Virus record (IMG/VR): IMGVR_UViG_3300033993_003332
Coordinates: 1-64,000 of that record
Length of the DNA stretch: 64,000 nucleotides
DNA from: a virus
Direction: 5' to 3' (one strand)
Shown here: positions 1 to 64,000 of the stretch, piece after piece
How the letters are laid out: every line of letters starts with the position of its first letter
Numbering within the stretch: position 1 is the stretch's first letter
Notes under the pieces: generated by a model
What the model was told of the DNA's origin: nothing
Databases searched by the model: none
The model's input: the letters and a program-made list of their open reading frames with translations, nothing else
Position numbers and translations under genes: made by a program

Positions 1-2
1 CA

Positions 3-587
3 AGCTCTACAACATCAGCTGCTGGTGGCGTTTTTGTTAGCAATAACGGCGGATGGGCCACTGATCGTGGTATAGTTCTATCTCCTTGGAGCGCAAGAGA
101 AAGTTGGAGTCTTAAATTAAGAGATGACGATGTGAGAATTATTAGGGGGCCAAATATTGTACGTCGTTTTGAGAGCACAGCAGTATCTAGTAATGGTACT
201 AATATGGTTGCAGTAAGCAATATTGGTTCTATATTTACAAGCAATGATACTGGAAATACTTGGACCTTCAGATATAATAATTTCCAAAACTGGGAAAAAG
301 TAGCTATATCTCACGACGGCACCAAAATGGTAGCAGTCGCATCTCAAAGGTTCGCGAGCGGAGCAGTTACTTCAGCAAATTCTGAGTATATTTATACAAG
401 TAATGATGGTGGTATTAATTGGGTTCAAAGAGGCCCACAAAAACAATGGAGAAGTGTTGCTATGTCAGCTGACGGCTCTATCATGGTAGCAGTTGCTGGG
501 CCAGGAAACTTGGTCAATAATACTTTCGCATACGATGGTATTTATAGAAGCACAGATAGCGGAGTTACTTGGACAAGAGTATTCTAG
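3..587 (+). CDS. BNR/Asp-box propeller protein, 5' truncated
   Basis: The reading frame is open from the first bases of the window, so the true start lies upstream; the GTG at 132 is internal. About 195 residues are visible. They contain successive propeller-like blades with a phrase of the type VAxSxDGxxMVAV (for example VAISHDGTKMVAV and VAMSADGSIMVAV) followed by Asp-box-like turns such as TSNDGGINW and RSTDSGVTW. This is the pattern of sialidase/BNR or Ycf48-like beta-propellers, which occur in phage tail and adhesion proteins as ligand-binding modules without enzymatic activity. A similar blade style appears in the 3139-residue minus-strand protein (SPDGSRLFIG), so this may be another receptor-binding protein even though it lies on the opposite strand. 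The fold type is fairly certain, the function is not. Confidence 0.6.
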   Translation, partial: SSTTSAAGGVFVSNNGGWATDRGIVLSPWSARESWSLKLRDDDVRIIRGPNIVRRFESTAVSSNGTNMVAVSNIGSIFTSNDTGNTWTFRYNNFQNWEKVAISHDGTKMVAVASQRFASGAVTSANSEYIYTSNDGGINWVQRGPQKQWRSVAMSADGSIMVAVAGPGNLVNNTFAYDGIYRSTDSGVTWTRVF

Positions 588-593
588 GACAAT

Positions 594-1559
594 ATGAAAG
601 ACTCTTTGGCAATAATATTGCATCTATATCATATTGATTTATGGCAAGAATTTAAAGAATTATTAATTCCATTTAGAAATGAATTTAAATTATATCTATG
701 TTTGTGCGAAGATAATGGTGAACAAACAGAAATAATAAAATCAGCTAAAAACTTATTTGATACAGATATATCATTCCATAAAAATTATGGAGCTGATATA
801 GCATCTTTTTTAAGAACTCTAGAAAATATAAAAGAATCATATTTCATTAAGATACACACTAAAAAAAGTTTACTTGGACAGTATAATCAAATTAAATGGC
901 GACATATTCTTTTACATGATTTTTTTAGTAATACAAATATTTTTGAATCTAATTATAAACAAATATTAACTAATCCTGATTGTGGGATGATAGGTAATAA
1001 ATATTTATTATCTACAGATAGCGAAAATTATCATTCTCACAAGATAAAAGAGCTATGTAATATATTAAAAATAAACTACGATAATATTACTAATTATTCT
1101 TTTTTTGGCGGCAATATGTTTATGAGTAAAACACATTTATTCAAAAAACATTTTTTGCCGTATCAAGATATCTTACAATACTTATTATCTAAAGAACTTA
1201 ATAAAGTAATAGAAAAACACACCGGAACATATTCACATTCTCTAGAAAGACTGTTTGGTTATATTGTGTCTCTAAATAATTTAAATTTTTACTATGTTAA
1301 ACATGCTACAATAATTATTCCCAATAACAAAGCACCAAATGGAAAATTTAATCTAATAAAATTATACAACAATGATTGTTATCTACAAGAAGATTTAAAT
1401 GTATATGGACAAATTATCGATTTTGATGAAAATGAATTTTCAATAGAGTGGTATCATATGGAACCAAAACCAATTCAAAAATATACCCTCATAAACAAAA
1501 ACACAGCTGTTCAAAAAAATCTTGACACGCCACGAGAAAAGGATATAATACATGAATGA
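594..1559 (+). CDS. RgpF-like rhamnan synthesis family protein
   Basis: A 321-residue protein resembling the rhamnan synthesis F family (RgpF, PF05045), which acts in assembly of rhamnose-rich cell-wall polysaccharides and related surface glycans. Visible family signatures are an N-terminal ILHLYHIDLW strand (residues 8-17), NYGADIASFLR (64-73), the diagnostic KIHTKKS (86-92) and W-R (102-103), then a second half with SFFGGNMFM. An AGGA motif ends five bases before the ATG. The gene sits between a propeller gene and the nucleotide module and overlaps the next gene by four bases. It is far from the other glycan genes (21164-27557) but may serve the same pathway, modifying either virion proteins or the host surface. 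A donor or acceptor sugar cannot be inferred. Confidence 0.65.
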   Translation: MKDSLAIILHLYHIDLWQEFKELLIPFRNEFKLYLCLCEDNGEQTEIIKSAKNLFDTDISFHKNYGADIASFLRTLENIKESYFIKIHTKKSLLGQYNQIKWRHILLHDFFSNTNIFESNYKQILTNPDCGMIGNKYLLSTDSENYHSHKIKELCNILKINYDNITNYSFFGGNMFMSKTHLFKKHFLPYQDILQYLLSKELNKVIEKHTGTYSHSLERLFGYIVSLNNLNFYYVKHATIIIPNNKAPNGKFNLIKLYNNDCYLQEDLNVYGQIIDFDENEFSIEWYHMEPKPIQKYTLINKNTAVQKNLDTPREKDIIHE

Positions 1560-2038
1560 CACAATCAAAAACAAGACCGTCGTGGACCGATTATTTTCTT
1601 GGATTAGCCAAAGTGGTTTCCCAAAGAAGCCACGATGTTCATACACAGCATGGATGTATTATAACTGATAAGCAAAACCGCATTCTTGGCGTTGGATATA
1701 ATGGATTTCCTAAAGGACTGGACGATAGTGAATTACCATTAACAAGACCAGAAAAATATCATTGGATGGTACACAGCGAAAGAAATGCTCTGGCTAATTG
1801 CGTTGTTAGACCAGACGGCGGCACAGCCTATGTTACTGGTCAATGTTGTAATGATTGTATTATAGCTCTATACCAAGAGGGTATAGATACAGTTTATATG
1901 ATAGATAATCATGGAACAGTTTTATTCGACGATGATGCAAAAAATAGATTTGACATTTTTATTAGAATGAGTGGTATGAAAATTTTCTATATAGATCCAA
2001 ATCTTGAGTGGCTGAGACAACTAAATGGTGTAATATGA
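1556..2038 (+). CDS. dCMP deaminase family protein
   Basis: A 160-residue cytidine/deoxycytidylate deaminase-family enzyme. It would convert dCMP to dUMP and so feed thymidylate synthesis. The zinc site is visible as H73-S-E75 (HSERNAL) with the catalytic Glu, plus C98-N-D-C101 in the family's PCxxC position, although the Pro is replaced by Cys (QCCNDC). The region GCIITDKQNRILGVGYNGFPKG (positions 33-54, here summarised by its ends GCI and PKG) matches the family's beta-strand and substrate loop. The length is normal. It overlaps the preceding gene by ATGA and the following small gene by four bases, and leads directly into the ribonucleotide reductase genes, which fits a role in dNTP supply. 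The family is sure; dCMP rather than free cytidine as substrate is inferred from length and context. Confidence 0.88.
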   Translation: MTQSKTRPSWTDYFLGLAKVVSQRSHDVHTQHGCIITDKQNRILGVGYNGFPKGLDDSELPLTRPEKYHWMVHSERNALANCVVRPDGGTAYVTGQCCNDCIIALYQEGIDTVYMIDNHGTVLFDDDAKNRFDIFIRMSGMKIFYIDPNLEWLRQLNGVI

Positions 2039-2187
2039 TGGTTACCCTATTTTATATTTTATCTACCATATATTTCATACAACTATATCTAATAGAAAAC
2101 TTTAATCCTATCGGTAAAGAATTTACAATCTTAACCATATTAGGTTTAGCTGCTATTTTAGTAAAAAAAGAAAGAAAACCATTATGA
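2035..2187 (+). CDS. small predicted membrane protein
   Basis: A 50-residue open frame fits exactly between its neighbours, overlapping the end of the deaminase gene (ATGA) and the start of the ribonucleotide reductase gene (ATGA). It begins MMVTLFYILS and contains two hydrophobic stretches (about residues 3-19 and 29-43) separated by a short polar loop ENFNPIGKE. It ends in a basic tail KKERKPL. This suggests a small membrane hairpin protein with both ends on the same side. No function can be assigned. The precise double overlap is the main reason to believe it is translated. Confidence 0.55.
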   Translation: MMVTLFYILSTIYFIQLYLIENFNPIGKEFTILTILGLAAILVKKERKPL

Positions 2188-3155
2188 TATTCGACGAACA
2201 AATTTCCAGAAAACCCGACAATTATCCTTGGACCCAAGATTTTATAGAGGCTATGCATAATGGATTTTGGACTCATCGCGAATTTAATTTTAGTAGCGAT
2301 ATTCAAGATTTTAGAGTTAATTTAACAGAACAACAAAAACAAATTATTATCAGAGCATTATCAACTATTGGTCAATTAGAAATTAGCGTAAAAAAGTTTT
2401 GGGCCAAACTTGGCGATAATCTACCACATCCTTCTCTTAATGATTTGGGCTATACAATGGCTCATGTGGAAGTTATTCACGGCGATGCGTACGAAAGGCT
2501 TCTAGAAGTTCTAGGTATAGATGATAATTTTGAAAAAATCCTAGAATTAGATATTATTAAAGGCAGAGTCAATTATCTCCGCAAACATTTACATAAATTT
2601 CATCAAGACAATAAAAAACAATTTATTTACTCTCTTATTCTATTTACTTTGTTTGTTGAGAATATAGCATTATTTTCTCAATTTTATACTATTAGTTATT
2701 TTGGTAGATTCTTGAATTTACTTAAAGACACAAATAAACAAGTTGAATATACTAGTAGAGAAGAGAATTTACATGCTATGATAGGTATAAAGATAATAAA
2801 CACTATCAAGCAAGAATATCCAGAGCTATTTGATAAAGAATTAGAAGATAAGATTATTCATGAATCTAAGGAAGCAGTCAGATATGAATGCGAAATAATT
2901 GATTGGATTGTTAATGGTTACGGAGAAGAAAATCTAAATTCTGATCTTCTTAAAGAGTTTATTAAAAACAGACTAAATGAATCATTAGATCAAATAGGAT
3001 ACGAACCGGTATTTGATATTGATCAAAAATTGTTATCAAAAACATTGTGGTTTGACGAACAGATTCTTGGTAACAATATGACCGATTTCTTTCATTCTCG
3101 CCCCGTAGAATACTCTAAGAAAGCCCTATCGTTCGATATAGAGGCTTTGTTTTAA
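2184..3155 (+). CDS. nrdB: class I ribonucleotide reductase small subunit
   Basis: A 323-residue R2 subunit of class I ribonucleotide reductase, the protein that holds the di-metal site and generates the radical used by the large subunit. Likely ligands are E66 (QLEIS), E96 and H99 (EVIHGDAY), E159 (FVENIA), and E194 and H197 (REENLH). Y103 occupies the place of the radical Tyr122 of Escherichia coli NrdB, four residues after the ligand His, so a Tyr-radical enzyme is expected. The C-terminal region contains RPVEYSKKA, fitting the Tyr of the radical transfer path and the tail that docks on the large subunit. It lies 29 bases upstream of the large subunit, the reverse of the usual A-B gene order. 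Length is near the small end of the family. Confidence 0.93.
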   Translation: MIFDEQISRKPDNYPWTQDFIEAMHNGFWTHREFNFSSDIQDFRVNLTEQQKQIIIRALSTIGQLEISVKKFWAKLGDNLPHPSLNDLGYTMAHVEVIHGDAYERLLEVLGIDDNFEKILELDIIKGRVNYLRKHLHKFHQDNKKQFIYSLILFTLFVENIALFSQFYTISYFGRFLNLLKDTNKQVEYTSREENLHAMIGIKIINTIKQEYPELFDKELEDKIIHESKEAVRYECEIIDWIVNGYGEENLNSDLLKEFIKNRLNESLDQIGYEPVFDIDQKLLSKTLWFDEQILGNNMTDFFHSRPVEYSKKALSFDIEALF

Positions 3156-3184
3156 TCATTATTAATGGTTTTATAGGACTTTAA

Positions 3185-4837
3185 ATGACAACGCAACCGT
3201 ACTATTGGCTTAATTCACATAGTCGTTTATTCTTAGAAAGAGGATATCTTGAACAAGGTGTTTCTCCAGAAGATAGAATAAAAAATATATCCCAAAATGC
3301 TGAGAGATTATTAGACATCTCAGGCTTTGCGGAAAAATTCGAACATTATATGAGTTTAGGATATTACTCATTGTCCACGCCTGTTTGGACCAATTATGGT
3401 AATTCCAGAGGACTACCGGTTAGTTGCTTTAATTCCCATATTAGTGATAGAATGGATAGTATCCTATATAAAGTTGCGGAAGTTGGTATGATGAGCAAAT
3501 TAGGAGGCGGCACCAGTGGTTACTTTGGTGAATTAAGATCACGCGGGGCGAGTATTAGTGTTGGTGGAGAAAGTAGCGGCCCAGTTCACTTCATGGAGTT
3601 GTTTGATAAAGTAGCAGATGTGATTAGTCAAGGATCAGCACGAAGAGGAAGTTTTGCAGCGTATTTGCCAGTAGAGCATCCTGATATAGAAGAGTTTTTA
3701 CAAATTCGTAATGAAGGCCATCCTATTCAAAATATGAGTATTGGCGTTACCATCACTGATGAATGGATGAATAGTATGGTCGAAGGAGACAAACATAAAA
3801 GAAAAATTTGGGCCAAAATTATTCAAAAACGATTTGAGAGTGGATACCCATACATATTCTTTTATGATACTGTAAATAATAATGCTCCACAAGCTTATAA
3901 AGACAAGAATATAAAAATAAATAGTAGTAATCTATGTTCAGAAATTAGTTTAGCATCAGACGAAAATAATAGTTTTGTTTGTGTTCTAAGCTCGCTTAAT
4001 CTGCTTCATTGGGATGAAATTATACAAACAGACGCAATCGAAACTCTTATTTACTTTTTAGATAGTGTTAACCAAGAGTTTATAAATAAAACAGAAAATA
4101 TTCGTTTCATGAAGAGCGCTAGAAACTTTGCCTTAAATCATAGAGCATTAGGTATGGGAGTATTAGGATGGCATTCGTATCTTCAAAGCAAAATGATAAG
4201 CTTTGAAAGTATGCAAGCTAAACTAATTAATGCTAATATGTGGCAAACCATTAGAGAACGATCAGACAAGGCATCAAGAGAATTAGCAGAAAAATTCGGA
4301 GAGGCTCCTATTCTCGAAGGATATGGTTGTAGAAACGTCACAACATTAGCTATCGCTCCTACAACTAGTAGTAGTTTTATATTAGGACAAGTTAGTCCTA
4401 GTATAGAACCATTGAATAGTAATTATTTTGTGAAGAATTTAGCAAAAGGGAAGTTCACATATAAAAATCCTCATCTAAAAGAAACTCTCAAAAAATATAA
4501 TAAAAACGATGAGACAGTTTGGAAGAGTATACTAGTCAAAGGAGGCTCTGTTCAACATCTAAAATTCTTATCAGATAATGAAAAAGAAGTATTTAAAACA
4601 TTTGGTGAAATTAGTCAGAAAGAGATTATTATTCAAGCATCTCAAAGACAAAAATATATAGATCAATCTCAATCTTTAAATCTAATGATTGGGCCAGACA
4701 TACCACCAAAACAAGTAAGCGATCTTCTTATAGAAGGATGGAAATTAGGAATCAAAACTTTTTATTATCAACGAAGTGCTAATCCAGCACAAGAACTAGC
4801 GCGTAATATTTTAGCTTGTACAAACTGTGAATCTTAA
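3185..4837 (+). CDS. nrdA: class I ribonucleotide reductase large subunit, short form
   Basis: A 550-residue catalytic R1 subunit that reduces ribonucleotides to deoxyribonucleotides together with the preceding R2. Active-site elements visible are the redox Cys pair C81 (SCFNSH) and C266 (VCVLSSLNL), N249-L-C251-S-E253 holding the thiyl-radical Cys, and Y527-Y528 (FYYQRS) for radical transfer. The C-terminus ends with C545-T-N-C548, the swinging thiol pair re-reduced by thioredoxin or glutaredoxin. The protein is about 200 residues shorter than E. coli NrdA and starts almost at the catalytic core. The N-terminal ATP cone is missing, so overall activity control by dATP is not expected. The ATG at 3185 follows an AGGA-like sequence (ATAGGACTTTAA). 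Confidence 0.93.
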   Translation: MTTQPYYWLNSHSRLFLERGYLEQGVSPEDRIKNISQNAERLLDISGFAEKFEHYMSLGYYSLSTPVWTNYGNSRGLPVSCFNSHISDRMDSILYKVAEVGMMSKLGGGTSGYFGELRSRGASISVGGESSGPVHFMELFDKVADVISQGSARRGSFAAYLPVEHPDIEEFLQIRNEGHPIQNMSIGVTITDEWMNSMVEGDKHKRKIWAKIIQKRFESGYPYIFFYDTVNNNAPQAYKDKNIKINSSNLCSEISLASDENNSFVCVLSSLNLLHWDEIIQTDAIETLIYFLDSVNQEFINKTENIRFMKSARNFALNHRALGMGVLGWHSYLQSKMISFESMQAKLINANMWQTIRERSDKASRELAEKFGEAPILEGYGCRNVTTLAIAPTTSSSFILGQVSPSIEPLNSNYFVKNLAKGKFTYKNPHLKETLKKYNKNDETVWKSILVKGGSVQHLKFLSDNEKEVFKTFGEISQKEIIIQASQRQKYIDQSQSLNLMIGPDIPPKQVSDLLIEGWKLGIKTFYYQRSANPAQELARNILACTNCES

Positions 4838-4854
4838 TATAAAGGATATTAAAT

Positions 4855-5220
4855 ATGGGTAATGTGTTTGAAGACCAAACCAAGTTTATGGTAGCCTGTG
4901 ATCAAACAGTATGCGAGTGGAATCAATCTCAATTTGATATGTATTACACCCTTATACAAGAAGAAGTTTCGGAGCTTAAAGAGGCCATAAACAACACAGA
5001 TAGAGTAGAAATATTAGATGCTTTAATAGATATTATTGTGGTTACAGCAGGAGCTATAAATAGCACTGGTAGTAATGCTCAAGGAGCATGGGACGAAGTA
5101 ATGAAAACTAATTTTGCTAAAGTAGATCCTATTACAGGAAAAGTAAAAAAGAGAGAAGATGGCAAAGTATTAAAACCAGAAGGATGGAAAGCGCCTAATC
5201 TTAAGTCGTTTGTAATATAA
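4855..5220 (+). CDS. MazG-like NTP pyrophosphohydrolase
   Basis: A 121-residue all-alpha NTP pyrophosphatase of the MazG/PRA-PH superfamily. The metal-binding pattern is visible as E36-E37-x-x-E40 (QEEVSELKEAI) followed by E52-x-x-D55 and D59 (EILDALIDIIVV). Such phage enzymes hydrolyse dCTP, dUTP or other (d)NTPs to monophosphates, and some have been proposed to act on the alarmone ppGpp. A C-terminal segment of about 40 residues (TNFAKVDPITGKVKKREDG and onward) is typical of the phage versions. Its position after the two ribonucleotide reductase subunits supports a role in nucleotide pool control. The exact substrate is not visible in the sequence. A purine-rich AAAGGA precedes the ATG. Confidence 0.8.
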   Translation: MGNVFEDQTKFMVACDQTVCEWNQSQFDMYYTLIQEEVSELKEAINNTDRVEILDALIDIIVVTAGAINSTGSNAQGAWDEVMKTNFAKVDPITGKVKKREDGKVLKPEGWKAPNLKSFVI

Positions 5221-5229
5221 TATATGGTG

Positions 5230-5255
5230 TATATTAATATGTCATTATTAATATA
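5230..5255. repeat. 10-bp perfect AT-only inverted repeat before phoH
   Basis: TATATTAATA (5230-5239) and its exact reverse complement TATTAATATA (5246-5255) are separated by the six bases TGTCAT. It lies in one of the few intergenic gaps of the plus-strand half (5221-5276). It could be an operator or a weak hairpin. Because it consists only of A and T and lacks a T-run, it is unlikely to be an efficient intrinsic terminator. Confidence 0.4.
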
Positions 5256-5276
5256 ACTTATTATAAAGGGCATAAC

Positions 5277-6014
5277 TTGAGAAAGAAAAAAAATGGTAGC
5301 ACTAGAAAAGAAAAAATTATTGATCTCACAAATTCGCCCCTTAATCAAGATAATACAAGACTATCATCTAGGAATAGATTAAAACCAAGAACAGAAAATC
5401 AAAAAGAATATATACGATCTATTATAGAAAACACTATTACTTTTTGTCAAGGCAGTGCTGGTAGTGGTAAAACTCACTGTGCTGTTGGTTTGGCATTGGA
5501 GCATTTATTAGAAGATAAAATTAAAAAAATCATTATAACAAGACCTGTTGTTGAAGCAGGAGAAAAAATAGGTTATCTTCCAGGTAAATATGAAGAAAAA
5601 TTATTTCCTTATCTATTACCTATAGAAGATGAGATAAATTATTTTATTGGTCCAGCATTGAACGCAACCCTTAAATTAAATAATAAGATAGAAATTGTGC
5701 CTTTAGGATTTATGAGAGGAAGAAATTTTCATGATTGTTTCATAGTAGCAGACGAATGCCAAAATGCTTCCTATGAACAATTAAAAATGCTATTGACAAG
5801 AATTGGTCAAAACAGTAAAATGGTATTAACTGGAGATGTTTCGCAATCAGATCTTGCTAGACATTTACAGGGTGGTTTTTATGAAATGATAAAAAATCTA
5901 TCAGATGTAGACGGTATAGGTATTTCTACACTAACCGATAATGATATTATTCGTAATCCTATAATAGCAAAAATTTTAGCAAAATTAGACAATTATGAAC
6001 AAGGCAGAAAATAG
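5277..6014 (+). CDS. phoH: PhoH family ATPase
   Basis: A 245-residue PhoH-like P-loop ATPase, common in phage genomes and related to the helicase-like domain of PhoH2. The Walker A motif is G59-S-A-G-S-G-K65-T66. Walker B is around D159-E160 (FIVADECQN), and the family's TGDVSQSD sequence follows. About 40 basic, low-complexity residues precede the domain. No ATG exists before residue 145, so a TTG start at 5277 is chosen; AAAGGG at 5265-5270 gives a good ribosome-binding site six bases upstream. The role in phage infection is not established; proposals include phosphate stress response and RNA metabolism. The gene overlaps the following HNH gene by 20 bases. Confidence 0.9.
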   Translation: MRKKKNGSTRKEKIIDLTNSPLNQDNTRLSSRNRLKPRTENQKEYIRSIIENTITFCQGSAGSGKTHCAVGLALEHLLEDKIKKIIITRPVVEAGEKIGYLPGKYEEKLFPYLLPIEDEINYFIGPALNATLKLNNKIEIVPLGFMRGRNFHDCFIVADECQNASYEQLKMLLTRIGQNSKMVLTGDVSQSDLARHLQGGFYEMIKNLSDVDGIGISTLTDNDIIRNPIIAKILAKLDNYEQGRK

Positions 6015-6582
6015 TAAGTGCTTATTATTGAATGCTGACTATTCACCTTTAAGAATTATTAGTTGGCAAAAAGCTATTGTATGGTCTATTAAATATGAAA
6101 ATAGTCCAACATTTAAAATAGAAATACTCGAATATTATAAAGATAAATTTATTCAGGGTACTAATAATAAACAATTTAAAGTACCATTGGTTGCTAAAAC
6201 CGTAAGATTTTTTAATATCTACAATAGATCACTAAAGTTTTCTAGACAAAATCTATTTATTAGAGATAATCATACTTGTCAATATTGTGGTTTAAGATTT
6301 AATCATAATGAATTGACTTATGATCATGTTATTCCAAAAAGCCAATTCTATCCAGATAAAAAAGATGCTACAAATTGGCTAAATATAACAACCGCTTGTG
6401 TCAAATGCAATAGAAAAAAATCTAATAAAACTCCGGAACAAGCAAACATGAAATTACTAAATATCCCCAAAAAACCATTTTATGAGCCAAGATACTTGCC
6501 TTTAGCGAAGGAGTTACATACTATATATGGTAGTAGCTCAGATCAAAAAGAATGGATAAAATATATAGATGGCTATTTTTAA
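5995..6582 (+). CDS. HNH endonuclease
   Basis: A 195-residue HNH nuclease. The domain lies at about residues 90-150. It has a structural zinc site, C95-Q-Y-C98 and C135-V-K-C138, framing D110-H111 (YDHVIP), N130 (NWLNITT) and the KKSNKTPEQA segment. The first 90 residues begin LLLNADYSPLRIISWQKAI, a conserved N-terminus found in many bacterial and phage HNH proteins of this subgroup. It could be a free-standing homing endonuclease or a nuclease with a role in DNA processing. No intron or intein is seen next to it. The start overlaps the end of phoH. Confidence 0.85.
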   Translation: MNKAENSKCLLLNADYSPLRIISWQKAIVWSIKYENSPTFKIEILEYYKDKFIQGTNNKQFKVPLVAKTVRFFNIYNRSLKFSRQNLFIRDNHTCQYCGLRFNHNELTYDHVIPKSQFYPDKKDATNWLNITTACVKCNRKKSNKTPEQANMKLLNIPKKPFYEPRYLPLAKELHTIYGSSSDQKEWIKYIDGYF

Positions 6583-6976
6583 TACAAAACAACTAGATAA
6601 TAGTAATGATAAATTTTATTGTTTGTCTGGATCCGAAGATTATGTAGATCAGGATGGATATCCAAGACTATATGATGAGCATATGAACGATGCTGTAGCA
6701 AAAGTTGTCTTTACTAAAAGACCAAAACATTTTGAAGACAGTAATAAATCATATGGTCGTTATTATATCAAACTAGATCCCAACTCTAAGATATTTAATC
6801 CGAAAAAGATTCTATCTCCCATAGAAGAAAAAAATTCTTTATCTTTTATCAATTTAGTATGTAAAACAGAATGGATATTTAGAGAGGTTACGCCGCAAGT
6901 ATTTCAAAAATACATAACTTTTTTAAAGACAAAAAACATATCCTGGTTAAAAGATGCTCAAAGAGATTTGAAATAA
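6569..6976 (+). CDS. hypothetical protein, paralogue of 7700-8086
   Basis: A 135-residue protein with no recognised domain. It shares an ordered pattern with the protein at 7700-8086: an aromatic-Cys start (KFYCL versus YFYCH), an Asp-Gly centre (DYVDQDGYPR versus EFVDNEGNGR), a strand ending in FNP (SKIFNPKKI versus NQLFNPLSK), SFINLV versus SFLDNV, and a C-terminal helix (YITFLKTKNISWLKDAQRD versus YLKFLSTGNNAWLNRAERE). The two genes are separated by two others, so they appear to descend from a local duplication. It overlaps the HNH gene upstream and abuts the FmdB-like gene downstream by a one-base stop-start overlap. Confidence 0.6.
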   Translation: MAIFNTKQLDNSNDKFYCLSGSEDYVDQDGYPRLYDEHMNDAVAKVVFTKRPKHFEDSNKSYGRYYIKLDPNSKIFNPKKILSPIEEKNSLSFINLVCKTEWIFREVTPQVFQKYITFLKTKNISWLKDAQRDLK

Positions 6977-7317
6977 TGCCAACGTATACTTATTGTTGTA
7001 ATCAGTGCAATAAAAAATTTGAGCTATTTTTTTATATCAAAGACTATAATCCGACACCAGTTTGTCTTTTTTGCTACGCTAAAGATACTGCAAGAAGCTA
7101 TCATGATGATATAGGTTCCATACAAGGATCAGTTATAAAACATGATAGCGAATTAAAAACTGTTGGCGATCTAGCAAATAGAAATAGAGATAAGATGAGC
7201 AATGATCAAAAGCAAGAGCTATATAATAAGCACAATGCCTATAAAGATCAATCGGTTAAACCATTACCAAAAGGAATGAGCAGAATACCGAAAGGAATTA
7301 AACCTAAATGGACATAA
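6976..7317 (+). CDS. FmdB-like zinc-ribbon protein
   Basis: A 113-residue protein starting MPTYTYCCNQCNKKFELF, the FmdB/CxxC regulatory-protein signature. It has C8-N-Q-C11 and a second pair in VCLFCYAKD, together a zinc ribbon. The remaining 70 residues are polar and helical with a basic tail (KPLPKGMSRIPKGIKPKW). FmdB-like proteins are frequent in phages and bacteria. The first described member was proposed to regulate an amidase gene, but no general function is known. It lies in a run of overlapping small genes between the HNH nuclease and recA, so DNA or RNA binding is a reasonable guess only. Confidence 0.7.
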   Translation: MPTYTYCCNQCNKKFELFFYIKDYNPTPVCLFCYAKDTARSYHDDIGSIQGSVIKHDSELKTVGDLANRNRDKMSNDQKQELYNKHNAYKDQSVKPLPKGMSRIPKGIKPKWT

Positions 7318-7323
7318 TAGTAT

Positions 7324-7707
7324 ATGGAACAAGATAATATTAAAAGTATTTTACCAGAATGGTCGCCTGAAAATGAGACCTTCATTAAGAGTCAGGTAGA
7401 ACAACTCAATAAAGATCATAATATCGATCTATCTGATTATGACTATATCTTCAAAGACATGTATGAAATTAAGAAACAAACTGATGCAAAACACGAGATA
7501 TTTATTAGTATAACAGCAAATATTTTGGAACATGATCCGAAGTCATCATTGCCACAATCAAAAGCTATATGTAATAATAATTACTATATTCCTGTGCCTT
7601 CTGGCAATAGTCATGATGATTATTTGAAATTATTTTTTGACTATATAGAAAATTGTATGGGTCTTGCTGCCAATAACGCTCAATCTAAGGAAAATAAAGA
7701 TGGATAA
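7324..7707 (+). CDS. hypothetical protein
   Basis: A 127-residue acidic protein starting MEQDNIKSILPEWSPENETF. No family was recognised. The predicted content is mainly helical (residues 15-75), with a middle YYIPVPSGNSHDDYLKLFF segment and a polar tail. It starts six bases after the FmdB-like gene and overlaps the next gene by eight bases, so it is in the same transcription run. Confidence 0.5.
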   Translation: MEQDNIKSILPEWSPENETFIKSQVEQLNKDHNIDLSDYDYIFKDMYEIKKQTDAKHEIFISITANILEHDPKSSLPQSKAICNNNYYIPVPSGNSHDDYLKLFFDYIENCMGLAANNAQSKENKDG

Positions 7708-8086
7708 GAATTTTATATTTAGTCCCAGTGCTCATACGTCTAATAATTCTCAATCCAATAAATATTTTTATTGTCATGCTAATCATGCAGAATTCGTGGA
7801 TAATGAAGGAAATGGTAGAACGCATGAAGAAAATACCAAAACGCTTGCCAAGATTATAGAAAAAAATAATCATATGTCTTATCATATTAAAGTATCTAAT
7901 AATAATCAGTTATTCAATCCTCTATCAAAGTTTGATACTGAAAAAAGCTATAGTTTTTTGGATAATGTTGTTAGACCAACAGACAAGTTTATTTCTGTTA
8001 ATAGTCTTGTATTCTCATATTACTTAAAATTTTTATCAACAGGCAACAACGCTTGGCTCAATAGAGCAGAAAGGGAAAGATTATAA
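7700..8086 (+). CDS. hypothetical protein, paralogue of 6569-6976
   Basis: A 128-residue protein. The ATG at 7700 is preferred over an in-frame start at 7664 because AAGGA at 7687-7691 precedes it at normal spacing and the protein then aligns from its start with the paralogue at 6569-6976. Shared positions include the aromatic-Cys start (KYFYCH), DNEGNGR, LFNP, SFLDNV and the C-terminal YLKFLSTGNNAWLNRAERE helix. No known domain was recognised. The family looks specific to this phage group, and keeping two diverged copies suggests separate jobs or a heteromer. Confidence 0.6.
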   Translation: MDKNFIFSPSAHTSNNSQSNKYFYCHANHAEFVDNEGNGRTHEENTKTLAKIIEKNNHMSYHIKVSNNNQLFNPLSKFDTEKSYSFLDNVVRPTDKFISVNSLVFSYYLKFLSTGNNAWLNRAERERL

Positions 8087-8394
8087 TGAGTAAATTATCA
8101 AAAAGTAGTATCTATGCTATTAAATATTTATTTAGTCAAGGATTGAATGCTGAACAGATATCATCGGAGATCAACCTGTCTGTCGATAATATTCAAAGTA
8201 TTATAGAATCAGAAAATTTAATTAAACAACCTCCAACAGCTAAAGACCTTATGATAAACCAAACAGCTGTTAAAAGAACAAATAGTGTCGCTATTATGAC
8301 CAAGGAAGCTTCTATGATGAATGATCATGATAGAATCAAATTTGCATCTCAAAAAAGTTCCACAGAGCACATATTTAGACCATTTAGTAAATGA
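8086..8394 (+). CDS. small helix-turn-helix-like protein
   Basis: A 102-residue protein. Residues 5-42 read as a helix-turn-helix of the Trp-repressor/resolvase type: SIYAIKYLFSQGLNAEQIS, then EINLSVDNIQSIIE, where the phrase G-L-N-A-E-Q-I-S resembles the first helix and turn. The second half contains several Met residues and a basic C-terminus ending FRPFSK. It could be a small DNA-binding regulator. Nothing in the sequence identifies a target. It overlaps its neighbours by one and four bases. Confidence 0.5.
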   Translation: MSKLSKSSIYAIKYLFSQGLNAEQISSEINLSVDNIQSIIESENLIKQPPTAKDLMINQTAVKRTNSVAIMTKEASMMNDHDRIKFASQKSSTEHIFRPFSK

Positions 8395-8810
8395 AATTCA
8401 TATCTCGTTATTCTAATAATAAAGAAGTGTCTGCCGCTCAATATATCGTAGAACTAATCTGTGAAAAAAAAGCAAAATTTGACAAAAAGGATTTACATTA
8501 TAGATTTTGGGTTAACAAGGAATGGTCTGCATACTATAGAAATCAAATAGCAACAGCAAACAAATTGGTAAAAAAGTATAATCCTTTGGCTATAGTCAAG
8601 GCTTTACAAGATGATAAAACAGCAAATACATATTCGTTGCGAGCGCCTTTTCTTATTCCTATAATAGAACACTACGAGAAACTTATAGATTCACAGAATA
8701 AAGATTTTTCCAAAACTATAGATAGATCTTTGAATAAAAAACACAAAACAAACATTAGTAAAACCAAAAATATACTTTCAATTTTAGAGGACATAGACAA
8801 TGAGTCTTAA
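8391..8810 (+). CDS. hypothetical basic protein
   Basis: A 139-residue lysine-rich protein with a compact N-terminal part (residues 1-95) containing KDLHYRFWVNKEWSAYYRN and a basic low-complexity tail (SLNKKHKTNISKTKN). No known domain was recognised. It overlaps the start of the RecA-like gene by 11 bases, which suggests translational coupling and perhaps a recombination- or replication-linked function, but that is inference from position only. Confidence 0.5.
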   Translation: MKFISRYSNNKEVSAAQYIVELICEKKAKFDKKDLHYRFWVNKEWSAYYRNQIATANKLVKKYNPLAIVKALQDDKTANTYSLRAPFLIPIIEHYEKLIDSQNKDFSKTIDRSLNKKHKTNISKTKNILSILEDIDNES

Positions 8811-9813
8811 AGAAGATATAATAAAAAATTTTGGAGATGATATTATACTATCCGGTAACTCGCTAGTAGAAAAAAAGATACTGACTATCCCAATTAGTCC
8901 AGCCCTAGATATAGTTCTAGGTGGCGGTATACCGGAAGGTAGTTTCGTAATATTTACTGGACAACCAAAATGTGGAAAAACGTTATCTTCGTTGGATTTT
9001 GCTACCACAGCACAAAAACCAGAATATCAAGGAGATCTAAAGAGTCCTAGAGAAGTGTACTATCTAAACATCGAAGGTAGATTAAAACAAAGAGATCTAT
9101 TAGGTATCAAAGGATTGGACTTAACTCGATTTCATATCATAGGATCTCAACAAGGAAAAATTTTACACGCTGAAGAATATTTACAAATAGCTGAGAGAAT
9201 CATCAATGAGATTCCCGGGTCGATAGTTATCATAGATTCCTATTCTGCATTATGTACAGAAGCAGAAATTACTAGCGATATGGATAAAATGCAAAGAGCA
9301 GACGGAGCAAAACTATTAGCTAAATTCTGTAGAAAAGTTTCTAACGTTATTCCTGTTAATAAAAATATCGTAATTGGTATTACTCATTTAATGGGCAACC
9401 CAACAGGATATGGAGCGGAATTTAAGGAGAAAAGCGGACAAGGTATCGCCTATCAAACCGATATTAAATTACGAGCAAAAAGTTCTAAACCATGGTCTTT
9501 AGGAGCAGATGATACACAGATAGGTCAAGAGGTTGAGTGGCAAGTTATTTGTTCTGCTCTTGGGCCTCCAGGTGGAGTAGCAAAAAGCTTTATCCGATAT
9601 AACGAAGGCATAGATAAACTCACGGAGCTTGTTAATTTGGCCTCAGACGTCGGAGTTATAAATAAAGGCGGGGCATGGTATACAGTTAAAACAGCCAAAG
9701 AAAACCATAAATTTCAGGGAGCAGAAAAAGTACGACTATTTCTAATGGAAAATCCGGATATTGCTAAAGAAGTTGAAAGTTCTATTAAAAGTATATTAGG
9801 TATCACAAAGTGA
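8800..9813 (+). CDS. RecA/UvsX-like recombinase
   Basis: A 337-residue strand-exchange ATPase of the RecA superfamily. Walker A is G54-Q-P-K-C-G-K60-T61, Walker B is SIVIIDSYSAL. E92 in YYLNIEGRL fits the catalytic Glu (E96 in E. coli RecA). The tail of the core, with HLMGNPTGYGAEFKEKSGQG, fits the loop 2 and filament region. It would form filaments on single-stranded DNA and drive recombination-dependent replication and repair. The replicative helicase, primase, a nuclease and a possible annealing protein are close by. Its first Walker A residues (GQPKCGKT) differ from bacterial GPESSGKT. A possible homing-type nuclease gene follows immediately at a TGATG junction. Confidence 0.9.
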   Translation: MSLKEDIIKNFGDDIILSGNSLVEKKILTIPISPALDIVLGGGIPEGSFVIFTGQPKCGKTLSSLDFATTAQKPEYQGDLKSPREVYYLNIEGRLKQRDLLGIKGLDLTRFHIIGSQQGKILHAEEYLQIAERIINEIPGSIVIIDSYSALCTEAEITSDMDKMQRADGAKLLAKFCRKVSNVIPVNKNIVIGITHLMGNPTGYGAEFKEKSGQGIAYQTDIKLRAKSSKPWSLGADDTQIGQEVEWQVICSALGPPGGVAKSFIRYNEGIDKLTELVNLASDVGVINKGGAWYTVKTAKENHKFQGAEKVRLFLMENPDIAKEVESSIKSILGITK

Positions 9814-10223
9814 TGGATGTTGTGAATTTAGATGGCGATATAGTATCTTGGCACTTGACTGGACACATCGCCAAAGGTAGAATAGCACATAAGTCGTCGT
9901 ATCATCTACTTGCCAGGGGTCTATTGATAGACTTATTTCCTACACTACAAATTCTTGAAGAAGTATCAATACCCTTAAAAAGAAATGAAACCTTATATTT
10001 GGATTTTTATATACCGTTATCAAAATTATGTATCGAAGTTCATGGTGAACAACACTATAAATTTATACCATTCTATCACGGAAATATAATGAGTTTTTTG
10101 AAAGCTCAAAAAAAAGATAGAGAAAAAAAGGAATGGTGCGACAATAATAATATTCGTTATATAGAATTGCCTTATAATGAAAATCAAGAGCAATGGATAA
10201 ATAGAATAAATCATGAACAATAA
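9813..10223 (+). CDS. PD-(D/E)XK-type endonuclease (Vsr/DUF559-like)
   Basis: A 136-residue protein with a compact nuclease fold. D64 (LYLDFYIP), E75 (CIEVHGEQH), H81 and D102 (KKDREKKEWC) match the pattern of Vsr/DUF559 and the EDxHD nucleases. The closing IRYIELPYNE strand is typical of these folds. The ATG at 9813 overlaps the RecA stop by one base (TGATG); a GTG at 9810 is an alternative. It could be a free-standing homing endonuclease beside recA or a phage DNA-processing nuclease. A larger relative with the same core lies at 27532-28344. Confidence 0.7.
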   Translation: MDVVNLDGDIVSWHLTGHIAKGRIAHKSSYHLLARGLLIDLFPTLQILEEVSIPLKRNETLYLDFYIPLSKLCIEVHGEQHYKFIPFYHGNIMSFLKAQKKDREKKEWCDNNNIRYIELPYNENQEQWINRINHEQ

Positions 10224-10704
10224 AACATCAAAAGAAGAATTACAATATTGGGATAAGATATTAGATGAGTATGAAACATCTATTGGATTATCGGAATATT
10301 CTGCATCCGTAATATCTTCACAAGAGATCAATACCTATACATCAATGAGTAGAGATGAAATAGAGAAGCTTAATCCTGAAGATTGTGCTCAAATATCTTA
10401 TAGACTATCTCAATTTGCTTTTTATTTACAGCGTAGTTTAAATAGAGAACTTGCTAGATATAATTGGGCAGAAGAAAGTATCAAAGAAGTGATTGCTGAC
10501 GAAATAAATAACTATAAAGGATATGGATATATAGAGAAATCTATACAAGCTATAAAACATAACGAAAAAGCCACAGGACTTAATAGTATTAGAAAATACG
10601 CAAAACAACGTAGTGATAGATTACAATACTTAGCCAATAGTATAAAAAATCTATCTGATATTATGTTATCTATTCAAAAGAGTAAAACTAAACATGGATC
10701 CTAA
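10213..10704 (+). CDS. hypothetical helical protein in recombination module
   Basis: A 163-residue, mostly helical protein with no confident match. A central region LSQFAFYLQRSLNRELARYNW is followed by an Asp/Glu-rich helix and a basic C-terminal region (SIRKYAKQRSDRLQYLAN). The position between a RecA-like recombinase and a DnaB-like helicase is where T4-type phages keep recombination mediators such as UvsY, which is a similarly small helical protein. That is only a positional suggestion. The start overlaps the preceding nuclease gene by 11 bases. Confidence 0.45.
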   Translation: MNNKTSKEELQYWDKILDEYETSIGLSEYSASVISSQEINTYTSMSRDEIEKLNPEDCAQISYRLSQFAFYLQRSLNRELARYNWAEESIKEVIADEINNYKGYGYIEKSIQAIKHNEKATGLNSIRKYAKQRSDRLQYLANSIKNLSDIMLSIQKSKTKHGS

Positions 10705-11125
10705 AGACTTATTAAATAATCCTGATCAGATAAAAAATCTAATTTCTTTATTACAAGCTATGCTGCCTAACGAAGAAAAACAAGAACAAAAACCAACTAA
10801 AGCAAAATCAAAAAGTAAAAAAGAGACGGAAGCTTCAACAGAAGAGCCTTCTTTCAATAGTAAAATTAAAACGAAGAATAAAAGGACATCGCAAGTGTCC
10901 TCTGTTAATAAATTTGAAAAAATGATGGAATTCAATATGCATAAAGATGATAAGCTAATAGATGAAAAATTAGCAAAACATCCGCCGGTTGCACGAACAA
11001 GAGAATACGAACCAATATCTGTGAAGTGCAGAGTTTGTGGAAAAACAGAGAATATAAATCCAGCTCTTGTGCATGACAGTCCTTCGCGCTATAAATGTAA
11101 TAACTGTTCGACAAACGCTGGGTGA
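10694..11125 (+). CDS. zinc-ribbon protein with charged linker
   Basis: A 143-residue protein. It has a short N-terminal helix (MDPKDLLNNPDQIKNLISLL), a long Lys/Glu/Ser-rich flexible linker (about residues 30-80), and a C-terminal zinc ribbon with C-R-V-C-G and C-N-N-C pairs (residues about 115-138). The shape suggests an adaptor that binds nucleic acid or another replication protein through the ribbon. It lies just before the helicase gene, so a role in primosome or recombination assembly is plausible but unproven. Confidence 0.55.
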   Translation: MDPKDLLNNPDQIKNLISLLQAMLPNEEKQEQKPTKAKSKSKKETEASTEEPSFNSKIKTKNKRTSQVSSVNKFEKMMEFNMHKDDKLIDEKLAKHPPVARTREYEPISVKCRVCGKTENINPALVHDSPSRYKCNNCSTNAG

Positions 11126-11131
11126 GATGAA

Positions 11132-12598
11132 ATGATACTTTGTGATCCTGCCGCAGAGAGAGCGGTATTGTCTGGTATATGTAAATATGGTGAAAATGCA
11201 TATTTAGATATTGCCGATATTGTACAGCCATCGACATTTACTGTTGATAGTAATGCTATGATTTTTCAGGTTATAAAAGAAATCTGTGAGAAAGATCATA
11301 GTCCATCTATAGATATAGCATCGATATTATCAACTTCCCAATCATTAAATTTTAGTCATATTCTATCTCAAAAGAATGAGACACAACATTTAAAAGCTAT
11401 TATTGATTTTCCTGTTAATCTTGAAAACGTGAGAAAGTTTGCTGCAAAAATACGCAAACTACAAATCGCTAGACTTTTAAGGGAACAACTGGAAAATGCT
11501 AAAGAAAAATTACTAGATATTAGTGGCAATGAGCCAATATCATCTATTATAGGACTAGCAGAAGATAGTATATTTAACTTTTCAACTCTATTAAATGATA
11601 CAGATAATAATCCTGTTTGTGTTGCTAATATAGTCGATGATTATATCAATAATATTAAAGAAAATCCAATCGATCAAGTCGGTATATCGACAGGGTTTCA
11701 CGTTTATGATAACGCTATAGGGGGTGGTTTACGAAAAGGATCCGTTAGTATCATAGCAGCAAGACCAAAAACCGGTAAAACGCTTCTGGCAGATAATATA
11801 GGGTTACACATAGCTAAGAATGTAAAAATTCCTGTATTGAATATGGATACAGAAATGAGTACTGATGATCATTTAAATAGATTATTGGCTATGATGACAG
11901 AAATAGAAATTAATGATATAGAAACTGGGAAAGCTTTTGAATCACCGGATAAGAATACCAGATTAGTTGGTGCTCAACAAGAATTAAAAAACGCTAAACT
12001 TTACTATAAATCAATAGCTGGTAAACCATTTGAAGAGCAATTGGCTATAATGAGACGATGGTTAGTAAAGGAGGTTGGATTGCATCCAGACGGCACAGCA
12101 AAAGATTGTGTTATAGTTTACGATTATCTAAAACTTATGGATAGTCAAGGAATTAGTCAAGATCTTAAAGAATACCAAGTTCTAGGCTTTATGATGACTA
12201 GTTTGCATAATTTTGCTGTCAGATATAAAGTTCCGATTCTTGGATTTATTCAATTAAATAGAGATGGAATAACAAAAGAAACAACAGATACTGCTAGCGG
12301 ATCAGATAGAATTATATGGCTATGTAGTAATTTTACAATCTTCAAAAGAAAAAGCGATGAAGAAATTGCAGAAGATGGCCCAAATAATGGTAATAGAAAA
12401 CTTGTTCCTATTATTAGTAGACATGGTGGTGGTTTAGATGATAATGATTATATTAATTGTCATATGAAGGGCTGGTGCGCAAAAATTGAAGAAGGTAAGA
12501 CTAGATTGGAATTAGTAAATAATAATACTAACACAGATAAAGGATTTATTGTTAATGACGAGAACAATGATGACGATCAAGAAATCCCGTTCATATAA
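11132..12598 (+). CDS. dnaB: DnaB-like replicative helicase
   Basis: A 488-residue hexameric replicative helicase. The N-terminal domain starts with the typical DPAAERAVLSG helix. The RecA-fold C-terminal domain begins near residue 185 with ISTGFHVYDNAIGGGL and carries Walker A in AARPKTGKTLLADN (about residue 209-222), Walker B at VIVYDYLKLM, and an arginine-rich end region. It would unwind the replication fork ahead of the family C polymerase and recruit the primase. Length is normal for the family. It overlaps the primase gene by about 40 bases, so helicase and primase are translationally coupled. Confidence 0.88.
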   Translation: MILCDPAAERAVLSGICKYGENAYLDIADIVQPSTFTVDSNAMIFQVIKEICEKDHSPSIDIASILSTSQSLNFSHILSQKNETQHLKAIIDFPVNLENVRKFAAKIRKLQIARLLREQLENAKEKLLDISGNEPISSIIGLAEDSIFNFSTLLNDTDNNPVCVANIVDDYINNIKENPIDQVGISTGFHVYDNAIGGGLRKGSVSIIAARPKTGKTLLADNIGLHIAKNVKIPVLNMDTEMSTDDHLNRLLAMMTEIEINDIETGKAFESPDKNTRLVGAQQELKNAKLYYKSIAGKPFEEQLAIMRRWLVKEVGLHPDGTAKDCVIVYDYLKLMDSQGISQDLKEYQVLGFMMTSLHNFAVRYKVPILGFIQLNRDGITKETTDTASGSDRIIWLCSNFTIFKRKSDEEIAEDGPNNGNRKLVPIISRHGGGLDDNDYINCHMKGWCAKIEEGKTRLELVNNNTNTDKGFIVNDENNDDDQEIPFI

Positions 12599-13724
12599 TC
12601 AGCAACAACTAAAAGTATTGTCCGATTATTTATGCGAAGATATAGATAATCTATTAGATAGTCTAAATATCACAGACTATAAAATATTTGATCGTATGAT
12701 TGCCATGAGATGTCCTATACACGGAGGAGATAACAACTCTGCGTGTAACTTATATTATAAAGGGGACTCATACAGGGGAAACTGGAAGTGTCGTACTCAT
12801 CAATGCGAAGAAACATTCAAAGGATCTATCATTGGTTTTATTAGAGGCTGTTTGTCTAAACAAAATGGATGGACAGGACCAGGAGATTCGACAGTATCTT
12901 TTAATGATGCTGTTGAATATGCAATAAAGTTTAGTAAGAAAAATCCTGATAATATTAAAGTCAATAAAAAAGAGGTTGAAAAAAATAATTTTGTTAATGT
13001 TATCAATCATATACAGTCTGATATAAGACTAAAAGATGAATCACCAAAGGTGTCAAGAGCCACTATTATTAAAAATCTAGATATTCCATCACAATACTTT
13101 TTGGATAGAGGATTTTCAAGAGATATATTAATCAAATATGATGTTGGAGAATGCACCAGTCGTGAAAAAGAAATGTTCCAAAGGGCAGTTGTTCCTGTTT
13201 ATGACGATTCTCACTCACATATGGTAGGATGTTCTGGAAGAAGTCTGTTCGACTCCTGCGAAAAATGTAAGGGCTATCATAGTTTAGACGCATTATGTCC
13301 AAAAGATGACTATTTATGGCAATACTCTAAATGGAAGCATAATAAGGGATTTAAGACTCAAGAATATCTATATAATTTATGGTATGCGAAAGACTATATA
13401 CAACAAAGTAAAAGTATAATTCTTGTAGAAAGTCCCGGCAATGTATGGAGACTTGAAGAGGCAGGAATACATAATAGCGTAGCCCTATTCGGATCTGTGC
13501 TACAAGACAAACAAAAACTATTATTGGATATATCCGGGGCTATGAGTATATATATGTTAATGGATAATGATGAAGCTGGCAAAAAAGCATCAGAAAAAAT
13601 TTATGATAAATGTTCGAAAACATATAATGTCTATAAAATAGATATTGATCATCCTGATGTTGCCGAGATGACCGTCTCAGAAGTAAAAGAAATTATTTCA
13701 CCACAAATACGAGATAAGTACTAA
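12555..13724 (+). CDS. DnaG-like DNA primase
   Basis: A primase of about 389 residues. It has an N-terminal zinc ribbon (C-P-I-H then W-K-C-R-T-H-Q-C), a central basic region, and a Toprim domain with the conserved Glu in LVESPGNVWRL and the metal-binding DNDEAG. Primase with an intact zinc ribbon and Toprim would make RNA primers on single-stranded DNA. The start is not certain. The ATG at 12555 has AAAGGA at 12539-12544 upstream; ATG codons at 12567 and 12570 are alternatives. An additional Cys-rich stretch (SCEKCKGYHSLDALC) in the middle could bind a second zinc. The gene overlaps the helicase upstream and the dNMP kinase downstream. Confidence 0.82.
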   Translation: MTRTMMTIKKSRSYNQQQLKVLSDYLCEDIDNLLDSLNITDYKIFDRMIAMRCPIHGGDNNSACNLYYKGDSYRGNWKCRTHQCEETFKGSIIGFIRGCLSKQNGWTGPGDSTVSFNDAVEYAIKFSKKNPDNIKVNKKEVEKNNFVNVINHIQSDIRLKDESPKVSRATIIKNLDIPSQYFLDRGFSRDILIKYDVGECTSREKEMFQRAVVPVYDDSHSHMVGCSGRSLFDSCEKCKGYHSLDALCPKDDYLWQYSKWKHNKGFKTQEYLYNLWYAKDYIQQSKSIILVESPGNVWRLEEAGIHNSVALFGSVLQDKQKLLLDISGAMSIYMLMDNDEAGKKASEKIYDKCSKTYNVYKIDIDHPDVAEMTVSEVKEIISPQIRDKY

Positions 13725-14317
13725 TGAATACCAAAATTATAGCATTTTCTGGACGTAAACAGTCTGGCAAAACTATTTGTTCAGAATTTTTAAAAGGATT
13801 ATTATTATCTAATGGATATTCTGATGTTGAAATATATAACTTTGCAGACCCATTGAAAGAAGACATATGCATGAACATGTTTGGATTATCATATGCTCAG
13901 TGTTATGGCGAAGATCATAATAAGAATGAACTAGTTGATGCCTATTGGGAAGATAAGCAACTAACAGCACGAGATTTAATGCAATTAATAGGCACGGACT
14001 TATTTAGAAAATTAAATAATAATATTTGGGTAAATGCTCTTATCAATAAAATTAAAAAGAGTAAACTTCAAGTTGTTATAGTTTCTGATTGTAGATTTCC
14101 TAATGAAATAGAAGCTATAAAAAATAATGGAGGAATAGTATTTCGACTAAATAGAAATCCACACAAATCAGAACATATTAGCGAATCAATATTGGATGCT
14201 TGCAGATATGATTGGAATAATTTTAATGCTATCATTAATAATGAACATATGACAGTTAGAGAGCAATATGATAAACTTAAAAAACTTATGTTACATTTTA
14301 ATGTACTACCACAATAA
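13724..14317 (+). CDS. deoxynucleoside monophosphate kinase-like protein
   Basis: A 197-residue P-loop kinase. The P-loop is G10-R-K-Q-S-G-K16-T17, followed by a typical phage dNMP kinase pattern: NFADPLKED, a lid-like ARDLMQLIGTDLFR region and the signature VVIVSDCRFPNEIEAIK (written here as VSDCRFPNE). It would phosphorylate dNMPs to dNDPs and complete the nucleotide-supply set formed with ribonucleotide reductase and dCMP deaminase. It starts at the primase stop (one-base overlap). Confidence 0.82.
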   Translation: MNTKIIAFSGRKQSGKTICSEFLKGLLLSNGYSDVEIYNFADPLKEDICMNMFGLSYAQCYGEDHNKNELVDAYWEDKQLTARDLMQLIGTDLFRKLNNNIWVNALINKIKKSKLQVVIVSDCRFPNEIEAIKNNGGIVFRLNRNPHKSEHISESILDACRYDWNNFNAIINNEHMTVREQYDKLKKLMLHFNVLPQ

Positions 14318-14326
14318 TAGGATATC

Positions 14327-16315
14327 ATGATTATAACTTATTTCCGTAGTTCGTCTTATAATGCCCATTCTATGTGCGAACAACAATATTTTTTTGAATA
14401 TGTACTAGGATGGAGGGGCCCAAGTGGACAAAAGGCGGATAAAGGAACAATAGTCCATAAAGTTTTAGAAATTCTTGCCATGATCAAACAAGGTCAGCAA
14501 GATAAATTATCTCATATAAATGATGACGAATTCTTAGGTCTTATAGATATAAATGACTATAGTCTTAATACCATAATAGAAAAAGTATACAAGCATTATA
14601 GTACCGCTAATAGTCATCATACTTGGACTCTAAAAGATTATAAGGACTGCTATAATTGGGTTTACAAGGCTATAGAATTTAATGGCGGTATGTTTGATCC
14701 TAGAAATCGCACCATTCTTAGACCAGAACAACACTTTGATTTGGTAATAGAAAAACCATGGGCTAAATACGAGTATAATATTAATAATCAAAAACTAGAT
14801 GGATATTTGGGCTTAAAAGGCACTATAGATCTTATAACTTTGGCTAATGATAATACTATTGAGGTCATAGATTGGAAAGGATTGCCATTAGATACAAAAT
14901 TACCTACTCTTGACGGATGGACAACAATTGCAGATATAAATGTGGGATGTAATGTCTTTGATCAATACGGTAATATATGTCGCGTTGTTGGAAAATCAAA
15001 AGTCAAAACAAAAAAATGTTTCAGAGTAACTTTTGATGACAAAACATCGGTAATTTGTGACGATGAGCATTTATGGAAATTATCTAATGGTGAAACGGTA
15101 TCTATACAGGATCTAGTTATTGGCGATACTATTAATGTGACAAAACCATTAAAATGTAATGAACAATCCCTACCAATAGATCCTTATCTATTAGGAGTCT
15201 GGTTAGGAGACGGAAGAAATAGAGGCTGCGAGATTAGTGGCAATGATACTGAAATTTTTGAAGAAATACAAGCAAGAGGTTATGAGCTAGGAAAAATTCA
15301 AAATGATAAAAGATCAAAAAATAAGACAGTATCGATCCTAAATGTGACAAAAATACTAAAATCTTTAAATCTATTGAATAATAAACATATACCAAAAATT
15401 TATTTGAGAGCATCTTTTCAACAAAGGCTAGACTTACTAAGGGGTTTGATGGATACAGACGGAAATGTAAATCCAATTAGAAAACAAACTGTGTTTACTT
15501 CTTGTAATAAAAAACTATCCGACGATGTTAAAGACCTACTTTTAACCCTTGGGCAAAGACCGAATCAAGCGTGTATTAAAAGAGATACAAATTACAAAAA
15601 AAACGTAATCATATATCCTATTTCGTTTCGTCCAATTGACATTAATCCTTTTCTATTGAGCAGGAAAAAAGAACTTGTGGATGTAAATTGGGGATCTGGA
15701 AGATCTAGGGTTAGACGAGTTTCTAAAATAGAAGAATCGATTATACAAAAAACTCAATGCATTTCCGTAGACAGTCCAGACAATACTTATCTGTGTACAG
15801 AAAATTATATTCCAACACATAATACTGGACGAAGACTAGATTGGGCAACAGGACAAGAAAAAACACAAGAAAAATTAGAAAAAGATCCTCAACTCAAAAT
15901 CTATCATTATGCTATTAAAAAACTGTATCCTCATATAGAGAATGTTATTTTTTCCATATATTTTATTAATGATGGTGGTCCTTTTTCTATGGTTTTTCAT
16001 GATAGCGATCTTGCCGATACTGAAAATATGTTACGTCAAAAATTTGAAATCATTAAACAAACTAAACGACCACGATTGAATAAAAGTTGGATGTGTAATA
16101 AATTATGTCATTTTGGTAAGACTACATTTGCTAATACTAATATTGAGCCATTGAAAGAGTATAGGGATGGACAAATATGTCAAAAAGATTCGATCATGAC
16201 AAAATGTGAACAAGTGAAGCACGACCTTGAACTTTACGGGATCGATGCTACAATGAGTATGTACAAGCACCCGAATCATTCTTTTGGATCCTACAAAGCA
16301 CCCGGAACCGTATGA
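14327..16315 (+). CDS. Cas4/RecB-like PD-(D/E)XK nuclease with an intein
   Basis: A 662-residue precursor that, after removal of a 315-residue intein, would give a 347-residue nuclease. The nuclease has D168 (KGTIDLI) and D182-W-K184 as PD-(D/E)XK residues, then QLKIYHYAIK as motif IV. It has Cys residues that could hold an Fe-S cluster: one near the N-terminus (SMCEQQYFFEY) and a C-terminal set (WMCNKLC, then C in GQIC and TKC), as in Cas4 and AddB. The intein lies directly after the catalytic Lys184, within the conserved DWK-TGR motif. The natural role is probably end resection or single-strand processing during recombination. The stop overlaps the DNA polymerase start by four bases. Confidence 0.85.
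   Translation: MIITYFRSSSYNAHSMCEQQYFFEYVLGWRGPSGQKADKGTIVHKVLEILAMIKQGQQDKLSHINDDEFLGLIDINDYSLNTIIEKVYKHYSTANSHHTWTLKDYKDCYNWVYKAIEFNGGMFDPRNRTILRPEQHFDLVIEKPWAKYEYNINNQKLDGYLGLKGTIDLITLANDNTIEVIDWKGLPLDTKLPTLDGWTTIADINVGCNVFDQYGNICRVVGKSKVKTKKCFRVTFDDKTSVICDDEHLWKLSNGETVSIQDLVIGDTINVTKPLKCNEQSLPIDPYLLGVWLGDGRNRGCEISGNDTEIFEEIQARGYELGKIQNDKRSKNKTVSILNVTKILKSLNLLNNKHIPKIYLRASFQQRLDLLRGLMDTDGNVNPIRKQTVFTSCNKKLSDDVKDLLLTLGQRPNQACIKRDTNYKKNVIIYPISFRPIDINPFLLSRKKELVDVNWGSGRSRVRRVSKIEESIIQKTQCISVDSPDNTYLCTENYIPTHNTGRRLDWATGQEKTQEKLEKDPQLKIYHYAIKKLYPHIENVIFSIYFINDGGPFSMVFHDSDLADTENMLRQKFEIIKQTKRPRLNKSWMCNKLCHFGKTTFANTNIEPLKEYRDGQICQKDSIMTKCEQVKHDLELYGIDATMSMYKHPNHSFGSYKAPGTV
14879..15823 (+). mobile_element. 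class 3 intein with LAGLIDADG homing endonuclease
   Basis: Residues 185-499 of the nuclease precursor form an intein. The junctions are DWK|GLPLD and PTHN|TGRR, so residue 1 is Gly rather than Cys or Ser, the end is His-Asn, and the +1 residue is Thr. The three residues that define class 3 inteins are present: W250 two residues after the block B His (DEHLW), C478 at block F position 4 (TQCISVD), and T497 at block G position 5 (PTHN). Known class 3 inteins begin the reaction by direct attack of the block F Cys, so a non-nucleophilic residue 1 is expected. Two LAGLIDADG motifs, YLLGVWLGDG and LLRGLMDTDG, supply the homing endonuclease. Confidence 0.9.
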
Positions 16316-18180
16316 CTTATTCAGTACTACATTGTCATTCTCATTTTTCATTATTGGATGGCTTAAATAGACCAGAGCAAATTGCCACCAGATGTGCCAA
16401 ACTGGGCATAAAATCATGCGCCTTAACAGATCATGGTAATATTGCTGGATCGGTACAGTTTTATCAGAAAATGAGATCTAAGAATATTAAACCTATTCTT
16501 GGATGCGAATTATATATTTGTGAAGATGATCCATCAATACAAACAAAAGAGAATGCTTCCTTGTCGCATTTTCTCGTACTTGCTAAAAATTTAAAAGGCT
16601 GGAAAACACTCATCAAAATAGTCTCGGAATCAAATAGGCCAGATTATTTTTACCATAAGCCAAGACTAAGTATCAAAAAATTATCAGAATTACTAGATGG
16701 TAACATAATAGGTGTTTGTGGTCATTTGGGATCGACCCTATCGGATATTATCTTAAAAGATCAGGATAATAGTATTTCTAATGGTCTTTCTTTTATAGAC
16801 AATATGAAAACTATATTCGGTGATAATAATTTTTATTTGGAAACACAATTATTCGATAAAGACTATCTAAAAGAACAAGTCTATTTAACAGAAACGATTA
16901 GGCGACTATCCGAATTAAGTAAAATTAAGGCAGTATCTACTCCCGATGCTCATTATTGCGAACAAGACGACGCTATAGACCAAAGGATTCTTCTTTGCAA
17001 TAATTTAAAAACAACACTATCTGATATTAATACTAAATTAATTAATAATCAAAGTATTCCTATGGAGTGCTTCTTTAAAAGTGATAAATATTATATCCTA
17101 TCTCCAGAAGAGATGACGAACCTACATAGTCCACAGGAAATAGAAAATACAATTTTTGTCGATAGCTTAATAGAAGAGTTCGACATCTTATCTGCTCCAA
17201 AATTGCCTAATTTTGATTGTCCAGAAAACTATGATCCTGATGAATTTTTAAGGGAATTGTGTAGAGTTGGATGGAAAAATAAAATCATTCCAAATATTCC
17301 AAAGGATGATCATCAAGTTTATGTAGATAGAATAAAATATGAGTTAGATATATTACAAGGTGCTAGTTTATCTAGTTATTTTTTAATTGTGCAAGATATA
17401 GTCAACCATGTTAGACATAATAACTGGCTACCTGGACCGGGCAGAGGAAGTGGGGCTGGGTGTCTGGTTTCTTACCTTGTTGGTATCACAGATATTGATC
17501 CCATGAAATATGATTTATTATTCGAAAGATTTTATAATGCTGGTAGAAATACTAAAGATAGAATCTCTATGCCAGATATTGATATAGATATTCCAATCGA
17601 TAAACGCGAACAAGTATTAGAATACATAAAAAATAAATATGGACACAGTAAAGTATCTCAAATGATTACTTTTAATACTATGAAAGGTAGAGGGGCACTA
17701 AAAGACGTATTGCGAGTATATGGTAATATTAGTTTCGAAGAGATGAATACTATTACTAAGTTTATTCCTGACGAAGCTAAGATAGCGGACGAGCTTCAAG
17801 AAATGAAAGAAGATACTGGAGAAGCATCTATTATCAGATGGGCTCTAGAAAATAATACGGATAAACTAAAAGAATGGTGCTATATATCTGAAGAGGACGG
17901 GACTTTATCTGGGCCTCTATCTAAAAGATTTGAACAGGCAATAAGATTGGAGGGAACAAAATCTAATCAAAGCAAACATGCTGCTGGTGTAATAATAGGT
18001 ACTCAAGACCTTGCGTCTTTATGCCCGATGGTCTATGATAACAGAAATGATCAGCTTATCGCTGGCATGGAGATGAACGATCTAGAGAGTTTGGGTCTAA
18101 TAAAATTTGACATATTGGGTATCGCATATTTGGATAAAATTATGTCAGTATCAGAATATTTAAAACACGGAGAACTATAA
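16312..18180 (+). CDS. dnaE: DNA polymerase III alpha subunit, N-terminal part
   Basis: A 622-residue N-terminal part of a family C replicative polymerase. The PHP domain has H7-C-H9, D40-H41 and E66, plus PDAHY, so its metal site looks more complete than in E. coli DnaE. The palm follows, with PGPGRGSGAGCLVSYLVG and the catalytic Asps D422 and D424 in PDIDIDIP and D600 in KFDILG, equal to D401, D403 and D555 of E. coli. The protein ends 22 residues after D600. The fingers and everything after are encoded by a separate gene at 19059-20672. The stop codon is directly followed by the ATG of a 60-residue gene. Confidence 0.92.
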   Translation: MTYSVLHCHSHFSLLDGLNRPEQIATRCAKLGIKSCALTDHGNIAGSVQFYQKMRSKNIKPILGCELYICEDDPSIQTKENASLSHFLVLAKNLKGWKTLIKIVSESNRPDYFYHKPRLSIKKLSELLDGNIIGVCGHLGSTLSDIILKDQDNSISNGLSFIDNMKTIFGDNNFYLETQLFDKDYLKEQVYLTETIRRLSELSKIKAVSTPDAHYCEQDDAIDQRILLCNNLKTTLSDINTKLINNQSIPMECFFKSDKYYILSPEEMTNLHSPQEIENTIFVDSLIEEFDILSAPKLPNFDCPENYDPDEFLRELCRVGWKNKIIPNIPKDDHQVYVDRIKYELDILQGASLSSYFLIVQDIVNHVRHNNWLPGPGRGSGAGCLVSYLVGITDIDPMKYDLLFERFYNAGRNTKDRISMPDIDIDIPIDKREQVLEYIKNKYGHSKVSQMITFNTMKGRGALKDVLRVYGNISFEEMNTITKFIPDEAKIADELQEMKEDTGEASIIRWALENNTDKLKEWCYISEEDGTLSGPLSKRFEQAIRLEGTKSNQSKHAAGVIIGTQDLASLCPMVYDNRNDQLIAGMEMNDLESLGLIKFDILGIAYLDKIMSVSEYLKHGEL

Positions 18181-18363
18181 ATGCTAACAAAAACTTTAGA
18201 TCAAGTTGCTGCTGGCGAAATATTCAAGGTTAATAATATTAACTATGTCAAAATCGCCGAGGTTCGTGTCAGTTGTTGCAGAACCGTGAACTGTCACGTT
18301 CTAGAAGATAGTAATCAAAGGACTTTTTTCCCAGGAAACACAGTTGTGGAGACTAATGGCTAA
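18181..18363 (+). CDS. small Cys-containing protein between polymerase parts
   Basis: A 60-residue protein starting MLTKTLDQVAAGEIFKV, with a compact beta-rich pattern and VSCCRTVNCHVL in the middle, ending FFPGNTVVET. It begins at the base after the polymerase N-part stop and overlaps the exonuclease start by eight bases. The hydrophobic strand pattern suggests a small beta-barrel. The three Cys and a His could bind a metal. Its position between the polymerase pieces suggests a polymerase-associated or single-strand binding role, but there is no direct evidence for it. Confidence 0.6.
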   Translation: MLTKTLDQVAAGEIFKVNNINYVKIAEVRVSCCRTVNCHVLEDSNQRTFFPGNTVVETNG

Positions 18364-19057
18364 TTTACAAAAAATTTGTGTATTCGATTTAGAAACGGAC
18401 GGGGCTAATCCCGATATTTGTAGCCCCGTTCAAATCGCTGCTGTTATTATCGATCCTTATAAATTAGAAATAATCAAAGATTCAGAATTTAATATCAATC
18501 TAAAGCCCCAAGCAATACAAGATAATCCAGAATATATATATGATGATTCAGATGTTCTGGATTTTCATGCCAAAGTTAGAGGATGTGATAAAACAAAAAT
18601 CTTAGAAGATTGGAGATCTTTCCAGAAACAAGACAGTGGATGGAAAATGTTTGTATCATATTTGGAAAAATATCATATAAGATCTGATAAAAAATCTTGC
18701 TTTACAGCTCCTATTGCTGCTGGCTATAATATTAATAGATTCGATCTAAGAATTATAGATAGATTAAGCATAAAATATAATAATGTCAATAAGGAGGGAC
18801 GAACATCTCTATTTTATCCACGAGATGTTATTGACTTAATGAACGTTATTTTTTATTGGTTTGAAGGTAATAATGAGCTTAAAAACTATACACTTGATAA
18901 TGTTAGAGAATATTTAGGATTAGGAAATAGTGGCTCTCATGATGCTCTAAATGATGTTAGGGCAACAGCTGATATTTTGATAAGGTTTATGAAATTACAT
19001 AGAAATTTATCGAATAAGGTAAAATTCAGAAACGCCTTTGCTCTTGCAAAAAATTGA
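18356..19057 (+). CDS. DnaQ-like 3'-5' exonuclease
   Basis: A 233-residue DEDD exonuclease. Exo I is D11-L-E13 (VFDLETDG), Exo II is N-R-F-D in AGYNINRFDLR, and Exo III is the H-x4-D of SHDALNDVRATAD, a DEDDh arrangement. This is the proofreading-type fold of polymerase III epsilon. The gene sits precisely between the two polymerase III alpha genes and ends one base before the ATG of the C-terminal part, so it is probably the proofreading subunit of this polymerase. The ATG at 18356 overlaps the preceding small gene; an upstream TTG at 18344 is less likely. Confidence 0.87.
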   Translation: MANLQKICVFDLETDGANPDICSPVQIAAVIIDPYKLEIIKDSEFNINLKPQAIQDNPEYIYDDSDVLDFHAKVRGCDKTKILEDWRSFQKQDSGWKMFVSYLEKYHIRSDKKSCFTAPIAAGYNINRFDLRIIDRLSIKYNNVNKEGRTSLFYPRDVIDLMNVIFYWFEGNNELKNYTLDNVREYLGLGNSGSHDALNDVRATADILIRFMKLHRNLSNKVKFRNAFALAKN

Positions 19058-19058
19058 A

Positions 19059-20672
19059 ATGACTCAATATTTTACTTTTGATTGTGGATGTAAGTTCAAG
19101 GTTTTGGAATATACCTCAGAAGGAATTCCAAAAATAGAATTTACAGGTAAGTTGAGCGATCTTAATCTTGATTGTTCAAAAACATGGTCTATGATCGGAG
19201 ATGGTAATACCAAGGGTGTATTTCAACTAGAATCAAGGTTAGGTTCTAGTATGGCTAAAAAATTAAAACCAGAGAATATAGAACAACTATCTGCCCTAAT
19301 TAGTATTATGAGGCCAGGATCTTTGGAAGCTTATAGAGATGGTAAAAGTATTAGTCATCATTATATAGACAAAAAGAATGGTCAAGAAAGCTTAGACTAT
19401 TTTCACCCATCCCTTGAGCCATCATTAAAATCAACCTATGGAGAGATGATATATCAAGAACAGGCCATGCAAATCGCGCAAGCGGTGGCTGGTTTTGATC
19501 TACAAGAGGCAGATATGCTGCGTAAAGCAATTGGCAAAAAGAAGCCAGAAGAAATGGCTAAGATCAGGGTAAAGTTTAAGGATGGTGCTAAAAAACTGAA
19601 TATAGTCAACGACGAAGAAATAGACGAAATATTTAGTTGGATTGAAAAAAGTCAAAGATATTCTTTTAACAAAAGCCACGCTGTGTCATATGCTATGAAT
19701 GCATATTCTTCGGCTTATGCAAAAGCTCATTTTGCTAAAGTATTTTTTGCATCATACCTTAAATTTGCAAAAGATAAAATGGATCCTCAAAAAGAAATAA
19801 AAGAACTAATACGTAATGCAACAGAAATGGATGTGATTGTATGTGTTCCTGATGTAAGAAAGCTTAATAAGCATTTTACTATTAGCGATGATAAAATATA
19901 TTTTGGTCTTACCGATATTAAGGGTGTCGGTTATTCTGTTTATGATAAATTATTAACTATTATTAAAGACTTAGATATAAATAATATATCTTGGAATACA
20001 TGTTTAGTTAAAGTTTTAACAAAAATTAATTCCACAGCAGCTAAAGCATTAATATCATGTGGCGCTTTAGATCATCATAATATCACCCGTACAAAAATGT
20101 TATTTGAATACGATATAATATCTGAATTAACTTCTAGAGAATTAGATCTATTAGACTTGGAAAAGTCGTCTATTGCACAATCTTTACATGGTTTATTGAC
20201 ACAAAATAAAATTAATATTAAGCGAAAAAGTAGCATACAAAATCTTATCAATTTATATAACAATCCGCCATATTCATTAGATGATAAAATAGAATGGCTA
20301 TCTGATACAGAAAATGCTTTATTAGGGGCCTCTATAACTTGTTTTAAGATAGATTCTTATGATATTAGTATGACAAATTGTGATTGTAAAGCTTTCAAGA
20401 CTACCAACGCATCAAAAAATATTATTTTAGCAGGAGAAATTAGTTCCATCAACTTTGTCAAAACAAAAAACGGCAAAAATCCTGGGGCTGAAATGGCCTT
20501 TGTCACAATAGAGGATCAATTTGCATCACTAGACTCAGTAATATTATTTCCTGAGCAATTATCAAAATATCGTAACTATCTATTCGATGGTAATGTACTA
20601 ATATTCTTAGGTAATAAAAGTTCTAAAAAAGATTCTTTTATAGTGGAGAAATGTTTTATACCAAGATCTTGA
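19059..20672 (+). CDS. dnaE: DNA polymerase III alpha subunit, C-terminal part
   Basis: A 537-residue second part of the family C polymerase. After about 50 residues with no match in DnaE (MTQYFTFDCGCKFKVLE and onward), it joins the family at SMIGDGNTKGVFQLESRLG, the fingers. It continues through YGEMIYQEQAMQIAQ, ADMLRKAIGKKKPEE and the SFNKSHAVSYAMNAYSSAY block, then a helix-hairpin-helix area (SCGALDHHN) and an OB-fold (ILAGEISSINF to the end). All three catalytic Asps are in the other part. The ATG at 19059 is one base after the exonuclease stop; a TTG at 19038 is less likely. The two parts must associate to form an active polymerase. Confidence 0.9.
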   Translation: MTQYFTFDCGCKFKVLEYTSEGIPKIEFTGKLSDLNLDCSKTWSMIGDGNTKGVFQLESRLGSSMAKKLKPENIEQLSALISIMRPGSLEAYRDGKSISHHYIDKKNGQESLDYFHPSLEPSLKSTYGEMIYQEQAMQIAQAVAGFDLQEADMLRKAIGKKKPEEMAKIRVKFKDGAKKLNIVNDEEIDEIFSWIEKSQRYSFNKSHAVSYAMNAYSSAYAKAHFAKVFFASYLKFAKDKMDPQKEIKELIRNATEMDVIVCVPDVRKLNKHFTISDDKIYFGLTDIKGVGYSVYDKLLTIIKDLDINNISWNTCLVKVLTKINSTAAKALISCGALDHHNITRTKMLFEYDIISELTSRELDLLDLEKSSIAQSLHGLLTQNKINIKRKSSIQNLINLYNNPPYSLDDKIEWLSDTENALLGASITCFKIDSYDISMTNCDCKAFKTTNASKNIILAGEISSINFVKTKNGKNPGAEMAFVTIEDQFASLDSVILFPEQLSKYRNYLFDGNVLIFLGNKSSKKDSFIVEKCFIPRS

Positions 20673-20692
20673 CAATCGACGCCGTCTTGGTA
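20659..20692. repeat. 8-bp inverted repeat framing the ssb promoter
   Basis: TACCAAGA (20659-20666) and its exact reverse complement TCTTGGTA (20685-20692) enclose the -35 element and touch the -10 of the promoter at 20669-20696, overlapping the end of the polymerase gene. In RNA it could form a hairpin at the end of the polymerase transcript; in DNA it could be an operator that controls ssb. Confidence 0.5.
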
Positions 20693-20696
20693 TAAT
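20669..20696 (+). promoter_or_regulatory. consensus sigma70-type promoter for ssb
   Basis: A perfect TTGACA (20669-20674) and a perfect TATAAT (20691-20696) are separated by 16 bases. The -35 overlaps the stop codon of the polymerase C-part (TGA 20670-20672). A start near 20703 would give a leader of about 33 bases to the ssb ATG. It is the clearest promoter in the window and predicts strong transcription by unmodified host RNA polymerase. Confidence 0.75.
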
Positions 20697-20735
20697 ATGT
20701 ATAGTTGTGGCGTTTTTAACTTTAGGAGTTTGATT

Positions 20736-21104
20736 ATGAATATCACTTTGTTGAAGGGTAATTTAGCACGAGATCCGGAACTACGCGTTGTTAATCCTAA
20801 TGGAAAGCAAACAAGCGTTGTCAACTTTACTATTGCTGTTAACAGAGATTATGTTAAGGCTAATGGAGAAAAAGACAGGATCACATCTTTTATTAACTGC
20901 GAGGCATGGGATAGCGGCGCCGAAACTATTGCTGAGTCCTTGAAGAAGGGCGACTTGGTGATGGTTGAAGGCTCCTTAAGAAATGACACATGGGAAAAAG
21001 ATGGTGTTAAGCATAGTAGTCTAAAGGTTAGAGTTAATAACTTTTCTAAGATTACCAAGTTGAGCAGAATTAAGTCGGAAGAGTCCGAAACTGTTGCTTT
21101 CTGA
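20736..21104 (+). CDS. ssb: single-stranded DNA-binding protein
   Basis: A 122-residue SSB with an OB-fold covering most of the protein: MNITLLKGNLARDPELR, VNFTIAVNRDY, FINCEAWDSGAE and KKGDLVMVEGSLRNDTW. It would coat single-stranded DNA at the fork and interact with the other replication proteins. The C-terminus is short and acidic, ending SEESETVAF, rather than the usual DDDIPF-type tip. A strong ribosome-binding site AGGAG (20724-20728) lies seven bases before the ATG. The gene is a separate transcription unit with its own promoter upstream and a hairpin downstream, the only such case in the plus-strand half, consistent with a need for large amounts. Its codon and GC content look less AT-rich than the neighbours. 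Confidence 0.92.
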   Translation: MNITLLKGNLARDPELRVVNPNGKQTSVVNFTIAVNRDYVKANGEKDRITSFINCEAWDSGAETIAESLKKGDLVMVEGSLRNDTWEKDGVKHSSLKVRVNNFSKITKLSRIKSEESETVAF

Positions 21105-21124
21105 AACCAAATAGGAAATATATA

Positions 21125-21155
21125 GAATATTGGGGGTGAAATATCCCCCTTATTC
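21125..21155 (+). terminator. hairpin after ssb, probable terminator
   Basis: GGGGG (21132-21136) pairs with CCCCC (21145-21149) around an eight-base loop, and GAATA (21125-21129) pairs with TATTC (21151-21155) across a small internal loop. The following TATTATATAT is T/A-rich without a pure T-run. It sits in the gap between ssb and the glycan cluster and fits an intrinsic terminator of moderate strength. Confidence 0.6.
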
Positions 21156-21163
21156 TATTATAT

Positions 21164-22810
21164 ATGGAAAAATCTAAACTAAAGATATTGATGTGTTCCG
21201 AAGCAAGTTTTATTAATTCTGGCTTTGGAAAATATGCATATGAAATTTTATCTAGATGGCATAAAACAAATAAGTATATAGTTGCAGAGTTTGCTTCTTA
21301 TGGTATGGTTAATGATCCAAGAGATAAGAACATAGATTGGATATATTATGCCAATGCTGTTAGAGATAGTGATCCTAGATATAAAGAGTATATGTCTAGA
21401 ACAGATAATCAGTTTGGTCGATGGAGATTTGAAAAAGTATTATTAGATTTTAAACCAGATGTTGTTGTTGATGTTAGAGATTTTTGGATGACAGGATATC
21501 AATCCATATCCCCATTACGAAGTTATTTTCATCATATTTTGATGCCAACTGTAGATTCAGCACCACAACAAGAAGAATGGATCGATATATTTTTATCTAC
21601 AGATGCCATCTTTACATATAGCGATTGGGGGGCAAAAGTTCTAAAAGAACAAACAAACAATAAAATAAAATATATCAGCACAACAAGTCCAGGGGTCAAT
21701 CTCGATATCTTTAATATAAAAGATACAAAGTCTTTACGACGCCAATTTGGTATACCGGAGGATGCTTTTATTTTTGGGTCCGTAATGAGAAATCAAAAAC
21801 GCAAGCTAATCCCTGAGCTGTTTAATTCGTTGCGTAAGATATTATCCATACTTGAATCAGAGCAATCTAAACAAAAGATCTATCTATATTTACATACCAC
21901 ATATCCAGATATGGGATGGGATATACCAGAATTATTAAGTCAATATAATATAGCAAATAATGTTATATTCACTTATTTATGTAAAAATTGTCAAAATATA
22001 GAGCCTTCTGTTTTTAGTGGTGCTCAAAAAATTTGTAATAAATGTTTGAACAAAAGCTCTCAATTTCCATCTGTGTCGAATGGAGTCTCTGATACTCAAT
22101 TAAGCGACATATATAACATATTCGATATATATGTTCAATATGCTATTTGCGAAGGATTTGGTATGCCTCAAGTAGAAGCAGGCGCTTGCGGTATACCAAT
22201 AGCCACAGTTAATTATAGTGCTATGGTAGATATTATAGAGAAATTGAATGCTTATAAAATTAATGTCAAAAGCTATTTCAAAGAAATAGAAACTAAAGCT
22301 ATAAGAGTATATCCAGATAATGATGATCTTATTAAGATTATTATAGAATATATGAACATGCCATTTCCAATTAGAAACAAAAAAAGATTAGAAACTAGAC
22401 AACTTACAGAGAAATTTTATAATTGGGATAATATTACTAAATTATGGGAAAATTATTTTGATCAATTAGAATTTAGAGCAAACTGGTTATCTCCATTAGG
22501 TCAATTACAAAAACCACCAAAACCAAAAGATAATAAAGAAAATATTATTCAAATTATTAATATGTGTAATGATTATCTTAAAAACGCAGATTTATTATCA
22601 TCATCTAAATTTTTAAGTATGTTACAGAGTGCTGATTATGGATTCACATATGCTTCTCCAACACAAATATCTAACTATTCAATAGATAATGTATACGATT
22701 ATGTTAATACGATGATTGATAATAATAATAGGTCCGAAGAAGCAAGAGCTAATACTCAATTTATTGAAGAAGACTTTGTGCAATATGCACATTTAAAGAG
22801 TAACACATGA
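21164..22810 (+). CDS. GT4-family glycosyltransferase with zinc-ribbon insert
   Basis: A 548-residue GT-B fold glycosyltransferase of the GT4 type. The N-terminal Rossmann domain begins KILMCSEASFINSGFGKYA. The C-terminal donor-binding domain includes FGSVMRNQKRKLIPEL and the E-x7-E motif in CEGFGMPQVEAGACG. Between them, roughly residues 268-290, is a CxxC-CxxC element (LCKNCQN and ICNKCLN) that looks like an inserted zinc ribbon, which is not a normal part of GT4 enzymes. A helical C-terminal tail of about 120 residues follows. It is the first and best conserved gene of the glycan cluster. The sugar and acceptor are unknown. Confidence 0.85.
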   Translation: MEKSKLKILMCSEASFINSGFGKYAYEILSRWHKTNKYIVAEFASYGMVNDPRDKNIDWIYYANAVRDSDPRYKEYMSRTDNQFGRWRFEKVLLDFKPDVVVDVRDFWMTGYQSISPLRSYFHHILMPTVDSAPQQEEWIDIFLSTDAIFTYSDWGAKVLKEQTNNKIKYISTTSPGVNLDIFNIKDTKSLRRQFGIPEDAFIFGSVMRNQKRKLIPELFNSLRKILSILESEQSKQKIYLYLHTTYPDMGWDIPELLSQYNIANNVIFTYLCKNCQNIEPSVFSGAQKICNKCLNKSSQFPSVSNGVSDTQLSDIYNIFDIYVQYAICEGFGMPQVEAGACGIPIATVNYSAMVDIIEKLNAYKINVKSYFKEIETKAIRVYPDNDDLIKIIIEYMNMPFPIRNKKRLETRQLTEKFYNWDNITKLWENYFDQLEFRANWLSPLGQLQKPPKPKDNKENIIQIINMCNDYLKNADLLSSSKFLSMLQSADYGFTYASPTQISNYSIDNVYDYVNTMIDNNNRSEEARANTQFIEEDFVQYAHLKSNT

Positions 22811-23769
22811 ATATTTTATATATAGGACCGTATAGATTAGCTAATAATGCGGGTTTAGAATCAACTAATCTGCTATATAATCTTATGGAACTTGGTCATA
22901 ATATTACAGCTAGATCCGTATTCGATGGAACAAATCCTATTAAGGATAAAGAAATAATATCCGTGTTTGAAAATATAGAGCAAAATAAATATTCTAAATT
23001 TGATTTACTTATTCAGCATCTACCTATCTCAAGAATTGTAAAAACTTCAAAAATCAAGAATAATATCTACTGGCCGATACTAGACAATACGGGATTGTCT
23101 CCAATTGAAAAAAAGAAATGTGAATTAATAAGTCAAGATGGACTGCTAATATATAGCACAAATTCCGATAAAACTATTTTGGGTACTTGTAATATATCTA
23201 ATTTGATGAAACTAAATTATATAATTAATGATAAGCTATTATCCAAAAATTCTAGTATATTTAATTTTGGTATCTATAATAGACATAAAAAATATTATAC
23301 AATTGTCGATGCGACTATGGAATACACTATACAAAATCTGATTATTAATTTTGTGACAAAATTTCAGAACAAAGACTATTGTTTGGTAGTATTCTTACCA
23401 AATACGACTCAAAACTTATTAGATCAGTATCAGAAATATATAAAAGAGATATATACAATATTTGATATTAATTTTTCTATCAATAAAATTCTCATTGTGC
23501 CGATAGACCATAATGTAGATGCTCTAGTATCGGCGCATAAAACAGGAGATATCTATATTTCCTTAAAAGATAATATACAGACTATCTTATCGTCTAGTCT
23601 TGGTAAAAATATTATTTATTATAAATCAGAACCAATACTATCATACGAAAAAAATAATCTTAAAAAATATGGAACTATAGAATATAAAGAAAAATTAGAC
23701 TTGGATCAACCAAGTATAATAAAAAATATCGATAACCTAAAAGAGATTATAGGAAGATATGCTCAATAA
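22807..23769 (+). CDS. divergent glycosyltransferase-like protein
   Basis: A 320-residue protein whose N-terminus MNILYIGPYRLANNAGLES is a Rossmann strand-loop-helix as in GT4 enzymes (GxxxxxNNAG). The second half alternates strands and helices (CLVVFLPN, ILIVPIDHN, DIYISLKDN) in the style of a GT-B donor domain, but the E-x7-E motif is not clear. It may be a diverged or inactive glycosyltransferase. The four-base overlap with the GT4 gene indicates co-translation. Its base composition is extremely AT-rich. Confidence 0.5.
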   Translation: MNILYIGPYRLANNAGLESTNLLYNLMELGHNITARSVFDGTNPIKDKEIISVFENIEQNKYSKFDLLIQHLPISRIVKTSKIKNNIYWPILDNTGLSPIEKKKCELISQDGLLIYSTNSDKTILGTCNISNLMKLNYIINDKLLSKNSSIFNFGIYNRHKKYYTIVDATMEYTIQNLIINFVTKFQNKDYCLVVFLPNTTQNLLDQYQKYIKEIYTIFDINFSINKILIVPIDHNVDALVSAHKTGDIYISLKDNIQTILSSSLGKNIIYYKSEPILSYEKNNLKKYGTIEYKEKLDLDQPSIIKNIDNLKEIIGRYAQ

Positions 23770-24616
23770 TATAGCTACCAGTAATATCATTAGTAGTATT
23801 TTTAGTAAAAATACGCTATTATATAATGGTAAAAAAGATTTATTTTTAACCACTTTATTACAGTGCGAGTCAATTAATATTATAGATTCGCCATCTCAAC
23901 CATTTTCTATTTTACTCTCTGATAATCCGATAGATTATTCACAAACATCTATAAAAAATAGCTTAATGTATCATGTTAATAGTTTAATATTATTTCATAA
24001 AGAACCACCACAAGCTCTTAAAAAAGAAGATAAAGCAATTCTTGACAAAAAATTAAAGAATTCTTACAGACTGTTTTTCTCAAAAGATATAGAGAAATCT
24101 TGGGGTTTAGCAACTATAGAAAAAAATATAAATATTGAATATGGAGTCATAAGAATAGATGAAAAAGATAAAAATAAAAATGTATGCGTAGTTAATCTTA
24201 ATAAAGATAATGGTATACAAAATTTATATCAACATATTAAAAATACTATTATCGATTGTGATCTAATAGATGCGCATACTGATGGTGATGAAGTATTAAA
24301 GATATTATCACAATATAAAATATGTATTATTCCACACGATACATATGATGCATTATTAGCTGCTTCTTTCGGAGGACTGGTTTATACATCATCAAGTCAG
24401 ATAGACAAATCCATAAGCAATATAGCATATATAAAAGACTACAATACTATTAATGATCGGTTAAAAAACGATTTGAACCAATGGGATAATATAAATAGTT
24501 TATTAAAACAAAATCAGTCATACATACATGATAAATACAATATAGACAAATTCTATAGCGAATTTAATAATATCTGTACTTCTATTTCTAGAAAAGCATT
24601 TACATATGAAACGTAA
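23759..24616 (+). CDS. glycan-cluster protein, possibly GT-B remnant
   Basis: A 285-residue protein with no firm match. A segment near residues 195-215 (YKICIIPHDTYDALLAASFGGLVYT) resembles the C-terminal donor-binding part of GT4 enzymes, where a small, conserved E is replaced. The rest is Asn/Lys/Ile-rich and has diverged. Overlaps with both neighbours (11 bases each) put it in the glycan operon. A role in glycan assembly is inferred from context. Confidence 0.4.
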   Translation: MLNNIATSNIISSIFSKNTLLYNGKKDLFLTTLLQCESINIIDSPSQPFSILLSDNPIDYSQTSIKNSLMYHVNSLILFHKEPPQALKKEDKAILDKKLKNSYRLFFSKDIEKSWGLATIEKNINIEYGVIRIDEKDKNKNVCVVNLNKDNGIQNLYQHIKNTIIDCDLIDAHTDGDEVLKILSQYKICIIPHDTYDALLAASFGGLVYTSSSQIDKSISNIAYIKDYNTINDRLKNDLNQWDNINSLLKQNQSYIHDKYNIDKFYSEFNNICTSISRKAFTYET

Positions 24617-25013
24617 TCTAATTATAACAGTCGATTCTTCTATTAAACAAGATGGTTTTGTGCATATTAATCAAATATCTTCGATCATTAATTATTCCTG
24701 TGACTCTATCATTCTAGACTGTTTAGAATATCTGCAAGAAAAAGATCATGCCGTAGTATTTAATGTTCTACTAGAAAAATTAAGACCAACTGGCAGATTG
24801 GTTGTCTCGATAAGTAATGCTAAAGATATAGCCAATAATTTTGTTAATGCAACAATATCATCCGGTGACTTTTTAAGATTTTTTATTAACAAACAGAGCC
24901 TATTAAGTATCGAATCTATATATACTTTTATTGATTTCAAACATTATGATATTTTAACACTAGATACCGATGACACATCTATAACTATAGTAATAGAAAG
25001 AAAAAATATATGA
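24606..25013 (+). CDS. truncated methyltransferase-like protein
   Basis: A 135-residue protein that matches the second half of a SAM-dependent methyltransferase fold: a strand and acidic turn SIILDCLEYLQEKDH, then VLLEKLRPTGRLVVSISN, as in the rvLkpgGrlvi step of type 11 methyltransferases, and closing strands. The first half with the SAM-binding glycine loop is missing, so it is either a fragment or works with another protein. It sits in the glycan cluster, where sugar methylation would be expected. Confidence 0.45.
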   Translation: MKRNLIITVDSSIKQDGFVHINQISSIINYSCDSIILDCLEYLQEKDHAVVFNVLLEKLRPTGRLVVSISNAKDIANNFVNATISSGDFLRFFINKQSLLSIESIYTFIDFKHYDILTLDTDDTSITIVIERKNI

Positions 25014-25735
25014 GCAATACCATATGCGAAAAATGTCTTTTTGCTCAGAATATTTCTAATCCTATGCCTTGTTCTTTTAGTATACCAAGTCTTATAAAAG
25101 ATATCCATAATATTGTAGAAAAAAATAATTATTTTGTTATTAATAACTACACATGTAGATATGGTTTTAGTAAAAATATTTATCAAGAAAATATCGATAA
25201 GTTTAATGATACAGATATGATGGAGTATGTTAAGCAACAAAATATTGTCAAATATTCCTTGGCTCTTATTACTAGTAATATAACATTTAAAGATACTATA
25301 GAAAACTTAAACGCTTTATCGATCAAACCGGAATATATCACTATTATTTGTTATGGCAACGGCTACGACATACACGAGATGCTGCAACAAAAATTACCAA
25401 AATTCATAAAATATAAAGTTCATTCTTTTCTTGAGAATATTCCTTCTCCAAAAGCATTACATGTTGCTCTAGAAACAAATAAAAACAAGACAGGAAATCT
25501 ACTTTGGATTCTAGATGATGAAAGTATTGCTTATGTCTCCAAGTACGATAGTATACAGAATATTAACTATATGATAAATGTTGAGCAAAAATCTGCTCAC
25601 TATTATAGATGTAATAAAATTGATTCTAGTTTTAATGGTATTTTTATTAATACAGATAATTATTGGGCTCTTTCAAAAACACAAGACTACACAATAGAAA
25701 ATAATCAAAATACTTTAGTTATAAACTATGATTGA
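25010..25735 (+). CDS. glycan-cluster protein with N-terminal Cys motif
   Basis: A 241-residue protein of unknown family. It begins with C6-E-K-C9, a third Cys at residue 21 and a fourth near residue 49, possibly a zinc site. A central Rossmann-like stretch YSLALITSNITFKDTIENL followed by PEYITIICYGNG resembles the first strands of GT-A enzymes, and the WILDDESIAY region could hold an Asp-x-Asp-like metal site (DD). A GT2-like role is possible but unproved. It overlaps its neighbours by four and eight bases. Confidence 0.4.
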   Translation: MSNTICEKCLFAQNISNPMPCSFSIPSLIKDIHNIVEKNNYFVINNYTCRYGFSKNIYQENIDKFNDTDMMEYVKQQNIVKYSLALITSNITFKDTIENLNALSIKPEYITIICYGNGYDIHEMLQQKLPKFIKYKVHSFLENIPSPKALHVALETNKNKTGNLLWILDDESIAYVSKYDSIQNINYMINVEQKSAHYYRCNKIDSSFNGIFINTDNYWALSKTQDYTIENNQNTLVINYD

Positions 25736-26396
25736 TATTCTTATTATTACTCCAGAAATTACAAAAGGCATGAAGTCTGTTGGCTCAAAGTGTTTATTAC
25801 CATTAAGAAAAAATCTAAGCGTTATTGAGTATCAAATAGCGCAAGCGCAAAAAATAACAAAACAATCGCATATAACCATTAATATAGGGTTCGATTCTGA
25901 AAAAATTATATCCAAATTATATCGATATAGAACAATCAGATATTTAGTAAATCATGACTATAACAATACGAATCAAGCTAAAAATCTATTATTATATATA
26001 GATCAATATAAACCTAAAAATTTATTAATTTTGAGTAGTGGATTATTATTAAAAGAAAATACAATAGAAAAGACTCATCTTCAAGCAGAATGTAAAATAT
26101 TTATGTTACATAAACATAAAAACAATTTTTCTATAGGATCTTCTATGTCTAAAAATTTAGAGTATTTATTTTTTGATATGGATGAACCATGGACAGAGAT
26201 TGTATATTTGAATGAAGATGCGATTAATATTCTATCTACTTGCGATAGAAATATATTTAAACAAATGTATCTTTTCGAAGTAATAAATTTTTTACTAAGT
26301 AAAAATATAAAGTTCACAAAAGTTTATATTAATAAAGGCAGTATTATGAAAATTAATAACTATAAAGATCTTGATAAAGCGAAAGTATTTATATGA
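25728..26396 (+). CDS. sugar nucleotidyltransferase-like protein
   Basis: A 222-residue protein resembling the NTP-transferase fold (sugar-phosphate nucleotidyl- or choline-phosphate cytidylyltransferases). The N-terminus IDILIITPEITKGMKSVGSKC, then the substrate Lys and LLPLRKNLSVIEYQI, correspond to the G-x-G-[TS]-R-[ML]-x-P-K-x-L-P loop in a degenerate form, and NHDYNNTNQAKNLL matches the NxxYxxTNN-type strand of LicC/choline-cytidylyltransferase enzymes. The start motif is diverged, so activity is uncertain. It would make an activated sugar or head-group for the neighbouring transferases. Confidence 0.55.
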   Translation: MIDILIITPEITKGMKSVGSKCLLPLRKNLSVIEYQIAQAQKITKQSHITINIGFDSEKIISKLYRYRTIRYLVNHDYNNTNQAKNLLLYIDQYKPKNLLILSSGLLLKENTIEKTHLQAECKIFMLHKHKNNFSIGSSMSKNLEYLFFDMDEPWTEIVYLNEDAINILSTCDRNIFKQMYLFEVINFLLSKNIKFTKVYINKGSIMKINNYKDLDKAKVFI

Positions 26397-27112
26397 CAAC
26401 AAAAATAGTTGTACAGAAATTAAATGATAAATTTATTAATAATATTGAATTATCAACAACTCCATTTTGTAATAAAAAAGTATTGAATATAACAGGATAT
26501 CTATATAGGATATATTATATAGAAAAATTTACCCATATAATATTTGCAGCTTCATTATTAGATAATGAAATTAATCAATTCATTGATGAGTTTGGTACTA
26601 CAGTAAATATCTTTATTTATAATGACACAACAAAATATATTGAACACCATCCTAATCTTAAAGGAGTTATTCAGAAAACAAAGACTGATTCAAAAAATAA
26701 AATTATCACTATACCTAAATTAGTTAATAATGAAATTTATTATAGCGATAACTCTATACCTAAATATGATAGCATAGTTTGCTTTTTAGACAATATAGAA
26801 TCTTTACCAGAAGCTTTAAATAATTATCTTTATCCACAATCTATATTATCTATTAAATTATTTAATAATAGCTCTATAATACATCCTCAAAATTTAGGAC
26901 TTCTTTTTGAATATGATAAGGCAAGGATTCTTAAACAAAACAAATATTATTTGGCATTAACAGACGACTACGTTCCAGAAGCATGGGCTTGTGGAGCATT
27001 AGCGCTAGATATTGACGATCTGAATTCATTAACACCAAGTAAATATAAACATACAAAAAGTTTTCAGTCTTATTCTAATTTTTTAAAGGTATTAATCAGT
27101 GATAAAAAATAA
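26393..27112 (+). CDS. glycan-cluster hypothetical protein
   Basis: A 239-residue, strongly AT-rich gene product with alternating strands and helices and a C-terminal region LTDDYVPEAWACGALALDID that resembles the end of GT4-type donor domains (PEAxACG). The usual N-terminal glycine loop is absent. It is possibly another diverged GT-B protein. Overlaps of four and fourteen bases place it firmly inside the cluster. Confidence 0.4.
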   Translation: MTTKIVVQKLNDKFINNIELSTTPFCNKKVLNITGYLYRIYYIEKFTHIIFAASLLDNEINQFIDEFGTTVNIFIYNDTTKYIEHHPNLKGVIQKTKTDSKNKIITIPKLVNNEIYYSDNSIPKYDSIVCFLDNIESLPEALNNYLYPQSILSIKLFNNSSIIHPQNLGLLFEYDKARILKQNKYYLALTDDYVPEAWACGALALDIDDLNSLTPSKYKHTKSFQSYSNFLKVLISDKK

Positions 27113-27557
27113 TATAGGATTTATGCTTATAAATATAGAAAATGATCAACACCATGATTCTATGCTACAAAATATTAGAAAATTGATAGATGCTAATCCA
27201 TATAAAAATATTGTTATATTTAATAGTATTTGTAATAAAATTACTACTTATAATATCCCTATCTTGCATCTGAGTCACGCTAAATTTTTTGAGGGCGACT
27301 TATGGCTATTTGATTTAACTAGTGTTATTATTAGTAAGAACTTCACCAATCTTAATAAAAAAATACTATATTGTAATGACATGCCGTGGTTAAAAAATAG
27401 AACTAATATATATAACGAATGGCTAAAGATTTACGATTCTGATCTAGATTTTGTAACTACCAATCAATATTTGTATGATATATACAGTATATGTTGGAAA
27501 AAACCATTAGATATTATGGAGAATTTCGATTATGAAAAAATACAACACATCGTATGA
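27099..27557 (+). CDS. glycan-cluster hypothetical protein
   Basis: A 152-residue protein starting at a GTG with AAAGG eight or nine bases upstream; an ATG at 27123 is an alternative. It has a Rossmann-like order of strands (GFMLINIEND, KNIVIFNSI, IPILHLSHAKFF, DLTSVIIS, KILYCNDMPW) typical of the N-terminal domain of GT-B or of DUF family glycan proteins. No catalytic motif is visible. It ends inside the following nuclease gene (overlap of 26 bases). Confidence 0.4.
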   Translation: MIKNNIGFMLINIENDQHHDSMLQNIRKLIDANPYKNIVIFNSICNKITTYNIPILHLSHAKFFEGDLWLFDLTSVIISKNFTNLNKKILYCNDMPWLKNRTNIYNEWLKIYDSDLDFVTTNQYLYDIYSICWKKPLDIMENFDYEKIQHIV

Positions 27558-28344
27558 CCAACTATCTGATCAAGATAAAAAAGATCTAATATTATCTTTA
27601 TATTCATCAGAAGGTAAGAGCTTTGCTGATATAGCTACTATGTACGATACTTATGCTAATAGAATAAGACGAGACGCTAAAAAATATAATATAAAAATCA
27701 GAGATAAAAGCGAAGCTCAAAAAAATGCATTAAAAACTGGCAAACACTCTCATCCAACAAAAGGCAAAGAAAGATCAGAGGACACAAAACAAAAAATAGG
27801 GATGGGAGTATTAAACGCATGGGAAAATCTCGAAGACAACGAAATACAAAAAAGAAAGCTTAAAGCTAAACAAAATTGGGAAAATTTAGACGATAACACA
27901 AAAGAAAACATACTTAAATCTGCTAATATGGCAGTAAGAACCACCAGCAAGGTAGGATCAAAATTAGAAAAATATCTACATAAAAGACTATTAAGTGATG
28001 GTTATAAAGTAGAGTTTCATAAAGAGCAAACACTGGTAAACACAAGGTTGCAAATTGACCTGTTCGTTCCTAGTATAAATCTAGCTATAGAAGTGGATGG
28101 TCCATCTCACTTCACTCCTGTGTGGGGCCAAGAATCTTTAAAAAGAAATAAAAACTACGATAATAAAAAAGAAGGATTAATCATTGGTAAAGGATGGAAC
28201 TTATTGAGAATTATACAAACTAAAGATTATTCTGATGCTCGTGCGTTTTTGATCTATGATCAAATACTACAGATTATAAAAACAAATCATTCTGATCTCA
28301 TTTCTGGACAACAGAAATTTATTATAAAGGATACCAATGGCTAA
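27532..28344 (+). CDS. Vsr-like (EDxHD) homing endonuclease with NUMOD3
   Basis: A 270-residue free-standing homing endonuclease. Residues 20-55 form a helix-turn-helix (KSFADIATMYDTYANRIRRD), residues 74-98 a NUMOD3-type DNA-binding element (HPTKGKERSEDTKQKIG), residues 100-130 a repeated WENLxDN helix, and 140-225 a Vsr/EDxHD nuclease core with E146, D176, E187-V-D189-G-P-S-H193 and D210. The type known from phage I-Bth0305I has the same signature. It targets DNA of a related phage and spreads its own gene. Its target cannot be read here; no intron is seen. It sits beside the annealing-protein gene. Confidence 0.78.
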   Translation: MKKYNTSYDQLSDQDKKDLILSLYSSEGKSFADIATMYDTYANRIRRDAKKYNIKIRDKSEAQKNALKTGKHSHPTKGKERSEDTKQKIGMGVLNAWENLEDNEIQKRKLKAKQNWENLDDNTKENILKSANMAVRTTSKVGSKLEKYLHKRLLSDGYKVEFHKEQTLVNTRLQIDLFVPSINLAIEVDGPSHFTPVWGQESLKRNKNYDNKKEGLIIGKGWNLLRIIQTKDYSDARAFLIYDQILQIIKTNHSDLISGQQKFIIKDTNG

Positions 28345-29056
28345 AAAAGATAAAAATGAAGTTGCTGAAGATAATATTGTTGAAAAGAAAATTCCAACAA
28401 TTGCTGATTTAGACTGGACAGATTATGTTCTAGGGCTTTTATCTGACGATGAAAAGATTAGTGGCAATCCAACAACGGATGGTTTAAGGCGTATTTTTGA
28501 AACTGTTTTAAACTGTAGATTAATATCATCAACAAGTTTGGTTGTTCAATCTCCTAGTCCGGAAAATGAAAAAAGAGCAACGGTTATACACTCACTATCA
28601 TACTGTTTAAATCCAACCCTTCAGGACTCAAACGGTTTAAATATTGTGTCTGTGGATGGCTCTGCGGACGTATACTGGGGTAACTGTGACAAGGTTTATA
28701 GGAATCACCCGGTTGCTGTTGCAGAAACAAGGGCCGAGGGCAGAGCATTGCGCAGAGCATTAAGATTGCGCAAAGTAGTAGCGGCAGAAGAACTGTCCAA
28801 AGAAATCGAAGATCATCCTGATCAAAATAGTGTTAATAAAATTAGTAATCAACAAATTAATTTTATAGATGTTTTAGCTCAAAGACTAAATATTAATGTG
28901 ACTAAACTATTAGAAGAAAATAGTATAAAAACAGATAATATTTATAACTTGACTCATGAATCAGCCGTTGATATAATAAGATTATTGTCCAAGTACCAAC
29001 AAAATATGGACAGTATTGCTGAAACTATATTAGGCTACTCAAACGAATGGAAGTAA
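28337..29056 (+). CDS. Rad52/Erf-like single-strand annealing protein (putative)
   Basis: A 239-residue protein with the pattern of phage annealing proteins. Features are NPTTDGLRRIFETVL near the N-terminus, a beta-rich middle with NGLNIVSVDGSADVYWGN, then VAVAETRAEGRALRRALRL, the helix that ends the Rad52/Erf-type core. A short linker and a C-terminal helical domain (residues about 165-239) with INFIDVLAQRLNINVTKLL follow, similar to the tail of RecT/Erf proteins. It would pair complementary single strands during recombination, together with RecA-like and Cas4-like proteins in the window. The assignment rests on motif pattern only. Confidence 0.5.
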   Translation: MAKKDKNEVAEDNIVEKKIPTIADLDWTDYVLGLLSDDEKISGNPTTDGLRRIFETVLNCRLISSTSLVVQSPSPENEKRATVIHSLSYCLNPTLQDSNGLNIVSVDGSADVYWGNCDKVYRNHPVAVAETRAEGRALRRALRLRKVVAAEELSKEIEDHPDQNSVNKISNQQINFIDVLAQRLNINVTKLLEENSIKTDNIYNLTHESAVDIIRLLSKYQQNMDSIAETILGYSNEWK

Positions 29057-29059
29057 TTT

Positions 29060-29383
29060 ATGAAAGTTTTATATAAAGCTAATGATAAGCTACAATTTGA
29101 ACTTGAGGCTAGTGGACAAAAAGAGATTTTTAAAGAACTGGCACTGATACAGGAAATTTTTAGTGAGTCCAAATGCGGCATGTGTGGTAGTACAAATCTT
29201 AAATTTGTGGTAAGAAATGTTGATGGAAATGATTACTACGAACTAAGATGTGCTGATTGTGGCGCTGTTCTAGCTTTTGGTCAACACAAAAAGGGTGGCA
29301 CATTATTTCCAAAGCGTAAAGATGATAATGGAAATTATTTACCACATAATGGTTGGCATAAATGGACAAAAGATAAAGAATAG
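29060..29383 (+). CDS. zinc-ribbon hypothetical protein
   Basis: A 107-residue protein with an N-terminal helix-strand part and a zinc ribbon, C-G-M-C-G and C-A-D-C-G (residues about 39-68), then a conserved-looking GTLFPKRKDDNG and GWHKWTKDKE end. It follows the annealing-protein gene by three bases. Function unknown; many phages have a similar protein near recombination genes. It is the last plus-strand gene: its stop codon directly abuts the stop codon of the opposite-strand gene at 29384. Confidence 0.55.
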   Translation: MKVLYKANDKLQFELEASGQKEIFKELALIQEIFSESKCGMCGSTNLKFVVRNVDGNDYYELRCADCGAVLAFGQHKKGGTLFPKRKDDNGNYLPHNGWHKWTKDKE

Positions 29384-29746
29384 TTACCATTTATTCACTG
29401 GGCATTTTTCGCTATCCCAGCTTAATTTGCTAATATAATTTCGTGTTCTATTTATTGGACAGCCACACTGTAAACAGGATTGATTTTTAAAGAATTCGCA
29501 GCTCTCGCATATTTTAAATCTTCTCTCTATTTCTTCATCTTTGGCTAACACAAAATTATTTTTAGCATGAGCGACCAAGCTTTTAGAGAAGTTTTTAATT
29601 TTTGTGCCAAATCCTGGCTCTTCTGATCTAATATCCATATAAGAACATGGAAAAATCGGTGGATTATTATCTTCAACAGTGATCTCTAGTCCACATTTTG
29701 AGCATTTGTAAGTGTTATCTCTTATGCTTATAAACTCACAAAACAT
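29384..29746 (-). CDS. Cys-rich small protein
   Basis: A 120-residue protein with two Cys clusters. The first is C15-S-K-C18 near the N-terminus, the second C-E-S-C-E, then C-L-Q-C-G-C and a closing C at the end (KICESC, SCLQCGCPIN, EKCPVNKW). This second pattern is seen in many phage proteins of unknown function next to tail or structural genes. It probably binds two zinc ions. It is the last gene of the minus-strand run and starts two bases after the stop of the 2726-residue protein gene. Confidence 0.6.
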   Translation of the reverse strand: MFCEFISIRDNTYKCSKCGLEITVEDNNPPIFPCSYMDIRSEEPGFGTKIKNFSKSLVAHAKNNFVLAKDEEIERRFKICESCEFFKNQSCLQCGCPINRTRNYISKLSWDSEKCPVNKW

Positions 29747-29748
29747 AA

Positions 29749-32700
29749 TTATTTTTCTCTCGGTGGTGGTGTATTCGTAAAAAATTCATATGGTATCATT
29801 TCCCATAGAAACTGACTTTTTAATATGGTGCCTTTATTTTCTATTCGATCTATTGATCCATAAAATGTTCTATACATCATCTCATTCATTAGTTGAAAAA
29901 ACAATGGGGTTGTTGATGGTACTAATTTAGTATCTTCTATTTCCATACATTTCCAATAATAAATATTATTATTTAATATAGGCTGAAAAGACGAACCACT
30001 AACAGATCCCGCTTCTACTATCTCGTATGGATCCAAAATATCGCTAATTTGATTTCTTTTACCCGGTCTAAATAAACCAGTTGGACCATATCTATACACA
30101 GTACTGTAGATATCTAGTCCGCGTAATTGTCTAGGTATTTTTCTAAATTTTATTTTTAGATTATTTACATTATCTAAATTGCATACATTATATATTTTCA
30201 TTGATTGACCAGCTCTAATACCTCCCAATGTTAATAGTCCAAAACCATCAACAGATTTTTGAGGAACAGAAGCCCCTATTGTTTCTCCTGGTGGAGGCAA
30301 ACTAGAAACAAAATTACCATCATCTGGTGGCGGTGGAGAAGGATCATCCGGATCACCACCTCCTACTCCACCAGGTAAATTGCCTATATCCAACACATCA
30401 GCATCCTGAGTACTATTGGTTTTGTCTGCCTTGTTATCTTTTATTTCTAATGGGCTTAGTAATACATCATATGTTTCTATTGCTGTTACCATAATTTCTT
30501 TATAACTATTTATGGTATCCATTCCAGCAGCATTGCCATTGATATGATAATTTCTTTTTATCGTAACTTCTTCCCATTTTATAGGTAATCCTGCTGCTGT
30601 TGCTTTTTTTTCTAAATTAGTTTTATTTTTATTAACTATATTTTCTCCAATAGTATATTTATATGTTTCATATGGCCCACTTCTAAATCCACTAGTACTA
30701 CCTTTGCTGTAATTTATACCATCAGGATCATCTTCTTCGTTTTCCAATATGGATCCTCGTTTATGATTACAAATATTATTTATTGCTAATTGAGGCATTC
30801 CATATATTCCTTGTATATAATTTGCTGGTCTACAAACATATGTTATGCTTTTCAAAACTTTCGGTCTTAGCTCTTCCGCTATACTACAGCCTTGATGAGG
30901 ATCCAAATTTATCCAGTAATTATCATTATCGTATTCGTACTCTATCTGAAAAGCTAAAAGAGATAATCTATCAAAAGGTCTGAATGTTTTAATTTTAGCT
31001 AAAATTTGAGGCTTAATACCATGTCTAGTTCGTTCAAAATCTCTAGTAATAGATACAATATCTTCTTTCAATATAGTATTTTCTTTAAATGTTGTAATAT
31101 CATCAACCACAACGGATTCTAATACTGTAATAGATTCAATATTTTCACGAGCAATCTTTCCGGAGATAATAGATGTTTTATTTTTTATTGTTATTCTTGC
31201 TTTTTGATAATCGCTAGTTTCGTTTAATAGTTTTAGAATATCATTTCTTTCTTGATAAAAAACTCTAAGAGCTAATTCAGAGATTTTTTTATTAGAGTTA
31301 TATTCTGTTAAAGATTCATAGTGTCTATAAATATAGGATAAATTATAACTTTCAATGACTTTATTTGTGGCAACAATAGTATTTACGCCTATGTTTGATT
31401 CTACCTCTAAATTTACATTAGTATTTTCTAATAAATTAAGCCTTGTTATTAAATTTTGAAAAACTTCATTACTTATAGGATCTCCATTAATATCTGTCGC
31501 TTCAATTGGCGGCTTCTCTTCATAATCATTTTCTATTGATATATAACCACTAGGGTACGGAACCATCGAAGAATCTCTAAAATTATTATTTCTTATATAT
31601 GTTAAATGAATATTATTAAAATCAACATTATTAAACGAAAAATATTTAGAATTACTTAATAAATTATCTAAAGTTGTTGAGTTTGCTGGATTATTTACTA
31701 TATATTTACTATTATTATCAACAACAGTAATAACATCATTCAGTTTATGGGGATAGGCTACAGAAGCACCTACATATTTTAAAGAATTAATTTGTTCACT
31801 TTGTTCTTTAGTAAAAAACATTTTATTATACAATAATCTATCTGATTTATGATTATTAAACATGTTACCAATTTTTTCAATATTATTGTACATAGGTATT
31901 TGAGATAGGATATTTTTATTTATTGTGTAAGACCCATCTCCATATGAACCATAACTATTTGTTGTATTATATACTTCCGGGTGCGGCCTATTTAATGATT
32001 CTTTTTCAAAAGCATACATGTTCACAGGATTATTCTTTAAGTCTGTAGAGGACGATAATCCAAATACTACAATTACATTATTATCAGGACTAATAAAGTC
32101 TGCTTTATCCATATCTAATCTATCTACTTTTAATATAGTATACGGTTTTTTATCTTTATAAATTAGTGCTTTACCTAATATTTTGGTAGTATATTTTGGA
32201 GTAGTATCCGCTGGTGCAACAGGTTGATCGGGCTGTGTCGATGTGGGTGTTACGGACGGGGTTTCTCCTGTTGGTCCATCAATAAGATTAACATCTATAA
32301 TTGCATCTGGAGCAATATTTTGACCACTAACTTGAACAATATCCTTAAAAGTAAATATCTCAAATGGTACAGTTCCGTCTATCATTATTAATTTTTTTTG
32401 ATTAATATCTGAATACAGATTTTTAAAAATGCTATATTCGGTATCAGGTAAATCATTATATAAAACATGATTACGTGTTATATAATCTGATTTCTCACAT
32501 AATATCGAAGGTTTTTGTGCTAAAGATACCCATTTACCAGTAGTCGGAACAAAATAGAGACCATCAACACAAACATTAGAGCTATCTGTAGATGAGAATC
32601 TTACATCCACAATATCATCCGTATGATACGATATATTATTATAAGTCAATGGGCCGCTAACAGCATTAAACTCTGTGCAGCCTATGGTTAATTCTTTGAT

Positions 32701-35700
32701 AGACTTTTCCTCTAGTAAATCTTTGATATTTTCAACTACTTTAACAGAAAATCTGGATAATTCTGGCAGCGTATCCTTATTTAATCTGATATAGTTATAT
32801 TTTTTATATGGCAATATAGGACTATTAGCGTATTTAAAAATAGAGGCTTCTGCTTTATACCAAAAAATATTATCTTTTGAAAAATTAATTAGTATTTTTT
32901 CTGGACTACCAAAAGGATATCGTTTGTAATCTTGATGATAAATATCATTAGCTATGGCTTGTCTAAAATCTTGAGCTCTTTGAGCATTAAAATAATTAAC
33001 AATTTGTCCTACGGCTATAGACATAGCAATGTCGCCTCCTCCAAGACCCGCCATAATTCCTCCTAAACCACCAGCCCCACCAAGACCAACAGCTCCCGTA
33101 TATGCGTATGTTGCAGCTAAAATAGCCAGCCATGGAAATTCTACGCCAGGAATACCCTTAATATTTCCAATGAGTTCCGGATCTGATGCTTCACAAATTG
33201 TATTATCTTGAAAAAATATATTAGGAGCATTAATATTTACAAATGGCATCATATGCTTATAGTTTTTTAAGTTTGCCATAAAACCATACCCACCATACTG
33301 GGGTGGCTTACCGTACTCTATAAGAGATAATGCTTCATTATTTCCATATGAATTTAATGATGACAAGATTGGAGCCGTTGGTTTTTTAGTATCTCCAAAA
33401 TGTAACAACAGCTCCCAACTACATAATGAACTATATAAACTACTAGAATTAATTTTATTAGTAAAATCATAAATATTTGTATATAATTGAGAATTAATAG
33501 TATTATCATTAGGCAACATATCATCATGTTCATCATATAATGTTATAGCGCAAGTAAAAAATGTGACATCGTTTTTATTAGGCCCTTTTGTTCCCTTAAT
33601 CCCAGCACCACCTCTTGGTGGACAACGCACAGTAGAATCAAACATTGGTTTACCAGCATATTTACTAAATGTATTATTGGTAATGTTAAGCTTATTAGCC
33701 GTAACCGCATTATGATAAATATTTACTTCTTGATCACTATATCCAAATGGACAAATAGATGGTTTTATAATATCATCAGTGTTAATAATATTTTGATAAT
33801 TAGCAGCAACATATCCTGAACTATTATTATAGTTATGATCGTTTACAACATTATATTTATTGGCATGGTCAGAGAATTTTAAACTAAGATTAAAACTATG
33901 ATTCTGAATATATTCTTGATTTAAAAGATATAAGTGAGGATTCGATGTTGGTTCTTTATATGGAACAGAGATTCCAGCAACAGATGTTTTTGTAAATCTT
34001 GTATTCATATTAGATAAGCTATATAAATATTGAGTTAAATCAGAATTATTAATATTTATTGGATTAAGAGGCCAGTCTTGTGGAGCTGCCAAGCTATCAA
34101 AATCTGATTGTATTGTTTGATCTATAAATATTGATCCTCCAGCAATTGGTGATTTATATCTTTCACCGCCACCAATTCTATATAGTTCATCTAGACATGG
34201 TTTAGAATCAAATACTATACTTAAATCTTTTGTGTTAACATAGTTTAGAAAATTTAGTTTAACTTCTATATCTTTAATAGAAAAATTCAATACTCTAGGA
34301 TTTCTAAAGCCTTTCCATGTTCCGGTTGGATTTGGTAAGTTTTCATAATAGTTTGCTGGTTGCTCTCCATTATCTTTAATACAATTTGGATTGGATCTTC
34401 TGGCCTTACTCATATATTTGACTATATCTTCTGGTATAGGCCCTGGAGGATATCTTGGTCCAGAAACTGGGAAAAGATATTTAAACCTATTATTTTCTGA
34501 ATCACTAATGAAACCAAATTCATCCATGAAGGGTGAAAAATTATCGTAAGATCTAGCTTCGTATCTTTTTGGATCTCCTCCTCTTAATATTCTATATCCA
34601 TGATCATAGGCTTTTCCATTTGCGCTAGGTATATCTTGATCGCCGTATTCTCTATGGATTTGATTAAGCCAAACCCAGTGAGGAGGACTATCGGATCTAC
34701 ACGGTGTTGTTCCGCCACATTGTATGCTTTCTTGAATCCACTGAGCGCCTTCTGCTATTCCTATCTCTATTGATGATTTAAATTGTATTGGAATAATAAA
34801 AAGATTATTTCCGCTATATATATAGCTATCATTCTGAATATTGTTTATACTAGGGCCGCTAAAACTATAAGACTCTCTAGCTCCAACATTGAATTTTAAA
34901 ACACTAGATAGATTCTCTATGCCGCTATGTAATGGACTATCATAAGATATCCATCCGCTTTGAGGATGAAAAACACCCTTTTTAAAATCGATATATTTAT
35001 CAGAATTATCCGGTATAATATCCTCAAAACAATATTTAAAGCCCTCTGCAAAATAAGGAGGATCCAATGATGGTTTGTCAGATTTATAATTTAATGGCTT
35101 TCCTGTGATAGCCGGAAACACAGTTCCAGGATCCGGATGATTAGGAATACTTATTCCTATATTATTAATTATTTCATTATCCCAGCCACCATATGATTTT
35201 ATTTTTGGTGAAAAATCGGTACTAAAAGTCTCATTATTTTCCTTATCAAGTGCTCCACCCCAAGATCTATAATGATAAGTATTATTTTCCCATCCATCTA
35301 GAGTAGAACCCTTTCCTCTTATCCAGTTTCCTCTTGATCCGTATAGATCTGTTGAATATAAACTAAAACAATTAGCGCATTTTGGATCAGAATGGTGTCT
35401 TATATGTTCAAGTTTTATTTTATCTAACCTATATTGAATATTAGCATCAGAAAAATATCTTAATATAATATTAGAAGATTGATCATACTTATAGGATGAG
35501 TCCGCTTTGCCATCTTTTATAGGTCCTCCATAGTAATCTTCTAAATAGTATAGCGTATTGTTAATTAATTTTTCTGGCCGACTCTTTAGAACTTTAATAT
35601 CTGATGTCATGGCTATAGGTAAAGCTAATCCTCTACCATGTATTGCTATACTATTTATAATTGGAGTATGAACTCTTAAATTTTTAGAATTTAATATAAT

Positions 35701-37929
35701 ATCATGTTTTTCTCTATCTATAATATATTCTATATCTGCTGGATCCGGTTTAATCGGAGGCGGAGGTTTTCCTATTCCTCCCGGCCCCGTTGACGGAAAA
35801 GAAGTTGATATTGGTGACAAATATCGTCCTCTAACATCTTTAGGAAAAAATTGATTGGGAGTATTGTTTAGATCGGGGCTCATTAGACCAACAAGACTAG
35901 TAACATAAAATGTTTTAATCTTAACAAATGTGCCGTATGGAGTTATAATCGTGCATTTTATTTGATACCTTCCTGTAGAATATGGAGCAACATAAACTTC
36001 TGGCCCATGAGACAATGATTCAAAGCCAACAACTTGTCCAGTATAATCTTTTATAGTTTGTTGAACCTGAGATGTATCAGAAAATAATTGTGGGCCACCT
36101 TTAGTAGATATAGATAAAATAATATCATTAATAAATAATACTGGTGGTCCACTAACTTTTTCCCATTTACACACAAAATCTTTTCTGACTAATATATCAG
36201 AAGGATTATTCTCATCCTCTGCTGTTTTATAAGAATCTATATCCAGAGTTTCTGGTAAAACTCTTAATAGAATTAGATCCGATAGATTACTAGTGTAGTT
36301 TAATCCTAGCACCGATCCATCTTTATATTTAAAAACGCATGTATTTGGACTATTGTCATTTTTAATGTTATTGTATTCTGGTAAACTTGGATCATTAGTA
36401 GATTTAGCAAGAACTAGGTTGATTTTATTGATTTTTTCATTATATTTAATAATTGGTCTAGCAGAATCCCATAGCATCAGGTCTGATCTGGGAATAATAT
36501 TTGCTGGTACTTTAGGATTTTGTTTAAACTTTAAACCAATTCTTGATTTTGTTTCAGCATAATTTGTATCTATACTTAGATCGCCAACCTCTATGCTTTG
36601 ATTAGTATATAATATAGCATTTTTTACTTCGGACTTGACAATATATTCACCAAACTGATCTACTCTAACATTCGCTCCGTATTCTAATGGTTTATTAGAT
36701 GTTACAACCCCTTCTGCTCCTAGTATAAGTTTAGATCCATATTTTTGTACTAATTTTTGTTTTAATCCTACTGTGTTATATATAATATTATTATTTAAAT
36801 TTCTAGTATTATCATCATTATCGGTAGAACTTAGCTTACTGAAATATGAACTTATTTTATTAAGACATTCTATCGTAGACTGTAAATGACCAATGCCTGT
36901 TGATACATAGTTATTATTTATGAAAATATTTACGAACTCCATTACTTCTTTAGTATATAATCTACTAATACTAAATTCATCTATAAATGGACTGGTAGCA
37001 ATATATTTAGATAAATTTTTATAGCTTCTTGCTGTATGTGTTTGTCTATAAGATTCTCTTCTCTTTAGATCAAATGTTAATTTATGATATATAGCATTAT
37101 ATGCTTGATATAAAGATGGCGAGCAAAAAGAACGAGGAGCAATGCCAGGAAATTGTGCCATATATTCATCAAAATTTATATAATAACTATATACATCGCC
37201 ATCTGGAATCCATAAAAGATATTTGCTTTGTCCTATAACTATGTCGCTATATGTGCTTACGCTACTTGATGTAGAAACACCCATACGATTTTCTTCAACA
37301 AAAATATCACTATCTAAAAATAATGCATTATTACCAATAGTAGATAATTTAACATAATTATTTTTGCTGTCTCCATAATTAAATTCTATATATTCGCTAT
37401 TTATAAACTTGCTAGATGTTTTATTTGGATCGTTAGTTTCATATAGAGTTTCTTCATCAATTTTAACGAATGATCTTGATGTGTTAAAAAGCTTAACTCT
37501 TGCATTATTTGGAAACTCAGATAATTTTTTACCAGTTTTGGACGGAACGATTCTTTTAAACCAGCACATTAGACCATGTACTGGAAAATAAGATATATTT
37601 TGTCTATTTAGAGTCCAATCTGTTGACATATATCCATTTGTTTTCCAAAAATTAAACTTTGGATTAATAATCTTTAAGAAATTTTGTATACCTAAAATAT
37701 TATTTTCATTATTATATCCTGAAACATATCCTTTATCTAACAATAGGGTGTTGTCGATAGTACTATTATCTTTAGTTATAAAAAGAGGGGTCCATACATT
37801 ATCCGCAGCTTCAGTGGTGCTGATCAGATTATTTAGAATATCGTTCCTCACACTAGCAGCATTAATACTGTTTTTTTGATCTATCAAATCTTCTAAAAAG
37901 GTTTTATCGTATATAATACAATTATTCAT
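29749..37929 (-). CDS. giant structural protein (2726 residues)
   Basis: An uninterrupted 2726-residue protein of unknown family, one of the largest products in the window. It is rich in Asn, Tyr, Ser and Gly with many strand-turn units, as in tail fibre or baseplate proteins. A hydrophobic Gly/Ala-rich segment occurs near residues 1590-1650 (LGGAGGLGGIMAGLGGGDI), unlike the rest. A Pro/Asp-rich linker (DDPSPPPPDDGN) lies near residue 2545. No catalytic motif was recognised. It starts four bases inside the end of the next upstream gene at 37926-41195, so the two are co-translated. It belongs to the tail module by position. Whether it is a fibre, tape measure or hub is not known; its low helix content argues against a tape measure. 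Confidence 0.65.
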   Translation of the reverse strand: MNNCIIYDKTFLEDLIDQKNSINAASVRNDILNNLISTTEAADNVWTPLFITKDNSTIDNTLLLDKGYVSGYNNENNILGIQNFLKIINPKFNFWKTNGYMSTDWTLNRQNISYFPVHGLMCWFKRIVPSKTGKKLSEFPNNARVKLFNTSRSFVKIDEETLYETNDPNKTSSKFINSEYIEFNYGDSKNNYVKLSTIGNNALFLDSDIFVEENRMGVSTSSSVSTYSDIVIGQSKYLLWIPDGDVYSYYINFDEYMAQFPGIAPRSFCSPSLYQAYNAIYHKLTFDLKRRESYRQTHTARSYKNLSKYIATSPFIDEFSISRLYTKEVMEFVNIFINNNYVSTGIGHLQSTIECLNKISSYFSKLSSTDNDDNTRNLNNNIIYNTVGLKQKLVQKYGSKLILGAEGVVTSNKPLEYGANVRVDQFGEYIVKSEVKNAILYTNQSIEVGDLSIDTNYAETKSRIGLKFKQNPKVPANIIPRSDLMLWDSARPIIKYNEKINKINLVLAKSTNDPSLPEYNNIKNDNSPNTCVFKYKDGSVLGLNYTSNLSDLILLRVLPETLDIDSYKTAEDENNPSDILVRKDFVCKWEKVSGPPVLFINDIILSISTKGGPQLFSDTSQVQQTIKDYTGQVVGFESLSHGPEVYVAPYSTGRYQIKCTIITPYGTFVKIKTFYVTSLVGLMSPDLNNTPNQFFPKDVRGRYLSPISTSFPSTGPGGIGKPPPPIKPDPADIEYIIDREKHDIILNSKNLRVHTPIINSIAIHGRGLALPIAMTSDIKVLKSRPEKLINNTLYYLEDYYGGPIKDGKADSSYKYDQSSNIILRYFSDANIQYRLDKIKLEHIRHHSDPKCANCFSLYSTDLYGSRGNWIRGKGSTLDGWENNTYHYRSWGGALDKENNETFSTDFSPKIKSYGGWDNEIINNIGISIPNHPDPGTVFPAITGKPLNYKSDKPSLDPPYFAEGFKYCFEDIIPDNSDKYIDFKKGVFHPQSGWISYDSPLHSGIENLSSVLKFNVGARESYSFSGPSINNIQNDSYIYSGNNLFIIPIQFKSSIEIGIAEGAQWIQESIQCGGTTPCRSDSPPHWVWLNQIHREYGDQDIPSANGKAYDHGYRILRGGDPKRYEARSYDNFSPFMDEFGFISDSENNRFKYLFPVSGPRYPPGPIPEDIVKYMSKARRSNPNCIKDNGEQPANYYENLPNPTGTWKGFRNPRVLNFSIKDIEVKLNFLNYVNTKDLSIVFDSKPCLDELYRIGGGERYKSPIAGGSIFIDQTIQSDFDSLAAPQDWPLNPININNSDLTQYLYSLSNMNTRFTKTSVAGISVPYKEPTSNPHLYLLNQEYIQNHSFNLSLKFSDHANKYNVVNDHNYNNSSGYVAANYQNIINTDDIIKPSICPFGYSDQEVNIYHNAVTANKLNITNNTFSKYAGKPMFDSTVRCPPRGGAGIKGTKGPNKNDVTFFTCAITLYDEHDDMLPNDNTINSQLYTNIYDFTNKINSSSLYSSLCSWELLLHFGDTKKPTAPILSSLNSYGNNEALSLIEYGKPPQYGGYGFMANLKNYKHMMPFVNINAPNIFFQDNTICEASDPELIGNIKGIPGVEFPWLAILAATYAYTGAVGLGGAGGLGGIMAGLGGGDIAMSIAVGQIVNYFNAQRAQDFRQAIANDIYHQDYKRYPFGSPEKILINFSKDNIFWYKAEASIFKYANSPILPYKKYNYIRLNKDTLPELSRFSVKVVENIKDLLEEKSIKELTIGCTEFNAVSGPLTYNNISYHTDDIVDVRFSSTDSSNVCVDGLYFVPTTGKWVSLAQKPSILCEKSDYITRNHVLYNDLPDTEYSIFKNLYSDINQKKLIMIDGTVPFEIFTFKDIVQVSGQNIAPDAIIDVNLIDGPTGETPSVTPTSTQPDQPVAPADTTPKYTTKILGKALIYKDKKPYTILKVDRLDMDKADFISPDNNVIVVFGLSSSTDLKNNPVNMYAFEKESLNRPHPEVYNTTNSYGSYGDGSYTINKNILSQIPMYNNIEKIGNMFNNHKSDRLLYNKMFFTKEQSEQINSLKYVGASVAYPHKLNDVITVVDNNSKYIVNNPANSTTLDNLLSNSKYFSFNNVDFNNIHLTYIRNNNFRDSSMVPYPSGYISIENDYEEKPPIEATDINGDPISNEVFQNLITRLNLLENTNVNLEVESNIGVNTIVATNKVIESYNLSYIYRHYESLTEYNSNKKISELALRVFYQERNDILKLLNETSDYQKARITIKNKTSIISGKIARENIESITVLESVVVDDITTFKENTILKEDIVSITRDFERTRHGIKPQILAKIKTFRPFDRLSLLAFQIEYEYDNDNYWINLDPHQGCSIAEELRPKVLKSITYVCRPANYIQGIYGMPQLAINNICNHKRGSILENEEDDPDGINYSKGSTSGFRSGPYETYKYTIGENIVNKNKTNLEKKATAAGLPIKWEEVTIKRNYHINGNAAGMDTINSYKEIMVTAIETYDVLLSPLEIKDNKADKTNSTQDADVLDIGNLPGGVGGGDPDDPSPPPPDDGNFVSSLPPPGETIGASVPQKSVDGFGLLTLGGIRAGQSMKIYNVCNLDNVNNLKIKFRKIPRQLRGLDIYSTVYRYGPTGLFRPGKRNQISDILDPYEIVEAGSVSGSSFQPILNNNIYYWKCMEIEDTKLVPSTTPLFFQLMNEMMYRTFYGSIDRIENKGTILKSQFLWEMIPYEFFTNTPPPREK

Positions 37930-40900
37930 ACTTTAGTTGCCGATAATGTCCATTTTCCATTAATAAATATAAAAATACCTTTACTTCCAGCAGAGGCCGA
38001 TAGTTCCAAAGGATTATCAAAATTTACTACAAGTAAAGGAACTGATGCTGATCTTCGTCCTTGAATATGATGCAGCCTAACGCTTGCAGAATTTCCAGAC
38101 CCTATTGTTCCTATAGCCATTACTGATGGTTTGCTCAAAGGTTCATAAAATCCACTTAATCTATCGTATCTACACAACAGTTTAGTTCCTTTTGGAGCAG
38201 TATATCCTGTTTTGTCTACTACATATACTAATCTTCTATATCCATTTTGCAATGGTTCTTTATTATATTCTATATCATCTATAAATGCTCTAGTAGAATA
38301 TGTGCTATCATAATCGTCTTCTTTAATCATATCGCTTTCTAGTGTTACATAAACATTCCTATACGGACATTTATTATCTGTTTTATTTGCTAAAAATTCT
38401 TGTAAAGAGGCTTGATCTGTTTTATTAGTAACTATAAATGGTGGCAAAATTTCTTCTTTGCATCCTCCTCCACTAGCGTCCCACACTCTTCTTTGCGAAT
38501 CCCATCTTAAATCTATTGGGCCAACAGGCCATAAGTCTGGTTTTTGAGCCCAATTACGATAAAAATATTTGGATTTAGTACTTTTTTTAGTCCATTTACC
38601 AGTTCCTTCGCCGATCCCTGTTCCCGAGCCAGACCATGTATATGCTTGTGTGATAATATCGCCTAAAGGAGTTATTCCATATTGTGATGATGATGGGAGT
38701 AATGCTCCGGGTGCTTCTAAATTATTTTTACCAAAATTTTTATCACCAGTTGTATCAACCAGTCTGAATCTTAAAACTAGACCATTATCATCAATATGAT
38801 ATGGCATATCATGAGCGTTCGGCGCAGGATATCCTTCTGTATCAAATCCCCAAGAGTGTAGCATTAGCGGTCCTCGCAAAGCCATAAATCTTTGATTATT
38901 TAGTATAAATACATTATCTGTTGCTTGTTTATCCATATCATATCTATAATAGTCTTTATTAATATTATCTTTTCTAATATTATTATAGAGCACAAAATTA
39001 TTACCATTCGTTTGAGGATTGTCTCCTCTGCCAATAGCCATTATGGAGTGTCTACAAATATCATCTGGTAAAGCATAAGGATTCCTAAATTCGCCACTTG
39101 GTACCACTATGGGATTTAAACTATATAAATTAACATCTGGTAATGATGTTTTTTTAGTTGGGTCTTTATCATTCTTTTTGATATCTAATTTAGCCTTGGA
39201 GCATACGGAGCATGGTATTCTTAAAGGCGTAGACAATTCTGTACCATCTAAATTATAGATTAAGGTCTCTCTAGTATTAAGACACTTAGGACATGCTAAA
39301 TCATATGTAAAATTATTATAAGATAGTTTTAAGTTTTGTTCACCACCAAAAAATGTTCCACTACCACTAACCAAAGTACTTAAAGGATAGGTTCCATTTT
39401 GTTTAGTTGGATAAAAAGAAACAGGTGACAATATTCCATCAAGACTCATAGCGGATTTAGAAGAATAGTCTTCAAATAATTCTGATCCAATTTCATCTCC
39501 AGTAATAATACCTGCCCAATGATGATTTCGTATACTATAATAAACGCCAGAATAAAAAGCTTTATTTTGATCAGTACCATATGATGCATAATCCGAATAT
39601 CTTAATGATTGTTCTCCATTATTATTTGTTATATTCCAAGCATCCGTAAATTTAACTCTATCTAAATGTTGTTGAGCTTGACTGATAATTAACTCAACCG
39701 GACTTGTGCCGTAAAATCTAGTACGTCTATCATCAACCTTGTAAGCTTCTCTTGAAGATCTTGCTTTAGCTAATATATCAAGTCTTTCTAGTAGAGCTTT
39801 ATTTGATAATCTTTTATTGATTGTGTTAATTTGTTGATTAATTTTACTAATATTATTATTTAGTGTTCTTGCTTTATCTGTTAATTCTTTATTAAATAAT
39901 CCTGTTTTAGGATTATATGTTTGAAAACTATAACTAGTTTTTATACCATCGTTGGAGGTTTGAATACTAATATTACTAATAACCGGAAATCCATAATCAT
40001 TAGAACTATTAACTACTATACTAGTATATCTTAAAGTAGAATTTAGATTAGCATCATAAAATATAGAATTTTTTGAAGATATACCATATAATGTATTGTC
40101 AAAAGTAGAATTTCTATTTACTCCTAATATATTAGGATTGAATGATCCGCCTATACCAAATATTGGTGGACCAACTATTGAGACTCTTCCGTTCTCAAGA
40201 ACAGACTGATAGTTAACATCATATGCTATATTAAAATTAACAACATTTTCTAAAAATCTTATACCTCCATATTTCCATGGAACATAGTCGCTATTTTGTT
40301 CTACTTTAATATTTCCAAATAAATTATCAGATATATTAGGATTAAGCATAATCGAAGGATCATTGGCCCATGGGCCGTAAACTCTATTGTTGCTCTTTAT
40401 TGGTATGCCAGCAAAAAGTGGGGTTGCCATCCTTGGTTTAATAACATCATGTTTGGTTGCTTGATTGCTAGAGGCCCCTTTGACAACTATAAAATCTTGA
40501 CTGATTACAGGTAATCTATATTGTTCTAAATAATCTATATAAAAACGAAATTCTTGCATTTCTTCTTCTGAATATTCATATCTATTTTGATTTTTCTTTG
40601 ATTTACCCTTTTCTTTTGGCTCTCTTTCTTCAGCATCGTCCGCTTCTTTCTTGGCCTGTTTAACAATACCAAGATTAGCTAATATAGCTAAATCTTCTTC
40701 GGCAACATTAGCAATCACAGTTAATGATGGATCAGCAGTATAGCTATTACTTATGCTCATAACCTCTATACCTGGACTCTCAACAATAGCTCTACAGTCT
40801 GTAAGATTAATAGGATTAAGAAATACTAATTGCGAACATTGTGCAGAAATATATAACTTTGCTCCTGGAACAAATCGATCATAAGGATCATAGTTATTAT

Positions 40901-41195
40901 TTTTTCTAATTAAAATAAAATCTTCATCTGTTAATGTATTAATATTTACAGACGGTTGTAGTAATGGACAAAAACTATCCTCTTCATCTTCACTAACTGG
41001 TATAACTACATTATTATCAATTCTTTGACCAGTATCTGCTGTCGATGTTTTTTCCCAAGCCTGAATCCTACTCTTATCTGCGTCACTAACTCTATCTTCC
41101 TTCAGTGCTGTTACTAATTCATCTTTAGCTTCCTGTAGTTCTTTTTCAGCTTTACTAAGTTCTTCTTTTAATTCTGCTATAGTTTGTTCTGCCAT
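37926..41195 (-). CDS. structural protein with coiled-coil N-terminus
   Basis: A 1089-residue protein. The first 50 residues are a charged coiled coil (LKEELSKAEKELQEAKDEL). A second charged helix lies around residue 180-205. The middle is beta-rich with many Asn and Tyr. A zinc-ribbon-like insertion (ACPKCLN and PCSVCSK) lies about residues 635-660. No known family was recognised. Neighbouring genes and size suggest a tail or baseplate component. The stop overlaps the start of the 2726-residue protein gene. Confidence 0.6.
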   Translation of the reverse strand: MAEQTIAELKEELSKAEKELQEAKDELVTALKEDRVSDADKSRIQAWEKTSTADTGQRIDNNVVIPVSEDEEDSFCPLLQPSVNINTLTDEDFILIRKNNNYDPYDRFVPGAKLYISAQCSQLVFLNPINLTDCRAIVESPGIEVMSISNSYTADPSLTVIANVAEEDLAILANLGIVKQAKKEADDAEEREPKEKGKSKKNQNRYEYSEEEMQEFRFYIDYLEQYRLPVISQDFIVVKGASSNQATKHDVIKPRMATPLFAGIPIKSNNRVYGPWANDPSIMLNPNISDNLFGNIKVEQNSDYVPWKYGGIRFLENVVNFNIAYDVNYQSVLENGRVSIVGPPIFGIGGSFNPNILGVNRNSTFDNTLYGISSKNSIFYDANLNSTLRYTSIVVNSSNDYGFPVISNISIQTSNDGIKTSYSFQTYNPKTGLFNKELTDKARTLNNNISKINQQINTINKRLSNKALLERLDILAKARSSREAYKVDDRRTRFYGTSPVELIISQAQQHLDRVKFTDAWNITNNNGEQSLRYSDYASYGTDQNKAFYSGVYYSIRNHHWAGIITGDEIGSELFEDYSSKSAMSLDGILSPVSFYPTKQNGTYPLSTLVSGSGTFFGGEQNLKLSYNNFTYDLACPKCLNTRETLIYNLDGTELSTPLRIPCSVCSKAKLDIKKNDKDPTKKTSLPDVNLYSLNPIVVPSGEFRNPYALPDDICRHSIMAIGRGDNPQTNGNNFVLYNNIRKDNINKDYYRYDMDKQATDNVFILNNQRFMALRGPLMLHSWGFDTEGYPAPNAHDMPYHIDDNGLVLRFRLVDTTGDKNFGKNNLEAPGALLPSSSQYGITPLGDIITQAYTWSGSGTGIGEGTGKWTKKSTKSKYFYRNWAQKPDLWPVGPIDLRWDSQRRVWDASGGGCKEEILPPFIVTNKTDQASLQEFLANKTDNKCPYRNVYVTLESDMIKEDDYDSTYSTRAFIDDIEYNKEPLQNGYRRLVYVVDKTGYTAPKGTKLLCRYDRLSGFYEPLSKPSVMAIGTIGSGNSASVRLHHIQGRRSASVPLLVVNFDNPLELSASAGSKGIFIFINGKWTLSATKV

Positions 41196-41200
41196 AGTTA

Positions 41201-44200
41201 TTATTCTTTTGGTTTTTTAGCATCTTCTGGTTTTGGTTGATTCTTTTTATTTATTGCATCATTTAAAGAACGAATTTTATATTTAAGATTATCAATTTTT
41301 CCTTGTAAATCACGAACTGTTGGATCTGATGCATAATTACTTCTATCGATAGCATTAGTTTTGGTGCGTTTTGTTATGATTGCTTTTTTTGTATTATTAT
41401 CTAATTTAGCCCACGAACACGTAACATCATCAATATTTGGACTAACATTGTATCCTAGAATAGGTCCCAACAAACCATCATCATTTCTAAGGGCGTGCCA
41501 ATAATTATCGCCAAAAACAAAACTATCATCAATATAATTGCCTGGCTCTTCCCAGCCACCATCCGCTATTTCAAAATTATATCTTATATTTTGACTACCA
41601 TGATAAACAAAAAATGATGACGTTGTGCCAGGAATAGCTATATCTATATAAGCTGTATCTTTATAAGCATATACGTCTGGCATTTTAACCATATATTGTT
41701 TACCATAGTATTTACTAGCTATAGTTTGAATAAAACCATGAATAAGTTGTAAATCTTTAATAAAATTATGATTAAGATATAAATCCCAATTCATTTGCAT
41801 TTTAGAATGCAAAGCATTTCTTGGCTCGGCCATATGCCCATCTTCTGCTATACTAGGACTAGATAAGTTAGTACCAGCTCCTCCCATACCACCACCCAGA
41901 TTAACTGTGGATATTGGCTCACCAGGCAATGGTGGCGGTTTTGCTTCCAAAAAGATATTTTTAGCCTTATAAGCATTTACTAACATAACAAAAAGATCAG
42001 GCTTACTAAAATAAGATTTACCTAAACAATATGTCAAATATTCATCAAATCCAGAGCATCTTAACTCTGTTTCTTTAATTGTAAATCCAGCGGATTTATA
42101 TTCAAGAGTTCTTACAACATTTCTATCACTTTCTGCTGCTGGAGTTGAACTACTGTCTGATGATCCGGAACCATCGTCTGATGATCCGGAACCATCGTCT
42201 GATGATCCGGAACCATCGTCTGATGATTGTTCTTGTTGGGCATCAGCAGCATCTTCGTCTCTCTTTTGAGCATTCGGATTATTATTATCTTCTCCTCTAT
42301 TATTCCATCCTGGCTCTTCATCACTCATTTTTGGTCTTTCAAGCTCCGGAGAATCAGTAGACGGACTTGTTTCTTCACCCTGTTCTTCCTCGTCCTCTTG
42401 CGCAATAAAAAGCGGTGTAAAAGTTATTATATTTTGGGCAGATTGTTCCGAAGATGGTGATGGAGGGGGCGGAGGAGGCGGAGACGACCCACGGTTATTT
42501 ACAGATACTCCTATCTCAGGAATAGCAGTGGAGCTACCTTGAAAACCTACTCCAGATAATTTATCCGGAGCCCCGCTTCCTTCGCTATCACTATTTGATC
42601 CATTCGGTGGACTATTCTCTGTTTCTTTTTGTTCTTCTTCTGTTCCTCCTTCACTATCGTCATTTTTTTTCTCATCATCTGATGCATCGTCGGTTTCACC
42701 GCTAGCATCTTCTGATTTTGGTGTTGAAGAAGTTTTTTCATTGTCACTAGTAGAAGCTACGCTTCCATCGTACATAGACAATGGTTCGCCTATTGATAAT
42801 GATGGTAATTCATTAAGGTCAAAAGCAATAGTAATCTGATTTGTCCAAGTATCTAAATATACTGGTCTGACAAATCTAAAAATATTAGAATCAGAAGTTG
42901 ATCCGTATGTAACGTCTAGTTTTGTGCCAAAGTATGGACAAATAACATCTCTGAATAATGGTATAAATCTTGTGCCAGGATTATTACGAAATATTCTTGT
43001 TAAAAAATAATTACCACCTATTACGCTTTCTGGTCTACCTATTTCGGCATCTCCCCAATAAGGATCAATAGTTATATTATTTATTTTATTTGATCTTAGA
43101 AATGGATTTCTAATTTTTGATATTGATCGTCTATTATTAATAAATCTTTTAACTATAGGATTCCATATATAATTATTTTGTGCATAAGCTAATCTGTAGG
43201 TTTTTGCTTGATAAAATCTTTGTTGATTGCCTCCAAAAACTACTTTTCTAATACTATTCTGATTTGTCTCTTGTCCAAATGAGCTATTTTCAACATTAAA
43301 TCCAGATGTTTCTAAATTCGATACAACTGCTGGAATCTGATATGTTGGATTATATTGAGTTCTATTAACAGTAACAACTTTAATAATAAATTCTATACCA
43401 CCATTAGCTTTAACCGGCACAACAACTGTTAAAAAATCTAATCCAGTATCTTCTACAATCGTTGATATAAATTCTGATAGGCTTTTATCTGGACTACCAG
43501 ATATTCTGTAGTCATAGGGAGGAGTGGGTAAACTACTTAAATCAAGAGAAAAAGAGTTATATGGTAATGATGTAAATCCTCTTCCAGGGCCAGCAGCAGT
43601 TATTACGCCAAAAGTATTCATTGTTGTTAAATGTGGTTCATTAACACCATTATAATTAATACCAACTCTTCTAATACTTTTTGATAAAATTCTACCAAAT
43701 GGAGAATATGATCCATCCTCGTCTCTGGCTCCTCCATCAACATTAGCGGTTAATGCATGTATACTATCTATAATAGCTTTGGCACTAATCCCATTTTCAT
43801 TTAATGCAGCACCACCGAATCTGTTATATCCCATGCTTTCTAAAAATCCATAAACATTAAAAATATTAGCAATATTACCTTGAGATAATCTAGCATTTTT
43901 TGCACTAGTTACGGCCCCATCAAAATCTTGTAAGATTATTTTAGAATTATCCAATAAACTATCGAAAGATTCTATTTGTACGCTATATGTTACTCCTCCT
44001 GGTCTATTATTTCTTTCCCAACTTCTTACTAATCCTATAAATTCAAAATTATCAAATTTAAAATATACTGGAGTATCAATAATATCATAAATATTAATTG
44101 GTCCATTTCTATTAACTGTTCCGTCCGGCTGCACATAAGTTCCTGTTGCAAAAAAACCAGGATCCTCATAAACCCAATAACTAGAAACAAAAGCGTTTCC

Positions 44201-44515
44201 AACCCATCTATAAAAAATCTTTCCGGGAGCATTTTTTTCTTTTTTTGTTAAGCTTGAACTATATGGATTACCAAATTCATCAACATAACAATCATCTCCT
44301 ATGCAGTTATAGTAATGATTTAATGGATAACTATTGGCATTATAATGAGGAATATTAGCAAAAATATTTGGTTGAAAATCTTCTATTAATTCTACTGTTA
44401 ACGAACTAGCTTTTCCTCCCCATCCAACATTACTACTAAAAGATACTACACTAGCACCTAAGAATAAAGTCTGTGCCAAAACATTTTCTTTATAATTCTG
44501 ACAATTAATCGGCAT
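41201..44515 (-). CDS. putative baseplate hub-like protein with disordered insert
   Basis: A 1104-residue protein. The first 560 residues are beta-rich and contain phrases typical of phage tail hub or gpD-like proteins: VELIEDF, FKFDNFEFIGLVRSWERNN, VQIESFDSLLDN and LSEFISTIVEDTGLDFLTV. Residues about 585-835 are a disordered Ser/Asp/Glu/Pro-rich insert, including a PPPPPPP run and three copies of SDDGSGS encoded by a DNA tandem repeat. The last 270 residues are folded again (TELRCSGFDEYLTYCLGKSYF and on) with a final coiled coil. The hub assignment is from pattern only. The gene lies six bases upstream of the coiled-coil protein gene. Confidence 0.5.
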   Translation of the reverse strand: MPINCQNYKENVLAQTLFLGASVVSFSSNVGWGGKASSLTVELIEDFQPNIFANIPHYNANSYPLNHYYNCIGDDCYVDEFGNPYSSSLTKKEKNAPGKIFYRWVGNAFVSSYWVYEDPGFFATGTYVQPDGTVNRNGPINIYDIIDTPVYFKFDNFEFIGLVRSWERNNRPGGVTYSVQIESFDSLLDNSKIILQDFDGAVTSAKNARLSQGNIANIFNVYGFLESMGYNRFGGAALNENGISAKAIIDSIHALTANVDGGARDEDGSYSPFGRILSKSIRRVGINYNGVNEPHLTTMNTFGVITAAGPGRGFTSLPYNSFSLDLSSLPTPPYDYRISGSPDKSLSEFISTIVEDTGLDFLTVVVPVKANGGIEFIIKVVTVNRTQYNPTYQIPAVVSNLETSGFNVENSSFGQETNQNSIRKVVFGGNQQRFYQAKTYRLAYAQNNYIWNPIVKRFINNRRSISKIRNPFLRSNKINNITIDPYWGDAEIGRPESVIGGNYFLTRIFRNNPGTRFIPLFRDVICPYFGTKLDVTYGSTSDSNIFRFVRPVYLDTWTNQITIAFDLNELPSLSIGEPLSMYDGSVASTSDNEKTSSTPKSEDASGETDDASDDEKKNDDSEGGTEEEQKETENSPPNGSNSDSEGSGAPDKLSGVGFQGSSTAIPEIGVSVNNRGSSPPPPPPPSPSSEQSAQNIITFTPLFIAQEDEEEQGEETSPSTDSPELERPKMSDEEPGWNNRGEDNNNPNAQKRDEDAADAQQEQSSDDGSGSSDDGSGSSDDGSGSSDSSSTPAAESDRNVVRTLEYKSAGFTIKETELRCSGFDEYLTYCLGKSYFSKPDLFVMLVNAYKAKNIFLEAKPPPLPGEPISTVNLGGGMGGAGTNLSSPSIAEDGHMAEPRNALHSKMQMNWDLYLNHNFIKDLQLIHGFIQTIASKYYGKQYMVKMPDVYAYKDTAYIDIAIPGTTSSFFVYHGSQNIRYNFEIADGGWEEPGNYIDDSFVFGDNYWHALRNDDGLLGPILGYNVSPNIDDVTCSWAKLDNNTKKAIITKRTKTNAIDRSNYASDPTVRDLQGKIDNLKYKIRSLNDAINKKNQPKPEDAKKPKE
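42156..42227. repeat. 21-bp tandem repeat in coding sequence
   Basis: Three identical copies of a 21-base unit, TCTGATGATCCGGAACCATC plus G, occupy 42156-42218, followed by a 9-base partial copy. The unit encodes SDDGSGS-type residues on the minus strand inside the disordered part of the 1104-residue protein. Exact identity implies recent expansion by slippage or recombination, and the length stays in frame. Confidence 0.9.
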
Positions 44516-44526
44516 AATATTTCCTA

Positions 44527-46506
44527 CTAATGATCTCTATAACTTTGTCCTATATTACATTGTTGGTATACCCAACTGATACTACGAGAATATCGTCCAG
44601 AATTTGGGTTCCAATTTTCATTATCACTGGATATATACACCAAACCTAAAGTTTGTAATGGCTCATTAAATAATGGACTAGAAGAATACGGCCTATGAGC
44701 CTCAATAACTTGCTCAATAGCCTTAAATAAATAGTTATTATAATGTAATGGACATTTTGGATTATTCAATGATATCTCATCAACTGATGATGCCGGAGGT
44801 ATGGCTATTTCTATATTAATTGTCTTTTTGGGGGTAGTTCTTCCGGTTCTTTGTATAATTGGTCCTAATGCTCTGCCAATAACAAAAGTTTCTGCTGTAC
44901 TATCCACAGGATTATCGTATGATACGGTAATATTTTCACTAATAACACCAGGAATCAATAGTTGTTTATTATTAAACTCATAACTATAATTAATTGTGCC
45001 TTTTTTTGGATCAAAAGATTCACTAGTAGACACAGGAACAGCACTCAATAAATTTTCTGTACTAAATATAGGATTATTTGGTAATGATGGCGGGTCGGTA
45101 ACATAAGCTGGAATATAAGGAACTTTTCTATCGGAACTATTTATTCCAAGACTAGCTCTTCTATATAGATAAGGCTTAATATGATTTGTCCATGCGTTTA
45201 ACGCATTTTCTATTTTTGTACTTTTAATATTTTGGCTAGGTGGATATTGAGGTGGTATTGGAAAAGCGGATGAGGCCGTGTCTGTGCTATTATAGGCTTG
45301 TGTATTAGTTTTATCCAACATATTATTCGCATAAGATAAATCCAATTTTGCATCTATAAGCCCATCATTGCCTATGCCTGTTGGAAGAACGCCACTTTCA
45401 TGTTCCATTATATCTTGGTTTACGATAGCTAATCCTTCTATATTACCAGCAACTCTTACTGTTTTAACATAATCTTCTCCAGTTGAACATTCTATAGTAT
45501 ATGTTTCAGTATATGGGATACCGCTAGGCATAGCTAACCATGTATCATTAGCTTCATACGTTCCATTAAAAATATCCATATTTATTGTTCTGTTATGATT
45601 AAAAGCAAATAAATTTTGCTCAAATGGTATTTTTATATATGGCGAGCTATTTGTTGTGCTTCCACTAAATGTATTTTTTGACATTTTTTCTACCCAAGCT
45701 TTGGCGAGAACATACGGCTTGGTATTTTCGTCAAGCAAACCAGTAGCACAAATTTGATTTTTAGGGGGCAGTATACCTTTTGCAGATAATCTTCTTGTGA
45801 TTCTAAATTGTGGAATATTAACAATATTTAGTCCATTTGATAATGGCAATCCTAGATTAATAGGATTATTATCATTAAATAAACCAAGATTAGGATTATG
45901 AAACTCTGGCCTCATTGATGGAGAAAAAGAAACATTGGTATATGATACATCATCCAGTGGCTCAACACTCCAACTATCAGACCTATCCGTTACATATTTT
46001 TCTATAACATTATTTGGATCTTCTATTAGACTAGAATTTGTTTCTAGAGCTATAGTATAGTCTGCGCTTTGAACCCAATTATCGGCCGTATTACTAAATG
46101 ACATATCCCTGACAGATAATCCACTAATTTCATAAAGTATATTATCTTCACATTTAAATTTTAATGTTCCATATGGACAACTAGTAAATAGTTGTTTTAA
46201 TCCACTAACTCCGGCTATGATTCCACTAAATCCTGGAAATGCTTTATCAACATCAACATTAGAAATATTACCTTCAGGAAATCTAAAAATTTTACCATTA
46301 AGATTTATGGATGTGACAAGAGTTTCTGGTAAATTATTATTATTAGCATTTATACTATAGCTGATATCAACAACTGGTACAGGTCCGGTGATGCTATGGA
46401 TTGGTATATTGTTATATTCTATAATAATTTTAGGATTATTATTAATAGATTGTATCTGATTTAATTCTTCAGAATTTATTCCATTTATATTTAATTGATT
46501 AAACAT
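44527..46506 (-). CDS. structural protein of unknown family
   Basis: A 659-residue protein starting MFNQLNINGINSEELNQ. The first 170 residues have strand patterns with PVPVVDISYSINANN and FPGFSGIIAGVSGL; the rest is beta-rich with Pro/Asn loops. It may be a tail tube- or baseplate-associated protein because it lies between the hub-like protein and the giant adhesin, with short gaps of 11 to 15 bases. No known family was recognised. The middle contains ATGLLDENTKPYVLAKAWVEK, a helical stretch that could mark a domain border. Confidence 0.55.
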   Translation of the reverse strand: MFNQLNINGINSEELNQIQSINNNPKIIIEYNNIPIHSITGPVPVVDISYSINANNNNLPETLVTSINLNGKIFRFPEGNISNVDVDKAFPGFSGIIAGVSGLKQLFTSCPYGTLKFKCEDNILYEISGLSVRDMSFSNTADNWVQSADYTIALETNSSLIEDPNNVIEKYVTDRSDSWSVEPLDDVSYTNVSFSPSMRPEFHNPNLGLFNDNNPINLGLPLSNGLNIVNIPQFRITRRLSAKGILPPKNQICATGLLDENTKPYVLAKAWVEKMSKNTFSGSTTNSSPYIKIPFEQNLFAFNHNRTINMDIFNGTYEANDTWLAMPSGIPYTETYTIECSTGEDYVKTVRVAGNIEGLAIVNQDIMEHESGVLPTGIGNDGLIDAKLDLSYANNMLDKTNTQAYNSTDTASSAFPIPPQYPPSQNIKSTKIENALNAWTNHIKPYLYRRASLGINSSDRKVPYIPAYVTDPPSLPNNPIFSTENLLSAVPVSTSESFDPKKGTINYSYEFNNKQLLIPGVISENITVSYDNPVDSTAETFVIGRALGPIIQRTGRTTPKKTINIEIAIPPASSVDEISLNNPKCPLHYNNYLFKAIEQVIEAHRPYSSSPLFNEPLQTLGLVYISSDNENWNPNSGRYSRSISWVYQQCNIGQSYRDH

Positions 46507-46521
46507 AAAATATGTCCATTA

Positions 46522-49500
46522 TTAAATTGTTGGTACGCAAGTAGTACTTATATATGTACCTTGTACAGCTGGGTGGCACGGATATATCAATTCATTTGGT
46601 TGAGAGCACGAATATCCTTGGTTACAAACACTTTGATATAAGACCCATCTATATGCAGTATAAGGAGATGGAAGAGATTCTAAAACAACAGCTACTTCAG
46701 AATCATTAGTGCTTGATAATCCCCCATAAACATCACAATAATAGTAACATTCCCCAGCATTCACGGGTGGAGGTGGGGGTGGTGGCGGAGGCGGCGGCGG
46801 AGGCGACGATGGCTCATTACATCTACTACAATACGATCCACTAGGACCATATACATATAATTCTACAACATGTGTTACATTAGCCCTTAATGGAGTTAAG
46901 GCACAATTAGGAGCACAATTACCACAATCATTATAGTGGCAAGTCATATGAGTAATTGTAACAGAGGAGCTTAATGGTAAAGAACTACTGGAGGCGGTGT
47001 TTAGTGAATCTTTAGGTAATTGACCTGTCCACGTTACAGCCACCGGGCCTGAACCACATCCAGCATCTTGATAGTATATTTGGTTAAGAGGTTTGATAAA
47101 TAATATAGCATTTTGATTGCTTTGTAATATACCTTTTAGCGAAACTGTTATAGATCCATTTGCATTAGTTACACAATTAAATATACTCAATGGTCCTGTT
47201 GCCAATCCTCTTGTTGGGGTCGGAGTTGGAGCAGGAGTTCTTGTCGGTGTTACAGGATTAGATGATCCGCATGGTCCTGCTAGTACTATACCATTTCCAG
47301 AACTATATCGAGGTATATATAATGAGCCAGTAGTCTGATCGACATCTAAATGTCCAAGATATTGAGGACCTATTTTGTTAATAATAGATCTGTTCTGCTT
47401 AGTTTCTAAATTAACGCCAACAACATAATTATCCGTTAAATTATTATTATAGGTTATATAATATCCTACTTTATTATTTTTATCTATCTTTAAGAAATTT
47501 TCCACGTTATAAGAGGATCCAAGAAGATCGTTAACTATAGATATGGTACTTAGTAAAGATGGATTTTGTTGATAATACGAAGTTGATTGATTTAATTCAT
47601 AAATTCTAATAGAGCTTTGTGATCCGGCCTGTCTAGCATCAAATGAATATAATTTATTATTAAATATATATGGAGTAACTGATATCGATCCAGGAGAAAA
47701 ATTATTTATGGTCGTAACTGCGTATGTCGAACCATCTATTATAAACAATGTATGCTCAGGAGAGGCTCCAACATGATTACTAACTACTACATAAATCTTA
47801 TTATTATTTTCATCAACAGATACATTTCCATTGCCAAAAAGTTTATTTAACGAAATTGATGTTTCTATAGTATCTGTTGAGCAATTTATAGCTGTTAGGA
47901 TTGCATTACTATTAGAATCATATCTCATAATAAAAATTTTATTAGTCACACTATTTATTGCTAAGGCTGATGGATGTATTTTGCTTTGCAAAGATATGGT
48001 ATTAACTAATGAATCTGTTGATCCATTTATTACCAGTACAGAGCCATTATTAGGTGTTCCATAATTTATAAGATAAAGTTTATTTAAAGACTCATTAATT
48101 ATTAAATTACCGAATTCAGCGCCTGCTGGTCCAGATATCGAGGATGTTATACTTTTAGTTATACTATTTACAACTCTAATTCTATCACTAATTACATCAA
48201 CAAGATATAATTTTTTACTACTATTATTAAAGTAACAGCCATAAGCTTCTGTGGTTGGAAATAATACCTCTGTAGAATGAGTACATTGTGTTAAAGGTAA
48301 TGGTGACGAAGATGGTGTTCTCGTCGGAGTTCTTGTTGGGGTAACAGACGGAACAACAGCGGCCACGGTTGATGTTGGAGTGACCGTTATTTGAGGAGTT
48401 CTAGTTAATGTTATGCTTGGTGTTGGTGTGGGTGTTGGAACAACACATTCATAACCAGAACATCTTAGTGCTACTCTACCAGCATTATTGTATACAGTAT
48501 CTACGACCCGTGTTCCTGCATTATTAATTTGCATAGTTTGAAATATATTCGCGCTACGAATATTATCGCTTAGTTTTTCTTTATATATCCAATTATTATT
48601 TACATATTCATATATTATTATTCTTTCATTGATAATACTTATAGGATCTTTATGCATAATTGCTAAAATATTATTAGTTTCAGAAATTGCTGCTCTACCA
48701 TCCTCATTTGTAGCAAAAATAGATGTGATGGGAGATCCCTTTAGGGTCCATTGATTATTTATTAGAGTATAAACTTCTACTCTACTTCGTCCGCTAGCCA
48801 CGAATGTATCATTACTTTTTGCGTCAATATACCATAGTATATTACCAGCTGATGGAGAAAAAGATGTACTTATTGTTGCCGATTTAACCCATGCATTATT
48901 AATCCAATCATAAACTCTTACTATACCAGTAGTAATACCAATAAATAATCTACTACCATCAGGACTTAATTTAATATTCGGATAATATCCTACTAAATCA
49001 GTAGAATTTTCGCCAAATATTGAGAATCCTTTTTGTGTCCATGTTCCATTAATAAATTCGTATACTTTAATTTTACCAGCTGTTGCTTGTTCGGCCCCGG
49101 TGGAGCCAACATAGTCTGGACTACCAATAGCAATAGTATTACCGTCACTGCTCATACTTACAATAGAACCTAGACCCTCCCCAGTATTTATTCCTAATAT
49201 ATCTGAACCTTTTTTAGACCAAGATGTACCATTCCACATATATACAGTAACTTTTCCTTTATATTGTCCAACAGTAGAATATATACTTGTTGAATGTCTT
49301 GGTGTTCCTATCGCTACTGTGGTACCAGCAGTATCTGTATCTATAGAATCATTACCGCTAAATGCAGTAACAATCTCGGCATTATCTAATGTTATCCTAC
49401 TAGCTCTTTCGATCCAGGCTGTATTGTTCCAATCATATACTACTACCGTATTAACAAATAATCCAGCTATTGTGGATCCGTTTCTACTTAAAGAATATGT

Positions 49501-52500
49501 TACTAATCCACGATTACTAAGTTGTGGTTCCAATAGTTCTCCTAATTGTTTGTAAGAGCATACGGGCAACATAGTTGGTGTTGGAGTAACTCTGGGGGTA
49601 GATGTAGGAACAGGAGTTCGTGTTGGGGTAGGTGATGGCGTTGGAGACGGTACTGCTTGACCTATCGGTAATACGCACACACAATCAATCGCTGCTCCAA
49701 AGCAACCACAATTAGCGCATGTGCTTTCAAATCTGATTGTTGTTGTTGTGCTTGAAGCGGTAAAATCTATTATTTCTGCGATCCATCCCATGCTTTCGTA
49801 TGATTCAAATGTTGTATTGCTAGGATCAAAAGAGAAATTATATTCTTCAGCATAGGTGCCTGTGATAACAACCTTAAATGTTCTTATAACATTAATATTT
49901 CCATAATTATTACCAGATTTTTTAAATGATAGTCTATAAACACCATTTACAATCGTTGGTATATTTTGTTCAATATAACCAGGACTACAAGAATTTAAAT
50001 CAACCCATACTTTAATTGGTTGATTTGTCCCATAGAAGTGCAACGAATGAACATCAACATTATTGGTTACCCAATTAGCTGCTGTTCCTAAATTCATTGA
50101 TGGTACACTAATCTCGAAATCACCATTAACAACCAAATTATTAGCACAAGATGGACAATCAGGAACCACCGGTATAGTAATTGGTGGAGGACAAACAAAG
50201 TTAGTATCGATTTCTTGACCACGTCCAGATGATGTTGCACTAGACGGATCTGGTAAATTATTGGATTTGGTGGCATATGTAAAATATGCAGCATTAGCGG
50301 ATCCGCCAGAATAGTATGCCGCTTTATACCATTCATTTTCAGTAGGAATAGCATATTTTGCTGCCGGATTTCTTGTTATCGATGACTGACTCATGTCATA
50401 CGCGCCATTTTCTGTGATTCCATAGTCATTAGAGTCTTTAGAATCTATTTTTCCATTACTAAGCCAATTACAATATCTAGCTAAATCAAACCATGTTATA
50501 TAATTTACTGGTTTATCTCCCATATTTAATTTTGTTGTATAATAATATAAAGAATCTTTTTCGGTGCGTAATATACCTCCTCTAGGATCGTTGCTCATAG
50601 CTTCTTTATATAGATTATATCTATCATAAACACTAGCAACAGAATTTAAAAATTGTGCATATTCACAATTGGTTAATAGATATTTTTTGATTGCGTATCT
50701 ATAAACGACAGAGCCGTATCCATTAGTATCAGCAACATTATTAACATCATCAATTAATGCATAATTAATAAGATCTAACGATCTAGTATCTCTAACTATT
50801 ATTCGTCCACCAATAGTAGCATTAGCTGATATTGGAGACTGTGGACTTCTATAGCCTGATCCAAGTTCTAGACTATTGGATATCCATGATCCTCCTCTAA
50901 CAATTCTACTACTACTAACCTGACCCTCTGTCCATTCATTTAAATTACCAGTTTGATCATACGTTCCATAAAAACTACTACTACCATTTGTTCCGACAGT
51001 TGTTACATTACCTGTCTGATCGTTCCACACAGCAACAGAACCATAATTAGCAGTTGATACCAAATTGAAACTTGCTGGCGAAGCTGGCTCATTAAATGAT
51101 TCATTACAAGAAATACATTGTTTTGTTGGATAATGTAATTTGTAAAAAATCTCGTATTCATGACATACTATTAAATTATTAAGCTGAATTTGCATAACAT
51201 CAGTAGTTAATAATGTACAGTTTTCTCTATTAGCAGAACTCCAACAATCTTTAATATCTTGATACGATGAAGGAGATGTTTGTATTCTATAATTAATATT
51301 TAATCTATTATTTCCTTTTTGTGGCTTTAGATAATTTTGCTGTATAATATTATCCGATGTTAAGGTTTTAAATGATAAATTTTGTGCAGAAGATCCTGAT
51401 ACTTGTAAACAGCTTTGAGCAACTTGATTTGTAGCAGCAGCGTATATCCAATCGAGCCATCTTTCTGACGAGCAATTAAATTCTACAAACTGATATTGTA
51501 AAGTTTCTACAATATATTCTATAAACTCATTAATCCCCGGTTCTATATCGGCCCTATTCATTGAACCGCTTACGTCTACAAATATTAAAATTCTAATTGG
51601 GGTCTCTTGATCTGTTTGTTCAATAATCGGTAAGAAGTGAGTTTCGAATTGTGTTAAAATATCGTTATAAGTTGTTGGTCTACTTACTTTAACCACCCTG
51701 TCTGTTCCAAAAGGAAGTTTAGGAACAGCATTAGATGGATATATCCATTGTGTACTATCTGCTGGAGCTAATACTATAAATCTTTCAGCATCTACAGCTC
51801 CATTTTCTATTAGAGATGTAACATTATTGGTATCTTCGACCCAGTCTTTTCCTATAGTACCTAGGAGTCCAACATAGTCCGGATTTGCTTCGTCAATAAA
51901 TATCATGATAAAATCTGTTGGTAAAATAACAGCTGGTGGTATGTATATACCAGTTACTTCTGGTCCAATAAATTCGCAATGTTTAGTTAATGTTACTACT
52001 CTAAAATCATAATATTCTCCTAATTCTAATCCTGTTATAGATGTCGATGCTGTATCTAATATAAAAGCGTCTCTAATCCATGATGATGAACTAGTTTTAT
52101 ACTCTATAACATATCCTTCTATATCTGGATACTGTGGTATTTGATCTTCCCAGCTCAACGATACAATATTATCACTAACCTCGTAATTAGTAATTATTGA
52201 TGATGCTACAGTAGTAGCGCCACACTCAACAAAGTCCGGACACTCCAAAATAAATGATTCGGTTCTTGATACTCCACTAGTTTTATCTTTTATGATAGTT
52301 TCCAGTATAAATTGTTTTAACTCAACATTTTTAGTAATGCCAACAAAAGCATTTTGTCTAGTATTAGATGCTTTAAAAGTAAAAAATTCTTTATCTAAAT
52401 ATGCTCTATTACTAAAATCTGCATCTAAGCATTTATCTGGTGACGGAGTAGGAGTTGGTGTGGGGGTGACGCTGGGCGTTGGTCCAAATACTGGTAATGT

Positions 52501-55500
52501 TGGTGGCGGGGTTGTGGGAGGAGAAACTAAATTGCAATCATAGTCTGTAAATTGTACTTTTCCATCCGGCTTGCCATTACCAAAACCATCTGCTTCTACG
52601 CACTGAAATAAATTAGAGAAAGATCTATCTGGTAAATCAGATTGTGTGGGCCATCTCCAATATCCAGCATTGGTACCTCCTCCTTTATAGTATGCTGCTT
52701 TATACCATTCACTATAGCTTGGTAAAAAATATTTAGCATTAGCGTTTCTAACAATAGGTTGGTCAAAATTTTCTGCTGTTGTTCTGCCATTAAGTGTATA
52801 CGCGCCATCTTCTGTTGTTGTATTGTCTTGGCTACCATTAGGCTTTCCATTGTGTAACCAATTACAAAATCTAGCGGCAGAAAACCAGTTAACAAATACA
52901 ACTGGTTTATTATTCATAGGCTGCGGTCTATTGTTTGCAGAAGTTGTTTTTGAACTATATGTATAATTACCAGACGTTCCACTTCTAACAATACCTCCTT
53001 TGGTATTGCTTATCATATTAGTATCGTATAATTTATAGATATCTGTTTTTGCTACAGCATTAAGAAATTCTACATATTGACAATTCGTTACTTCGTACTG
53101 ACCAATTTTATATTCATAAGATACAGCCCCTACAGGATCTGTGGTAAAAATTGGATTATTAGGATTACCAGCATCTCCAACAGTAACAAAATATGGTAAA
53201 TTATTAGGATTAGTTAAACTCGCTATTCTAAATCCATGACTAGCTACTTTTAGTGTCGGATCTTTAGCATGATAGGATGTTTTTGTGTAATCAAGCTCAT
53301 TATCTGGACTATCAAATCCTCCACCCAGACACCATCTTCTCGTTACTTTACGACCACCCACTACCGAAACATGATGTTCTTCTGTCCATTCTTCAGCGTT
53401 CCCACCCTGATCATATGTACCATATGCGCTAGGTCCACCATTAGAGCCAACTGTAGTAACATTACCATTGTCAATCCAAATTGGGCCTTTGGCACATAAT
53501 TTTAGATTTGCACTATTAGGACCGGGAGGAAAAGTTAAAGAATATACACTATAAATACCTAAACTATTAACAGCTCGACATGTGATATATAAAATTCTTG
53601 GAGTTAATTCGTAGTAAAAAATATTAACAGGATCGACAGCATCAAAATCTATGGTGTCTTGTACAGTATCGTTGAGTAGATTGATTACAGACAAGGAATT
53701 TGAGTCTGTATTACACACATATAATTTTTTAGCAAAATTAATCAATGCCATAGACGTTGGCGATGATCCAACAGCGATTGTTTTTTCTATGGTTCTTGTT
53801 GTTAGATTAAGAACACTAATATTATTACTAAGATAATTTGTAATATATCCTTTATCATTTAATGCTACAAATGACCATGGTCTTAAACCACTAGAATTAA
53901 TATTGCTAATAACACTATCGTTAACCGGATCTATGATACTAATAGAATTAGATTCTGTATTACAAACATAAATTAAATTATTGTGAAGATACAGGGATCT
54001 CGGACCATTCTGTACTGTTATTGATGTTATAAATTGATATGTTGTGGCATTAAAAATATTGATAGTAGAATTGGGCGAACTTACTGTGCCAGTATTAGTA
54101 ACATAAATTTTATTATTTAGATATAGCAAGCTAGCAGGACTGGTACCGACATTCAATATAGTTTGTATAACAGTGTTATTAGTAGCATTTATAATACTTA
54201 TACTATTATCATCAGAATTAATAACATAAATTCTATTATCTATAGAATTACTAATAATATCAGTTGGGTTATTGCCAACAGATACGGTGCTAAGTTGTGT
54301 TTTTGTTGCGAGATCAACAATACTAATAGTGTCGCTGTCACTATTTGTAACATAAGCTCTTGTTCCAAATAGAAAAGTGGCGCTGTTAGGATTTGATTGA
54401 ACTGTAACTAACTCCAAATCTTTTATTGGAGGTAATAGAGGAGGTGGCGGTGGTGGAGGCGGTGGAGGAGGTGGTGGCGGTGGAGGAGGTGGTGGCGGTG
54501 GAGGAGGAGGCGGAGGTGGCGGAGGAGGAGGTGGAGGAGGGGGTGGTGGACTAGCTATCAAAATACTAGCAGCTCCGGTAACATCTAGTCTGCCACCAGT
54601 ACTAATCGGGGCAGCGCCATTGGTAGCAAAAGCTGGGGTTGGTATTGCGCTAAAAAGAATAGCGTTTTTAATTTGTGCGGCAGATACGTTTGGAAAAATA
54701 CTTGCCAATAACGCAACAGCTCCGGCAACATGGGGACAGGCCATACTAGTTCCACTAATAGAAAAATAGTCACCATTCTTCCATGTGCTTAGTATGCCAC
54801 CTTCTTCAGTCTGGTCTCCTCCTGGTGCTGCTATATCAACATTAGCTAAGCCATAATTAGAAAATATACTCCTAGCCCCAGTAATAGTCATGCTTGCTAC
54901 AGATATAATACCATCTGTTCCGCTTGGATCGTTCCATGTATAAGAGGATGGATATTTTGGTAATGAATCATTATTTGTTCCATTATTAGCAGCAGCACAT
55001 ACGCTAATTATACCTTGAGCATAAGCGGCTTTCATAGCATCTAATTGAGATTGAGAAAATGATCCGCCGGCATAACTATGATTAATTACAACAATATTTC
55101 TGCCTTTTGGATCATTATTTTTAAATAATTGTTTTAATGATGTTGTATAATTTACAGCTAGTATAATTTTAGCCAAACTGCTTGTAAGTTCAAGACTACT
55201 ACATGGTGGTGGTTTGTCACTTCTACAAGAGAATATTTTTCCATTCAATAGACTAACTCTTTTACAAACTCCTGTCACTCCCAAATTATTGTCACCAAAA
55301 GCTCCTATTGTACCAGCAACATGGGTTCCATGACCATTATAATCATTATATCCTTCGTTATTGGTGCTAAAATCTCCTTCTAGATTATTATTAGAATCAT
55401 ATGTGAATCTAAGATTACCAGCTAAATCTGCATGAGTAATCATATTATTTAATAATATGCCAGTATCTATAACCACAGCATAAACATCATGAGTTCCTAT

Positions 55501-55941
55501 ATGTCCTCGATTCCATAGGGGGACAACATTTATATGAAAATTGCCTCTCGCTGGATTTAGACCCCATAATTCGAACCATCTACTATCATTACTCAAAGAA
55601 TTATAACTTTTATTAATTATTGGTTCTTCGAATCTAATTATTTCATCAGCTTCAAAAAATGCTATATTTTTATTATAATTCAATGTATTTTGTGTTTCAA
55701 AAGTATTTTGCCTAACCAAAAACATCCCAGGAAGACCCAATCCTCTAATAACAGTATATTCAGGTCCTAAAATAGTATAAATATCATTTATAGATTCCAT
55801 TCTAGATATTGCTTCTTCAGTAAGTCTAATAATAAAATTACTAGAATACTCTGATTGAGAATTAATTAATATTGATTCTATTTTAGTATCAACAAATTGA
55901 GTAAACCATATCTCTGATACTTTATTATAATCACTATTCAT
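46522..55941 (-). CDS. giant subtilisin-headed multidomain adhesin (3139 residues)
   Basis: Domain order: a possible I9-type propeptide (about 30-110); an S8 peptidase with D159 (VIDTGI), H204 (GHGTHVAG) and S399 (GTSMACPH); 37 prolines (465-501); a YVTN-like propeller (510-800); FGE-like domain 1 (809-1113); a Thr/Pro linker; FN3 (1235-1330); a vWA domain with DVSGS near 1455; FGE-like domain 2 (1630-1917); an internal carbohydrate-binding-like domain (about 1930-2080); Thr/Pro linkers; an FG-GAP-like propeller (2128-2497); a second YVTN propeller (2551-2887); 13 prolines; and a Cys-rich C-terminus. Both FGE-like domains have swapped halves and lack the catalytic Cys pair of true FGE. It is probably a virion surface protein for receptor binding, with the protease acting in maturation or on host surface proteins. 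Confidence 0.75.
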   Translation of the reverse strand: MNSDYNKVSEIWFTQFVDTKIESILINSQSEYSSNFIIRLTEEAISRMESINDIYTILGPEYTVIRGLGLPGMFLVRQNTFETQNTLNYNKNIAFFEADEIIRFEEPIINKSYNSLSNDSRWFELWGLNPARGNFHINVVPLWNRGHIGTHDVYAVVIDTGILLNNMITHADLAGNLRFTYDSNNNLEGDFSTNNEGYNDYNGHGTHVAGTIGAFGDNNLGVTGVCKRVSLLNGKIFSCRSDKPPPCSSLELTSSLAKIILAVNYTTSLKQLFKNNDPKGRNIVVINHSYAGGSFSQSQLDAMKAAYAQGIISVCAAANNGTNNDSLPKYPSSYTWNDPSGTDGIISVASMTITGARSIFSNYGLANVDIAAPGGDQTEEGGILSTWKNGDYFSISGTSMACPHVAGAVALLASIFPNVSAAQIKNAILFSAIPTPAFATNGAAPISTGGRLDVTGAASILIASPPPPPPPPPPPPPPPPPPPPPPPPPPPPPPPPPPPPPLLPPIKDLELVTVQSNPNSATFLFGTRAYVTNSDSDTISIVDLATKTQLSTVSVGNNPTDIISNSIDNRIYVINSDDNSISIINATNNTVIQTILNVGTSPASLLYLNNKIYVTNTGTVSSPNSTINIFNATTYQFITSITVQNGPRSLYLHNNLIYVCNTESNSISIIDPVNDSVISNINSSGLRPWSFVALNDKGYITNYLSNNISVLNLTTRTIEKTIAVGSSPTSMALINFAKKLYVCNTDSNSLSVINLLNDTVQDTIDFDAVDPVNIFYYELTPRILYITCRAVNSLGIYSVYSLTFPPGPNSANLKLCAKGPIWIDNGNVTTVGSNGGPSAYGTYDQGGNAEEWTEEHHVSVVGGRKVTRRWCLGGGFDSPDNELDYTKTSYHAKDPTLKVASHGFRIASLTNPNNLPYFVTVGDAGNPNNPIFTTDPVGAVSYEYKIGQYEVTNCQYVEFLNAVAKTDIYKLYDTNMISNTKGGIVRSGTSGNYTYSSKTTSANNRPQPMNNKPVVFVNWFSAARFCNWLHNGKPNGSQDNTTTEDGAYTLNGRTTAENFDQPIVRNANAKYFLPSYSEWYKAAYYKGGGTNAGYWRWPTQSDLPDRSFSNLFQCVEADGFGNGKPDGKVQFTDYDCNLVSPPTTPPPTLPVFGPTPSVTPTPTPTPSPDKCLDADFSNRAYLDKEFFTFKASNTRQNAFVGITKNVELKQFILETIIKDKTSGVSRTESFILECPDFVECGATTVASSIITNYEVSDNIVSLSWEDQIPQYPDIEGYVIEYKTSSSSWIRDAFILDTASTSITGLELGEYYDFRVVTLTKHCEFIGPEVTGIYIPPAVILPTDFIMIFIDEANPDYVGLLGTIGKDWVEDTNNVTSLIENGAVDAERFIVLAPADSTQWIYPSNAVPKLPFGTDRVVKVSRPTTYNDILTQFETHFLPIIEQTDQETPIRILIFVDVSGSMNRADIEPGINEFIEYIVETLQYQFVEFNCSSERWLDWIYAAATNQVAQSCLQVSGSSAQNLSFKTLTSDNIIQQNYLKPQKGNNRLNINYRIQTSPSSYQDIKDCWSSANRENCTLLTTDVMQIQLNNLIVCHEYEIFYKLHYPTKQCISCNESFNEPASPASFNLVSTANYGSVAVWNDQTGNVTTVGTNGSSSFYGTYDQTGNLNEWTEGQVSSSRIVRGGSWISNSLELGSGYRSPQSPISANATIGGRIIVRDTRSLDLINYALIDDVNNVADTNGYGSVVYRYAIKKYLLTNCEYAQFLNSVASVYDRYNLYKEAMSNDPRGGILRTEKDSLYYYTTKLNMGDKPVNYITWFDLARYCNWLSNGKIDSKDSNDYGITENGAYDMSQSSITRNPAAKYAIPTENEWYKAAYYSGGSANAAYFTYATKSNNLPDPSSATSSGRGQEIDTNFVCPPPITIPVVPDCPSCANNLVVNGDFEISVPSMNLGTAANWVTNNVDVHSLHFYGTNQPIKVWVDLNSCSPGYIEQNIPTIVNGVYRLSFKKSGNNYGNINVIRTFKVVITGTYAEEYNFSFDPSNTTFESYESMGWIAEIIDFTASSTTTTIRFESTCANCGCFGAAIDCVCVLPIGQAVPSPTPSPTPTRTPVPTSTPRVTPTPTMLPVCSYKQLGELLEPQLSNRGLVTYSLSRNGSTIAGLFVNTVVVYDWNNTAWIERASRITLDNAEIVTAFSGNDSIDTDTAGTTVAIGTPRHSTSIYSTVGQYKGKVTVYMWNGTSWSKKGSDILGINTGEGLGSIVSMSSDGNTIAIGSPDYVGSTGAEQATAGKIKVYEFINGTWTQKGFSIFGENSTDLVGYYPNIKLSPDGSRLFIGITTGIVRVYDWINNAWVKSATISTSFSPSAGNILWYIDAKSNDTFVASGRSRVEVYTLINNQWTLKGSPITSIFATNEDGRAAISETNNILAIMHKDPISIINERIIIYEYVNNNWIYKEKLSDNIRSANIFQTMQINNAGTRVVDTVYNNAGRVALRCSGYECVVPTPTPTPSITLTRTPQITVTPTSTVAAVVPSVTPTRTPTRTPSSSPLPLTQCTHSTEVLFPTTEAYGCYFNNSSKKLYLVDVISDRIRVVNSITKSITSSISGPAGAEFGNLIINESLNKLYLINYGTPNNGSVLVINGSTDSLVNTISLQSKIHPSALAINSVTNKIFIMRYDSNSNAILTAINCSTDTIETSISLNKLFGNGNVSVDENNNKIYVVVSNHVGASPEHTLFIIDGSTYAVTTINNFSPGSISVTPYIFNNKLYSFDARQAGSQSSIRIYELNQSTSYYQQNPSLLSTISIVNDLLGSSYNVENFLKIDKNNKVGYYITYNNNLTDNYVVGVNLETKQNRSIINKIGPQYLGHLDVDQTTGSLYIPRYSSGNGIVLAGPCGSSNPVTPTRTPAPTPTPTRGLATGPLSIFNCVTNANGSITVSLKGILQSNQNAILFIKPLNQIYYQDAGCGSGPVAVTWTGQLPKDSLNTASSSSLPLSSSVTITHMTCHYNDCGNCAPNCALTPLRANVTHVVELYVYGPSGSYCSRCNEPSSPPPPPPPPPPPPPVNAGECYYYCDVYGGLSSTNDSEVAVVLESLPSPYTAYRWVLYQSVCNQGYSCSQPNELIYPCHPAVQGTYISTTCVPTI
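54439..54549. repeat. 37-codon polyproline tract, (NGG)n on the plus strand
   Basis: The minus strand encodes 37 prolines in a row using CCT, CCA, CCG and CCC in mixed order, so the plus strand reads NGG 37 times. Mixed codons show that selection keeps the protein sequence rather than simple slippage alone. The G-rich strand could fold into G-quadruplexes, and the polyproline run would depend on the EF-P system for efficient translation. Confidence 0.9.
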
Positions 55942-55969
55942 AATAGATATTATTTGTCCTAAATATTAA

Positions 55970-57106
55970 TTAAGATTCTGTAGCACAAACATCAAGACCA
56001 CATCTTATTGCTATACTATCATATATTTTATGTTGACTTCTATCATGAGTAAGCTCTATTGTAACAAGACTTTGTTCGTATAGTGCCAAATTAGGAACCA
56101 GATAAGTATAAATATTTCCATTACCATTCTCACCAAAATAAATATCTCCAGACGATGGAACAAAACCAACAGTTCCGATGCCCATATTAGCTGTTGTAAA
56201 CTTATAAGTATATTTTTCACCAGGATTAGCATTGTAAACTTCTACTATCATAAGTTTTGGACTACTACTAGTACAGCATTCTCCAGATAGGGATATTTGT
56301 GGAGAACCAGAAATTGTTACTAATCCATATTTAATACATGGTAAACAATCATCGCAAATTGTCATAATTGAATTACTAAAATTCATTTCTCCATTACAAG
56401 ATTGTGGAGTAACACTTAATTGTATAGTATTAAAAATTTTAGCTTCGTCAGTATTTTTAACATACATATTATGATTCATAGAGCCAGGATGATCAGATGA
56501 ACATTCACCAGAATTTGCACAAAAGACCAATCTATGCTGCATATCATATGAGTCTGATGTGGGAATAAAAGTGCCTGATTTTGGCGAAGCCATTATGCAT
56601 GGCCAATTTGATCCTAAGCTATATAAGCTATAATTATACGATGCTCCTGCTTCTAATCCACTAAAAGATGATACAAAATTAAAAATGTTAGAATTGCTTA
56701 GTATATACTGGTCGCATACTTCAGAGCCACATCCACTCAATTCTATACCAATATTTGGTAAACATCCAGTACATTGTACAAGTTGCTGGGATGAAAATAT
56801 TTCTGAATTATCTGATAAACTTACAACCTTTGCTTTTACGCTTGTAAATAATTCTTGATTAGCATATCCACATTGTAATGGTTCATACGGTAATACATTA
56901 GATAAATTCATAGCTAGACCTGTACTAGCACAAAAAGATACTGATGTATTTATAGAGGTTGTTTTTGCTGTTGCTTCAAAAGACCCTGTCCTAGGAATAG
57001 CAACGGATGGCCAGTTTCCACCAAGTCCTAAAATTTCATATCTATAATTTTCTCTCTTAATTAATCCACTAACTGGTATCGAGATATGAATATTATTGTT
57101 TTTCAT
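55970..57106 (-). CDS. repeat protein with NWP/CLP modules, part 2
   Basis: A 378-residue protein starting at the ATG at 57106, with AGGA six bases before it and eight bases after the upstream stop; an earlier in-frame start at 57124 overlaps the neighbour. It has at least three copies of a module of about 110-130 residues. Each begins YxYxxxxLGxNWP, then a P-x-SG-T/S-F turn, a CxxxG loop (SFCASTG, VFCANSG) and ends in a CxxCLP. The modules look like small disulphide-bonded Ig-like domains. The same module is in the next gene upstream. The last copy has lost the NWP. Likely a fibre or whisker protein. Confidence 0.6.
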   Translation of the reverse strand: MKNNNIHISIPVSGLIKRENYRYEILGLGGNWPSVAIPRTGSFEATAKTTSINTSVSFCASTGLAMNLSNVLPYEPLQCGYANQELFTSVKAKVVSLSDNSEIFSSQQLVQCTGCLPNIGIELSGCGSEVCDQYILSNSNIFNFVSSFSGLEAGASYNYSLYSLGSNWPCIMASPKSGTFIPTSDSYDMQHRLVFCANSGECSSDHPGSMNHNMYVKNTDEAKIFNTIQLSVTPQSCNGEMNFSNSIMTICDDCLPCIKYGLVTISGSPQISLSGECCTSSSPKLMIVEVYNANPGEKYTYKFTTANMGIGTVGFVPSSGDIYFGENGNGNIYTYLVPNLALYEQSLVTIELTHDRSQHKIYDSIAIRCGLDVCATES

Positions 57107-57114
57107 AATTTTTC

Positions 57115-58326
57115 CTATAAGCAATCATTGCAATAGATTGTTAATGATGGACTATAAACACTATTACTACCCTGAAACATATAGTATGGTTCTGCGCATG
57201 TATTTGGCGTAACTTTAAGCCTTAGAGATGAATAATAAGTTTCGACAAACTTTGGGTCTAAAACATAGTCTATAACTGAGCTATCATTACTAGGACATAA
57301 TGACGATGTTGGACAAAATACTATTTTAGAGGATAATTTAAATTCTCTAGAATTATATGTAGTAAATGTCCCGCTTATTGGAGTGATAAACATTGCTGGC
57401 CAGTTTGCTCCTAGGCCAACATATTCGTAGTTGTAGTTTTGTGTTGGTTCTAGTCCACTTATATGAGCAGTAATATCCACAGTACTTGTATTAGTACCTA
57501 AGTTAATAACACTAGATCCTTCTTGAAGAATAACTTTAACTCTTGGTAAACAATCTTTGCATTCTATAGTAACAGGATTACTTTTAACAGAAGATCCGTT
57601 AAAAGACAAAGGGATAACTTCAAGTTCAAAAGTACTATATAAATGACTTTCATTATATGTTGGACAAGTATTTGGTATTACTCCAGAAATAATGTTTCTA
57701 TTTGTTACACATTCACAACAAGCTCCAGATGTTGGACAAAACGACATAATAGAACTTAGATTACCACTAGTTTCAGACGGTTTTATAGTTCCAGAAAGCG
57801 GGGCTATGGTTATAGGCCAATTACTATCAATACCTTTATAAACATAAGAATATCTCTCATATGGCTGTAGACCACTTATTGTGGGATTAAGTATAGTTTT
57901 ATAGTCATCTTCTAATAATTTATAAGACAAATTAGTAATAACAGGTATAACACCTATTCCTCCTCCAACACTGCCACCAGGAATTGTACCCATAATAGGT
58001 ACATATATGGGCAAATCAGCAGTTGTTCGTAAAATAACATAATAAGCAGATTGTGAAGAAAGTTGTGTTAGTGTTGAATCTTCATGCGGAACATAAGCAT
58101 ACGAAGAATTACCAAATTCATCTGTTAATTGTGATCGTTTTGTCCAAAACACTGGTATAGAATTATCTATATTTTGACTACTATATATAGTATCTATAGA
58201 TTGAATAAACTTATTATATTGTAGTTTTTTATCATTATCAGAAGATATTTCTTCTGGCATCTCCATAAGATTTAATGGTTCTGTACCAGCGTATGTAAAG
58301 ATAAAAAATTGATTATTAATTATCAT
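57115..58326 (-). CDS. repeat protein with NWP/CLP modules, part 1
   Basis: A 403-residue protein starting at the ATG at 58326; a TTG at 58338 is possible but less likely. An N-terminal domain of about 150 residues (INNQFFIFTYAGTEPLNL, then HEDSTLTQL) is followed by two copies of the NWP module: YSYVYKGIDSNWP with FCPTSGACCEC and ECKDCLP, then YNYEYVGLGANWP with FCPTSSLCPS and a final YCNDCL at the stop. The next gene starts eight bases later with the same module, so the two proteins probably act together or arose by a split or fusion event. No enzyme motif is visible. Confidence 0.6.
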   Translation of the reverse strand: MIINNQFFIFTYAGTEPLNLMEMPEEISSDNDKKLQYNKFIQSIDTIYSSQNIDNSIPVFWTKRSQLTDEFGNSSYAYVPHEDSTLTQLSSQSAYYVILRTTADLPIYVPIMGTIPGGSVGGGIGVIPVITNLSYKLLEDDYKTILNPTISGLQPYERYSYVYKGIDSNWPITIAPLSGTIKPSETSGNLSSIMSFCPTSGACCECVTNRNIISGVIPNTCPTYNESHLYSTFELEVIPLSFNGSSVKSNPVTIECKDCLPRVKVILQEGSSVINLGTNTSTVDITAHISGLEPTQNYNYEYVGLGANWPAMFITPISGTFTTYNSREFKLSSKIVFCPTSSLCPSNDSSVIDYVLDPKFVETYYSSLRLKVTPNTCAEPYYMFQGSNSVYSPSLTIYCNDCL

Positions 58327-58376
58327 AAAATATAGCAAATAAGTTTAAAGTAAGTAATATAATAATACACCATTCG

Positions 58377-59255
58377 CTAAGGTATGCTTGCTAAACAAAT
58401 AGTATCGTTACTAACCCTGCCACCAAGAGTGATTTCTGCTATAGATGGAATATTATTTGGTTGATCGGCAAATAATAGTTCAAAATTTTTAATAGGTAAT
58501 AAGATTTTAATTTTATTATTAATACCTAAATTATTGGGAATAAATTTTACAATTGTTTTGTTGTTTGACGATAATGTCCAATTATTTGTTTCATCCAAAA
58601 TTATGTAATTATTTTCATATTGTCTTCTCTCTAATTGAGATGGACTAGCACAAAATGTTGCTGCTGTAAAGGTATAATTACCATCTATTTGTTCCTCAAC
58701 TCCAAGATTGATTGATAATTCTATATCGGCAGATTCTGAGGACGCTATAAAATTCTTGATAGTAGCTGTTACTGTTTCTGGTATTCCTGGACCAGTAACT
58801 TTCATACCAACAAATAATGAATTAAAATTACTTCTATTATTGAGCCTCAGAACAGAATGATTGTTTGATACTCCTTCTAGTGTATTTCCATTTAATATGG
58901 ATCCTTCAAATGAGAACGACGTAGACGGAGAACATACTACTAATAAATAATCTGTATATAATATACTATTAGAAACATCTCTAATATTAGTTTGAATAAC
59001 AGTTTGAGTTTCAAAATTATGATTTGCTTTGATTGTTAAATTAACTGTCGGTTTAAAGTTTTTATTTTTAGATATGGTATAACTAGGATTATCCGGTAAA
59101 AACTTAATAACTGGTGGAGATATTTTTGGTAAAGTTGTGGATACTTTAAAGTCTACTATATAAATATCTTTTTGTGGTAAATTAGGAGGCGTTGGAAAAG
59201 AGAGTAAAATACCTTTTTCACCGTCTTCGATAGAGTAATTTACTGTATTAATCAT
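58377..59255 (-). CDS. hypothetical structural protein
   Basis: A 292-residue beta-rich protein. No family was recognised. A C-terminal part with SIAEITLGGRVSNDTICLA and an internal FVGMKVTGPGIPETVTATI region have the alternating pattern of beta-sandwich domains, the latter recalling short repeats found in tail fibre proteins of many phages. The gene overlaps the preceding one in transcription order by four bases and is followed by a gap of about 50 bases to the next. Confidence 0.5.
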   Translation of the reverse strand: MINTVNYSIEDGEKGILLSFPTPPNLPQKDIYIVDFKVSTTLPKISPPVIKFLPDNPSYTISKNKNFKPTVNLTIKANHNFETQTVIQTNIRDVSNSILYTDYLLVVCSPSTSFSFEGSILNGNTLEGVSNNHSVLRLNNRSNFNSLFVGMKVTGPGIPETVTATIKNFIASSESADIELSINLGVEEQIDGNYTFTAATFCASPSQLERRQYENNYIILDETNNWTLSSNNKTIVKFIPNNLGINNKIKILLPIKNFELLFADQPNNIPSIAEITLGGRVSNDTICLASIP

Positions 59256-59794
59256 AGAGAAGCTTCAATACATTTAAAAGTTAAAATTTGTTCAGTTAAC
59301 ACACTATTATTACTATCTAGCACACTAAATTTAAAAATACTAATATTATTATATGTTTCAGGGTTTACTGATATATTTAGTGGTATTGTTGCTTTTCTAA
59401 GAGTAATAGTATTATCATTTTGTGTTTCTTGATAATTCTCGTATTTGGGTTGGCCAATCGATACTAGATTTGTAGTAGAATTCTGTGTTAACTCTACAAA
59501 AGCATACGAATATTCAACTGCTCCACTTTTTAGATTAGTTACAACAGCTGATAGTAAATCTCCAGCACAACAAAAATTTTCTATATTAGATACTGCTTGA
59601 TTTTTATAGCTAAATGCTATAACTGGCATCGGTTCAAAGCAAATTTTTTGACCGATCCACTCTATAATAGATCCATCAATAAGTTTAGAATATAATTTGC
59701 CTGTTTTGCTATTCATAACTAGTTCGCCAACCTCTAGTTGTTCTGGGCTTGGAAAACCATTACTACTTATATCTCTTTTAATTAAAAGCCTCAT
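59252..59794 (-). CDS. short tail fibre-like protein
   Basis: A 180-residue protein with an N-terminus of the tail-fibre type: MRLLIKRDISSNGFPSPEQ, followed by LEVGELVMNSKTGKLYSKL and a DGSIIEWIG strand. The pattern L-x-x-G-E-L-x-x-N-x-x-T-G-K-L-Y is shared with the N-terminal domain of the BPP-1 major tropism determinant and many phage tail fibres. A small beta domain follows. It could be the connector between the larger proteins around it. It overlaps both neighbours by four bases. Confidence 0.6.
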   Translation of the reverse strand: MRLLIKRDISSNGFPSPEQLEVGELVMNSKTGKLYSKLIDGSIIEWIGQKICFEPMPVIAFSYKNQAVSNIENFCCAGDLLSAVVTNLKSGAVEYSYAFVELTQNSTTNLVSIGQPKYENYQETQNDNTITLRKATIPLNISVNPETYNNISIFKFSVLDSNNSVLTEQILTFKCIEASL

Positions 59795-62289
59795 AAGCTA
59801 CAAACTCCTGTAAATAATATAACTCCGAAATCCCAATTACTTAATACATCATTATTTTGTTCCTCTTCTTCAGGATCAACGGCATAAGCGGTTAATCCAG
59901 AAGCATAATAATATGAATATGTTCCCTGGCCACTACTATTCCATGCGCTGATTCTATATAAATAGTCTTTAGTAGAATTCAAACCATATATTGTTTCAGA
60001 ATTTATGGTTATAAAGTTATTATCTGATGGAGAATTATGATAATACCAATTAATTCCATAGTCATCTGATTCTTCTATAATATAACCAGAAAATACACCA
60101 ATCCCTAATTGAGCACTAGTATTCCAAGATAAAGAAATAGCAGAAATATCTCCATCGAAAACTCTTGTACCAGTTACTGATATAGGACTTGTTGGAACAT
60201 TATTATTTGGGCTAAGTAATTGTGTAGCTTCAGAATATTCTCCAATACCAATGGAATTCTGTGCAGCTACTCTGAATAAAATATTACTGCCTGCTATTGT
60301 TTTAATTGTAGCAGAAGTCTGATCTGATAGTCCTCTGTGTAGATAAGCTGGGTTTTCATCTTCGTCATCCTGAGTATTTGTCCAAGTTTCTCCATTATTA
60401 AAAGAGAACTGAACAAGATAATTTACAATTTTGCTTCTGCCATCATCGACTGGGGCGTCCCATTGTAAAGAATATTCATTATTGCCAAGACCAGCATTAT
60501 TATGACCAATTGCTCCTCTAATATTAGTTGGAGCATCTGGTTCTGTTGGATTAATTCTAGGTGTTCGAGATATAATTTTACCATTATAATCAACTGTTAA
60601 TAAGGCATTTGCAATATATTTACTTGTTCCGTCTAAAGACGGTTTCGGTCTAAGATACACATCCTCTGCTACTAATGCGGTAGAATAGGTATTCCCGCTC
60701 ACAGTTAAATCGGCATATGTAGATAATAATCCTTCTCCACTAACTATACTGGCTAATGAAAAAGCATTACTTGTATTAATACACACTTTACCAATTTCGT
60801 CGTAACTAAATCCGGATGGTATGGTTTTTTCTCTATCTAGATATCTATCAAAAAACACTCCTGTTGGAGATCCAGATACAGCATTAGGAATATGTGCATC
60901 TACTCTAAATGTTGGAATTAATCCTTGTGGAATAAAATTCTGGTTTAATTTATAGACACTATCATTATAATTATTATATGGAATATTATTTTTAGAATAA
61001 ATGAGAAAATCTATATTTTCACCAAGCATATTAAAACCAGTATGTATGTCTGGTCTAATACTAATATTATTTAATGTTGATGGTTTAAAAGTTAATTCTG
61101 TTGTAACTTCTTGTCCTAAGTTATTTGTGTATGTAACATTATCTGTGGCGAGTGGTTCCATCTGCATAGCCAAATAACCACCTTTTGTGACAGAAAAAAT
61201 GAATACATTAGTATCTACAGCGGCCCCAGTGCCGTCTAATCCTATTGGTGGATCTCCAGGATGCTCTGGAGCTATTTCTAGTTCGAAACAATCTACTGGC
61301 TCATTGTCAACATTACCATTTTCATCGGCTGCTGGAGGATTTGGATCAGTTATCGAAACTTCTGTTCGTATACTATCTTCAAAAATATATTCTCTATCAA
61401 TATCTAATTGAGCTGGTTCTTTAGCAACATAAGCCATTTTAGCATAGCCGACGATAACTTCGCCAAAAGCATTTTCTATACACAACGTATCCGAACCAGT
61501 ACCTAGTTCCTTAACTATTTGTTCTAGCCCAGGCTGTCCTGGTACTATAGCAGCATAAGGCGACCACCAACGGTCTTCCGTATAAATATAAAGTCTATTA
61601 TTTCTTAGTAACGCAGGGCGTTTTGGATATCTTATCCAGCTCACACCGACTCTCTCTAATCCACTCAAATGTACATCAGGATCATAATTTTCTCTTAAAT
61701 ATGTAGCTGGTTGCCATTTGGCTACTTCTCCTGATCCATCATGTGTTAATATAAATCCTTTATATGAATCAAGATCATTATTAGGCCCTAAGCTTATACC
61801 CATATCGGCTTCAATGACTTTATTAATTTCTACTTTTTGATTAGTAAAAGATATACCGGGATAAGTATTTATTTGTTTCTCTTCATTATTCATTACATAC
61901 AAAGGAGATGATGGTGTGCCAGATGGAAAGCATATTGGTCCACCAGTAGCAGAAACAAAATATGAGGTAGCAGCGGCATTCGAGTCATTTAATTTGTAGA
62001 TTAATCCGCTACTCTGTCCACTATACAATGGAATAGGCTGTCCACTCAAGTTAATTCTACCAAAGTTTTCGGCAACTATCGTTTGTGCTCGTAGTCCGCT
62101 AGCATCTACAAATGAGGGACTAATCAATTTGATACCACTATTAGCAGCTAGATACATACTACCACTAGCTGCTAAACTAACTTGATTACTACTTAAAACA
62201 TTAAAATATATTCCGTCTATTTTATTATTGCCGGTTTTAATAGCAACACCCGGCCAATTGCGTGGATTTAGTATATTATACCATAACAT
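59791..62289 (-). CDS. tail fibre protein with FN3 domains
   Basis: An 832-residue protein. The N-terminal 180 residues form a beta-rich fibre region (DGIYFNVLSSNQVSLAASGS). The middle contains a domain with SVTKGGYLAMQ and ISIRPDIHTGFN, which is also present in the protein at the right edge of the window. The C-terminal 230 residues contain two FN3 domains (PDAPTNIRGAIG, then VTGTRVFDGDISAISLSWN), typical of phage tail proteins that bind host surfaces. The gene is 12 bases downstream of the edge gene. Assignment as a fibre or tail surface protein is well supported by the FN3 and repeated fibre-like pattern. Confidence 0.65.
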   Translation of the reverse strand: MLWYNILNPRNWPGVAIKTGNNKIDGIYFNVLSSNQVSLAASGSMYLAANSGIKLISPSFVDASGLRAQTIVAENFGRINLSGQPIPLYSGQSSGLIYKLNDSNAAATSYFVSATGGPICFPSGTPSSPLYVMNNEEKQINTYPGISFTNQKVEINKVIEADMGISLGPNNDLDSYKGFILTHDGSGEVAKWQPATYLRENYDPDVHLSGLERVGVSWIRYPKRPALLRNNRLYIYTEDRWWSPYAAIVPGQPGLEQIVKELGTGSDTLCIENAFGEVIVGYAKMAYVAKEPAQLDIDREYIFEDSIRTEVSITDPNPPAADENGNVDNEPVDCFELEIAPEHPGDPPIGLDGTGAAVDTNVFIFSVTKGGYLAMQMEPLATDNVTYTNNLGQEVTTELTFKPSTLNNISIRPDIHTGFNMLGENIDFLIYSKNNIPYNNYNDSVYKLNQNFIPQGLIPTFRVDAHIPNAVSGSPTGVFFDRYLDREKTIPSGFSYDEIGKVCINTSNAFSLASIVSGEGLLSTYADLTVSGNTYSTALVAEDVYLRPKPSLDGTSKYIANALLTVDYNGKIISRTPRINPTEPDAPTNIRGAIGHNNAGLGNNEYSLQWDAPVDDGRSKIVNYLVQFSFNNGETWTNTQDDEDENPAYLHRGLSDQTSATIKTIAGSNILFRVAAQNSIGIGEYSEATQLLSPNNNVPTSPISVTGTRVFDGDISAISLSWNTSAQLGIGVFSGYIIEESDDYGINWYYHNSPSDNNFITINSETIYGLNSTKDYLYRISAWNSSGQGTYSYYYASGLTAYAVDPEEEEQNNDVLSNWDFGVILFTGVCSL

Positions 62290-62301
62290 CTTGATAATTT
62301 C

Positions 62302-64000
62302 CTATGAATAAAAATATGGACCCCTTGCTCTTCCAATTTCGCCGCACCAGAATGGTAAATTATTAGTATCAATTAATTCTTCACTATCGCAGGACAAATC
62401 TATCATATCTTCTGTACCATCAGGAATTAATGGTGGAGAAGTTTCTCCGTATACGCCGTCCAATCTCGGAACAGAAGTTTTATTACCCCAAAACGTAGTA
62501 TTTGCTGTTCCATCTTTTTGTCTTGGCAAAGGAGGTGGAACATTTGGTAATGGAGCAGTCGGCCCAGTCGTCTGAGTTGTTCCAGCGTCTTCATCATCCG
62601 GATCTGGTGGTATAACAGGATCCCATCCGATATCTGTTAATCTAGACTTAACAGTACCATCTTTTACAAATATCTTATCAACAACCAACCATCCACTGAT
62701 CGTCACATCTCCATATAAAGTTCTTGGTGTCAAAGAATTTGTTCCGACATCTTCGCTTGCAATTAGATACGGCTCATCTGTATTAACAGTAACGACTGGA
62801 TATCCTGTAGTAACAACATTATTAAAATTTTGAAAATATGCTGCTTTATGCCATTGATGAATATCTGGTAAAAAGTATTTTCTAGTATTATTAGTCAGTA
62901 TTCTATAACTATTACTACCTACTGGCAATATGGTATATGCTCCGTCATTCAGTATCTCAGCAGTAGATTGAGATGATGTTAGTCCTGTCGGAGCGCCATT
63001 ATGAAGCCAGTTCATATATTTTAATGAATTAATATAACTAACAAAAGTTACTGGCTTATTACCCATATTTGATTTAATAGAATATGAATTATTAATACCA
63101 TTGGTGCTGAATATGATACCACCTTCTGGTTGGTTTGTCATATCAGAAATATACAGACCGCTACTAAATGGATCATTGCCGGTGGCAACAGCATTTAGAA
63201 AAATATTATATTGAGCATTTGTGACTTCATATTTACCTATTCTATAATTTTTATTAACTTTACCCAAATTATCAATAGGTACTAACGAATATGAATTTCC
63301 ATTTCTAAGATAAAGATTTCCGGTATCAGGTATATTGTCTCCATCTGTTACAATAACAAATTGAAGACCTAATATGGAACTTATAATATTATTATCTGTT
63401 TGTCCTTCGGTGCTTGCGACTCTAAATCCGATATGATCATGTCCACTATTAGCTGTTGCATATTCTATACTTTTTAGATATACTGATGGATCGTTTCCAA
63501 TTGCTGAGATTGTTTCAAAAGAGCCACCAGCGGCCATCTGGCTACTAGCGGTATATTCTTTTACTGCCGGATCTATCCATTCTGCGACGTTTCCATTTTG
63601 ATCATAAGTACCGTAATAACTATCTACTCCATTAGTGCCAACAGAAGAAACTATACCACTAAATAAATTATCAGTAGCATTATAGTTAAAATTAGCAGTG
63701 CTGAATGAACTGTTTATTCCACTGCCACCTGTATTTATAAGAATAGCAGCAATATCGTTAGCATTAGTAGCATAGGGTGTATAGATACCGGAAAATCTTT
63801 CTACAGAACCTATATTGGCGTAGACTTTAAGCGCTGGGCTAGGATCATTACCATAGATAGCAAAATTAATATCTTTTCTACCAGTATTAAATTCTGTGTC
63901 AACTAATGGTCTTATACTCAAAACATTAGAGCTTGAATCAGGGATTACTCCAACAACACTCTTTTGCATTGTTAAGTAACCAGCGCGAGTGATGGATACT
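62302..64000 (-). CDS. tail fibre-like protein with swapped-half FGE domain, partial
   Basis: The frame stays open through position 63999, so the gene starts beyond the right edge of the window and its visible part is about 566 residues. The first visible residues VSITRAGYLTMQ and LSIRPLVDTEFN match the domain in the 832-residue neighbour. Then follows a third FGE-like domain with halves exchanged: YYGTYDQNGNVAEW, GGSFE and GFRVAS first, later YRIGKYEVTNAQYNIFLNAV and KYFLPDIHQWHKAAYF. The C-terminal part is a Pro/Asp-rich linker (DPVIPPDPDDED, then PNVPPPLP) and a short Cys-containing tail. The ATG at 63969 is internal. Confidence 0.7.
   Translation of the reverse strand, partial: VSITRAGYLTMQKSVVGVIPDSSSNVLSIRPLVDTEFNTGRKDINFAIYGNDPSPALKVYANIGSVERFSGIYTPYATNANDIAAILINTGGSGINSSFSTANFNYNATDNLFSGIVSSVGTNGVDSYYGTYDQNGNVAEWIDPAVKEYTASSQMAAGGSFETISAIGNDPSVYLKSIEYATANSGHDHIGFRVASTEGQTDNNIISSILGLQFVIVTDGDNIPDTGNLYLRNGNSYSLVPIDNLGKVNKNYRIGKYEVTNAQYNIFLNAVATGNDPFSSGLYISDMTNQPEGGIIFSTNGINNSYSIKSNMGNKPVTFVSYINSLKYMNWLHNGAPTGLTSSQSTAEILNDGAYTILPVGSNSYRILTNNTRKYFLPDIHQWHKAAYFQNFNNVVTTGYPVVTVNTDEPYLIASEDVGTNSLTPRTLYGDVTISGWLVVDKIFVKDGTVKSRLTDIGWDPVIPPDPDDEDAGTTQTTGPTAPLPNVPPPLPRQKDGTANTTFWGNKTSVPRLDGVYGETSPPLIPDGTEDMIDLSCDSEELIDTNNLPFWCGEIGRARGPYFYS

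Follow-up and report, generated by a model that had tools for sequence, protein, structure and literature searches.

FGE-like domains with exchanged halves in uncultured phages: a probable circular permutation

Domains with swapped halves in the window

The window analysed here is the whole stretch of bases 1–64000 of an IMG/VR virus record, which is 65191 bp in total. The Pfam family PF03781 identifies six half domains in this record, which form three pairs (D1, D2, and D3), all on the minus strand. In each pair, the part corresponding to about model positions 153–254 is encoded ahead of the part corresponding to positions 34–139. Each of the three N-terminal halves alone exceeds the family cut-off of 23.3 bits, and the two proteins that carry them score 85.9 and 44.7 bits. 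A co-linear N half followed by a C half, as defined for PF03781, is found neither in D1, D2, and D3 nor in the 107 distinct domains described below.

D3 occupies positions 62746–63726 (minus strand). Its C-terminal half is encoded first (63412..63726, model 153–254) and reads SANF...YGTYDQNGNVAEW...GGSFE...GFRVAS in translation. The N-terminal half is encoded second and runs to the new C-terminus (62746..63411, model 34–123, E 9.5e-9); it reads FVIVTDGDN...YRIGKYEVTNAQY...NWLHNG...KYFLPDIHQWHKAAYF.... A first-pass annotation, made from the letters of the window, had proposed an FGE-like domain with exchanged halves at this place, and all the motifs it quoted are present on the minus strand in the order given. 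The D3 gene (62302..64000, minus strand) has a 962-aa open frame, and its 5' part extends past the window to the end of the record. Two other contigs hold the gene at full length, as a 1198-aa frame, and a scan with half profiles detected no FGE half in it besides the C and N halves of D3. A normal-order partner beyond the edge of the window is ruled out by this complete gene. One of the two (G001, 101 kb) comes from the same phage, with a D3 that is 100% identical, and it contains a further 1688-aa ORF with two additional permuted domains. On the 101-kb contig, the D3 gene follows immediately after a 4648-aa tape-measure gene, within the tail gene module.

D1 and D2 belong to a 3139-aa multidomain protein (46522..55941, minus strand), in which a subtilase domain, a YVTN/YNCE-like propeller, D1, FN3, and D2 were recognized by Pfam and translation. 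D1 (52603–53529, minus strand) consists of a C-terminal half at 53218..53529 (model 162–254) and, encoded second, an N-terminal half at 52603..53217 (model 36–137, E 1.2e-11). D2 (50212–51090, minus strand) has the same arrangement, with its C-terminal half at 50791..51090 (model 159–254) and its N-terminal half at 50212..50790 (model 35–139, E 3.6e-13). The claim that the reversed order recurs in two domains of another protein is thus borne out. The subtilase lies at the N-terminus of this protein, which also has propeller repeats, an extended poly-proline tract, and a segment, FVDVSGSM, that resembles a vWA/MIDAS site.

Elsewhere in the window, DNA polymerase III alpha (16312–20672, plus strand) is encoded by two ORFs and is split near profile position 612. 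A 237-aa ORF (18344–19057) lies between the two parts and may represent an intron, an intein, or the insertion of a homing endonuclease. For host assignment, the matches listed for the polymerase were all below 35% identity.

Order and completeness of the halves in phages and cells

Two scans of viral contigs yielded about 150 loci, for which the order of the halves was read per ORF using separate half profiles. The order was C-N in 80 viral ORFs and CNCN in ten, a few had more copies, and 14 were N-C. Removal of duplicates left 107 distinct permuted domains, spread over more than 60 IMG/VR contigs; as a rule, each stands alone in its ORF, and several of these records exceed 200 kb. When a normal-order domain was used as the query against viral contigs, 45 C-N ORFs were among the best matches, together with 36 N-C ORFs, most of them stand-alone proteins of about 300–400 aa and many on short contigs. 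Orthologous domains with 44–57% identity keep the same order in about 25 contigs, which rules out a chance fragment, as the first-pass annotation had argued, or an assembly artefact. That annotation spoke of a domain shared by several proteins of one phage; the permuted order holds, but the scope was drawn too small, as the swapped order extends beyond one phage and characterizes an entire phage lineage of the domain. Searches of cultured phages (tblastn with D1 and with the normal-order control) returned no relatives. A survey of 224 jumbo phages reported no FGS domains (PMC7824862), whereas several records of more than 200 kb in the present set do carry FGE-like domains.

For comparison with cells, 84,980 bacterial and archaeal genomes were scanned with the permuted alignment as the query, which biases the scan toward permuted matches. 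Of at least 565 cellular loci, the best 80 were read; these are mostly from Planctomycetota and Verrucomicrobiota, and their readable domains are arranged as NC in 83 cases, NCNC in 8, and NCNCNC in 1. No isolated C-N domain or CN-only ORF was found in these best 80 of at least 565 loci. At the level of sequence, permuted domains are widespread in uncultured phages, and the cellular relatives that were read keep the normal order. Runs of normal-order FGE ORFs of about 300 aa on short viral-classed contigs (L154, L155, L161, L252, and similar) are likely bacterial fragments. In L038, a permuted domain is spread over two frames, by a frameshift or an assembly error.

Measurement of the gaps between the two profiles describes the joint. 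The projected N-profile end and C-profile start are separated by a median of −2 aa in cellular domains (n=91). In permuted domains, the distance from the C end to the N start has a median of 2 aa and a 90th percentile of 24 (n=201). Since the halves abut in cellular domains, the permuted ones miss nothing. The chain is opened between YATQSDxxP and NSANYN, and the joint lies in the loop ahead of the GTYDQ segment, about 25–30 residues upstream of it, in agreement with the position proposed from the window. The parts are thus complete and swapped, the original termini are linked, and the new termini fall within one loop, as in a circular permutant. The profile matches show the swapped order, the completeness of both halves, and the short junction. 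In four loci (L051, L053, L055, and L058), a propeller-like insert of about 260 aa lies exactly between the C half and the N half, at the site of the fused original termini. A further arrangement is seen in L076 (ORF residues 830–1415) and in L135, where a complete normal-order FGE domain is nested in the N half of a permuted one, in the order C, start of N, [N-C], rest of N.

The closest known relatives are the secreted normal-order PF03781 (FGE-sulfatase) paralogues of Planctomycetota and Verrucomicrobiota; both permuted halves match this family above its cut-off. Almost all motifs are common to the two groups, namely VTVGD..N..D, IGKYEVTN.QY..FLNAVA, NWLHNG, EWYKAAYY, YATQSD, SANY, GTYDQ.GNV.EW, RGGS, and GFR. 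The phage domains differ from these paralogues in their swapped halves, their new termini at SDxxP and NSANYN, their new cysteine pairs, and their large multidomain phage carriers. Among known phage families, phrog_18508, labelled as a kinase, contains an FGE-like domain of which both halves match the permuted domains. Its profile has the normal order, unlike the phage domains described here, and matches them in swapped pieces. Only the FGE-like part matches, and the kinase annotation is probably mistaken.

Predicted structure and cysteines at the opened loop

Structure prediction was performed for D3 with AlphaFold2, using an alignment with 98 permuted domains. The model (62746–63726) has a pLDDT of 85.7 and a pTM of 0.88, and its low-confidence residues are found mainly near the ends; a normal-order phage domain from L054, modelled as a control, has a pLDDT of 96.8 and a pTM of 0.94. 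When the two were aligned per half, secondary structure agreed at 59 of 69 structured residues in the N half and at 14 of 16 in the C half. D3 is thus predicted to be one compact domain with control-like secondary structure in both halves, and not the two unrelated half domains that would have spoken against a permuted fold.

Foldseek with the normal-order control retrieved FGE/TvpA (E 1.3e-11), with TvpA as the best structural match and 1Z70 also matched. A sequential Foldseek search of PDB and BFVD with the D3 model found no FGE, and its best E of 0.4 is noise. This miss is expected, because the reported alignments span nearly whole chains and are defeated by a permutation; yet the N half of D3 alone (190 aa) might have matched, and no FGE match was obtained. 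When PDB sequences were searched with the permuted profile, FGE-fold chains were matched with their halves exchanged: query positions 33–96 aligned with residues 199–263 of 5AOH (CarF), and positions 183–266 with its residues 78–161. 5AOH appears in this search under the name Spore coat protein CotH, and TvpA is the third-best sequence match. The model, together with the co-varying cysteines at the opened loop described next, supports the prediction that the permuted halves fold as one closed domain.

Cysteines occur beside both new termini in a subset of the permuted domains. In a position-specific count that was defined after the sequences had been viewed and is thus exploratory, the cysteines of SANxxxC, near the new N-terminus, and of SDxxPxC, near the new C-terminus, were both present in 33 domains and both absent in 70, with 4 discordant domains. 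At least 3 of the 4 discordant cases are traceable to pattern matching or small shifts. In normal-order cellular domains, the two cysteines are found in 2 of 90 and 0 of 90 cases. The Fisher p of 5e-23 for co-occurrence ignores the relatedness of the sequences, and an earlier, loosely windowed count of terminal cysteines was non-significant (p 0.18). On the tree, the two sites undergo 17 and 16 changes; only 3 contrasts fall on well-supported branches, of which 2–3 are concordant and none opposed. In D1, the cysteine near the new N-terminus (SANLKLC) is encoded at 53494..53496 and its partner near the new C-terminus (NLFQCVEA), which is slightly shifted and was assigned by hand, at 52600..52602, both on the minus strand; D2 and D3 are without the pair. 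Because both sites are adjacent in the uncut loop, a disulphide between them would staple the opened domain, and we infer such a bond across the loop in the domains that bear the pair. The apparent joint gain and loss of the two cysteines supports a closed domain.

Putative function, alternatives, and origin

FGE (SUMF1, 1Z70) shows distant sequence similarity to both halves of the phage domains. In human FGE, the cysteine pair is C336/C341, with CxxxxC spacing. The phage domains, which are permuted, are without this catalytic pair, and a role in sulfatase maturation is not expected: CxxxxC was found in the C half of 1 of 103 permuted domains and of 0 of 88 cellular ones. The partner domains in the carrier proteins are subtilase, propeller, FN3, DUF285, FG-GAP, and RCC1-like domains. 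Mtd, TvpA, and TaqVP use FGE-type CLec folds as scaffolds for ligand binding, and Mtd is a phage receptor-binding tail protein (PMC6328139, PMC5006420). These proteins have the same fold subtype as the phage domains; they differ in their normal order, in a variable region located at the very C-terminal end, and in the reverse transcriptase encoded next to them. In the phage domains, the segment equivalent to the variable region sits in the first-encoded half, and no reverse transcriptase (PF00078) was found in 19 phage records, so that DGR diversification is unlikely and an assignment as a DGR variable protein was rejected.

Given the carrier domains, the neighbouring tape-measure gene, and the CLec scaffolds of Mtd, TvpA, and TaqVP, a ligand-binding role in the tail is the best inference, and the permuted domain is most likely a non-catalytic ligand-binding module of phage tail proteins that resembles C-type lectins. 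A short turn connects the original N-terminus with the original C-terminus, and the chain is opened at the ...YATQSDxxP / ...NSANYN loop. The attachment points would thereby be shifted to the loop side of the domain, which could then sit between other modules in an altered orientation, and the module may bind host-surface glycans or proteins as part of large tail-associated proteins. We assign a probability of roughly 0.83 to the joint reading of a closed circular permutant of an FGE-like domain, probably with one origin, that acts as a putative non-FGE ligand-binding tail module. The main claim of the first-pass annotation, a circularly permuted FGE-like domain, is supported.

The same halves could also be paired differently. 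In a domain-swapped assembly, the C half of one chain would pack with the N half of a neighbour in a probably multimeric tail protein; phage fibres are often trimeric, sequence alone cannot tell intra-chain from inter-chain pairing, and about 260 aa separate the halves in the four loci with an insert. This is unlikely, as the linker between C and N is usually a few residues long, the monomer model is compact at pTM 0.88, cysteines near one end of a domain co-vary with those near its other end, and single copies are found in proteins of widely differing make-up. It is highly improbable that the phage carries the domain as a catalytic oxidase (FGE- or sulfoxide-synthase-like): the fold family includes the enzymes FGE, EgtB, and CalU17 (PDB search), but CxxxxC is missing from 102 of 103 permuted domains, which rules out a catalytic FGE, the carriers are giant multidomain proteins (subtilase, FN3, propeller, DUF285, FG-GAP), and D3 adjoins the tape-measure gene.

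The units might, in addition, be remnants of tandem FGE repeats, formed by the C half of repeat 1 and the N half of repeat 2, with the outer halves overlooked or located in neighbouring genes. NCNC proteins do occur in Planctomycetota, Verrucomicrobiota, and others; their C1-N2 junctions (−3 to 62 aa) are as short as the permuted ones, and the D1 query aligns unbroken over such a junction in a tandem planctomycete protein. As a present-day arrangement, this is scarcely credible and is refuted by the lone C-N pairs and by the complete D3 gene, which holds C then N only: for 133 of the 201 permuted pairs, the ORF contains no further FGE half, and in multi-copy ORFs the preceding N half stands at a median distance of 331 aa. 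The normal-order neighbours that would have argued against a permuted domain are accordingly not present. As an evolutionary route to the permuted units, tandem repeats are likely. The permutation probably arose once. Cellular tandem copies already hold the same C1-N2 junction, which suggests a route in which a tandem duplication of the domain would have been followed by loss of the first N half and the last C half.

On a 73-domain tree, two changes are required to account for the permuted domains. When they were forced into one clade in a tree of 70 domains, the likelihood was 7.27 lnL better (p-AU 0.665). A single origin of the permuted domains is compatible with these results. The swapped order in these lake viruses looks like an old and successful rearrangement of a binding module rather than a broken fragment. 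A fuller scenario, to which we give slightly better than even odds, is that one ancient permutation produced a phage-specific binding module that radiated in large uncultured, mainly freshwater phages, with multiple copies across their tail proteins and disulphide re-sealing of the opened loop in some lineages.

Natural circular permutation of the FGE/CLec fold is not described in the non-subscription papers searched. This fold is a major receptor-binding scaffold of phages and DGRs. With a permuted clade, normal-order cellular relatives, and surviving tandem intermediates, the duplication route to permutation is directly testable, as is the role of the cysteines at the new termini. Annotation pipelines score the halves separately, and permuted domains can therefore pass as fragments.

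A few normal-order domains also occur in the same kind of phage protein, in L054 and L152. They group with cellular domains, to which they are up to 67% identical, and by this placement they are separate acquisitions. In the L054 ORF (residues 259–836), a permuted and a normal-order FGE domain are adjacent in one phage protein. The normal-order domain of L054 shares up to 67% identity with a Pirellulales domain, which suggests that it was acquired recently from a planctomycete; this group may be that of the host.
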